Positions 1 through 40,361 of a DNA stretch of 40,361 nucleotides are shown piece by piece. The notes below the pieces were generated by a model that did not search any database, was not told where the DNA came from, and saw only the letters and a program-made list of their open reading frames with translations. The stretch comes from an uncultured Bacilli bacterium (GTDB lineage Bacteria > Bacillota_I > Bacilli_A > RF39 > UBA660): NCBI GenBank assembly GCA_947598455.1, contig CANQFI010000002.1, forward strand, positions 1 through 40,361, read 5' to 3'. The translations under genes and the position numbers were made by a program. The first letter of the stretch is position 1. The number at the start of each line of letters is the position of its first letter.

Positions 1-2
1 AT

Positions 3-33
3 AAAAAAAGAAGTATTACTACTCTAATACTCC
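3..33 (-). terminator. Intrinsic terminator after alaS
   Basis: On the minus strand a 7-bp stem (AGTATTA/TAATACT, positions 12-18 and 25-31) is followed by seven U residues. The alaS stop codon (19-21) lies in the loop, so the hairpin begins inside the last codons. Confidence 0.8.
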
Positions 34-1761
34 TTTAATTCTTCTAACTCCTGCTGAAGAAGCTTCTTCTTTAATTATTCTAAAATGTCCTAATTCATTA
101 GTATTTTTAACATGTGGTCCACCACATAATTCTTTAGAAACATCTCCAATACTATAAACAGTTACAATATCTGGATATTTTTCTATAAACATACATTCTG
201 CTCCTGATTTAATAGCATCTTCCTTAGGCATTTCTTCAACTGTTACTGGAATTCCTTCCCTTATCCATTCATTTACTAAATCTTCAGCACGTTTCTTTTC
301 TTCATCACTTAATTTATGATCACAACTAAAGTCAAATCTCATTCTTTCATCAGTTATATTAGAACCCTTTTGATGAACATCTGGTCCAACAACTACTTTT
401 AAAGCTGCATTAAGTAAATGTGTTGCTGTATGATATCTAGTTTCTACTTCACTATTACCAGCTAAACCACCTTTAAACTTACCAGCTGAAGCTGTACGTG
501 ATTTTTCTTGATGTTCCATAAATTTAGCTCTATAACCATCTTCATCAACCTTTAAATTTCTTTCATTAGCAAGTTCAATAGTTAATTCCAAAGGAAATCC
601 ATAAGTATCAAATAAATGGAAAGCCGTTTCACCATCAATATCTTTATTATCTTTAGCTACTTTTTCAAATTCTTTTAAACCTTTTTCTAAAGTTCTGCCA
701 AATTTAACTTTTTCATTTTTTAATACTTCTAAAACAACATCATAATTATCTTCTAATTCTTTATAATACTTTTTATATTTATCTAATAATAATTTAGCTA
801 TTTGTTCTTCAAAATTACTATTAATATCAATACCTAATGTCTTAGCATGACGAATTGCTCTTCTAATTAATCTTCTTAAGATATAACCTTGATCTGTATT
901 AGAAGGTTTAATCCCTGCTGGATCTGCTGAAATAAAGACAGCTGTTCTTAAATGATCAGCAATAATTCTCATACTCTTTTCATTACCCTCATAAGGTGCC
1001 TTAGCAATACTAGCAATTAAATCAATAACATCTTTCCAAATGCTTGATAAATAGTTATCATTAACCCCCTCTAAAATTGCTGTTGTTCTTTCAACACCCA
1101 TTCCTGTATCAACATTCTTCTTAGGTAATTCGGTAACTACCCCATTACTATCTTTATAAAATTGCATAAAGACATTATTCCATATTTCAACCCATCTACT
1201 ATCTTCAGGATCAAAATTTTCTGGTATTTCATCATTACTTCTAAAATAAAATATTTCTGTATCTCCCCCACAAGGTCCAGATTCTCCAGCTATCCAGAAA
1301 TTATCTTCTACTGTCTTAGCAATTCTTTCTTTAGGAATACCTAAACTTAACCATTTATTATAACTAACTTCATCAAATGGAATATCATCATTTCCCGCAA
1401 AAACCGTAACTCCTAATCTTTCAACTGGAATATTTAAATGTTTAGTTAAAAACTCAAAACTCCATTCAATACTTTCATCTTTAAAATAATCGCCTAAACT
1501 CCAATTACCTAACATCTCAAAAAATGTATGATGTGTCACATCTCCAACTGAATCCAAGTCATTAGTTCTTACACATTTTTGATAATCAACTAATCTTGTG
1601 CCATATGGATGTGGTTGACCCATTAAATAAGGAATTAATGGTTGCATACCAGCTGTATTAAATAATACCGATGGATCATTTTCGGGAACAACTGGTGCAC
1701 TAGGTATTTGTTTATGTCCTTTTTCTATAAAAAAATTAATATATAAATCTTTCAAATTCAT
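19..1761 (-). CDS. alaS: Alanyl-tRNA synthetase, short form lacking the C-terminal domain
   Basis: Charges tRNA-Ala with alanine in the cytoplasm. The N-terminal class II catalytic core is clear (residues 1-240, with FEMLGNWSLGDYF, then GESGPCGGDTE and the VDTGMGVER motif near 218-225), followed by a tRNA-recognition region. The editing domain carries the metal-binding set HTATH (444-448) and CGGPH (546-550). The protein is 580 residues, while typical bacterial AlaRS is about 870; it ends right after the editing domain, so the DHHA1/C-Ala region is absent. The stop codon is followed at once by a good terminator, so this looks like a natural end rather than a frameshift. It starts 2 bases after the kinase-like gene upstream and shares the alanine T-box leader at 2290-2494. 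Confidence 0.95.
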   Translation of the reverse strand: MNLKDLYINFFIEKGHKQIPSAPVVPENDPSVLFNTAGMQPLIPYLMGQPHPYGTRLVDYQKCVRTNDLDSVGDVTHHTFFEMLGNWSLGDYFKDESIEWSFEFLTKHLNIPVERLGVTVFAGNDDIPFDEVSYNKWLSLGIPKERIAKTVEDNFWIAGESGPCGGDTEIFYFRSNDEIPENFDPEDSRWVEIWNNVFMQFYKDSNGVVTELPKKNVDTGMGVERTTAILEGVNDNYLSSIWKDVIDLIASIAKAPYEGNEKSMRIIADHLRTAVFISADPAGIKPSNTDQGYILRRLIRRAIRHAKTLGIDINSNFEEQIAKLLLDKYKKYYKELEDNYDVVLEVLKNEKVKFGRTLEKGLKEFEKVAKDNKDIDGETAFHLFDTYGFPLELTIELANERNLKVDEDGYRAKFMEHQEKSRTASAGKFKGGLAGNSEVETRYHTATHLLNAALKVVVGPDVHQKGSNITDERMRFDFSCDHKLSDEEKKRAEDLVNEWIREGIPVTVEEMPKEDAIKSGAECMFIEKYPDIVTVYSIGDVSKELCGGPHVKNTNELGHFRIIKEEASSAGVRRIKGVLE

Positions 1762-1763
1762 TT

Positions 1764-2282
1764 CTACTTCATTCCTTCCAATATTTTATCTACTTCTACT
1801 TCTAAATTTTCATCAAATAAATTATTAATTACATAATCAAACTTTTCATAATTATCTAATTCTAATTCTGTATGATGTAATTTCTCACTCTCTGTTAAAT
1901 TTCTTTTAAATTTATTAGCATTAACTCTTAAGCTAATAACTTCACAATCTTTTAATTTAGTAAAATATTCTATTTCATGAACTAATCTAACATCAGATAT
2001 GATAACATTTTTAATTCCTACTTTTTCATATACTTTCATATCATCAAATAGACGTTTCGTCATAAAATCCTCATCAATCGCTCGTAATGTATCACCCATA
2101 TTTTGTAAAAATTCTCGTGGTTTATCTTCTTCTTTACCATTCCAATTAGATAATTCTAACGCAAATAATTTAATATATTTGCTAAAACTTGTAATAACTG
2201 TCTTATCTAATTTATCTTGAATAATTTTCGCAACTTCATTTTTACCACTACCAGCTTTACCTGCTATTAAAAATATCCTCAT
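1764..2282 (-). CDS. P-loop (deoxy)nucleoside monophosphate kinase-like protein
   Basis: 172 residues. The N-terminus has a Walker A motif GKAGSGKN (residues 8-15) after a hydrophobic strand, and a later strand-plus-acid segment IISDVR (94-99) like that of phage deoxynucleotide monophosphate kinases and dephospho-CoA kinase-type enzymes. It probably phosphorylates a nucleotide; the substrate cannot be read from the sequence. A strong Shine-Dalgarno GAAGGAGG precedes the ATG. It is the first gene after the alanine T-box leader and ends 2 bases before alaS, so its expression should rise with alaS on alanine starvation. Nothing in the protein itself suggests a role in alanine metabolism. Confidence 0.7.
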   Translation of the reverse strand: MRIFLIAGKAGSGKNEVAKIIQDKLDKTVITSFSKYIKLFALELSNWNGKEEDKPREFLQNMGDTLRAIDEDFMTKRLFDDMKVYEKVGIKNVIISDVRLVHEIEYFTKLKDCEVISLRVNANKFKRNLTESEKLHHTELELDNYEKFDYVINNLFDENLEVEVDKILEGMK

Positions 2283-2289
2283 AAGTCCT

Positions 2290-2494
2290 CCTTCAAAATA
2301 AAAACCACATTACTTGCAAGGAGCAAATAATGCGGTACCATCCTTTATTTTACTTAATTTACGATAACGGTCTCCCGCTTAATCTCCGAAGGTAGCTCTT
2401 TCATTTAATTTCTTCCTAGTTTCCACCACCCACTAGTTCTCTCTAAAGTCCTTAAATTACTTTGTCTTCATCACCAATTAATAATAAACTTAAT
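2290..2494 (-). promoter_or_regulatory. T-box riboswitch, alanine specifier
   Basis: Reading the minus strand, the leader has a GATGAAGA/AGAGAG Stem I region, a GGTGGTG distal segment, a CGTTATC element and the T-box core GGATGGTACCGC (near 2332-2343). The T-box overlaps a strong terminator hairpin, ACCGCATTA/TAATGTGGT (2304-2336), followed by TTTTTATTTT. The likely specifier is GCT at 2394-2396 in the context GAGCTACC, an alanine codon, which agrees with alaS downstream. Known mechanism: uncharged tRNA-Ala pairs with the specifier and the T-box bulge and stabilises the antiterminator. Confidence 0.9.
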
Positions 2495-2500
2495 AAATAA

Positions 2501-2529
2501 ATTATATAAAAATATTTAAAAAATGTAAA
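2501..2529 (-). promoter_or_regulatory. Sigma-A-type promoter for the T-box/kinase/alaS operon
   Basis: TTTACA (2524-2529), 17-bp spacer, TATAAT (2501-2506). The predicted start near 2494 opens the T-box leader. The -35 box lies inside the terminator arm of the upstream permease gene. Confidence 0.75.
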
Positions 2530-2556
2530 GAAATACTTTTACTCCTTACATTTTTT
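2517..2556 (-). terminator. Terminator of the PerM-type gene
   Basis: AAAAAATGTAA pairs with TTACATTTTTT across the stop codon of the permease gene (2539-2541). The 5' arm is coding sequence (the Lys-Lys-Cys-Lys end) and the 3' arm contains the TTTACA -35 box of the next promoter. Confidence 0.6.
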
Positions 2557-3555
2557 AATAGCTCTTTGTAAATGTTCTACACATACTTTAATAATTGCTA
2601 TTATTGGTGTTGCTAAAATCATTCCCACAATTCCAAATAAATTACCAAATAAAAGTAATCCAAGGATAATTAAAACAGGACTTATTTTAATACTTTTACT
2701 CATCACTATTGGTTGTAAAACATAATTTTCAATACTTTGTACTATCACACATATAATAATTGTTATAATTCCTAACATTTTACTTTCTGTAAAACCAACA
2801 TAAACTGCTAAAATACTTCCAATATATGGTCCTATATATGGTATTAAATCCGTAATACCACATAAAATACCTAACAATAATGAAGCATCTAAACCTACTA
2901 TCATAAACAATATCGTATCCATTACAAAAACACAAAAAGCTACTAACAAAGTCCCATTTACACATTTTCTAACTTCCATACTTACTTCTTGTGTTAAATT
3001 AATAAAAACACATTTATACTTTTTAGGAATAATATCATTTATCATTGTAACTATTTTCTCATAATCCATACTTATATAAAGACCCAAGATTAAACCTATC
3101 AAAGTAATTCCTAAATATTTAAATAATCCCTTAACAAGACTAACTAAATATAAAGGCAAATTATCCATAAAAAAAGCTAAAATTTTATCTAAATAAACTC
3201 TTAATCCCCATGTTTTAATTTTTCCAACTAATATTCCAAAAAAAGAAGGTAAAATATCACTTAATTCACTTATTTCTTTATATATCGTGGGAATTAATAA
3301 ATAAAAGAATAATAAAATTATAATTATTATAAATAAAAATAAAGCCACACATATAAAGTTTCTCTTATATCCCTTACTTAATTTATTAACTAAAGGATTT
3401 ACCAGCCATGCATAAATAAATCCCACAAACAATGGAATTAAAATTTCTAAAATCAATTTCAAATAGGGTATTATCTTCAAATATTTAACAATAAAAACTA
3501 CTAAAATAATAGCTATTAAAAACAAAACTATTTCTTTAAGTTTTTCTAATTTCAT
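2539..3555 (-). CDS. AI-2E/PerM family membrane permease
   Basis: 338 residues with about eight hydrophobic segments, the usual size and profile of the AI-2E (PerM) exporter family. It has the family's conserved late segment GITDLIPYIGPYIG (234-247) and a C-terminal PIIAII segment. Substrates in this family are mostly unproven (autoinducer-2 export, Na+/H+ exchange in some members), so none is assigned. Start: ATG 6 bases after AAAGGTGAT. The position between recD2 and alaS matches the place of yrrI in Bacillus, which supports orthology. A terminator separates it from the small gene upstream. A second family member is at 28728-29822. Confidence 0.85.
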   Translation of the reverse strand: MKLEKLKEIVLFLIAIILVVFIVKYLKIIPYLKLILEILIPLFVGFIYAWLVNPLVNKLSKGYKRNFICVALFLFIIIIILLFFYLLIPTIYKEISELSDILPSFFGILVGKIKTWGLRVYLDKILAFFMDNLPLYLVSLVKGLFKYLGITLIGLILGLYISMDYEKIVTMINDIIPKKYKCVFINLTQEVSMEVRKCVNGTLLVAFCVFVMDTILFMIVGLDASLLLGILCGITDLIPYIGPYIGSILAVYVGFTESKMLGIITIIICVIVQSIENYVLQPIVMSKSIKISPVLIILGLLLFGNLFGIVGMILATPIIAIIKVCVEHLQRAIKKCKE

Positions 3556-3567
3556 ATATCACCTTTG

Positions 3568-3590
3568 AAAAAAAGACCTAATAATAGGTC
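3568..3590 (-). terminator. Terminator after the 51-residue gene
   Basis: 6-bp stem GACCTA/TAGGTC (3575-3580, 3585-3590) with a 4-base loop, then seven U on the minus strand. It lies directly at the stop codon of the small gene and upstream of the PerM start. Confidence 0.8.
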
Positions 3591-3746
3591 CTACATTTCA
3601 TCTATGATACAACATGTTTCCATATTTTTCATTTTTTCTTTTAAACATCCAATCATTAAGCCAGCCATCATTGACATTGCACTAGCTCCAACTATAATCA
3701 TTATATTAGATTTATTTTGCATCATATCTTGCATCATTTTTTTCAT
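3591..3746 (-). CDS. Met-rich 51-residue membrane miniprotein
   Basis: Small ORF supported by a Shine-Dalgarno (AGAGGTGA, 7 bases before ATG) and by a terminator immediately after its TAG. The protein has 13 Met in 51 residues. It has a Met/Gln-rich amphipathic start (residues 1-12), one hydrophobic segment (about 15-35, IMIIVGASAMSMMAGLMIGC), and a short charged tail with a Cys-Cys pair (45-46). One membrane pass with the tail in the cytoplasm is likely. It lies 12 bases downstream of recD2 and is probably co-transcribed with it. I do not recognise the family. Small proteins also occur near recD2 in Bacillus, but I cannot show homology. Confidence 0.65.
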   Translation of the reverse strand: MKKMMQDMMQNKSNIMIIVGASAMSMMAGLMIGCLKEKMKNMETCCIIDEM

Positions 3747-3758
3747 TTTAATTCACCT

Positions 3759-5972
3759 CTACAAAGTAGTATGCTCATTATCTAAAAATTTATTCACGAG
3801 TTGTGTTTTTAAATATGTCTTACGATTTGTCGAATAATCATTATTCGTTGCCATAATAAAACTTTCCATTTCGCCAATAATTACCAAACTTTTTTTAGCT
3901 CTTGATACACCTGTATAAATTAATTTATTATAAAGCATTTTATAATAACTCTTTGATATTGGCATTATAACATGAGCAAACTCTGAACCCTGACTTTTAT
4001 GAATGGAAATAGCATAAGCATGTTTAATATTTATCAAATCTTCTCTTCCATAAATGATTTCATTACCATCAAAATTAATCGTAAAAATTTCTTTTTTCTT
4101 TGGATTCATTATTGTACCTATACTACTAATATATCCAATATCACCATTAAATATGTTATTATCTGGATCATTAACTAATTGTAATACTTTATCATGTTCA
4201 CGATAAACAATATCTCCTACTTTAACTTCATGTTTATTTTTATCCTTTGGATTAAATATTTCTTGTAATAAAACATTTAAATTATCAATTCCATTTTCAC
4301 CCTTATACATTGGTGCTAATACTTGAATATCTTCTTCTGTTAATCCTTTACCTTTACTCATAATACATATTTTCTTAATCATCTCTTTAATAGCTAAGCC
4401 ACTAGCTCTTAAAAAGTTATAATCATCTGTCTGAGCATCAAAATCTTCTCTTAAATTATGATCTTTAATTTCTTTAGCTAATATCGGAATATAAGAATTA
4501 TCACTTTGACGATAAATTTGTTCTAAAATAGTATGTGTAAACATCTCACTATCTATTAAATCATTTAATATTAAACCAGGTCCCACTGAAGGCAACTGAT
4601 TAGCATCCCCTACTAACACTAATGTAATATTATGTCCTATTCCTTTAAGTAAAGAATCAAATAAATAAGTATCAATCATACTTGTTTCATCAATAATAAT
4701 TAATTTATGATAATTTTTGTTATATTCATTAATTTGAAATTCATTTTTCTCTTTATTCCATTTTAAATATCGATGAATAGTCATTGCTCCTAAACCAGTT
4801 GAATCACTCATTTTTTTAGCTGCTCTTCCCGTTGGCGCAAGTAGTGCTATTTCATTTATAATATCTTTATAATTTAAATTATTAATTCTTATATATAACT
4901 TAACTATTGAGTTGATAATCGTTGTTTTACCAGTTCCAGGACCACCCGTTATAATACTAACTCGATTAGTTAAAGCATTTTTAATCGCTTTCTTTTGATC
5001 AACATTATATTTAACTCCATATTCTAATTCTATTCCAGAAATTAAAGCTTCAAAATTATCAATTCTTGGATTACTATGACGAGCTATTAACTCTAAATTA
5101 AGAGCTATATCTTCTTCATAATCATAATATTCTTTTAAAAACAAGTTATTGCCTTTAACTATAATATCCTTATTTTTTACTAATTCTGCTAAATAATTAT
5201 CTAGTTCATCTTCCGTAATAAATATCTTAAATTCATTCCTAATATTACTAAATAATTCTTCTTTATATATATAGGTATCTCCATTTTTAAAACCTAATCT
5301 TTTAAAAGATTCAATTATACAAGCCAAAACTCTTTCATGACTATTAGCTTCTTTCATTGCTAAAAATACTCTATCTAACTTATTAAAATCTATTATATCT
5401 ATTAATGAATAAATATTTTTATCAACTATTTCTAAGGAACTTTCTCCCCATCTATTTAATATTGATAATGCTTCATTAATTGTAAAACCTAACTTTTTTA
5501 AATTAACAATTATTTCATCTGTACTTTGATACTTAACTATTGAATTATATATCCTTTTAGCTTTTACTTCTGAAATTCCTGGTACTTTAAGCAATTCTTG
5601 ATAATCAGCTTTTATTAAAGATAAAGCATCCTCACCTAAAGTATCAACTATTGCCATAGCTGTTTTCTCTCCACATCCTTTTACTAAAGAACTAGATAAA
5701 AAATCAATTACCGCATCTTTACCTTTTGGCTCCTCTCTTTCATAAGAAGAAACTTGAAATTGATTACCATATCTTTCATTAAAAACATAATTACCAGTTA
5801 ATTTATAATAATCTTCACCATTTAAATCAGCAAAATAACCAGTAAAAGTAATGGTCTTATTCTCATACTCTTTCATTTCATCTGATGCTTCTTTTACCCT
5901 AAATAAACCTACTTTATACCCATTATCTGATTCAAATATCATTTGTTTAAATTTTCCTCTAATGTATTCCAT
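3759..5972 (-). CDS. recD2: RecD2-like ATP-dependent DNA helicase
   Basis: Superfamily 1B 5'-3' DNA helicase of the stand-alone RecD2 (YrrC) type, acting in DNA repair and replication-fork maintenance without RecBC. The N-terminal part has the OB-like/helix-hairpin-helix region (LVKGCGEKTA and VPGISEVKA, about residues 95-140). The helicase core has Walker A GGPGTGKTT (343-351), the GRAAKKM motif, Walker B DETS (428-431), GDANQLPSVGPG and the C-terminal AISIHKSQGSEF and YTGVSRAK motifs. Length 737 is normal for the family. An in-frame ATG exists 15 bases upstream at 5987, but GGTGAT lies between the two ATGs at the right distance for the one at 5972, which I choose. It precedes the 51-residue gene and the PerM gene. 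Confidence 0.93.
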   Translation of the reverse strand: MEYIRGKFKQMIFESDNGYKVGLFRVKEASDEMKEYENKTITFTGYFADLNGEDYYKLTGNYVFNERYGNQFQVSSYEREEPKGKDAVIDFLSSSLVKGCGEKTAMAIVDTLGEDALSLIKADYQELLKVPGISEVKAKRIYNSIVKYQSTDEIIVNLKKLGFTINEALSILNRWGESSLEIVDKNIYSLIDIIDFNKLDRVFLAMKEANSHERVLACIIESFKRLGFKNGDTYIYKEELFSNIRNEFKIFITEDELDNYLAELVKNKDIIVKGNNLFLKEYYDYEEDIALNLELIARHSNPRIDNFEALISGIELEYGVKYNVDQKKAIKNALTNRVSIITGGPGTGKTTIINSIVKLYIRINNLNYKDIINEIALLAPTGRAAKKMSDSTGLGAMTIHRYLKWNKEKNEFQINEYNKNYHKLIIIDETSMIDTYLFDSLLKGIGHNITLVLVGDANQLPSVGPGLILNDLIDSEMFTHTILEQIYRQSDNSYIPILAKEIKDHNLREDFDAQTDDYNFLRASGLAIKEMIKKICIMSKGKGLTEEDIQVLAPMYKGENGIDNLNVLLQEIFNPKDKNKHEVKVGDIVYREHDKVLQLVNDPDNNIFNGDIGYISSIGTIMNPKKKEIFTINFDGNEIIYGREDLINIKHAYAISIHKSQGSEFAHVIMPISKSYYKMLYNKLIYTGVSRAKKSLVIIGEMESFIMATNNDYSTNRKTYLKTQLVNKFLDNEHTTL

Positions 5973-6010
5973 CGTAAGTATCACCATTTATAATTTTATC
6001 ATACCCAATC

Positions 6011-6036
6011 AAAAAAAGCGAATGTTTTTTCGCTTT
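6011..6036 (-). terminator. Terminator of the 6040-6937 gene pair
   Basis: 8-bp stem AAAGCGAA/TTCGCTTT (6015-6022, 6029-6036) followed by a U run on the minus strand. The inverse orientation also has a T run, but no plus-strand gene approaches it. Confidence 0.8.
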
Positions 6037-6039
6037 CTT

Positions 6040-6267
6040 TTATAGATCATTTTTATGTTTTTTTGTAAAATAAAGTAATGCTTTATCAAATTCTATTTCA
6101 TTATCAAGTTTAAAAACTTCATTTCCTTTACCCATTTTACGTATACAAAAGTCTTCTTCATTATTTTCATTAGTTAAATATAAATATGAAATATTATTTT
6201 CTGTTATTTCATCAATTATAAAATAATCTTGACCATCTTCTAAAGTTATATATTCCAAATTTTCCAT
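6040..6267 (-). CDS. Small acidic protein, possibly DUF1292-like
   Basis: 75 residues, rich in Asp/Glu, predicted beta strands around ITLEDGQDYFIIDEI and SYLYLTN, ending FDKALLYFTKKHK. The layout (short acidic strand pattern, then EFDKA near the C-terminus) resembles the DUF1292/YrzB family of Bacillota, whose function is unknown; the match is by eye only. An upstream in-frame ATG at 6312 would overlap the preceding gene. The ATG at 6267 follows AGGTGTGAT and leaves a 7-base gap, so it is preferred. It is the second gene of a two-gene operon with 6275-6937. Confidence 0.55.
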   Translation of the reverse strand: MENLEYITLEDGQDYFIIDEITENNISYLYLTNENNEEDFCIRKMGKGNEVFKLDNEIEFDKALLYFTKKHKNDL

Positions 6268-6274
6268 ATCACAC

Positions 6275-6937
6275 CTACTTACTTTGTTTAAATTGTTCAA
6301 CTTTATCTTCATTTTCCGTTAATTCATTATAAATAAGTAGATATTTTTGTATTGCATCCATATATTTGTCTGTATCTACTACTAACTTACCATCTACTTC
6401 TTTACATAATCCTTTTTCTTTGCAATAATTAACAAAACTATTACAATCTGTACAACCATTTAAATTTAATTGATGAAATAATTTATCCATACATTCTAAA
6501 GTGCTTTCTTTATTCCAACCAACTTTTTTAAAAACACCATAAACAAATGAATCGAAATCCATTTCTTTTTCATCAAAATTTAAAGCTATACCACTATAAT
6601 CATACCAATAATATTGTGGATCAGAAGCACGATGAGTTCCTGAAATAACAGCCGTATATCCCGCTGTAACCGAAGGATTAGTAGCTGTCTTAGTTTCCAC
6701 ATATCCTTTAACACCAGTAAATCCAGCCACTAAAGTTCCAACACCTAAAATAGTAATCATAGCTCCAGTTATAAACCCTTTTCTTAAACCTACACAATGT
6801 CCATCATTTACACCCTTGATATAACCTTTACGAAAAACTGCATCTTCTCTTTCTTTTTGTTTTTCATCTACAACACTTATATCTCTAGCCACTAAATATT
6901 TTTTTAATTTTTTTTCAAATAAATCATTATTTACCAT
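6275..6937 (-). CDS. Single-pass membrane protein of unknown function
   Basis: 220 residues. A charged cytoplasmic N-terminus (1-50) is followed by one hydrophobic segment (about 55-75, ITGAMITILGVGTLVAGFTG). An exported domain comes next, with an aromatic patch (YYWYDY) and a CTDC motif plus further Cys. I do not recognise the family. The first in-frame ATG (6950-6952) would fall at the predicted transcription start of the promoter at 6957-6985. The ATG at 6937 lies 7 bases after GGGTG and is the better start. The layout resembles that of the gene at 7496-8509 on the other side of the transposase relic. Confidence 0.7.
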   Translation of the reverse strand: MVNNDLFEKKLKKYLVARDISVVDEKQKEREDAVFRKGYIKGVNDGHCVGLRKGFITGAMITILGVGTLVAGFTGVKGYVETKTATNPSVTAGYTAVISGTHRASDPQYYWYDYSGIALNFDEKEMDFDSFVYGVFKKVGWNKESTLECMDKLFHQLNLNGCTDCNSFVNYCKEKGLCKEVDGKLVVDTDKYMDAIQKYLLIYNELTENEDKVEQFKQSK

Positions 6938-6956
6938 AATACCACACCCCATTTAT

Positions 6957-6985
6957 AATATACTACACTTACAAAATAGTGTCAA
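6957..6985 (-). promoter_or_regulatory. Promoter of the 6040-6937 operon
   Basis: Consensus TTGACA (6980-6985), 17-bp spacer, TATATT (6957-6962). The predicted start near 6950 leaves a leader of about 12 bases before the ATG at 6937. This argues against the longer reading frame. Confidence 0.75.
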
Positions 6986-6995
6986 AAATATCAAA

Positions 6996-7203
6996 CTAAA
7001 TAATTATTTTATACTCAACACTTAATAAAATTATTTCTTTTATATTAAATTCTTCTACACATACTAATACATAATATTTATTGACCACCCTAAAAACAAT
7101 AGCATTAATTATTCTTCCATTTATTTTATTTTCGATATCCTTTTATTTCTACTTCTTTTAGTTTAGGTAAAGTTATCTTTTTATTTATTAAATCTAACTT
7201 CAT
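6996..7203 (-). pseudogene. Decayed IS200/IS605-family TnpB fragment
   Basis: The 530-base gap between the two unknown genes is not empty. On the minus strand from 7203, a frame encodes a 25-residue piece with INKKITLPKLKEVEIKGYRK, then a stop. A +1/-1 shift near 7130 gives INGRIINAIVFRVVNKYYVL followed by VCVEEFNIKEI, ending in a TAG at 6996. The order 'N-K-I-x-L-P-K-L-(V/K)-x-I-K-G-Y-R ... I-N-G-(R/K)-I-x-(N/S)-A ... K-Y-Y-V-(S/L)-x-x-V-E-E' is the segment of TnpB just before its RuvC-I motif. The catalytic part is gone. Upstream bases to about 7260 may belong to it but are too worn to assign. From there to 7420 I see nothing. Confidence 0.65.
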
Positions 7204-7420
7204 ATTTATTTTTTATATAGTTTGCACGATAGCTATCTTATACTTCCAAAGATAATTAACAATTAAAAATGAAATTTGTTTAATTAAATCAATATTAGAT
7301 AGGAAAGTATTATCTTTTTTCTTACTTATCATATAATTAAATATAAACATAATACATCATATAGTTTTATTAATTAATTCTTTTTACTTATATGATCCTA
7401 ACAATTTCTATCATAAAATG

Positions 7421-7450
7421 ATTATACAATATAAAATTAGCGCTTGCTAA
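7421..7450 (-). promoter_or_regulatory. Promoter-like site with short inverted repeat
   Basis: TTAGCA (7445-7450), 18-bp spacer, TATAAT (7421-7426), read on the minus strand. TTAGC/GCTAA form a small inverted repeat (7437-7450). The 14 bases GCTAATTTTATATT next to the -10 box also occur in the hrcA promoter at 19697-19725. No intact gene follows before the relic at 7203. Confidence 0.4.
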
Positions 7451-7467
7451 TATATACCCATAAAATT

Positions 7468-7493
7468 TAAAAAAAGTGATAATCTAATCACTT
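7468..7493 (-). terminator. Terminator after 7496-8509
   Basis: Stem AAGTGAT/ATCACTT just past the stop codon, then a run of seven U on the minus strand. Confidence 0.8.
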
Positions 7494-7495
7494 CT

Positions 7496-8509
7496 TTACT
7501 TTATTCCTGGACTACCAAGACTTTCACTATTTAAATAACTATCAGATACATATAAACCACCATTATAAACAACAGCACCATCTGGTAAATTATTAGAATT
7601 AATATTATCACTAGTTATCTCACTAGCTTGAACATAAACTTTATATTTATTTTCTTCAGGATCGATTAAAACAACATTATTATTTTCATCAACTACTTCT
7701 CCATCTTTCGTTCCTTTATTAAAAACTAAACCATTATTATCTAATAATGTAGCATCAGCATATGGCGTAGAATTAAAAGCAGCTGAAGAAAACATACTTT
7801 TCTCAATAGCATCATTATAAGAAACAGCTGAAATTCTAAAATCATCATGATATTTTTCAATTAAACTACCAACTATTTCATATGGTAAATTTGATTCAAC
7901 CTGATCTACATAGTTATAATAATTAATCATAACATTAGCAAAATCATCATATAATTGTTCTCTTTGCTCATGAACATAATCATAAGTACTATCTTTTGCT
8001 TCATCTGATATTAAACCAATTGCATAATTAGCCCATGCTATTAACACTAAATCATCAGCTGATTCGACATTATTTAAATGTGTTTCCACAACTGCTGTTT
8101 GATTTTCATTAGAAATATTTTTTGGTAATCCTTTGATAACACCTAAAGCAAGTAACGTTGCCAAAGAAGCTGCTGTAAATTTTGCAATTGTCTTTCGACG
8201 CTGCAACTTAAATCTTTTATATCTTGTTTCACTAATCTCTTTTTTCTTTGCTTCCATTTCCTTCTCAATAACACCAACATGAAAATTAAACTTATTATAC
8301 AAACCGGTATGAGGATTGTAAGTAAGATCTCCTATCGTATAACTATGATTAGAAATAAATATATAACCACTTGATGTTTCAGTTATTTTAGAAACATCTA
8401 AACCATAATTATCCTTAATATACTTCTTTACATTATCCAAAACTTTTTCCGTTAAAGTATATTTTTTAGAAAAAATAGTATTAATTTGTCTTTCAACTTT
8501 ATTATCCAT
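7496..8509 (-). CDS. Single-pass membrane protein of unknown function
   Basis: 337 residues. The N-terminal 100 residues are cytoplasmic and charged, with a YTIGDLTYNPHTGLYNKF segment. One hydrophobic segment follows a basic stretch (KLQRRKTIAKF, then about 107-127). The rest is an exported, acidic, Asn-rich domain of about 200 residues ending ESLGSPGIK. No family recognised. A longer frame starts at 8527, but that ATG would be only about 5 bases from the predicted transcription start of the promoter at 8539-8567. The ATG at 8509 follows TGTGAT. Together with 6275-6937 it shows the same plan (soluble N-terminus, one TM, exported acidic domain) without obvious sequence identity. Confidence 0.7.
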   Translation of the reverse strand: MDNKVERQINTIFSKKYTLTEKVLDNVKKYIKDNYGLDVSKITETSSGYIFISNHSYTIGDLTYNPHTGLYNKFNFHVGVIEKEMEAKKKEISETRYKRFKLQRRKTIAKFTAASLATLLALGVIKGLPKNISNENQTAVVETHLNNVESADDLVLIAWANYAIGLISDEAKDSTYDYVHEQREQLYDDFANVMINYYNYVDQVESNLPYEIVGSLIEKYHDDFRISAVSYNDAIEKSMFSSAAFNSTPYADATLLDNNGLVFNKGTKDGEVVDENNNVVLIDPEENKYKVYVQASEITSDNINSNNLPDGAVVYNGGLYVSDSYLNSESLGSPGIK

Positions 8510-8538
8510 ATAATCACATACTTTCATCTACTATTCAA

Positions 8539-8567
8539 ATTATATAATATTTTTACTATTATTTCAA
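8539..8567 (-). promoter_or_regulatory. Promoter of 7496-8509
   Basis: TTGAAA (8562-8567), 17-bp spacer, TATAAT (8539-8544). The -35 box is formed by the last codons of mtaB. Confidence 0.7.
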
Positions 8568-9839
8568 TATTCCTTCAACATCTAAAACATTTGCTTTTTT
8601 AATCAATATATCATAGCACCTATTTGGTTCTAATTGTTGATTTATTAATACTTTCAAGAAATTTTCTGTATGTCCTACAGAATTTCCATCTCCAATTTCT
8701 TCTACTAAAACATTGACAACTTTATTAACAAATTGCTTATTATAAGCAAGCTGTAACTCCTCATCTATATTAATTAAACGTCTTGCTCTCTCTTTCTTAA
8801 TTTCATTTGACACTTGATTACTCATTGTTGCAGCTTTTGTTCCTTGTCTTATACTATAAGGAAAAACATGTATTTTACTAAATTTAACTTTTTTACAAAA
8901 ATCTATACATTCCATAAACTCTTCTTCTGTTTCACCCGGAAATCCCACTATAACATCCGTTGTTAAATTAACATCTGGTCTAGCTCTCCTTATTTTATTA
9001 ATTTTTTCTAAATATTCATCTTTTGTATATTTTCTATTCATTAATTTTAAGATTTTTTCACTACCAGATTGTAATGAAACATGTAAATGTCCACATAACT
9101 TTTTATTATTTTTTAATTCTTCAATAAATTTATCTGTTATTTCTGTTATTTCAATACTAGATATTCTAATTCTTTCTAATTTATCTATTTTAGCTACTTC
9201 TCTTATTAAATCAGTTAAATCATACTTACCTGTTTCTTTCCCATAAGCTCCTGTATTAATTCCTGTAAAAACAATTTCTTTATGACCTTTATTAACCAAA
9301 TTAGTAACTTCATTTATTACTTCAGTAAATTCCTTACTTCTAATACTCCCTCTTACATAAGGAATAATACAATAAGCACAATAATTATTACACCCATCTT
9401 GAATTTTTACAAAAGCTCTTGTTAAATCATTAAACTCCTGAACTTCCATATCTTCAAATTCTAATTTTCTCGTATTATAAAACTTAATATATTTTTCATT
9501 ACTTGCACAATAATCTTCAATCAATTTAACAACTAAAGATTTTTCTCTATTACCTATTAAAATATCAATATCTAAATCATTTAAAGCTTCTCTTTTATTT
9601 TCAGCTGTACATCCACAAACCATTAATATTGCTTTTTCGTTATCTCTTCTTACATTACGAATCATTTTTTTACATTTATTATCAGCTGTATTAGTAACAC
9701 TACAAGTATTAACAATTACTATATCACTAGTTTTATAATCTTCATTATAAATATAATAATTTTTTAATAACTGTTCTTTCATATATTCTGATTCATATGA
9801 ATTAACTTTACATCCAAAAGTCAAAATCGTAAACTTCAT
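8559..9839 (-). CDS. mtaB: tRNA (N6-threonylcarbamoyladenosine(37)-C2)-methylthiotransferase
   Basis: Radical SAM enzyme that adds a methylthio group to t6A37 of ANN-decoding tRNAs. The N-terminal MTTase domain has the three cluster cysteines C10, C46 and the VCGC cysteine at 77. The radical SAM motif is C150-x3-C154-x2-C157 (CNNYCAYC), and a TRAM-like region ends the protein. Length 426 is typical. The 'GCKVN' start and the overall layout place it in the MtaB rather than the MiaB/RimO branch. A start 18 bases upstream is possible. I choose the ATG after AGGTGATGTTT, the same initiation string as lepA. A -10 TATAAT (9860-9865) lies just upstream, with a weak -35. In Bacillus mtaB ends the hrcA-grpE-dnaK-dnaJ cluster. 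Confidence 0.92.
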   Translation of the reverse strand: MKFTILTFGCKVNSYESEYMKEQLLKNYYIYNEDYKTSDIVIVNTCSVTNTADNKCKKMIRNVRRDNEKAILMVCGCTAENKREALNDLDIDILIGNREKSLVVKLIEDYCASNEKYIKFYNTRKLEFEDMEVQEFNDLTRAFVKIQDGCNNYCAYCIIPYVRGSIRSKEFTEVINEVTNLVNKGHKEIVFTGINTGAYGKETGKYDLTDLIREVAKIDKLERIRISSIEITEITDKFIEELKNNKKLCGHLHVSLQSGSEKILKLMNRKYTKDEYLEKINKIRRARPDVNLTTDVIVGFPGETEEEFMECIDFCKKVKFSKIHVFPYSIRQGTKAATMSNQVSNEIKKERARRLINIDEELQLAYNKQFVNKVVNVLVEEIGDGNSVGHTENFLKVLINQQLEPNRCYDILIKKANVLDVEGILK

Positions 9840-9869
9840 AAACATCACCTGACCCAAAAATTATAGCAT

Positions 9870-9894
9870 AAAAAAGACTAATCGCAAAGATTAG
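9870..9894 (-). terminator. Terminator of the 9897-12437 operon
   Basis: 6-bp stem CTAATC/GATTAG (9878-9883, 9889-9894) then a U-rich run, between the membrane operon and the mtaB -10 box. Confidence 0.8.
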
Positions 9895-9896
9895 CA

Positions 9897-10637
9897 TTAT
9901 TTATACGCTATTAAAGCCAAAATAAAATCTATAAGAATCAAAATAATAAATACTATAAGAATTATCCAACTTGCTTTAGTAATACTTACTTTCTTAGACT
10001 TTTCTTCCTCTACTTCTTTTTCATCAACAACTACCTTTTTTAATTTAACACTTAAAAACTTTTTATTACTTAAATCTTCCACAGTTTCCAAGCAAAAAGT
10101 TGTAGAATCACCTAATTCTTTAAATCTAATATTTTTATCTTGTTTTATAAAGAAACCAAACATTGCTAAATCTCCCGCAGCACCTGATATATTAACAATT
10201 GATAATGTAATAAGTATTATAGAATTCGCTAAACAACCAATAATTAAAGTAATTACTCCAATTAATATAAATGGTGATAACAAAGATATTATTATATTTT
10301 TCTTATCAATAAACTCTCCACATTTACAATAAAATATTCCTTTTTCTAAAGCGACTCCAAATGTAATATTTTCCTTTCTCGCACCATTTACATAATAAGC
10401 TATCCCATGAATAATTTCATGAATAACCATCCATAAAAGTATTAAAGCAAAAAATAATACATAGGCAAACATTAATTTACTATCATCAATATCTATATTT
10501 ATACTATGATTAGTAAAATTATAATATAACAATGTTAACAAAATAGGAATAACTAATAATAAAATAGATAAGCAAGTAATATATCCCATTTTATACTCAA
10601 ATATATATTTATTTCTATTCTCTTTTTTCATCTTCAT
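9897..10637 (-). CDS. DUF3267-type membrane zinc-peptidase-like protein
   Basis: 246 residues with about six membrane segments. Residues 73-77 form HEIIH inside a membrane helix (VIHEIIHG), the zinc-binding motif of intramembrane and DUF3267 'zincin' peptidases, and a GD pair at 155-156 (SGAAGDLAMF) is the expected third ligand. A cytoplasmic loop (about 165-220) and a last TM helix follow. The substrate is unknown. It is the last gene of an operon, 9 bases after 10647-11123, with a Shine-Dalgarno AAGGA before the ATG. Substrates could be its membrane-anchored neighbours, but that is a guess. Confidence 0.75.
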   Translation of the reverse strand: MKMKKENRNKYIFEYKMGYITCLSILLLVIPILLTLLYYNFTNHSINIDIDDSKLMFAYVLFFALILLWMVIHEIIHGIAYYVNGARKENITFGVALEKGIFYCKCGEFIDKKNIIISLLSPFILIGVITLIIGCLANSIILITLSIVNISGAAGDLAMFGFFIKQDKNIRFKELGDSTTFCLETVEDLSNKKFLSVKLKKVVVDEKEVEEEKSKKVSITKASWIILIVFIILILIDFILALIAYK

Positions 10638-10646
10638 TATTATTCC

Positions 10647-11123
10647 TTAATTTAATATGTTTTTTAATTGTTTCAATTGTTTTAAATATTCTTCTTCATG
10701 CTCATAACCTGATAAATTACTAGTAGCCTGTGTTGTATTTATATCATTATTTTCTTCTTTATATATATGACTATTTTGTGTTTGCTTAACCAACTCATCA
10801 TAACTTATAATAGCTTGTTGTTCTTGCTCTAATTCATATTTAGACATATCAATAGGATGCTCTTTAGGTAATTGTTCTAATTCTTTAGATATCTCTTGTA
10901 AATCTTTAACTTCTTCTTTAGAATAATTATCATTTTCTGCAATTAATTCCAACATAGAAGTATTTTCATCATCATTTATTTTCACACTTAAACTATCCCT
11001 CATTTCTTTATTCTGCAAATACAAAAGTAATAATATTGCTATTATAACAATAAATAAAATTATAAATAAAAAATATATAATTGGATTACTACTATTTGTA
11101 CCTACTAGATCTAAAAAAAACAT
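10647..11123 (-). CDS. Membrane-anchored acidic protein of unknown function
   Basis: 158 residues. A short N-terminus (MFFLDLVGTNSSNP) is followed by one hydrophobic helix (about 15-35, IIYFLFIILFIVIIAILLLL). A long acidic, Gln/Glu-rich helical tail with coiled-coil character (ELEQLPKEH, YELEQEQQAI, LKQLKQLKNIL) is probably in the cytoplasm. No catalytic motif and no family recognised. The start follows GGGGTGAT. It is the middle gene of the three-gene operon, 27 bases downstream of 11151-12437. Confidence 0.65.
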   Translation of the reverse strand: MFFLDLVGTNSSNPIIYFLFIILFIVIIAILLLLYLQNKEMRDSLSVKINDDENTSMLELIAENDNYSKEEVKDLQEISKELEQLPKEHPIDMSKYELEQEQQAIISYDELVKQTQNSHIYKEENNDINTTQATSNLSGYEHEEEYLKQLKQLKNILN

Positions 11124-11150
11124 ACTCTATCACCCCTGTATTTCATCTTA

Positions 11151-12437
11151 TTAAGAAACTATTATATAAGGATTATCTATTGTTCCTTCACCTTTTACTT
11201 TTGCTTCAGTATTAATATTAATAACTGGTCTTATAGCTACCTTTGATGTAATTAACACACCATCTCCTAAAGCTCCATTTTCCAAAACATTCATTATAGA
11301 AATATTATTTTCTTGATTGATATAATAACTATTACTAGTCACATAACTACCATTAATATCCTCATTATATAAATAATATTTTTGATTAGGTATATTCTTA
11401 TAAGCACCTGCCAATACTACTTCATCTATACTCAAAAGTCCAACCTTACCAGTATATATAGTTTCATTACAATATAAATCAGGAGCTGTATCTACAAATA
11501 TTCGTTCATAAGATCTTGAATAGTTGATATTATTAAAACTATAACTAAAATCATTATCTGTACAAAAATCTTCATTCACAATATAATCACTATAATCACT
11601 TAAATTATTATCTAACCAATTATTTAGTTCATTAACTAAAGAAGACTCATTTAACAAAGCTAAATTATTTACATTCTCATTTTCATTTGTATTATAAGGA
11701 ATTAACGTATCTAGTGCTCCATCTAGCACTAATCTAATTGAACTATCACCATTGATTCTAACTATTCTAAACATTAAATTTCCTAATTTGACATAATTAT
11801 TTTGAACATCTCCTCTAAAGTAATAAGATGTTCCTTTATTATCACTTGTACTAATTAATCCTTCATTAATAGTAGAAGCCTCATTACCAACTCTACTAAC
11901 TGGACTAACTACATCATTATTAAGTAAAATAAGATCATCAAATGAACTATTAGATAAAGATTCATTAACTACCATTAACTTTCCTTTAAAGTTAGCAATA
12001 TTAGAACTATCTATTGTTACTGTATACCTAATAGTTTCTCCCACATTTATATATAATAAATTAAGTAATTGTAAATCTCCCTTATTTGAATCAAATTCTT
12101 CAATAACGTTATCTTCATAATCTTTTATTTTAATATTAATATTACTAGTATTAATATCATTTAAATACAAAGAATAATATATTTTTTCACTGGAATTATT
12201 AGTTAAAGTGATCTTAAATTCATGTTCTTTACTATCAAAATAATTTATCTCTTGTCCATCTATATAATTAACTACTAAATCTCCTTCATTAACAATTATT
12301 GCAATAGGACCTTCATTTTTAAAAATATCTTTAATTTTTGACCCAACAAGTGCTGCCAATATAACTAAAAAGAAAATAACAATTAACGAAAAAATAACTA
12401 TTTTATATTTTGTATCTATATCCATAATTCTAGCCAT
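11151..12437 (-). CDS. Large membrane-anchored exported protein of unknown function
   Basis: 428 residues. A short cytoplasmic N-terminus and one TM helix (about 12-34, IVIFSLIVIFFLVILAALVG) are followed by an Asn/Ser-rich exported part. The first 120 exported residues look like an Ig-like beta domain (EFKITLTNNSSEKIYYSLYL, then VGETIRYTVTI). The C-terminal half has a RIVRINGD...IRLV segment and ends GEGTIDNPYIIVS, a tail seen in surface proteins of Bacillota. The role is unknown. A longer frame begins at 12491, but AAAGGTGAG lies just before the ATG at 12437. First gene of the operon with 10647 and 9897. Confidence 0.7.
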   Translation of the reverse strand: MARIMDIDTKYKIVIFSLIVIFFLVILAALVGSKIKDIFKNEGPIAIIVNEGDLVVNYIDGQEINYFDSKEHEFKITLTNNSSEKIYYSLYLNDINTSNINIKIKDYEDNVIEEFDSNKGDLQLLNLLYINVGETIRYTVTIDSSNIANFKGKLMVVNESLSNSSFDDLILLNNDVVSPVSRVGNEASTINEGLISTSDNKGTSYYFRGDVQNNYVKLGNLMFRIVRINGDSSIRLVLDGALDTLIPYNTNENENVNNLALLNESSLVNELNNWLDNNLSDYSDYIVNEDFCTDNDFSYSFNNINYSRSYERIFVDTAPDLYCNETIYTGKVGLLSIDEVVLAGAYKNIPNQKYYLYNEDINGSYVTSNSYYINQENNISIMNVLENGALGDGVLITSKVAIRPVININTEAKVKGEGTIDNPYIIVS

Positions 12438-12459
12438 ATTTCTCACCTTTTTCACTTGT

Positions 12460-12488
12460 ATTATACCAAAAAATAGTCCATCAAACAA
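12460..12488 (-). promoter_or_regulatory. Extended -10 promoter of the 9897-12437 operon
   Basis: TTGTTT (12483-12488), 17-bp spacer ending TGG, then TATAAT (12460-12465). The TGn extension fits an extended -10 promoter. Confidence 0.7.
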
Positions 12489-12575
12489 CAATCTTTAAAA
12501 AGACCTCAAATTTACGCAATTTTTTTATTATAACAATTAAAAAAACAATTTACTATAATTCCGTATATCCCATAG

Positions 12576-12611
12576 AAAATGAATAATAACATTTTTAAAT
12601 GGAATAATAAA
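12576..12611 (+). promoter_or_regulatory. Direct repeat in the leader of the two-HTH regulator
   Basis: AAAATGAATAATAA (from 12576) and AAATGGAATAATAA (from 12597) are repeated 21 bp apart, about two helical turns. A TATAAT at 12554-12559 is a possible -10. The site lies between divergent genes and ahead of a regulator gene, so it is a reasonable autoregulatory operator, but this is inference. Confidence 0.35.
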
Positions 12612-12625
12612 TTTGGTGAGTAGTA

Positions 12626-13069
12626 ATGATTGTTGAGAAGTTAAGAGAAAGTCGTGAATCTCTAGATATTAAACAAAAAGATATTGCAAAATTATTTAGT
12701 GTTCATTTTACAACAGTATCTGGTTGGGAAAATGGTAATGATACTATTCCACTAGCAAGACTTATTATTTATGCCAATCATTTTAATTTCAGTCTTGATT
12801 ATTTATATGGACTTACAAAACATAACCTATCCTATAAAAAGATCGTCGTAAACCTAGAAACCATTTCTAGTAATTTACGTCTTTTAAGAAAAGCCAATAA
12901 TCTTACTCAACGTGAATTATGTAAAAGATTAAATATTGCTGAAAGTTCATATTCTGATTATGAAACAGGTAAACGCTTAATTTCAACAACTACTTTATAT
13001 GCTTTAACCACTATCTATAAACCATTTTCCATAGATGCTATATTTAATCGTCAAAGAATAAACCACTAG
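12626..13069 (+). CDS. Transcriptional regulator with two XRE-type HTH domains
   Basis: 147 residues made of two Cro/CI-type helix-turn-helix domains in tandem. HTH1 (about 5-62) has QKDIAKLFSVHFTTVSGWENG. HTH2 (about 79-141) has TQRELCKRLNIAESSYSDYETG. There is no ligand or dimerisation domain. Two DNA-reading heads in one chain suggest it binds a repeated site. The direct repeat at 12576-12611 just upstream is a candidate. It is divergent from the membrane operon 9897-12437 and may control it. The start follows GGTGAGT. The stop codon is inside the terminator hairpin. Confidence 0.85.
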   Translation: MIVEKLRESRESLDIKQKDIAKLFSVHFTTVSGWENGNDTIPLARLIIYANHFNFSLDYLYGLTKHNLSYKKIVVNLETISSNLRLLRKANNLTQRELCKRLNIAESSYSDYETGKRLISTTTLYALTTIYKPFSIDAIFNRQRINH

Positions 13070-13085
13070 TTTATAAACTAGTGGT
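13062..13085. terminator. Bidirectional terminator between the HTH gene and dnaJ
   Basis: A perfect 24-base palindrome starting ACCACTAGTTTA, with T-rich flanks on both sides. It serves the convergent HTH gene (its TAG is in the stem) and dnaJ. Confidence 0.85.
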
Positions 13086-13091
13086 TTTATT

Positions 13092-14216
13092 TTATAAATA
13101 TTTTTTAAAATTCTTAAAAGAACTACCTGATTCTAAATCCGTATTAGCTAATTCTTTAAATAATTCTTTTTGTTTACGATCAAGTTTTTCAGGAATTACA
13201 ATATCTAAGACTACATACATATCGCCTTTTTTATTACGCGTAGGATCTTTAACACCTTTACCACGTAATCTTAATTGATCACCTGGTTGACTTCCTGAAT
13301 CTATATCTAGAACAACTGTTCCTGTAAGAGTTGGAATTTCTTTTTTACAGCCTAATACAGCTTCTGTAATCGTTAAAGGAACATCAACATATATATCATT
13401 TTCTTTTCTTTCAAATAATGGATGATCTTTAACAACAAACTCAATATAAATATCTCCATTTGGTCCGCCATTATATCCGGCAGCTCCCTTACCAGATATT
13501 CTCAATTGATGTCCTGTATCAACACCTTCTGGAATCGTAATTTCTATTTCTTTATTTTTAACAACATGGCCAGTTCCATTACATTTACGACAAACTGTTT
13601 TAAATGTCTTACCTTTACCTTTACAATCAGGACAAGTACTTTCAGATTGGAAAACCCCAAACATTGTTCTTTGTTGGGTAATTACTCTTCCTCTACCTCC
13701 ACAAGTACTACATGTTTCTTCGCCACTTCCACCTTTACCATCACATGAATCACACTCAGTATCTAAATCAATACCAATTGTTTTCTTACATCCAAAAACG
13801 GCTTCTTCAAAAGATAAATTAACTTTAACTAAAGAATCTCTACCTTTTGTTGGACGATTACTTCTAGCCCCTCTACTACGGCCTCCAAACATACTGCCCC
13901 CAAATAAGTCATCAAAGATACTTGATAAATCAATATCTTCGGCAGAGAATCCACCAAAACCGCCACCAAAGCCACCTTGAGCAGCTCCATTAGTATAAGC
14001 TTCATGACCTAATTGATCATATTGTCTTCTTTTATCAGGATCCGATAAAACCGCATAAGCTTCACCTATTTCTTTAAACTTAGCTTCAGCCCCCGGCTCT
14101 TTATTTATATCTGGATGATACTTTTTTGCCATTTTTCTAAAAGCACTTTTTATCTCATCAGCACTTGCATCTTTAGAAACACCTAATGTTTCATAATAAT
14201 CTTTACTGCTAGCCAT
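13092..14216 (-). CDS. dnaJ: Chaperone DnaJ (Hsp40)
   Basis: Co-chaperone that stimulates the DnaK ATPase and delivers unfolded clients. The J domain (1-70) has the HPD motif (YHPDIN). A Gly/Phe-rich linker follows ([10 protein letters not shown]). The zinc domain has four CxxCxGxG repeats ([32 protein letters not shown]). The C-terminal substrate-binding domain completes it. Length 374 is typical for type I DnaJ. Its ATG shares one base with the stop codon of pepF (TAATG), so translation is probably coupled. The usual partner dnaK lies upstream but is separated by pepF. Regulation is presumably from the CIRCE promoter at hrcA. Confidence 0.97.
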
Positions 14217-16015
14217 TATTTCACCTCACCCTCATAAATTTCTTTAAATTTATCAATTAATGAATCAAAATACTTAATAGCTTCTTCATAAACACTCTTA
14301 TCTTCTAAATTAACTCCTAATATCTTAAATGCTTCACTTGGCCATTTATCTGATCCACTTTTTAAGAATTCAATATAATTATTAAGCATTACTTTATCAC
14401 CATTTAATATTTTAGAGGCCACAGCTGAAGCTACACTTATACAAATAGCATAACTATATAAATAAAAATGCATATAATAATGACTTCTTGTAATCCATTT
14501 ATTTTTAGCATATTTATCTACCTTAACTGCTGATCCATAATATTTCTTTAAAGAAGCTTTAGTCTTCTTATCCATAAACTCTTTAGTAATAGCTCCACCT
14601 TTATGTACTTCTTTATACATTTCTTGTTCTAATTTACCTTCTCTAACAGCTCCAAATAGATTAGAAGTAATAACTTCCAAAATATTAGCCACCCCAGCTA
14701 ACTTTTCATCTTTAGTTTTACCATTATTAACTAAATAACTAGAAAGTAAACATTCATTAGTTAATGAAGCAACTTCCGCCACTAAATTAGCAACATAACG
14801 ATATTGATACGGATTATTCTCATAACTATATTGATGATGAACATTATGTCCACACTCATGAGCTATCGTTGAAACAGAATCCAAATTACCATTAAAACTT
14901 AATAATATTCTTGAATCTTGCTTCAAAGATGAAGCTGAATATCCTCCACTACATTTGCCTTTATACTGACAATAATCTATATAGTGATTATCAATAATCT
15001 TCTCGTATTTTTCAGCATATTCTTTACCTAAAGGTTTAATAGCTTCTCTAACTAAATCTTGTGCTTCTTCAATCGTATATTCTTTTGAAGAAGCAACCAT
15101 CTCTAAATTTAAGTCATACATTTTTAATTTATCAAAACCTAAAACTTCTCTTTTTAAATCAAAATATTTATGTAAAGATTCTAAATTATCTTCCGTTGTC
15201 TTAACTAAAGTCTTAAAAACTTTATCACTTAAATTTAACCCAAATAATTTTTGTTCCCAAGAATCTTTAAAATAATAAATCTGTGCCAATTTATCATTCA
15301 TTTGAACATAACTATTTAAATAAGAAGCATTACTAACACTATATTGTTCTATCTTTTTATTAAATAAGTTATATACTCTTTTTCTAATATTTTCATCTTT
15401 ATTTTTAGTAAGTAAACGATAATTAGTAGTGGCAATAACAACATTCTCTCCATCTACTTTAACTTTACCATAATCATGTTCATTATTAAGTAAATTAGAT
15501 GACATATCATCAAAATGATTCATTGCTGTTGTAAGTTCATTAATAATTTGTTCTTCTCTTTCTGATAAAACATGTTCTTTCTCTCTATATATTTTATCAA
15601 GCAATGCTCTATATTCATTTAATGTATCATTATCATTAAATAAAGAAGTATATTCCTCTTGTTTTAATTTAAGCAATTCTGAATCAAAGAAACTTATATT
15701 GTTAGAAATAATAACGCCTAATTTTTCTGCTTTATTCTTCCGAATAACATTTTCTTCAATACCTAATTCCTCATCATCTTTCAAAAATGCATAAACATAT
15801 AAGTCTTCAAATAAAGCTAAAGTCTCATATTGTAAATTTAAAAATTCATATAACTTATAAGCATCTTTCGTACAACCAACATAATTTTTTAACTCATTAG
15901 CTTTCTTTACTGTTTCTTCATATGTCTTATTAAATTCTTCTTCATTTTTAAAGAAGGGAGTTAAATCCCATTTATATTTTTCTGGTACTTCACTACGATT
16001 ATTATATTTTTGCAT
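14216..16015 (-). CDS. pepF: Oligoendopeptidase F
   Basis: Cytoplasmic M3-family zinc metallopeptidase that cleaves oligopeptides of about 7-17 residues. The zinc site is HECGH at 386-390 within [16 protein letters not shown], with the downstream Glu in the EVASLTNE segment. Length 599 is typical. The start follows a strong GAGGAGG. It sits between dnaK and dnaJ, with a TAATG overlap into dnaJ, so it is part of the chaperone operon. This insertion is unusual. A peptidase made together with chaperones under heat stress is plausible. A hairpin at 16038-16063 in front of it may tune its expression relative to dnaK. Confidence 0.93.
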
Positions 16016-16037
16016 GACTTCCTCCTCTATATCAGTT

Positions 16038-16063
16038 AAAAGTTCTAGTTTCCTAGAACTTTT
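16038..16063 (-). promoter_or_regulatory. Hairpin between dnaK and pepF
   Basis: 11-bp perfect stem (AAAAGTTCTAG/CTAGAACTTTT) with a GAAA tetraloop on the minus strand. There is no free U run beyond the stem, so it is more likely a partial terminator or an mRNA-stabilising/processing element than a full stop. Confidence 0.6.
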
Positions 16064-16075
16064 ACTAACATAATA

Positions 16076-17944
<1,869 letters not shown>

Positions 17945-18586
17945 CTATTTACTTACTTTTACCATTGCATGTCTAATAACTTTGCCTTTATATGTATAAC
18001 CTTTTTGTAATACATCTACAACTGTATTAGGTTCAAAGTCTGGAGCATCCTCCATTAAAACAGCTTCCATTGTATTAGGATCAAATGGTTTATTTAAAAT
18101 ATCCATAACTTCTACTTCATAATTTTTTAAAGTATCACTTAAATTACCATAAATCATTTTAAATCCACTTAGGAATTTACTAACTTCATCTTCTAGATTA
18201 GTATCATCCATTTGAATAGCTCTTTCAAAATTATCAACAATTGGTAATAATTTTTTAATCAAATCTTCTCCTTCATATTTTAAAAGATTTGCTTTTTCTT
18301 CTTCCATACGACGACGCATATTTTGCATCTCCGCATTTACTCTTAAATATTTATCTTTTAAAGAAATAACTTCTTCTTGAAGTTTCTTTTTTTCTTCATC
18401 GTCTTTTTTCTTAAAAAAGCCCTTTTTTTCTTCTTTTTTAACTTCTTTTATTGGTTGAGTACTCTCCACATTTTCTTTTGCTGGTTGAGCACTTTCAGTT
18501 GTTTTTATTTTTTCTTCTTTGACTTCTTCTTTTACTGGATTCTCATTTTTTACTTCTGATGTTTCCACTTTTGTTTCTTTTTCCAT
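17945..18586 (-). CDS. grpE: Nucleotide exchange factor GrpE
   Basis: Exchanges ADP for ATP on DnaK. An unusually long, charged, low-complexity N-terminus (1-75, Glu/Lys/Thr-rich with a repeated 'AQPAKE'/'TQPIKE' unit) precedes the coiled-coil dimer helix (about 75-130) and the C-terminal beta domain (MEAVLMEDA ... TVVDVLQKGYTYKGKVIRHAMVKVSK). Length 213 is slightly above average because of the tail. It lies between hrcA and dnaK, as usual in Bacillota. Confidence 0.96.
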   Translation of the reverse strand: MEKETKVETSEVKNENPVKEEVKEEKIKTTESAQPAKENVESTQPIKEVKKEEKKGFFKKKDDEEKKKLQEEVISLKDKYLRVNAEMQNMRRRMEEEKANLLKYEGEDLIKKLLPIVDNFERAIQMDDTNLEDEVSKFLSGFKMIYGNLSDTLKNYEVEVMDILNKPFDPNTMEAVLMEDAPDFEPNTVVDVLQKGYTYKGKVIRHAMVKVSK

Positions 18587-18653
18587 AAGTCATCTCACTC
18601 TCTATCTATAAAATTTATAATAAGTCTAAAATTACTTACATAAATTATCTTCC

Positions 18654-19652
18654 TTATTCATCCTTTTCTTTTAATTCTTTATTAATGTATTCAAGTAATC
18701 CTACTACTTTGTCATATTCCATTCTCTTAGGACCAACAATCGCAATAGTTCCCTCTTCCCCATTAATTTTAAATTTACTTTTTACAATTGTGACATTTGG
18801 ATCAAATTCTGATTGTTCACCTATATAGACATTAACACCATCGCCCATTTCTTCGATTTTTCTAACTAAAGATTCATCTTCAAATTTATTTACAATTCTT
18901 TTAATCTCATCAATATTATCATATTCAGGTTGCTTTAAAATATTAGTTTTTCCACTAAAGAAGACATTAGAACTATTTTTAGCAAAATCATTAAAGGCAT
19001 CATAGAATATTTCATAAACTGTTTCATATTGTCTAATCGTTTTACTAATAACTGGTTTAACTTCAAATTCAAGCCTTTGACTAACTTCATTAATTGGTGT
19101 TCCAATTAACATTTTATTAATTATTTCACAAGTTTTAACTAATTCTTCCATAAAAATATTTTGAGGAATTGTAAATTTTTTATTTTCCACTATTCCTTTG
19201 TTAGTACAAACCAATGCGATTACTTGATTATTTTCAAGCGGAATAATATTTACCTGTTGTAAAGTATTATCACTTGAATTCTTACCTAAAACAACACTTG
19301 TATAATTAGTAATATCAGCAATAATTTCCATACATTTATTAATTGCATCACTAACTTGTAAATGTTGATTATGGAAAATAGTTTGCAATTTAAGCATTTC
19401 TTCGCCATTTAATTCTTTAGGTTTCATCAAATTATCTACATAGTACTTGTAACCACTTTCTGAAGGAATTCGTCCACTAGATACATGATTTTTTTCTAAG
19501 TATCCCATTTTTTCTAAAGCAGCCATCTCATTTCTGATTGTTGCTGAAGAAAGTTTGAATTTCTTACATAGTGTCTTACTACCTACTGGTTTAACGAATT
19601 TAATATAAGATTCAACTATTTCTTTTAATAGTTTTTCCTTTCTTTCATCCAT
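18654..19652 (-). CDS. hrcA: Heat-inducible transcription repressor HrcA
   Basis: Repressor that binds CIRCE and is folded into its active state by GroEL. The winged-helix N-terminus has SSATIRNEMAALEKMGYL (about 35-52), then GRIPSESGYKYYVD, then a GAF-like middle and the C-terminal LLEYINKEL. 332 residues from the ATG at 19652. A longer frame starts at 19676, but that ATG is inside the CIRCE right arm. GGTGGTGAT lies 3 bases before the ATG at 19652. First gene of the operon; it is autoregulated by the CIRCE at its own transcription start. Confidence 0.95.
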   Translation of the reverse strand: MDERKEKLLKEIVESYIKFVKPVGSKTLCKKFKLSSATIRNEMAALEKMGYLEKNHVSSGRIPSESGYKYYVDNLMKPKELNGEEMLKLQTIFHNQHLQVSDAINKCMEIIADITNYTSVVLGKNSSDNTLQQVNIIPLENNQVIALVCTNKGIVENKKFTIPQNIFMEELVKTCEIINKMLIGTPINEVSQRLEFEVKPVISKTIRQYETVYEIFYDAFNDFAKNSSNVFFSGKTNILKQPEYDNIDEIKRIVNKFEDESLVRKIEEMGDGVNVYIGEQSEFDPNVTIVKSKFKINGEEGTIAIVGPKRMEYDKVVGLLEYINKELKEKDE

Positions 19653-19665
19653 TATATCACCACCG

Positions 19666-19692
19666 TTAGCACTCATAATTCATCAGTGCTAA
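19666..19692. promoter_or_regulatory. CIRCE operator at the hrcA transcription start
   Basis: Minus strand: TTAGCACTG, nine bases, GAGTGCTAA. This matches the CIRCE consensus (TTAGCACTC-N9-GAGTGCTAA) except for one base in the left arm. The predicted transcription start (about 19690) is inside it. Confidence 0.93.
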
Positions 19693-19696
19693 CTAA

Positions 19697-19725
19697 ATTA
19701 TAAATATAAAATTAGCACTTGTCAA
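19697..19725 (-). promoter_or_regulatory. hrcA operon promoter
   Basis: Perfect TTGACA (19720-19725), 17-bp spacer, perfect TATAAT (19697-19702). It is flanked by two CIRCE-type repeats, so HrcA would cover both the start site and the -35 box. Confidence 0.9.
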
Positions 19726-19739
19726 TAACAAAGTGCTAA
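19712..19739. promoter_or_regulatory. Second CIRCE-like repeat doubling as murF terminator
   Basis: TTAGCACTT, ten bases, AAGTGCTAA on the plus strand. The arms match CIRCE but with an N10 gap and T/A at the inner arm ends. It contains the murF stop codon (19736-19738) and the hrcA -35 box. On the minus strand the 11-bp stem is followed by TTTT, so it can also terminate murF transcription. Confidence 0.65.
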
Positions 19740-21106
19740 TTATCTTTACAAAGTCCTTTATATATTTCAATAAACTTCATTCCATTAGAAGCTTTAATTA
19801 AAATATTATCTCCTGTCTGCCAAATCTTCTTAATCATTTTTAAAGCTTCTTCATTATTCATAAAATAATATATTTTATTTTCTGCCAAACCCTTCCTTAT
19901 GCATTCATCTTTTGTATACTTAATATCATTACCTACTAAAATAAGAATATCTATCTTATTTTGTTCAACTATATTTCCTAATTTTTCATGATATTCTTTA
20001 GAATAACTTCCTAATTCTAACATATCCCCTAAAATAGCTATCTTTCTTCCCTTTAACTTACCTAAATACTCTATAGCATACTTCATTGAATCTAAATTAG
20101 CATTATAACAATCATTAATAATCTTAATCCCTTTATACGCAACTATTTCCATTCGATTATCCGTTAAATCAAAATTACTTAATCCCTCTTTTACATCTTC
20201 TTTATCAATATTCATAAATCTAGCTATTGCATAAGCACATAAACTATTCATAACAAAATGTTTACCAGGAACATTTATTCTAAATAAATTATTATCAATC
20301 CTAAATTCACTATAATCTTCTCTACATCTTATATCATAAGCTTTATACATACTATCATTACTAATCCCATAAGTAATAAATTTTTCTTTATCTTTATTAT
20401 CTAAATAATAATTATGTAATAATTGATCATCATTATTAATAATTAAAACTTTCTCTTTCATTCCCTCTAATATTTCTAATTTTGCTTTTAAAATATTTTC
20501 TTTAGAATTTAAATTGCCAATATGAGCTGTTCCAATATTTGTTATAACAGCAACATTAGGTCTAACCATCCTTGATAACTCACTTATTTCTCCCAAATTA
20601 TTCATCCCAAGCTCAACTACCAAAACTTCATGATCTTCTAAATTAAATAAAGTTAAAGAAACTCCAATTTTATTATTATAATTCTTTATTGTTTTTAACG
20701 TTTTATACTTTTTTGCTATAACATTAAAAATTATATCTCTCGTACTTGTTTTACCACTACTACCAGTAATTGCTATAACATATAAATCTAATAAATTTCT
20801 TTTATAAATAGCTATCTGACTTAAAGCTTCTACAGTATCTTTTACCAAAATAATAAATTTATCTTTATCTATATCATCATCTATTATCGTATCTTCACCT
20901 AATATACAACCTTTACATCCCTTATCTAAGGCTTCTTTATAAAATAGATTGCCATCAAAGTTATTCCCTTTAATCCCCACATAGACATCACCTAGTTTAA
21001 TCGTTCTTGTATCAATAGAAAAATTATTTACAATAGTATTTTCATCACCTAAAACTAATCTTCCTTTACAAACTTCTAAAATATCTTTTACAACAAGTTC
21101 TTTCAT
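19736..21106 (-). CDS. murF: UDP-N-acetylmuramoyl-tripeptide--D-alanyl-D-alanine ligase
   Basis: Last cytoplasmic step of the murein pentapeptide: adds D-Ala-D-Ala to UDP-MurNAc-tripeptide. An N-terminal Mur domain contains DTRTIKLGDVYVGIKG. The ATP-binding motif is ITGSSGKTST (about 116-125), the central domain has NKIGVSLTLF and ELGMNNLGEI, and the C-terminal domain has IINDCYNANLDSMKYAI and ILGDMLELG. 456 residues, typical. A GTG 9 bases upstream is part of the Shine-Dalgarno GGGGTGAG, so the ATG at 21106 is used. Its presence means the organism makes peptidoglycan. It is placed directly upstream of hrcA and ends inside the second CIRCE-like repeat. Confidence 0.95.
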   Translation of the reverse strand: MKELVVKDILEVCKGRLVLGDENTIVNNFSIDTRTIKLGDVYVGIKGNNFDGNLFYKEALDKGCKGCILGEDTIIDDDIDKDKFIILVKDTVEALSQIAIYKRNLLDLYVIAITGSSGKTSTRDIIFNVIAKKYKTLKTIKNYNNKIGVSLTLFNLEDHEVLVVELGMNNLGEISELSRMVRPNVAVITNIGTAHIGNLNSKENILKAKLEILEGMKEKVLIINNDDQLLHNYYLDNKDKEKFITYGISNDSMYKAYDIRCREDYSEFRIDNNLFRINVPGKHFVMNSLCAYAIARFMNIDKEDVKEGLSNFDLTDNRMEIVAYKGIKIINDCYNANLDSMKYAIEYLGKLKGRKIAILGDMLELGSYSKEYHEKLGNIVEQNKIDILILVGNDIKYTKDECIRKGLAENKIYYFMNNEEALKMIKKIWQTGDNILIKASNGMKFIEIYKGLCKDN

Positions 21107-21185
21107 TAAACTCACCCCACGTCTTTATAAATAATATTATACTATATCAATAGATATTAAAAAATATTTCCTTAATAAAAAAATT

Positions 21186-21194
21186 TGTTATAAT
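21186..21194 (+). promoter_or_regulatory. Extended -10 promoter of the VanY-type gene
   Basis: TGT followed by TATAAT (21189-21194), without a convincing -35 box. The predicted leader is about 18 bases. Confidence 0.5.
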
Positions 21195-21218
21195 AAAATT
21201 AAGAAAAGATGTGAAAAT

Positions 21219-22205
21219 ATGAAATCGTCTAAAAAACATAAAATACGTTATCGTTTAAAGCCTAGTATTTCCCGATTCTTAATATATGCCTTAGTTTTTA
21301 TTCTATTATCTATTTATGGTTACAACGGTATCTCTAATGCTATAAAAGATATTAAATATCGTGATACATATGAATATAAATTAACTACTTTAGGCTATTC
21401 TCTTGAGGATGCGACTAAATTAATTCAAATTCTTCCACCTGAAAAACTAGAAAATATCTTAAAAGAAGAAACTTATAATGAACTATACCATAACATTCTT
21501 AATCAAAAATATTTTTTACCCAAAAATTTTGAAAAATATATTACATATAAAATTTCTTATAATGATACATCTTATGAAGATACTATAGCCATTGTAAATG
21601 TTCATGCTGATAATGGTTGGTATAATGTTGAATACAATACTAACCCTGACGATGGATATCAACTTATCGTTAATAAATTTTATCATTTGCCAAGCAATTA
21701 CGAAAGATCTGATTTAGAAAATATTAATCTATCTTATGCCTACGCTGATAATAAAGCAGCCGCTATCGTTATTGAAAATTTTGAAAAAATGCGTAATGAT
21801 GTTATAAATAATTTAAATATTCACCTAATGATCAATTCCTCATATCGTCCATATAAAGATCAAGAAGAAATATACAATGATTATAAAAGTGTTAGTCTAA
21901 AATATGCTGATTCTTATGCCGCAAGACCCGGTTATTCCGAACACCAAACTGGTTTAGCTTTAGATATAACTTCTTTAGAACATCCTGGTCAAAAAGCCTT
22001 TACTGAATCAGAAGAATATGAATGGTTAAAAAATAATGCTCATAAATATGGTTTCATCTTAAGATATCCTGAAGGAAAAGAAGCCATAACCGGTTATAAT
22101 ACCGAAAGCTGGCACTTTAGATATGTTGGTACTGAAGTAGCTACCCAAATATATAATGAAGGTATTACTTTTGATGAGTATTATGCTTATTACATCGAAA
22201 AATAA
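21219..22205 (+). CDS. VanY/M15-type D-alanyl-D-alanine carboxypeptidase
   Basis: Membrane-anchored exported zinc peptidase that trims D-Ala from murein stem peptides. A basic N-terminus and one TM/signal-anchor helix (about 18-34) are followed by a spacer of about 150 residues and the catalytic domain. The domain has SSYRPYKDQEEIY (207-219), the zinc ligands H242 (SEHQTGLALDI) and D249, and E296/H299 in TESWHFRYVG. All catalytic residues are present. Length 328. It is divergent from murF, so two peptidoglycan genes sit back to back. It shares the bidirectional terminator 22206-22238 with the next gene. Confidence 0.93.
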   Translation: MKSSKKHKIRYRLKPSISRFLIYALVFILLSIYGYNGISNAIKDIKYRDTYEYKLTTLGYSLEDATKLIQILPPEKLENILKEETYNELYHNILNQKYFLPKNFEKYITYKISYNDTSYEDTIAIVNVHADNGWYNVEYNTNPDDGYQLIVNKFYHLPSNYERSDLENINLSYAYADNKAAAIVIENFEKMRNDVINNLNIHLMINSSYRPYKDQEEIYNDYKSVSLKYADSYAARPGYSEHQTGLALDITSLEHPGQKAFTESEEYEWLKNNAHKYGFILRYPEGKEAITGYNTESWHFRYVGTEVATQIYNEGITFDEYYAYYIEK

Positions 22206-22238
22206 AACTCTAGTTCATTAAACTAGAGTTATTTTTTT
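22206..22238. terminator. Bidirectional terminator
   Basis: 10-bp stem AACTCTAGTT/AACTAGAGTT (22206-22215, 22221-22230) with T runs on both sides. It serves the converging genes 21219-22205 and 22237-24537. Confidence 0.85.
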
Positions 22239-24537
22239 ATTCTTCGTCTTCACTTGGTGTAGGAGTTCCAGGCACTGATTCTTCTGGTTCTGAAGAACTC
22301 TCTTGATTTGCCTTATGATCAACATAAGTTGAACCATTATATACGGATACAATATAGTCATTACCATTTTTACTTACTTTAAATGCTGGCGTTTCTGTTC
22401 CATAATAAGCATAATCACCTATCTTAATACCTTCAGTACTAATCTTATCTCCTTGATAATCATAAATATTTAATTCTGAATTACTATTAATTGCGGCAAA
22501 ATAAGTACTATATAATTCTACATATTTAAATGTTTCTCTACCTACTTGAGATCCTTTGCTATCATATACAATATACTTATCTCCATTTTTAACTTTATAA
22601 TAATTTAAATTACTATTATATCCTCTTATCTTACTATCAAAACCTACTGATTCATTAGAAGTACTAAATAATATTTTCCATTTATTAGTTGTATCTAATG
22701 CTAAGACATAATCACCTATTTTTTCCATTTTATTATAATTAAAGTAATACTTAGTACTAACATTTTCTCCATCAATTGTTAACATACCATATTTACCTTT
22801 TTTACCTAAAGCAATTACATCTATTTTACCATCATATAAAGTAACTTTATTATCATTATTTGCTGTATATGAATTAACATTTGTATATCCATTATCTACT
22901 AAAGCTTTTTTCGCTTCTAAATCATACAAAATTATATTATTAGTACCATCAGCTACAAAGACAAATCTTCTATTAATAATTGGTACACGACTCTTTCTAT
23001 TTAGATCGCCACTTTTTACCATATCATTATTTTCATAAATTGTATCGGTAGCTAAGAAACAAGAATTATATTCATCTTCTGCAGCATTTACTTCATTAGG
23101 ATTAGAACATGTATAAAAACCTAATAATTGTTCTTTTTCTAAATCTTCATAAAAATATAAAGATCCATCAAAATAATTTACATAATCATACTTAACATTA
23201 GCTAAAGCTTCTACTATTTTAACTGTTTTAACTTCTGGCGTAGTATTACCACTTTCATATAGGAATACTTTAATTTCATCTTTATTACTAACGTCAATAT
23301 CAAAACTCATTTTTGTTTCACTTAATTTATCTTCATCATCATAAATATAAGTTTTGACATAATCACTATTCTTTAATCTTATATTACCTTCATTAAGTTT
23401 TACTTTATCTTTATCTTTAACATATAATTTACCATCTTTTACTAAAAACATATAGTTATCTTTAACTGTAATAAAATCATATTCACTATCGATTAAATCA
23501 GCTTTATAATCATAAACAGTATAATCACCAGATACTTTAGCAACTACAAAATTATCATTATAACTTTTAATTTCATAACTAGAACTAAAATTACTACTTA
23601 AACTTTTATTACTCTTATCAATTACTTTATACCCTTTATTATACTTAGCAATTAAGTTATTTTCGCCATTAATCATTCCTAGATATTCATATTGTGGTTC
23701 AATTAAGTCCGTAATTCCATCTTCGACTTTAATTAAACCATATTTACTATCATTACCAACAATAGCATAATTATTATCATATACTTTAACATCCATATAT
23801 GTATCTAAAACCTTATCAGCTTTAATATCAAATAATTTAATAGTTTTATCATTTTCATCTTTATTATCAACAATAAAAGCATAATTACTATCAATAATTG
23901 GATATCTTTGATCCTTAGTTTCATTATTCTGATTTAACAAAACTGGAACATCAAACGTATCATTTATTTTATTAAAACCAACATAGCAAAGACTAGCTGA
24001 TTTATTCTCACACTCATAAGTTCCTATTTCACTGCCATTTTCTTCCGTAAAATATAGTTTCCCCTCCTTATAATAAAAATTATCGGCTAAAACTGGAGCT
24101 TCTTCAACAGTTGGTGTTTCAGAAGAAGTTGGTTCTTCTTCATCTTTTTTTAATAAAACAACTAATAAAACAATTCCACAAATAATTAAAGCTAATAGTA
24201 AAACTATAATAGAGATAATTATTATCTTCATTTTCTTATCTAATTTGTTCCAGTTATTTTTAATTTTACTAAATAGACTTTCTTTTTTCACATCAACTTT
24301 TTCTAAAGCTTTATCTACTTCATTTTCTTCTTCTAACAAAGCTTCAGCCATCGCGATATTTTTTTCTGCTAGAGCCTCTTCAGCCTCCTCTTCCTTCTCC
24401 TTGTCTATTGCTTCATCAATTTTATCTTTATTTTTTTGCACACGGCTAATTTTTTCTTCTTCTAATTCTTCTCCATTTTCATCAAGATCTTTCAGTGTAG
24501 TAATTGGTTTCGTTTTGTCTAAATCTTCATCCATCAT
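22237..24537 (-). CDS. Large membrane-anchored protein with WG-like beta repeats
   Basis: 766 residues. The cytoplasmic N-terminus (1-100) is very acidic and helical (EEEKIS, EKEEEAEEALAEK). It is followed by one TM helix (about 104-129), a Glu/Thr/Pro-rich stalk and about 600 exported residues. The exported part is a chain of short strand units such as YGLIKVEDG, YKVIDKSN, YTVYDYKAD, LYVKDKDK, KYGMLTIDGE and YIVYDSKG, like WG/KWG repeats, which usually fold as beta propellers. A Ser/Pro/Glu tail closes it. The function is unknown; a cell-surface sensor or adhesin role is possible. Start: ATG-ATG after AAGGTAG. It has the bidirectional terminator on its 3' side and stands alone. Confidence 0.75.
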   Translation of the reverse strand: MMDEDLDKTKPITTLKDLDENGEELEEEKISRVQKNKDKIDEAIDKEKEEEAEEALAEKNIAMAEALLEEENEVDKALEKVDVKKESLFSKIKNNWNKLDKKMKIIIISIIVLLLALIICGIVLLVVLLKKDEEEPTSSETPTVEEAPVLADNFYYKEGKLYFTEENGSEIGTYECENKSASLCYVGFNKINDTFDVPVLLNQNNETKDQRYPIIDSNYAFIVDNKDENDKTIKLFDIKADKVLDTYMDVKVYDNNYAIVGNDSKYGLIKVEDGITDLIEPQYEYLGMINGENNLIAKYNKGYKVIDKSNKSLSSNFSSSYEIKSYNDNFVVAKVSGDYTVYDYKADLIDSEYDFITVKDNYMFLVKDGKLYVKDKDKVKLNEGNIRLKNSDYVKTYIYDDEDKLSETKMSFDIDVSNKDEIKVFLYESGNTTPEVKTVKIVEALANVKYDYVNYFDGSLYFYEDLEKEQLLGFYTCSNPNEVNAAEDEYNSCFLATDTIYENNDMVKSGDLNRKSRVPIINRRFVFVADGTNNIILYDLEAKKALVDNGYTNVNSYTANNDNKVTLYDGKIDVIALGKKGKYGMLTIDGENVSTKYYFNYNKMEKIGDYVLALDTTNKWKILFSTSNESVGFDSKIRGYNSNLNYYKVKNGDKYIVYDSKGSQVGRETFKYVELYSTYFAAINSNSELNIYDYQGDKISTEGIKIGDYAYYGTETPAFKVSKNGNDYIVSVYNGSTYVDHKANQESSSEPEESVPGTPTPSEDEE

Positions 24538-24610
24538 TATTATCTACCTTTCTAATCTAAAATGATTATATCATATTTCATTTTAATAGAACAAAAATTT
24601 TTATATAAAC

Positions 24611-24632
24611 AAAAAAACTCAAAAGAGTTTTT
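24611..24632 (-). terminator. Terminator after hemW
   Basis: 8-bp stem AAAAACTC/GAGTTTTT closed by TTTT, overlapping the hemW stop codon, then a U run. Confidence 0.8.
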
Positions 24633-25713
24633 ATAATATTTTAATTAATATTTCATTCATAACATAAATATATTCCGGATTTATATAAATATATTCACCA
24701 TCAACAATTAATTCTTCTTCCGCTAAAGCATTCTTTAAATCATATACTTCTTGCATATTAACTTCATATTTTCTAAAGAAATCCTTTAAATTAATCCCTT
24801 CCATTTTTCTAAAACCAAGCATTAATTCATTGTACATTTTATCTTCTTTACTTAAAACTTCTTCTTTTAATAAGAATTTACCATTAATATAATTTGTTAA
24901 ACTACGCGTATTTTCATAACGTACACCATGAATATATCCTGAAGCTCCTAAACCAAAGCCAAAGTATTCATTATTATTCCAATAATTTAAATTATGACGG
25001 CTTTTCCTTCCTTTTAATGCAAAATTAGATACTTCATAATGTTCATACTTCTTAAGTTCTAATTTTTCACAAATATATTCATACATCGAAGCATCTAATT
25101 CCTCTGTAATTGGTAAAATTCCACTAATACCTACTTTTGTATTATCTTCAACAATCAACGAATAAGTACTGATATGATCAGGATTTAATTTTAAAATCAT
25201 ATCTAAATCTTTCTTTAAATCTCTCATTGATTCTTTAGGAATTCCATACATAAAATCGACATTTATATTATCAAATCCCATTTTACGCATTAACTTCATT
25301 TTCGTCACTGCATCATCAAATGTATGACTTCTTTCCATAAACTGTAATTTTTTAGAATTAAATGATTCAATACCAATACTTAATCGATTAACTCCATGTT
25401 CTTTTAAGAAACTAAGTAATTCTTCATTTATATCATTTAAATTACATTCAAATGTAAACTCTAAATCTGGATCTAAATTAAATTTACTTATAATATCAAA
25501 TAAATACTTTAAATCTTTCATATCTAAAGCTGAAGGTGTTCCCCCACCAACATACATATTTTTTATTAATTCACCATCATATTTATCACTTATTTCTGCA
25601 AGTAACGCATTTAAATATTGAACTATCCAAGGTCCATGGTATAAAACCTTACAAAAATCACAATAACTGCATATACTTTTACAAAAAGGAATATGAATGT
25701 AAACACTATCCAT
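24631..25713 (-). CDS. hemW: Radical SAM heme chaperone HemW
   Basis: Coproporphyrinogen-oxidase-like radical SAM protein. HemW proteins bind heme and insert it into target enzymes; they are not true HemN oxidases. The N-terminal cluster motif is C11-x3-C15-x2-C18 (PFCKSICSYCDF), which fits the HemW pattern rather than the HemN CxxxCxYCxC pattern. Then GGGTPSAL, the SIGIES motif and YGIPKESM follow, with YWNNNEYFGFGLGASGY in the C-terminal half. Length 360 is short but within the HemW range. The start follows AAGGTAG. In Bacillus it lies between lepA and hrcA, and here it keeps that order with genes inserted on both sides. Confidence 0.9.
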   Translation of the reverse strand: MDSVYIHIPFCKSICSYCDFCKVLYHGPWIVQYLNALLAEISDKYDGELIKNMYVGGGTPSALDMKDLKYLFDIISKFNLDPDLEFTFECNLNDINEELLSFLKEHGVNRLSIGIESFNSKKLQFMERSHTFDDAVTKMKLMRKMGFDNINVDFMYGIPKESMRDLKKDLDMILKLNPDHISTYSLIVEDNTKVGISGILPITEELDASMYEYICEKLELKKYEHYEVSNFALKGRKSRHNLNYWNNNEYFGFGLGASGYIHGVRYENTRSLTNYINGKFLLKEEVLSKEDKMYNELMLGFRKMEGINLKDFFRKYEVNMQEVYDLKNALAEEELIVDGEYIYINPEYIYVMNEILIKIL

Positions 25714-25736
25714 TAAACCACTACCTTGCTACTTCC

Positions 25737-25745
25737 ATTATATCA
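25737..25745 (-). promoter_or_regulatory. Extended -10 promoter of hemW
   Basis: TGA then TATAAT on the minus strand (25737-25742 plus 25743-25745). The same nine bases occur before lepA and before the HD-domain gene. No good -35 box is visible. Confidence 0.55.
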
Positions 25746-25774
25746 ATCATCAAATATATTTTCTACTTCTTTGC

Positions 25775-27313
25775 CTAATTTAGACAATCCAAATTTATTT
25801 TTTTGACATTCTTTAAATTTACTAAATTTTCTTCAATCTTTTTTCTTAATTCCTCATTATATTCTTTAGCATTTTCTATTTTTTCTTTATATTCTAAAAT
25901 CTTATCCATTATCTGTTCATCTTTTTTATCTAAATATTTTTTTACATATACGAAAAATAACTCTACTGTTGCCATAAAAATATTATGTTCACTAGCTATT
26001 TTTAAATATGATAAAGCTTGTTCTTCATCCTTTTTAACCCCTATTGCGATATTTCCATCCATATAAAAGTACTTAGCTAAATTATAATAAGCATAATAAC
26101 ATAACGTACGATAATTACTATCCAAAGCTTTATTATAAAAACTATAAGCTTTACTCATATCTTTTACAGGTATTCCTTGACGATAGTATTCCCCAACTTT
26201 ATTACATGCCCAACTTTCTCCTAAAGTAGCTGCTTGTAAATAATAAGCAAAAGCTTCTTTATATTTTTTTTTCTTTTCTTCTAACTTACCCAAATTATTA
26301 AAGGCAAAAACATAATAATTATCTGTGGCTTTTTTAAAATACTTCACAGCCTCTTCTTCATTCTTTTCTAAAGGATAAATACCATTTAAATACATATTAC
26401 CTATTTGATTACAAGCTGCCACATTACCTAAATCATATGACTTAACTAAAAATTCATAGCCTTTTTCTAAATCATCTTTACTTTCATTTCCTAAAAGTCC
26501 TTTTATATACATATTTCCAATCATATAATTAGCACTAGCATGATCCATCTTTGCTGCTTCAATTAAATAATTATAAGCTTCTTCATACCTCGGTATACCT
26601 TTAACATAACCATAATATTCATTAGATCCTAATTCAAAATTAGCATACGCATTGCCTTTCTTAGCTAATTCTTTCATTGAATAATCAAAATTAATACCTT
26701 CTCTTAATTTTAAAGACAAATACTCTTGTAAATCTAAAGAACTAATACTTGTATCATTTAATACATTATCTATTACTTCTTTTTTTAATTCATCTTCATA
26801 TAAAGGTTGTCTTTTATATAAAACAATATATATTAATAGCTCCACCATTGCTTCATAATAATTATCTTCATCAATTAATTTTTTTACTTTATGAGTTAAT
26901 TCATCTTTAACTAAGCGATCATTCTTCGCCAAATTATATAATTTATTAGTTAAATTAATCATGCTTTCATTACTATTAATAAAAGCAACTTTATTATCTT
27001 TTACATTATATATAACTCCATCAATAATTTCGATAATTCCTAAAATATTATTAACAAATTCTTCTTTATCTTTTTTATATCTTTTAACCTTATTTAAATA
27101 AATCTGTTTATAATCACTACCAATACTTCGACAACCTACACAATAATTATTTACTGTAGTATCATTAATTCCTTCTATTTCAAATAAAATACAAAATAAT
27201 TCACTTTGTAATGCTGATGTCTTATTTTTGGAAAATTCTTTTATCAAACGAAATAAATTACCAATGCTTAAATGTTCATCATTATTATTTAATTTAATAA
27301 ATTTTTTTTTCAC
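25775..27313 (-). CDS. Sel1/TPR-repeat protein
   Basis: 512 residues. The N-terminal 200 residues hold a conserved-looking segment with CVGCRSIGSDYKQIY. The C-terminal part has at least five Sel1-like repeats (YLIEAAKMDHASANYMIGNMY, FLVKSYDLGNVAACNQIGNMYLNGI, YFKKATDNYYVFAFNNLGKL, YYLQAATLGESWACNKVGEYY and a last related unit) ending in helices. Sel1 repeats scaffold protein-protein contacts; no partner is known. Likely cytoplasmic, with no signal peptide. The GTG at 27313 follows GGTGGTGAT with 4 bases between, the same spacing as hrcA, so I prefer it over the GTG 12 bases upstream that is part of the Shine-Dalgarno itself. Confidence 0.75.
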   Translation of the reverse strand: MKKKFIKLNNNDEHLSIGNLFRLIKEFSKNKTSALQSELFCILFEIEGINDTTVNNYCVGCRSIGSDYKQIYLNKVKRYKKDKEEFVNNILGIIEIIDGVIYNVKDNKVAFINSNESMINLTNKLYNLAKNDRLVKDELTHKVKKLIDEDNYYEAMVELLIYIVLYKRQPLYEDELKKEVIDNVLNDTSISSLDLQEYLSLKLREGINFDYSMKELAKKGNAYANFELGSNEYYGYVKGIPRYEEAYNYLIEAAKMDHASANYMIGNMYIKGLLGNESKDDLEKGYEFLVKSYDLGNVAACNQIGNMYLNGIYPLEKNEEEAVKYFKKATDNYYVFAFNNLGKLEEKKKKYKEAFAYYLQAATLGESWACNKVGEYYRQGIPVKDMSKAYSFYNKALDSNYRTLCYYAYYNLAKYFYMDGNIAIGVKKDEEQALSYLKIASEHNIFMATVELFFVYVKKYLDKKDEQIMDKILEYKEKIENAKEYNEELRKKIEENLVNLKNVKKINLDCLN

Positions 27314-27441
27314 TTTTATCACCACCTTAATAATATCATATTTTGTGGTTTTTTAAAATAGTATTGCATTATTCTGTGGATTAATATTGCTTTATCTTTA
27401 CATAAGTCAAACATATTATTGTATTAAAGGAGGAAAAGACT

Positions 27442-28713
27442 ATGAAAAAATTCTGGTCAAATTACAAACAAACAATTATTCTTTTAGCATCTTTAATTAT
27501 TGGTGCTATAGTTGGCTTAATATTTAAAGAAAAAACCGAGGTATTAAAACCATTTGGTGATTTATTTATGAACTTAATGTTCGTCATAATCATTCCCTTA
27601 ATTTTTTTGACAATTACTACATCTATTGCCAAAATAAGTGAACCTAAAAGGTTAAGTAAAGTAATCATTACTATCTTCGGTGTATTTATCATTACATCTT
27701 TAGTAGCTGTTGCAATTGGTTTAGTTTCTACTTATTCTATGAAACTAGTAAATCCTAGCGACTCTGAAGCTATTATTGAAACATTAAATGGTGATGAAGA
27801 AAGTGAAACAAGTGAAGAAGAAACTGAGCTAAATATCATCGCCAGAACAGTTCAAGCTATAAGCGTTAGCGACTTTAAAGATATCTTATCTAAAGACAAT
27901 ATTATTGCTTTAGTTGTTGTTTCTATTTTAGTTGGTCTAGCAATTAGTAAGCTTGGTTCTGAAGCTAAAGCATTTAGCGATGTCTTAGAAGCAGCTAACA
28001 AAGTTGTCCTAAAATTTGTTGACTTTGTCTTCCTATATGCCCCTATCGGCTTAGGTTGCTACTTTGCTTCATTAATCGGTACATTTGGAGCTTCAATAGC
28101 TGTTGGGTATGCTAAAACATTTGTAATTTATACTATAGTATCTATCCTATTCTACTTTATAATTTACTCATTATATGCTTTCATTGCTGGTGGTAAAAAA
28201 GGCTTTATTGCCTTCTGGAAAAATATTTTACCTGCAACTGCTACTTCAATTTCAACTTGTTCATCAGCTGCTTCTATTCCAGCTAATATCAAATGTTCTA
28301 AAGCTATGGGCGTTTCTGATGACATCGCTGAAACTATGATTCCATTAGGTACCAGTTTTCATAAAGATGGTTCTATAATTGGTAGTGTCTTTAAAATTAT
28401 GTTCTTAGTATACTTATTCGGAACTCATCCTAGTATTTGGCAAGTTATTGGAGTTGCTTTAATCGCTAATTTACTTGTTACAGCTGTTCCAGTTGGTGGT
28501 GGAACAATCTCAGAAATGATGATTATTACTATGATGGGTTTCCCAGTTAACGCTCTTCCAATTCTTACTATCATCGCTACAATAATTGATCCACCAGCTA
28601 CAATGTTAAACGTTGTCGGTGATACATCTTCTTCAATGTTAGTAGCTCGTATCGTCGATGGCAAACATTGGCTTGACCAAAAAACTAAAAAATTAAAAAA
28701 AAGCTTAATATAA
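27442..28713 (+). CDS. Dicarboxylate/amino acid:cation (DAACS) symporter
   Basis: 423 residues, multi-pass Na+- or H+-coupled carrier of the glutamate/C4-dicarboxylate/Ser-Thr family (GltP, DctA, SstT). Landmarks are the re-entrant Ser-rich loop STCSSAASIPANIK (about 273-286), GTSFHKDGS in TM7 and PVGGGTISEMMI. The TM8 region has TIIDPPATMLNVVGDTSSSM, whose Asp/Thr residues bind substrate. The acidic loop near 110-130 is long (SEEEETSEEE-type). A strong AAAGGAGG precedes the ATG. The exact substrate cannot be told from sequence alone. Convergent with the PerM/VanZ operon and sharing its terminator. Confidence 0.92.
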   Translation: MKKFWSNYKQTIILLASLIIGAIVGLIFKEKTEVLKPFGDLFMNLMFVIIIPLIFLTITTSIAKISEPKRLSKVIITIFGVFIITSLVAVAIGLVSTYSMKLVNPSDSEAIIETLNGDEESETSEEETELNIIARTVQAISVSDFKDILSKDNIIALVVVSILVGLAISKLGSEAKAFSDVLEAANKVVLKFVDFVFLYAPIGLGCYFASLIGTFGASIAVGYAKTFVIYTIVSILFYFIIYSLYAFIAGGKKGFIAFWKNILPATATSISTCSSAASIPANIKCSKAMGVSDDIAETMIPLGTSFHKDGSIIGSVFKIMFLVYLFGTHPSIWQVIGVALIANLLVTAVPVGGGTISEMMIITMMGFPVNALPILTIIATIIDPPATMLNVVGDTSSSMLVARIVDGKHWLDQKTKKLKKSLI

Positions 28714-28720
28714 TTAAAAA

Positions 28721-28746
28721 GAAGAAGTTATGAAACTTCTTCCTTT
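28721..28746. terminator. Bidirectional terminator
   Basis: 9-bp stem GAAGAAGTT/AACTTCTTC (28721-28729, 28734-28742) with T tracts on both strands, between the symporter and the PerM gene. Confidence 0.85.
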
Positions 28747-29822
28747 TTATTGACATAATTTCTAAGTAAATTATAAATAACTGACATAGCTGGAACTCCA
28801 AATAACATTCCAAATACTCCACCAATACTACCACCAATTGTTACACCAACTAAAACCCAAAGACTAGGAAGGCCAACTTTACCACCCACAACTCTTGGAT
28901 AAATAAAATTAGTTTCAATTTGTTGTAATATTAAAAAGAATATTACAAAGATAACACTATCTAATGGATCAACCATAAATATCAAGAAAGTTGCTACTAT
29001 GCAACCTAAGAATGCTCCAAATATAGGTATCAATGCTGTAACTCCAACTAATACTGAGACAGTCGCTGCATAAGGTAAACCAATAATAAGCATTCCCATA
29101 AAACATAAAGTACCTAAAACGCAAGCCTCTAAAACCTGAACCTTAATAAAATTACTAAAAGATGAATAAGACATTCTTCCTAAACTAATAATAAAATTAT
29201 ATACCTTAGTATTACATAACTTATGTAATATTTTTTTGGCTTGTCTTGTAAGTCTTTCTTTATCAAGTAAAACATATATTGCAAAAACAACACCAATGAA
29301 GAAATTACACATAGCACTAAATAATGAATTAGCAAATACCATTGAATAATTAATAATTTTCTCCGAATTCTCCGTAATTAAATTAGTTATCTCTGTTCTT
29401 AATTTATTATTTTCTAAATTAACTATTTCTAATTCTTCTTCATTAAGACCAATTTTTTGTCCTAAAGAATAAATATTTTTTTGATATTCTGGAATATTAT
29501 CAATAAATATTTTACTAGCATTTTGAATTTGTGGAATCAAAATAAACAATATAACTGCTACAAACCCAATAATAAGAGCTAAAGATAAAGTAATACTAAA
29601 TACTCTTTTGCCTTTCTTCATTTTTTTAAGTATTCCATCTTCTATCATTTTTACTAAAACATTTAATATAAAAGCAATAATACTTCCAATAATAAAAGGC
29701 AAAAACAACTTAAATAAATTTTTTAATATATCAGCTAACCAACTATAATTCATTAAACATACAAATAATATAATTGCATAGGTAATTAACAATATTTTAT
29801 CCTTAAAATCTTTTTTTGTCAT
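28728..29822 (-). CDS. AI-2E/PerM family membrane permease, second copy
   Basis: 364 residues with about eight hydrophobic segments. The family's conserved C-terminal region is present (ALIPIFGAFLGC about 254-265, then LQQIETNFIYPRVVGGKVGL and GGVFGMLFGVPAMSVIYNLL). Substrate unknown. Its ATG overlaps the TGA of the VanZ-like gene by four bases (ATGA), so the two are translationally coupled and probably work together. It is a family member like the gene at 2539-3555 but differs in its middle loop and C-terminus. Confidence 0.88.
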   Translation of the reverse strand: MTKKDFKDKILLITYAIILFVCLMNYSWLADILKNLFKLFLPFIIGSIIAFILNVLVKMIEDGILKKMKKGKRVFSITLSLALIIGFVAVILFILIPQIQNASKIFIDNIPEYQKNIYSLGQKIGLNEEELEIVNLENNKLRTEITNLITENSEKIINYSMVFANSLFSAMCNFFIGVVFAIYVLLDKERLTRQAKKILHKLCNTKVYNFIISLGRMSYSSFSNFIKVQVLEACVLGTLCFMGMLIIGLPYAATVSVLVGVTALIPIFGAFLGCIVATFLIFMVDPLDSVIFVIFFLILQQIETNFIYPRVVGGKVGLPSLWVLVGVTIGGSIGGVFGMLFGVPAMSVIYNLLRNYVNKKEEVS

Positions 29823-30541
29823 AATACTCCACCATCTTCTAAAAATAATATTTTATTTATAATCTTCTTAATAAACTTATTATTTATTAATATATATATT
29901 ATCATAGTTCCACTAATATTTAAAATATAATCATCAATATCAAAAGCTCCACTATTCATCAAAAACTGACAAAATTCAATCCCAATAATAAATAAACTAG
30001 CAATTATAAAGAATTTATACCATTTATTAATTATTGATATAATTCTTGGTATAAAGAATGCTAACGGAGTAAAAGCAATTAAATTACCCACAATATTACG
30101 TAAAAAATATTCTAAACCCATTCGACCATTTTTATAAGCATAATAAAAATTATTAATAGTTCTAAATGGTATTGTATTAGCAGTAATTTGAAAAGCTGTC
30201 TTCATTTTTTCAATATTCAAAATATCATCCATTCGATTAATTAAGTAATTTCTGCCAAAATATTTATCAAATAACGTTAAATTAAGAATCATAATTAAAT
30301 ATAAAATAAACCAAAATATTATATTAAATTTAGATAATTTATCAAAAATTTTATTTTCAGTTTTCTTAAAAAAGAATAAACCACAATACATTAAAATTAC
30401 TACTAATAAAACTATTTTTATTCGATCAATTGGAGATGTAACATTAATTATCGAAAACTCTAAAATTAAATAATATACACTTAACAATGTTGCTAAAATA
30501 TAACTAATTACACCAACAATATAATTTAACTTATTTTTCAC
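29819..30541 (-). CDS. VanZ-like membrane protein
   Basis: 240 residues with about six hydrophobic segments. VanZ family landmarks are TIPFRTI (about 123-129), RNIVGNLIAFTPLAFFIPRI, IGIEFCQFL and the FDIDDYILNISG end motif. VanZ-like proteins are membrane proteins of unknown mechanism, some giving low-level teicoplanin tolerance. The start is GTG after GGAGGTG. The gene follows the structured RNA at 30582-30918, whose terminator ends about 40 bases upstream of the GTG, so that RNA may be its leader. AT-rich -10-like strings (TATAAT) also lie in this 40-base gap, so a private promoter is possible. Confidence 0.85.
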   Translation of the reverse strand: MKNKLNYIVGVISYILATLLSVYYLILEFSIINVTSPIDRIKIVLLVVILMYCGLFFFKKTENKIFDKLSKFNIIFWFILYLIMILNLTLFDKYFGRNYLINRMDDILNIEKMKTAFQITANTIPFRTINNFYYAYKNGRMGLEYFLRNIVGNLIAFTPLAFFIPRIISIINKWYKFFIIASLFIIGIEFCQFLMNSGAFDIDDYILNISGTMIIYILINNKFIKKIINKILFLEDGGVL

Positions 30542-30581
30542 GATACACCTCCACTATTATAATTATAGCAAAATTATAACC

Positions 30582-30918
30582 AAAAAAAAGATATAGCATC
30601 TGTCAACGCTATATCCCTGGTGGAAAATATCACTAAAGCTATTTGACAGAATAACTTTGACGATACTCACTGATCTAAAATCCACCACCGTACGTACAAC
30701 TTAATAGTTCAGCGATTCGTAGATGGATTATTTTTCTGCAAAACTTATTTTAAAAAAATAAGTAAGGTAATAACAGACCATATTTCAGATCATAGGATAA
30801 TAAATAAATTATTATCAGGGATATTATAAAAACAATATCCAATACATATAATAAATTAATAAATTTACTATATAGTATTAAGAGAAAAATAACATTTCCA
30901 TCTACTTTACTATCAAGT
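30582..30918 (-). ncRNA. Unassigned structured RNA, about 335 nt, promoter to terminator
   Basis: The 420-base gap between 30541 and 30961 has no ORF but is highly ordered on the minus strand. Its parts are: an outer 8-bp stem GTAGATGG/CCATCTAC (30898-30905 with 30719-30726); inside it three hairpins, GGATATT/AATATCC (30819-30840), GATAATAA/TTATTATC (30796-30816) and a 9-bp ACTTATTTT/AAAATAAGT (30743-30763); and a second domain closed by TGGTGGA/TCCACCA (30681-30687 with 30618-30624) containing an 8-bp hairpin (30636-30657). The RNA ends in an 8-bp terminator stem GATATAGC/GCTATATC with eight U (30582-30615). I could not match it to RNase P RNA, tmRNA, SRP RNA, 6S RNA or a known riboswitch. 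It may be a free RNA or a leader of the vanZ-like gene. Confidence 0.65.
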
Positions 30919-30924
30919 AATATT

Positions 30925-30953
30925 ACTATATCACTATTTTTTTATTCAGTCAA
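30925..30953 (-). promoter_or_regulatory. Promoter of the structured RNA
   Basis: TTGACT (30948-30953), 17-bp spacer, TATAGT (30925-30930), directly after the stop codon of 30961-31272. Predicted start near 30918. Confidence 0.75.
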
Positions 30954-30960
30954 TACATTT

Positions 30961-31272
30961 TTAAAAATTTTTTAATTCTTCTTCTCTTATTTCTTTTAAT
31001 CTAGCTTTAACAAGTAATATAAGTTCCATTGAAGCATTTACTTTAGGCAAAACTATCAAACTATCCTGTAATTTAACCTTAATACTTTTTTCTGCATTTA
31101 CTATACTAGCTTCTTTATGATAATCAAAATTTTCAATCGGATTATCTCTAATATAATCTTTTATATAATTTTCTATATCTTTTAAAACATATTCTTTTAA
31201 TTCATAATTATCCATTTCCCTAACCCCATAATAAGCACCTACTAAATATCTAAAAGTATCTTTTAAATCCAT
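30961..31272 (-). CDS. Small helical protein of unknown function
   Basis: 103 residues, mostly predicted alpha-helical and charged, with no TM helix and no Cys. An N-terminal LKDTFRYLVGAYYGVREMDN segment is followed by long helices ending RLKEIREEELKNF. Not recognised. Possible starts are TTG at 31290 and ATGs at 31284 and 31272. The last follows CGTGAT at the spacing used by other genes here. It stands alone, upstream of the structured RNA. Confidence 0.6.
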   Translation of the reverse strand: MDLKDTFRYLVGAYYGVREMDNYELKEYVLKDIENYIKDYIRDNPIENFDYHKEASIVNAEKSIKVKLQDSLIVLPKVNASMELILLVKARLKEIREEELKNF

Positions 31273-31486
31273 ATTATCACGCATAATCAATTAATAACAA
31301 GTTAATTAATATTTCTTATTGATTGATCCCTTTCTATTTATATTTTTTTATTATACAACTAGTTATATGATAAAAATCACACTATAGATTTGTTACTATA
31401 TCACAGCCATTTTACGAACTACTTCAGAGTGACCAACTCCATTATAAATTATATCATAAATATATAATTTTATATTTTAAATATGA

Positions 31487-31492
31487 TATACT
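31487..31492 (+). promoter_or_regulatory. -10 box of the CNNM-type gene
   Basis: TATACT, with no good -35. The predicted start near 31499 supports the ATG at 31509 over the one at 31497. Confidence 0.45.
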
Positions 31493-31508
31493 ATTAATGG
31501 TGATCATA

Positions 31509-32510
31509 ATGATAATTAGATTGTTTCTTCTTGCTATTTTAATCTTTATTAATGGTCTGCTATCAGCAAGTGAAATAGCTTTTTTATCTATAGATAAATA
31601 TACAATAAGTCATAAAAAGGATCAAAAAACCAAAAAAATCTTCAAAATGTTAGAAGATGAAAACACATTCTTATCAACTATTCAAATTGGTATTACTTTA
31701 GCGGGTTTCTTAGCTAGTGCTTTTGCTTCTGAAACATTTACTGATATTCTTATTGAAGATTATGGCATTTTCTTTATTAGTGCTAATTTTACTGAAAATA
31801 TTTTAATGGTTGCCATAACTTTAATTCTTTCATATGTTTCCTTAGTCTTTGGTGAATTAGTTCCTAAAAAGATTGGTCGATCTAATCCTATGAAAGTCGC
31901 TTATTTAACAATTAACTTAATAACTTTTGTTTCTAAATTATTTTATCCTTTAATTATCTTACTCACTGCTTCCACTAATTTAATATGTAAAATTCTTCAT
32001 ATTAAAGAACATAATGACACATTAACTGAAAAAGATATTAAACGTCTAATAATTACTGGTAATAAAGAAGGAATTGTTGAAGAAAAAGAAAAAGAATACA
32101 TTTTAAATATTTTTAAATTTAATGATAAAAAGGCTTCTAAAATAATGACACCTCGTAGTGCCATTACATGTTTAAACATTAATGATACTAAAGATATAAT
32201 AATTAAAAAAATAAAAAGTCATCATTTTACTCGTTATCCTGTTTTAAAAAATGACAAAGTAATTGGTTATATCAATATTAAAGATTTTATCTATCTTCAT
32301 CAAAATAAAAAGACTTTAAATTTAAAGGATATCTTACATAAAACTATATCCTTTGATAAAAATGAAAAAATTGACGATATCTTTCGTCTTATGCAAGAAC
32401 AACATGAAACATTTTCAATTATCACCGATAATAACGAATTTATAGGTATTTTAACTATGGAAGATGCTATTGAAGAAATAGTTGGTAATATAGAAGATGA
32501 ATATAATTAA
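31509..32510 (+). CDS. CNNM/HlyC-CorC-type transmembrane CBS protein
   Basis: 333 residues. The DUF21/CNNM membrane domain (1-135) has NGLLSASEIAFLSID (about 14-28), the Ser/Glu pocket of Mg2+ transporters in this family, and YVSLVFGELVPKKIG. A pair of CBS domains follows (about 205-333), with MTPRSAITCLN, TRYPVLKNDKVIGYINIKDF and ILTMEDAIEEIVGNIEDEYN. The family's usual C-terminal CorC/HlyC domain is missing: the protein stops right after the second CBS. It is probably a Mg2+/divalent cation exporter or sensor. GGTGATC precedes the ATG at 31509 at the right distance, so this is preferred to the ATG at 31497. Confidence 0.88.
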   Translation: MIIRLFLLAILIFINGLLSASEIAFLSIDKYTISHKKDQKTKKIFKMLEDENTFLSTIQIGITLAGFLASAFASETFTDILIEDYGIFFISANFTENILMVAITLILSYVSLVFGELVPKKIGRSNPMKVAYLTINLITFVSKLFYPLIILLTASTNLICKILHIKEHNDTLTEKDIKRLIITGNKEGIVEEKEKEYILNIFKFNDKKASKIMTPRSAITCLNINDTKDIIIKKIKSHHFTRYPVLKNDKVIGYINIKDFIYLHQNKKTLNLKDILHKTISFDKNEKIDDIFRLMQEQHETFSIITDNNEFIGILTMEDAIEEIVGNIEDEYN

Positions 32511-32546
32511 AAAGATTGTTAATTAATTTAGTTAACAATCTTTTTT
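32511..32546. terminator. Bidirectional terminator
   Basis: 12-bp stem AAAGATTGTTAA/TTAACAATCTTT (32511-32522, 32532-32543) with T runs on both strands, between the converging CNNM and DUF4186 genes. Confidence 0.9.
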
Positions 32547-32909
32547 ATTTTCTCTTTTAATCCATTCCATAATAAGAGCTACAATATAATTTTGTTCATT
32601 ACTAGTTAACTCTCTTCCTTTAGGGATATGATGCCATTTTTCTAAACAACCCCTACAACAAGTCGCTGTTGCATGTTGGGCAATAAATACTGGGTGATTC
32701 TTCATTGGTGTTTGCGCTCCATCATTCTTAGGATTAGCTGAAGCTAACTTATTTTTTATAAAATCTTTAGCATGTTCTCTTATTTTATCGTAGCCTTTTT
32801 CATTTAAGTAAGCTAATTCTTTCTTTTTTAAATGAAAACTTCTTCTAAATTTCGACTTCCTTAATTCATTTAATTTAGTATCAATAATTACTTTAGCATT
32901 ATTATTCAT
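32532..32909 (-). CDS. DUF4186 family protein
   Basis: 125 residues. The DUF4186 signature is intact: FRRSFHLKKKELAYLNEKGYD, then HAKDFIKNKLA, NDGAQTPMKNHPVF, IAQHATATCCRGCLEKWHHI and a last IMEWI. The paired Cys/His set (CCRGC ... H) suggests a metal or cluster site. Function unknown. Third gene of an operon after the superoxide reductase and a VOC protein. It overlaps the VOC gene by 8 bases, so translation is probably coupled. Confidence 0.88.
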   Translation of the reverse strand: MNNNAKVIIDTKLNELRKSKFRRSFHLKKKELAYLNEKGYDKIREHAKDFIKNKLASANPKNDGAQTPMKNHPVFIAQHATATCCRGCLEKWHHIPKGRELTSNEQNYIVALIMEWIKRENKKDC

Positions 32910-33315
32910 CTTTTATTCCTAAATCTTCAGCAAATCTAAGTAAATATCCATCCGGATCCATTACTAAAAACTCTTTATTTCCTAATAACTTATCATCTTC
33001 TCGATACCAATTTTCTTCGATAGGAAATTGTACTTCATAACCATTATTAATTAAATTATTATAAATTAATAAAACATTATCTACTTCTAATTGAAAATTA
33101 ATTCCTCTTCCCAAAGGATATTCTAACTCACCTACTTGCCATTTATCGTCTTCTCTAATCTCTTGTAGCATAAATTGAATTTCTCCTAAAGAAAGAAAAA
33201 CAAATAAATCTTCTTTTCTTTCATATTCAATCTTAAAACCACAAGTTTGATAAAACTTTAATGACTTCTTTAAATCTTTTACTGATAATTCTGGAATATT
33301 TTTATTAAAAATCAT
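32902..33315 (-). CDS. VOC (glyoxalase/bleomycin-resistance-like) protein
   Basis: 137 residues with two betaalphabeta-beta-beta modules: the N-terminal unit (NIPELSVKDLKKSLKFYQTCGFKIEYERKE) and the C-terminal MDPDGYLLRFAED with Asp-Pro-Asp-Gly-Tyr. The metal ligands of true glyoxalases are not clearly conserved, which suggests a binding protein such as the BLMA/bleomycin-resistance type, not an enzyme. It sits between superoxide reductase (3 bases) and DUF4186 (overlap), so a stress role is likely. Confidence 0.82.
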   Translation of the reverse strand: MIFNKNIPELSVKDLKKSLKFYQTCGFKIEYERKEDLFVFLSLGEIQFMLQEIREDDKWQVGELEYPLGRGINFQLEVDNVLLIYNNLINNGYEVQFPIEENWYREDDKLLGNKEFLVMDPDGYLLRFAEDLGIKDE

Positions 33316-33318
33316 TTT

Positions 33319-33681
33319 TTATAATTCTTTCTTCCATAAACCATGTTTATTACAATATTCATAAACTACCATACCTGGTTCATAATCAAATGTTGCTTCA
33401 GCAACTTCTCCAGGTTTTAAGTTATATTTAACTACTGAATCACTATACTCAGCTGCAATAAAATTAATATAATGATCTTCATCCATTGGATGAGCTACTT
33501 CTCCTACTTTAACTTTTACTAAATCATCTTCTACTTCACATACTGGTACATGTTTCTCTAAAGCTGCATCCGTTGTATTAGCTTTTAATTCTTGCATAGC
33601 TTCTCCACAGCACATTACTGTACAATTTTCTTCTAACATCTCAATAAGTGTTCCACACTTCATACATTTAAATAATTTCAT
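33319..33681 (-). CDS. dfx: Desulfoferrodoxin-type superoxide reductase (2Fe-SOR)
   Basis: Reduces superoxide to hydrogen peroxide without producing O2, typical of anaerobes. The N-terminal desulforedoxin domain holds the FeS4 cysteines C6, C9, C24, C25. The catalytic domain holds the His4-Cys iron site H44, H64, H70, C110 and H113 (KHVPVCE, AHPMDEDH, EYCNKHG). All ligands are present, so it should be a complete 2Fe-SOR of normal length (120). The start follows GGAGGG. First gene of a three-gene operon with the VOC and DUF4186 genes. Confidence 0.93.
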   Translation of the reverse strand: MKLFKCMKCGTLIEMLEENCTVMCCGEAMQELKANTTDAALEKHVPVCEVEDDLVKVKVGEVAHPMDEDHYINFIAAEYSDSVVKYNLKPGEVAEATFDYEPGMVVYEYCNKHGLWKKEL

Positions 33682-33710
33682 TTTAATCCCTCCACTAATA
33701 TTTTATCACA

Positions 33711-33737
33711 AAAAAGATTCTATTTACTAGAATCTTT
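33711..33737 (-). terminator. Terminator after the CDF transporter gene
   Basis: 10-bp stem AAAGATTCTA/TAGAATCTTT (33713-33722, 33728-33737), overlapping the stop codon, then a U run. Confidence 0.85.
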
Positions 33738-34604
33738 ATCTTTATCATATGGATTAACATGAATAATAACTAAATATATTTCTGAAACTTTCTCACATAT
33801 CTCTTTTTCCAAATCATTAGCAATTTTATGACTATCAAAAGTTGATAATTTACCATCTACAAATATTGAAAAACTTACTTGATATAAATATCCAACTGGT
33901 GTCGCATTAAAATGATTTATCTTAATAATTTCTTTATGTTTATCAATAATCCTTAATACTTTATTTTTTGTTTTATCTGGTATCGTTTTATCCATCAACA
34001 CATCATAACTATCTTTAAATATTTTAATTCCTGTATAAATAATCCATAAAGATATTAAAATACCTACAATACTATCAACAAAATAAATTCCATAAAAAGA
34101 AAAGATTGCTGATAATAAATTAAATGATGTAAGAAAAACATCATTACGATGATCTTTACTATTAGCTTCAACTAATAAATTATTAAATTTCTTACTAATT
34201 CTTTTTGTATAAAAATATAATAATAACTTAATAAAGATTGTTACAATACAAACTACAACTAACCATATTGTAAATTCATAATTACTTTTAATAAATAAAG
34301 CTATCACTGAATCCCATAATATCTTAATACCTAATAAAATCATCGTTATACTAATTAACATTGAAAATATATATTCAGCCTTACCATGTCCTAAGTTATG
34401 ATCCTCATCTGCTTCCTTACTGGCTATTTTAGAACCAATATAAGTCATTATTGAACTTAAAATATCAGAAGCACTATTAAAGGCATCGGCAAGCATTGCT
34501 TGACTAGATGATATTACTCCAACTACTATCTTTATTATAAAAAGAAATAAATTTCCTACTATTCCTAAAACACTTGCCCTTTTTGCTTCTTTAAAACGAT
34601 TCAT
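33720..34604 (-). CDS. Cation diffusion facilitator (CDF) metal exporter
   Basis: 294 residues. Six TM helices; the TM2 metal site DAFNSASDI (about 41-49) and the TM5 DSIVG segment supply the Asp residues, and the early HNLGHGKAEYIF (69-80) is typical of this family. The C-terminal domain has PVGYLYQVSFSIFVDG and ends with a LVIIHVNPYDKD. Likely Zn/Fe/Mn efflux. A hairpin AGCACT/AGTGTT around the Shine-Dalgarno AAAGGAG (34608-34627) could limit translation. It is paired with a ZIP importer upstream, which is opposite in direction of transport. Confidence 0.92.
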   Translation of the reverse strand: MNRFKEAKRASVLGIVGNLFLFIIKIVVGVISSSQAMLADAFNSASDILSSIMTYIGSKIASKEADEDHNLGHGKAEYIFSMLISITMILLGIKILWDSVIALFIKSNYEFTIWLVVVCIVTIFIKLLLYFYTKRISKKFNNLLVEANSKDHRNDVFLTSFNLLSAIFSFYGIYFVDSIVGILISLWIIYTGIKIFKDSYDVLMDKTIPDKTKNKVLRIIDKHKEIIKINHFNATPVGYLYQVSFSIFVDGKLSTFDSHKIANDLEKEICEKVSEIYLVIIHVNPYDKDKDSSK

Positions 34605-34642
34605 GTAAACACTCCTTTAGTGCTTTTTAATTATACCATATA

Positions 34643-35374
34643 TTAACCTAATGCAACATCTAAAATCATCATTATCACAAAACCTATTAAAAAACCCAAT
34701 GTATTTACTTTACTATCTTCTGTTGATTCTGGTATTAATTCCACAATAATAACATATATCATAGCTCCTGCCGCAAAAGCAAGTAAATATGGTAATATAA
34801 CATTTACAATACTTGAAAATATTAAAGTAATAACTGCTCCCATTAATTCAAATAAAGCTGATATAATTCCATAAATAAAAGCCTTTGTTTTAGTCATTCC
34901 TTTATTTTTTAAAGGAAGTGACACTATTAAACCTTCTGGTATATTTTGAATAGCTATCCCTATAGCTAACGCATAACAAGCTGTTAACGTTACATTATGA
35001 TATAAAATATAACTAGCAAATATTATTCCTACAGCACACCCCTCTGGTATATTATGTAAGGTTATAGCTAACATCATTTTATCAATATTTTCCCCTACTT
35101 TAATTTTCTTTTTATTTAATAAATAATCAATTAAAAAGAAAAAAACTATTCCAATAATTAACCCAATAGTTGCTGGTAACCAAGCTATTCCCCTACTCAT
35201 ATTAATAGCAGGTATAATAAGTGACCAAACAGAAGCAGCCATCATAACTCCCGCCGCAAAACCAAGTATTATTATTTCTAATCTTCTCGATATCTTATTT
35301 TTTACAAAATATACCATTATTGACCCAATAGCTGTACCAAAAAATGGTATTAGTATTCCCATTAAAACACTCAT
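34643..35374 (-). CDS. ZIP family divalent metal transporter
   Basis: 243 residues, about eight TM helices. Metal site signatures: HNIPEGCAVGI (about 107-117, TM4) and IAIQNIPEGLIVSLPL (TM5), where Asn replaces the second His seen in many ZIPs. Closest in size and motif to ZupT/GufA-type importers of Zn/Fe/Mn. The start follows GTAAGGAG. Two palindromes lie upstream in the leader (35386-35403 and 35418-35430), a plausible site for a metal-responsive repressor. It precedes the CDF exporter by 38 bases on the same strand. Confidence 0.9.
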   Translation of the reverse strand: MSVLMGILIPFFGTAIGSIMVYFVKNKISRRLEIIILGFAAGVMMAASVWSLIIPAINMSRGIAWLPATIGLIIGIVFFFLIDYLLNKKKIKVGENIDKMMLAITLHNIPEGCAVGIIFASYILYHNVTLTACYALAIGIAIQNIPEGLIVSLPLKNKGMTKTKAFIYGIISALFELMGAVITLIFSSIVNVILPYLLAFAAGAMIYVIIVELIPESTEDSKVNTLGFLIGFVIMMILDVALG

Positions 35375-35385
35375 AATTATCTCCT

Positions 35386-35403
35386 TACACTACTAATAGT
35401 GTA
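35386..35403. promoter_or_regulatory. Inverted repeat upstream of the ZIP gene
   Basis: TACACTA, four bases, TAGTGTA, next to the Shine-Dalgarno of the ZIP gene. It has the form of a dimeric metalloregulator operator; it could also fold as an RNA hairpin hiding the ribosome-binding site. Confidence 0.45.
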
Positions 35404-35417
35404 TGAAATTATTTATC

Positions 35418-35430
35418 TTTGGTAACCAAA
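35418..35430. promoter_or_regulatory. Small palindrome upstream of the ZIP gene
   Basis: TTTGGT-A-ACCAAA, perfect over 13 bases, in the same 77-base gap as the repeat at 35386-35403. Confidence 0.35.
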
Positions 35431-35441
35431 TAAAGTCATAT

Positions 35442-35463
35442 AAAAAGTAGATTATTCATCTAC
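35442..35463 (-). terminator. Terminator after the HD-domain gene
   Basis: 6-bp stem GTAGAT/ATCTAC (35447-35452, 35458-35463) across the stop codon, then five U. Confidence 0.7.
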
Positions 35464-36024
35464 TATATTATTGTTTTCATCAAACTTTATATTAATAACT
35501 TTTCGTGAAGCTAAATAATCGCACATATGAACAAATTTTTGTTCTGGAGTTTTAGGTATCGGTAAAATAACATCACTATAATTACTCGTATTAAATTTAC
35601 CCATATGACTACTTATACAATCACAAACAAAATTAATATCATCATTATTAAGCATTAATTCCTTTTTATATTTTTTCAAGAATTCACAAGCTACTAAAGG
35701 ATGATCAAATAATGTATATTGTGTTTCATCTTCACCTTTTTTTACACTATCATGTAATACTAAAGCCATAATAATTAAATCTTTAGTTCTCTGAGGAAAT
35801 TTATATATCCCAAATAATTCATAAGCCAATCTAACAGCTGATTTAGTATGTCTTACTAAACCACCTTCTCCTTGCGAATAAGCAGGATGATATTTACCTG
35901 TTGATGAAGCTGGAATAGTAAAAAAATAATCTGGAATTTTATCTATCATTATAGCTAAAGATTCCCTTATCTCCTCATCAACAATATAACTTAATTCTTG
36001 CTTAAACACTTCTCTTTTATTCAT
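35452..36024 (-). CDS. HD-domain phosphohydrolase
   Basis: 190 residues. HD-type metal site: H59 (LVRHTKSAV), HD at 91-92 (LVLHDSVKKG), H107 (LFDHPLVACEF) and a later CDCISSHMGKF segment and D168 region. This is the layout of the HD superfamily (YfbR/HDIG-like hydrolases) acting on nucleotides or cyclic dinucleotides; the substrate is not determined. A conserved-looking YHPAYSQGEGG precedes the first His. The start follows GGTGATGGT. A TGA-TATAAT extended -10 lies at 36040-36048. Confidence 0.85.
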   Translation of the reverse strand: MNKREVFKQELSYIVDEEIRESLAIMIDKIPDYFFTIPASSTGKYHPAYSQGEGGLVRHTKSAVRLAYELFGIYKFPQRTKDLIIMALVLHDSVKKGEDETQYTLFDHPLVACEFLKKYKKELMLNNDDINFVCDCISSHMGKFNTSNYSDVILPIPKTPEQKFVHMCDYLASRKVINIKFDENNNIVDE

Positions 36025-36039
36025 ACCATCACCGATACT

Positions 36040-36048
36040 ATTATATCA
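36040..36048 (-). promoter_or_regulatory. Extended -10 promoter of the HD gene
   Basis: TGA + TATAAT on the minus strand, the same nine bases as upstream of lepA and hemW. Confidence 0.5.
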
Positions 36049-36052
36049 TAAA

Positions 36053-36667
36053 TTAATCATTATGTTTCTTGTAAGTTAAAAATATATCTCTATTTTCAAC
36101 TCCATCCTCTCGAAATTGTTTAACTAAACTATCTATTTGTTCTAATTGGTTCAACGTTAAGTCATACTTATCAATATCTTCTATTGGTAATATATATCCA
36201 ATCTCTCCATCTAAAGTATCATAATATTTAAAACTATTTATATTTTTCAAATAATAATCAGTTGCTTCTATTTCACTTAAATCATCAGCTAAAACAGTTA
36301 AATAAACTTCATTATATAAATAATAAATTACTTCACTAAATAATATTAATAAAGCTAATATAATTTTCATTATAAGATGAACATCTATATTATATATAAC
36401 AATTCCCGCAACAATTCCACCAACTATTGCCATAATTCTTTTAGCATAAATCATAAAACTATCTTTAGCTAATGTATCATAAGCATAATTCATATTATTA
36501 CTTGCTTGTCTCTCCATATTTAAACGATATACATTTAAATTATGTCTACTTAACTTTTCTGTCTCTTCATGACCATCTGCATATTTTATTGTCATCTTAT
36601 CATCATCAACTACAATATCAACAATAAAATTTTTACTTTCTTCCATACTTTTTGCAAAATCCATCAT
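36053..36667 (-). CDS. Two-TM membrane protein, paralogue of the next gene upstream
   Basis: 204 residues. A cytoplasmic N-terminal strand domain contains YADGHEETEKLSRHNLNVYR and MERQ. Two TM helices (about 78-95 and 100-120) are followed by a cytoplasmic domain (VLADDLSEIEATDYYLKNINSF ...) ending TYKKHND. The N-terminal block and helix positions match the gene at 36673-37305, so the two are diverged tandem duplicates. No family recognised. It begins 5 bases after the stop of its partner; starts TTG 36676 and ATG 36667/36664 are possible, and ATG at 36667 is chosen. Confidence 0.65.
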   Translation of the reverse strand: MMDFAKSMEESKNFIVDIVVDDDKMTIKYADGHEETEKLSRHNLNVYRLNMERQASNNMNYAYDTLAKDSFMIYAKRIMAIVGGIVAGIVIYNIDVHLIMKIILALLILFSEVIYYLYNEVYLTVLADDLSEIEATDYYLKNINSFKYYDTLDGEIGYILPIEDIDKYDLTLNQLEQIDSLVKQFREDGVENRDIFLTYKKHND

Positions 36668-36672
36668 ATTAA

Positions 36673-37305
36673 TCAACTCATTTTCATTCTCATCTTTAAT
36701 ATTTCAGATGTATTATATTTTTCTTCTTCTTTTATTTCTGGTGTTATACCATCAGCTATTTTATTAATTAATTTAGGTGTTAATACATTTTGTATATCTG
36801 ATAAAGTAAGTAAAAACCAATCTTCTTCTAAATTAGTATTAGGATCAATAACCTTTATCTTAAAATCTTCTTTTCTTTTTAAAAATTCATCAGCTGTTAA
36901 AATAACATTAACATTATATCTATTATCATTTATAATATCAGATTGTTTTCTTTGATAACAAATAGTTCCTACAGCTAATATCATAATAATTATAATTTGT
37001 AAAACTTTTGGTAATGGTATAGTAGCTGTTAAAAAAAGACCAGCTACTGCCATTAAAGCTTCAATTAATTTCTTTAATGTTGCATTTTTATTTTCATCAA
37101 ATACCTTTTCTACATATTGATCACGATATTCTAAATATTGTCTTTCCATCATCATAATAACTTCATTTAAACTTCTTATTGTAAAAGGTCTTTCCTCTTG
37201 TCTTCCTGAAGCATAATTAATTAGATACGAATTAATATTCTCCTTTAAAGCTACCCCTAAAATAAACTTATCTTTATCTTCTTCATTCTTCGTAATATCA
37301 ATCAT
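36673..37305 (-). CDS. Two-TM membrane protein, paralogue of 36053-36667
   Basis: 210 residues. The N-terminal strand domain has YASGRQEERPFTIRSLNEVI and MMMERQ, spaced the same way as in its partner (YADG ... MERQ, 22 residues apart in both). Two TM helices (about 85-98 and 101-117) are followed by a cytoplasmic tail with LTADEFLKRKEDF, like VLADDLSEIEATDYYL in the partner. Ends LKMRMKMS. No known domain. The start follows AGAGGTATTATA. Stop TGA at 36673-36675. Confidence 0.65.
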   Translation of the reverse strand: MIDITKNEEDKDKFILGVALKENINSYLINYASGRQEERPFTIRSLNEVIMMMERQYLEYRDQYVEKVFDENKNATLKKLIEALMAVAGLFLTATIPLPKVLQIIIIMILAVGTICYQRKQSDIINDNRYNVNVILTADEFLKRKEDFKIKVIDPNTNLEEDWFLLTLSDIQNVLTPKLINKIADGITPEIKEEEKYNTSEILKMRMKMS

Positions 37306-37352
37306 TATAATACCTCTTTTTCATTAAGTTATTATTCTAACTTTAAGGCATC

Positions 37353-37376
37353 AAAAAAGCAAGTATAATTACTTAC
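37353..37376 (-). terminator. Terminator after lepA
   Basis: 7-bp stem GTAAGTA/TACTTGC (one G-U), loop ATTA, then six U. The lepA stop codon is inside the stem. Confidence 0.8.
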
Positions 37377-39169
37377 TTATCTGATTTTAAAACCGCTAAA
37401 AAAGCTTCTTGTGGTACTTCAACTCTTCCCACCATTTTCATTCTTTTTTTACCTTCTTTTTGTTTTTCTAATAATTTCTTCTTACGAGAAATATCTCCAC
37501 CATAACATTTAGCTAAAACATTTTTTCTCATAGCACTTATATTTTCTCGCGCAATAATCTTACTACCAACACTAGCTTGTAAAGGCACTTGAAATAATTG
37601 ACGAGGTATAATATCTTTTAAACTTTCAACAACTTTTTTACCTCTATTATAAGCTTGGTCTTTATGGACAATAACACTTAAAGCATCAACTATATCACCA
37701 TTAATCAATATATCCATCTTAACTAAATCAGATGCTTTATAACCACATAATTCATAATCAAAAGATGCATACCCTTTAGTCATACTTTTTAATTTATCAA
37801 AAAAATCATAAACTATTTCTGCTAAAGGTATTTCATAATGAATATTAACTCTTGTTGGATCTATATAATCCATACTTTTATAAATACCTCTTTTATCTTG
37901 GCATAATTCCATAATTGGTCCAATATAATCACTAGGTACAAATATATTAGTTCTAATATAAGGTTCCCTAATTTCTTTAATTACTCCACGTTCTGGCATT
38001 TTAGTAGGACTATCTATTAAAACAGTTTCTCCATTAGTTAAATCAACTTCATATATTACTGATGGGCTTGTCGCTATAACATCTAGATTAAATTCTCTAT
38101 CTAATCTAGTCATTATTATATCCATATGTAGTAAACCTAAAAAACCTGTTCGAAAACCAAAACCTAAAGCTTCGCTTGTTTCTGGTTCAAAAGACAAAGA
38201 AGCATCATTTAATTGTAATTTTTCTAAAGCTTCACGTAATTGTGGAAACTTATTAGGTTCTACCGGAAATATTCCACTATATACCATTGGTTTCATTGGT
38301 TGATAACCTGGTAATGGTTCTGTTGCTTCATGACTTAACACTGTTAAAGTATCACCAACTCTTACACTCCTAATATCTTTAATTGAACCACTTATCCATC
38401 CAACTTCACCAGATACTAATTCTTTCTTTATTTCTTCTTTCGGATGGCTAACTCCTAATTCGACAACATCATAACTATCTTTAGTTGCTAACATTTTCAT
38501 TGTATCTTGACTCGTAATCTTACCATCAAAGACTCTTACTAAAGCTATAACTCCTCGATAAGCATCAAAATGACTATCAAAGATTAAAGCTCTCGTTGGA
38601 GCATTATTATTTATTTTAGGAGCTGGTATTCTATCGATAATCGCTTTAATTAAATCTTCTACTCCCTCACCAGTCTTACCACTACAAAGTAATACTTCAT
38701 CCTCATTAAATCCTAATACATCTTTTAATTCTCTTAATACTTTAGGAACATCTGCATTAGGTAAATCTATCTTATTAATAACAGGAATTATTACTAAATC
38801 ATCATTCATCGCTAAATATAAATTAGCTAAAGTTTGCGCTTCAATACCTTGGGCCGCATCAACAACTAAAATAGCTCCCTCACAAGCCGCCAAACTTCTT
38901 GATACTTCATAACTAAAATCGACATGTCCTGGTGTATCAATTAAATGTAATATATACTCTTCATTATTATATTTATATTTAAGTTGTACAGCATTTAACT
39001 TAATAGTAATACCTCTTTCTCTTTCTAAATCCATACTATCAAGTATTTGTGCTTTCATTTCATGTTTATCTACTCCACCTGTAATCTCTAATATTCGATC
39101 AGCTAAAGTACTTTTACCATGATCAATATGAGCAATAATAGAAAAATTACGAATATTTTCTTGCTTCAT
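37373..39169 (-). CDS. lepA: Elongation factor 4 (LepA)
   Basis: Translational GTPase that acts on stalled or mis-translocated ribosomes. The GTPase domain has G1 AHIDHGKST (13-21), GITI (about 50), DTPGH and NKIDLP. Then the EF-G-like domains follow and the LepA-specific C-terminal domain ([22 protein letters not shown] ... [25 protein letters not shown]). 598 residues, typical. The ATG at 39169 follows AGGTGATGTTT, the same string as mtaB. Extended -10 at 39188-39196. First gene of the classical lepA-hemW-hrcA cluster order, here far from hemW. Confidence 0.97.
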
Positions 39170-39187
39170 AAACATCACCTAAAAAGG

Positions 39188-39196
39188 ATTATATCA
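39188..39196 (-). promoter_or_regulatory. Extended -10 promoter of lepA
   Basis: TGA + TATAAT on the minus strand; no clear -35 box (T-rich in its place). Confidence 0.55.
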
Positions 39197-39210
39197 TAAA
39201 ATTAACCATA

Positions 39211-39233
39211 AAAAAAAGATTATCTAGTCTTTT
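39211..39233 (-). terminator. Terminator of the 39234-40241 gene
   Basis: A weak stem AAAGA/TCTTT with an inner TA/TA pair, followed by seven U on the minus strand, directly at the stop codon. Confidence 0.6.
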
Positions 39234-40241
39234 CTATGTTGTACACATATAACCACCAGTTTTAAAAGTATATAAAAATGAATCATATGTTTCAGTTTCT
39301 TTTTGATAACCTATTTTATAAGTATTATAATCCAATTCTTTTAAATTTATATAAGCCTGTGTTGGTGCCGAAAATATTATTTCTGGATTACTTATTTCAA
39401 AATAACCAGCATAAGTTTTTAATCTATTTTCATATAATTTTTGTAAACTTTCTAAATCATTAACTACTGTATTTCTATAATATAAAGCTAAAGATACATC
39501 TGCTCGATAAAATCTCTTAGTATTTGCATCAAATTTAGCTATTATTTGTTCTATCATACTAGTAGGATAAATAACTCCATCTTTTTTTATATCACTTTTA
39601 GATGAAGATGTACAAGTAATAGTCAAAATCTTTTCAGGTGGATTTTCATGCTCCGTCGGCGTACTTGAATTATTTGGATTAATATTCTCTGATCCACTAT
39701 CAGTTTGATTGTTATTTGAATTATTACTACCATTATTACTAGAATTATTACCTGTAGAACTATTATTAGATGAATTATTATTTCCTGCAGAACCATTATT
39801 CCCAGTAGAGCCATTGTTTCCAGATGAACTATTATTTCCTGTAGAACCATTATTGGAATTATTTTCACTACCATTACCAAAATTTTCAGAACCATCACTA
39901 GGTTCACTACTTTGATTATTATCTTCATTACTAGGTGTTTGAGGATTTTCAATATTTGGTTCATCTACCTGATTATCTTCTGTTTCTTCATCTCTTTTTA
40001 AAAAACTACCATCACCACTTATTTCTTTAATATCGCCATCCTGTTTTTCATTAGTTAAAACAGCACTTTTATATCTATTAGATGATATAGCAATACATAT
40101 TCCCATAATAGATAATCCAAACATAACAAAAACAAAACTTATAAAAAAAACATCCATAAGTTTAGAATCTTTAATACTTTGTCCAAAAATAGTTTTCGTT
40201 TTATTAATAATAGTATTTAATTTTTGTTTAAATTGTTTCAT
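39234..40241 (-). CDS. Membrane-anchored protein with Asn/Ser/Gly-rich linker
   Basis: 335 residues. A basic cytoplasmic N-terminus (1-28) and one TM helix (about 30-52) are followed by an acidic stretch. A low-complexity linker (residues 118-192) built from NNGS/GNNS units leads to a folded exported domain (about 203-335). That domain begins ILTITCTSS and ends GGYMCTT, so C210 and C333 could form a disulfide. The C-terminal domain resembles small surface lipoprotein-like domains but I cannot name it. The start follows GGGTGAAT; the promoter is TTGATA-17-TATACT at 40267-40295. A stand-alone surface protein. Confidence 0.7.
   Translation of the reverse strand: MKQFKQKLNTIINKTKTIFGQSIKDSKLMDVFFISFVFVMFGLSIMGICIAISSNRYKSAVLTNEKQDGDIKEISGDGSFLKRDEETEDNQVDEPNIENPQTPSNEDNNQSSEPSDGSENFGNGSENNSNNGSTGNNSSSGNNGSTGNNGSAGNNNSSNNSSTGNNSSNNGSNNSNNNQTDSGSENINPNNSSTPTEHENPPEKILTITCTSSSKSDIKKDGVIYPTSMIEQIIAKFDANTKRFYRADVSLALYYRNTVVNDLESLQKLYENRLKTYAGYFEISNPEIIFSAPTQAYINLKELDYNTYKIGYQKETETYDSFLYTFKTGGYMCTT
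39666..39890 (-). repeat. Asn/Ser/Gly/Thr low-complexity coding repeat
   Basis: About 75 codons made mostly of Asn, Ser, Gly and Thr, with repeated NNGSTG and GNNSS units, in phase with the gene 39234-40241. Such tracts vary in length between strains by slipped-strand pairing. Confidence 0.8.
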
Positions 40242-40266
40242 AATAATTCACCCTATTATTTATTTA

Positions 40267-40295
40267 AGTATAAAATAGCCTTAATTAAATATCAA
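40267..40295 (-). promoter_or_regulatory. Promoter of 39234-40241
   Basis: TTGATA (40290-40295), 17-bp spacer, TATACT (40267-40272). Confidence 0.7.
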
Positions 40296-40327
40296 TAGAT
40301 AAGAATTCTACATAACACTTATTAGAC

Positions 40328-40353
40328 AAAAAAAGAAGATATTATTTATCTTC
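40328..40353 (-). terminator. Terminator of a gene beyond the right edge
   Basis: 7-bp stem GAAGATA/TATCTTC (40335-40341, 40347-40353) with seven U. The minus strand from the window edge reads Tyr-Glu-Glu-Asp-Lys-stop with the TAA in the loop, probably the end of a gene that lies outside the window. Confidence 0.6.
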
Positions 40354-40361
40354 TTCATAAG

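What the first reader, a model, noticed from the sequence alone, without database searches (positions are those of the whole stretch)
30582..30918. Apparently undescribed structured RNA with its own promoter and terminator
A 420-base gap without ORFs holds a promoter (TTGACT-17-TATAGT), a terminator with eight U, and at least six long paired stems, including an 8-bp stem (GTAGATGG/CCATCTAC) joining positions about 170 bases apart. I could not match it to tmRNA, RNase P, SRP, 6S or any riboswitch whose core I know. It is either a free RNA of about 335 nt or a long leader of the vanZ-like/PerM operon.
Basis: partly seen in the sequence, partly recalled or inferred. Interest (0 to 1): 0.85.

Follow-up and report, generated by a model that had tools for sequence, protein, structure and literature searches.

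The report
New self-pairing structured RNA family
A gap between two genes in an uncultured gut bacterium holds what looks like the gene of a roughly 340-letter RNA that is not in the RNA family library searched here, and the related copies found keep a short self-complementary stretch, which suggests that two copies of the RNA clasp each other.

Summary
Window 30918-30582 (minus strand) looks like a free-standing noncoding RNA gene with promoter and terminator and a fold far more stable than shuffled sequence (z -9). It matches no Rfam 15 family (relatives: 39, 68). I collected 39 further copies, all from genomes of one order of uncultured Bacilli. Covariation supports an interlocked core: P1, P2, a pseudoknot PK crossing P1 and P3, hairpin P4, terminator, and a P4-loop/terminator-loop contact (36 of 40 CUGUC/GACAG, 3 CUGAC/GUCAG, 1 CUAUC/GAUAG). 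Its centre changes in compensating fashion, which one chain cannot pair with itself, so the best reading is a homodimer. Neighbouring genes differ, and 7 of 40 copies face a close opposite-strand gene downstream, so it is not a leader. Expression and dimerisation are untested. It resembles OLE, ROOL and GOLLD in style, not by model match. The role is unknown; I favour a trans-acting dimeric scaffold.

The parts
30582..30918 (-). the RNA gene, about 337 nt, from the first base of P1 to the end of the terminator U-run (the true 5' end is inferred)
30925..30953 (-). sigma-70 type promoter TTGACT-17-TATAGT with TG before the -10
   Evidence: 34 of 40 copies score at least 9 of 12 at the matching place against 5 of 40 random in-RNA positions
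30909..30918 (-). P1 5' strand ACTTGATAGT
   Evidence: (8 of 8 core pairs, G-U allowed, in 40 of 40)
30699..30708 (-). P1 3' strand ACTATTAAGT
30898..30905 (-).
   Evidence: permutation test; 4-sequence consensus
30719..30726 (-). P2 3' strand CCATCTAC
30727..30897 (-). variable 5' domain of AT-rich hairpins inside P2
30709..30715 (-). pseudoknot PK, 5' strand TCGCTGA
30667..30673 (-). pseudoknot PK, 3' strand TCAGTGA
30690..30697 (-). palindrome GTACGTAC (12 nt, 30699-30688, with G-U pairs): proposed dimerisation site
30681..30687 (-). P3 5' strand TGGTGGA
30618..30624 (-). P3 3' strand TCCACCA
30628..30665 (-). P4 hairpin carrying loop CTGTCA (30649-30644)
30600..30604 (-). GACAG in the terminator loop, partner of CTGTC 30649-30645
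30582..30618 (-). intrinsic terminator hairpin and U8
30562..30570 (-). TGCTATAAT, possible extended -10 element of the vanZ gene's own promoter
   Evidence: read; inference, not in the list
29819..30541 (-). downstream VanZ-like gene (followed by the AI-2E/PerM family gene 28728-29822); not part of the RNA

Best explanation
The locus is a stand-alone gene for a structured noncoding RNA of a family absent from Rfam 15. The RNA starts at P1, folds into a core in which pseudoknot PK interlocks with P1 and with P3, and is closed at the 3' end by a contact between the P4 loop and the loop of its own terminator. The self-complementary stretch between P1 and P3 is not needed for any of these helices and pairs with the same stretch of a second molecule, giving a homodimer. 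It acts in trans, most likely as a structural or protein-binding scaffold, and not as a leader of the vanZ/PerM operon. Shown by sequence: the gene signals, fold, covariation and conserved self-complementarity. Inferred: transcription, dimerisation in cells, and the scaffold role.
For: z -9.0 for the window RNA; in a reduced set of 28 copies the median z is -5.8 and the weakest -3.4 (30 shuffles each). On the 33-sequence MAFFT alignment A4, covariation score 0.450 against 0.238 +/- 0.011 shuffled (0 of 500) and at most 0.152 slid; 31 of 37 pairs have changes on both sides. Own strands pair better than swapped strands in 0 of 2000 permutations for PK, P4, terminator and palindrome and 2 of 2000 for P3 (23 sequences), and 0 of 2000 for P1 and P2 (28 sequences). 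Palindrome: 40 of 40 copies have at least 8 self-complementary nt (G-U allowed) against 4 of 42 chance pattern hits; in 28 reduced sequences the mean is 12.2 against 9.1 in dinucleotide shuffles (highest of 2000: 10.9); the inner ten bases give 130 Watson-Crick, 9 G-U and 1 other pair; 16 different 8-nt cores. Loop contact: 36 CUGUC/GACAG, 3 CUGAC/GUCAG, 1 CUAUC/GAUAG of 40; the four variants came from a model that left both loops unpaired. PMC12286853 (section 8 read) uses the same palindrome-switching argument for intermolecular pairing in OLE and GOLLD. Neighbours are diverse: 40 of 75 neighbour entries scanned, 31 with a Pfam match, to many different families.
Against: No transcript data and no experiment. 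With G-U allowed, stretches of about 9 nt are expected in segments of this composition; taken singly, 18 of the 34 copies printed reach p below 0.05 against mononucleotide shuffles, and the window's own does not (p 0.10). In 2 of those 34 (L060, L074) another 8-nt stretch of the same RNA could also pair fully with the palindrome core, G-U allowed. P3 is the weakest helix (own better than the median cross in 14 of 23); P1 hardly varies (10 of 28). Among the 33 copies of A4 the loop contact does not covary (422 of 2000 permutations as good), so its covariation rests on 4 sequences, and targeted searches added none. The bracket structure counted was derived from the same sequences, and 6 of 500 shuffles reached 31 pairs with double changes. 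The family is patchy (6 of 41 family genomes, three of them in the model's own training set). The scaffold role is a guess by analogy.
Confidence: 0.66

Rival explanations
1. The RNA is a monomer; the palindrome is a DNA-level site, for example bound by a dimeric protein.
For: 30 of 40 copies have at least 8 nt of perfect Watson-Crick palindrome, visible in DNA as well.
Against: The cores differ in sequence (16 different 8-mers), while one protein's site would be kept; 10 of 40 copies fall below 8 nt of perfect palindrome and reach it only with G-U pairs, which mean something only in RNA; 9 of the 10 non-Watson-Crick inner pairs in the reduced set are G-U. The place is fixed between two RNA helices.
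Confidence: 0.12
2. It is a 5' leader or attenuator of the vanZ/PerM operon.
For: The RNA sits directly upstream of a VanZ-like gene in the window and L001-L006, and upstream of an AI-2E family gene in L045.
Against: In the other 32 of 40 copies neither gene is the next one in the mechanical gene calls; in 7 of 40 the next gene is on the opposite strand within about 60 nt (L067; L071; L076, L077, L083, L084; L130, four kinds of gene). The terminator hairpin belongs to the conserved fold.
Confidence: 0.06
3. The palindrome forms a small intramolecular hairpin.
For: The 12-16 nt copies could in principle form 4-6 bp hairpins.
Against: The central bases, which would be the hairpin loop, are self-complementary in 40 of 40 and switch between CG, UA and AU steps, once GC; computed hairpin energies were 0 to -0.6 kcal/mol against -10.2 to -18.5 for the duplex in the 34 copies printed before one search stopped.
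Confidence: 0.04
4. It is a far-diverged member of a known family (raiA/ModT, OLE, ROOL, GOLLD, 6S, RNase P, tmRNA).
For: Stand-alone gene, pseudoknots and terminator recall raiA/ModT, which has two pseudoknots (passages of PMC11706538); raiA itself was not found over cut-off in 12 genomes that carry the new RNA, so the two were not seen side by side.
Against: No Rfam match at E up to 1 in 8 loci with divergent copies, only a tRNA at gathering score in 19 loci, none in the window; ARAGORN finds no tmRNA in the window. The raiA search crossed no cut-off in its 14 control genomes either, so it has no positive control.
Confidence: 0.08
5. It is chiefly a selfish or hitch-hiking element.
For: Patchy, in changing places, two copies in some genomes, tandem in L070.
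Against: No transposase, integrase or phage structural family among the Pfam matches of the 40 neighbours scanned; promoter, fold and contacts are kept; no real copy among the 34 viral contigs that match a strict pattern. Terminal repeats were not searched for.
Confidence: 0.1

Closest known systems
OLE RNA (homodimer)
   Same: Bacterial structured RNA forming a homodimer; a loop palindrome that switches sequence while staying self-complementary (PMC12286853, section 8).
   Different: No model match; here the palindrome is 8-16 nt in a linker between P1 and P3, while the paper describes an internal tetranucleotide in loop L9.3.
ROOL and GOLLD RNAs
   Same: Ornate RNAs of unknown function with pseudoknots and intermolecular kissing contacts (passages of PMC12286853).
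   Different: No model match. The paper's ROOL is 659 nt and many GOLLD RNAs exceed 800 nt, against 254-430 nt here; those lie in phages and prophages, often near tRNAs, this one beside mostly housekeeping genes and in no viral contig that looked real.
raiA motif / ModT RNA
   Same: Stand-alone, trans-acting, SigA-type promoter, terminator, two pseudoknots (passages of PMC11706538).
   Different: Its 209-position model gives no match here; raiA was resolved as a monomer (PMC12286853); I know of no conserved palindrome in it (recalled).

Membership tests
Any of the 4227 families of Rfam 15 | score above the family's gathering threshold | tested here: not met
   window: 0 matches; 19 loci with relatives: only a tRNA elsewhere in L068; 8 loci at E up to 1: none
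OLE RNA | match to the OLE covariance model | tested here: not met
OLE RNA | RNA homodimer | not testable with these tools
   only covariation of a palindrome consistent with it
ROOL / GOLLD | match to the covariance models | tested here: not met
ROOL / GOLLD | phage or prophage setting, large size (as described in PMC12286853) | tested here: not met
   254-430 nt; no phage family among Pfam matches of 40 neighbours; viral contigs negative for the pattern
raiA motif | match to RF03072 | tested here: not met
   no match at the RNA; 0 of 12 genomes over cut-off, but also 0 of 14 controls
tmRNA | tRNA-like ends and tag reading frame | tested here: not met
   ARAGORN 0 genes in the window; no shared ORF seen among the 40 copies
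cis-regulatory leader or riboswitch | sits upstream of, and in line with, one kind of gene | tested here: not met
   diverse downstream genes, 7 of 40 on the opposite strand within about 60 nt

The most novel reading that the evidence does not exclude
This is a further class of bacterial RNA, unrelated to OLE, ROOL and GOLLD, built to work as an RNA-only homo-oligomer. The drifting palindrome is a private clasp by which each RNA recognises its own kind (two genomes even carry two copies with different palindromes), and the CUGUC/GACAG contact may also run between chains, closing a ring or chain of more than two subunits. Use of the terminator loop as a contact would tie assembly to completed transcription.
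Probability: 0.3. Interest if true: 0.88.

Novelty: new variant of a known kind. Interest (0 to 1): 0.72.

Why it matters
[quoted passage not shown] A family in which the self-pairing site has drifted through 16 different 8-nt cores while staying self-complementary is an unusually clean comparative case that RNA-RNA assembly itself is under selection. At 254-430 nt the RNAs are short enough for native gels, mass photometry and cryo-EM, so the question of whether such assembly matters can be tested with compensating base changes.

Tried and rejected
Rfam at relaxed E-values on the window region gave only a CRISPR repeat and two snoRNA families at E 1.5-9.3. BLASTN of the window RNA against phages and plasmids gave only short pieces (at most 13% of the query) in 2 and 34 records; no other copy was used as a query there.

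A pattern of three short anchors gave 16 of 386 family genomes and 18 of 385 order genomes; G295 was dropped in both as a chance match (no palindrome, poor P1), leaving 15 and 17. The same pattern in 395 class genomes gave 7 genomes, of which only G002 is real (the other six by eye). The control pattern read backwards gave 4, 4 and 9 hits in these three searches. Because the pattern fixes CTATYARG, CTGTC and GACAG, the constancy of those letters among its hits means nothing; PK, P4, palindrome and terminator stems were not in the pattern. A stricter pattern gave 34 viral contigs: 27 were printed, six more repeat the same 90 bases, and L100, not printed there, was looked at. None has an adjacent palindrome together with a good P1; the nearest, L102, has a 10-nt palindrome, but farther from the anchor.

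Model R2 found 6 of 41 family genomes, three of them in its training set, and 3 of 296 class genomes under strict filters. Patterns for the rarer loop pairs gave 2 of 156 and 13 of 146 order genomes; only the already known G024 and G013 are real (the rest judged by eye). The raiA search had no positive control. ORFs inside the RNAs: the longest per copy is 10-55 aa, none shared by eye.

Literature: searches listed no paper on such an RNA in these bacteria; apart from PMC12286853 (section 8 and passages), PMC11706538 (passages) and PMC8040213 (abstract and one section) I saw only listings. PMC8040213 reports thousands of microbiome candidates whose sequences I could not look up, so an earlier nameless prediction cannot be excluded.

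Full report
WHAT IS THERE. The gap between the 109-aa ORF (31290-30961) and the VanZ-like gene (30541-29819), all on the minus strand, has no ORF of 60 aa or more. It has a promoter-like TTGACT-17-TATAGT at 30953-30925 and one strong terminator at 30618-30587 with eight U; promoter-like sites alone are common in this AT-rich DNA (21 found, 15.9 +/- 4.6 expected). The 339-nt stretch between folds at -97 kcal/mol against -60.9 +/- 4.0 for shuffles, z -9.0. No Rfam family matches it.

RELATIVES. The VanZ protein has 43 relatives in the protein search, itself included. A genome scan with an alignment of 20 of them gave 37 loci; six of these, L001-L006 (MAG records titled 'uncultured Bacilli bacterium', one 'Candidatus Coprovivens excrementavium'), carry a related RNA directly upstream of the gene. 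NCBI places Coprovivens in Bacilli incertae sedis; I recall such genomes being filed under order RF39 in GTDB but did not check. Further copies came from model R1, by eye beside the 109-aa gene (L060), from a three-anchor pattern (15 of 386 family and 17 of 385 order genomes after dropping one chance genome) and from model R2 (L126, L127, L130, L131 and, beside the 109-aa gene, L059, L062, L063). In the closest genus 12 of 15 genomes carry it when all searches are put together; the other three were searched with R1 only. R2 found it in 6 of 41 family genomes, three of them in its training set, where the pattern had found 3, so the pattern undercounts. In two draws of class genomes (395 by pattern, 296 by R2) the only real copies were in genomes that also belong to the family (G002, G013, G146). 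Nothing wider than the class was searched, apart from viral contigs, phages and plasmids. In all I analysed 40 copies including the window.

SECONDARY STRUCTURE. The order of parts is: P1 5' strand at the start; P2 enclosing a variable 5' domain; PK 5' strand; P1 3' strand; palindrome; P3 5' strand; PK 3' strand; hairpin P4; P3 3' strand; terminator. PK crosses both P1 and P3. On MAFFT alignment A4 (33 sequences) 81.5% of cells pair against 68.0 +/- 0.8 in shuffles, 31 of 37 pairs have changes on both sides (26.0 +/- 2.0; reached by 6 of 500 shuffles), and the covariation score is 0.450 against 0.238 +/- 0.011, or at most 0.152 when slid. The alignment was not fitted to the structure, but the bracket structure was voted from these same sequences. 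A second test swaps strands between species: in 23 sequences under 80% identity, PK, P4 and the terminator each pair better within a molecule than in any of 2000 permutations, P3 in all but 2; in 28 sequences (those 23 plus L126, L127, L130, L131 and L062, added without re-clustering) P1 and P2 beat all 2000. Own pairing beats the median cross in 23 of 23 for PK, P4 and terminator, 14 of 23 for P3, 23 of 28 for P2 and 10 of 28 for the little-varying P1. P1 does vary in compensating ways, for example CUUAAUAG/CUAUUAAG, GUUAAUAG/CUAUUAAC and UCUAAUAG/CUAUUAGA. The 28 RNAs fold with z from -10.5 to -3.4 (30 shuffles each).

LOOP CONTACT. The P4 loop carries CUGUC and the terminator loop GACAG in 36 of 40 copies; in L127, L130 and L131 they read CUGAC and GUCAG, in L126 CUAUC and GAUAG. 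Among the 33 copies of A4 there is no covariation to see (422 of 2000 permutations as good), as the search pattern had fixed these letters for most of them. The four variants came from R2, in which both stretches were unpaired loop positions. So the contact is supported by two kinds of compensating change, though in few sequences; two searches aimed at such variants added none. Whether it is within one chain or between chains is open.

PALINDROME. Directly between P1 and P3 all 40 copies have a self-complementary stretch of at least 8 nt counting G-U pairs (39 of at least 10, 32 of at least 12; Watson-Crick only: 30 of at least 8), with 26 different strings and 16 different 8-nt cores; 42 chance hits of the anchor pattern, repeats among them not removed, give 4 of at least 8 and none by Watson-Crick alone. 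In 28 reduced sequences the mean length is 12.2 against 9.1 +/- 0.4 in dinucleotide shuffles (maximum of 2000: 10.9) and 6.4 in mononucleotide shuffles; within the same RNAs a median of 3% of 16-nt windows do as well. Self-pairing energy is -15.2 kcal/mol within species against -8.1 across (0 of 2000 permutations, 23 of 23 better than the median cross). Of 140 inner pairs 130 are Watson-Crick, 9 G-U and 1 other; G-U preservation, as between the near-identical L076 and L077, points to RNA and not DNA. The central bases switch between CG, UA and AU steps, once GC, while staying self-complementary. A single chain cannot pair neighbouring bases with each other, so this is evidence for pairing between two molecules; the same argument was made for OLE and GOLLD in PMC12286853 (section 8 read). 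Taken singly, 18 of the 34 copies printed reach p below 0.05 against mononucleotide shuffles; the window's own does not (0.10). In L060 and L074 another stretch of the same RNA could also pair with the palindrome core, G-U allowed. The window's predicted fold leaves the stretch unpaired.

NOT A LEADER. By mechanical gene calls the 100-110-aa gene is upstream in 11 of 40 copies, vanZ downstream in 7 of 40 and the AI-2E gene in 1, all within the closest genus. Pfam scans of 40 of the 75 neighbour entries gave matches for 31, to many families: alanyl-tRNA synthetase, ribosomal protein S12, topoisomerase, pseudouridine synthase, FtsW/RodA, ABC transporter, rhodanese, desulfoferrodoxin, cation efflux, WhiA, CofD-like and others; no transposase, integrase or phage structural family appears. 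Seven copies face an opposite-strand gene within about 60 nt of their end: a symporter (L067), a weak acyltransferase match (L071), a phosphopantetheinyl transferase (L076 and L083 scanned; L077 and L084 are close relatives) and an aquaporin-type channel (L130). In L067 the same kind of symporter gene that lies beyond vanZ and PerM in the window follows the RNA directly. Promoter-like hexamers stand at the matching place in 34 of 40 against 5 of 40 random positions inside the RNAs. No ORF is shared by eye.

HOW IT PROBABLY WORKS. I read it as a free RNA whose knotted core presents the palindrome as an open linker; two molecules join there by a helix of 8-16 bp set between P1 and P3. The 5' domain, whose size varies (whole RNA 254-430 nt), would be an exposed arm. 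The closest precedent is OLE, a dimeric RNA; hence a trans-acting scaffold is my best guess at the role. This last step is analogy, not evidence.

LIMITS. There is no expression data and no experiment. Relatedness of copies inflates counts of changes, although the strand-swapping and sliding controls address part of this. The library of papers lacks most subscription journals and I could not open supplementary tables, so an earlier listing as a nameless candidate is possible.

Noticed in passing
L070 477-585 and 869-977 (minus-strand coordinates): Two complete copies of the RNA, each with promoter-like site and terminator, stand in tandem about 390 nt apart; both keep palindrome ATGTGTACACAT.
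   Followed up: partly
L083 and L089 (genome G524); L084 and L090 (G503); L052 and L059 (G155): These genomes carry two copies at different places. In G524 and G503 the two copies have different palindromes (ATGTACGTACAT or GTGTACGTACAT against ATATGTACATAT), as if two non-interacting subfamilies coexist.
   Followed up: no
window 30961-31290 minus: A 109-aa protein with no Pfam match; its gene stands directly upstream of the RNA in 11 of 40 copies.
   Followed up: partly
L073, L074, L075, 5' domain: These three share TTGGCTG and GGCGAG on the two sides of a hairpin in the 5' domain, not noticed in the other copies printed there.
   Followed up: no
L127 and L130: One copy lies downstream of a whiA gene and another downstream of a CofD-like (YvcK-type) gene, which I recall as neighbours in many Bacillota; the RNA may have stayed near one chromosomal region there.
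   Followed up: no
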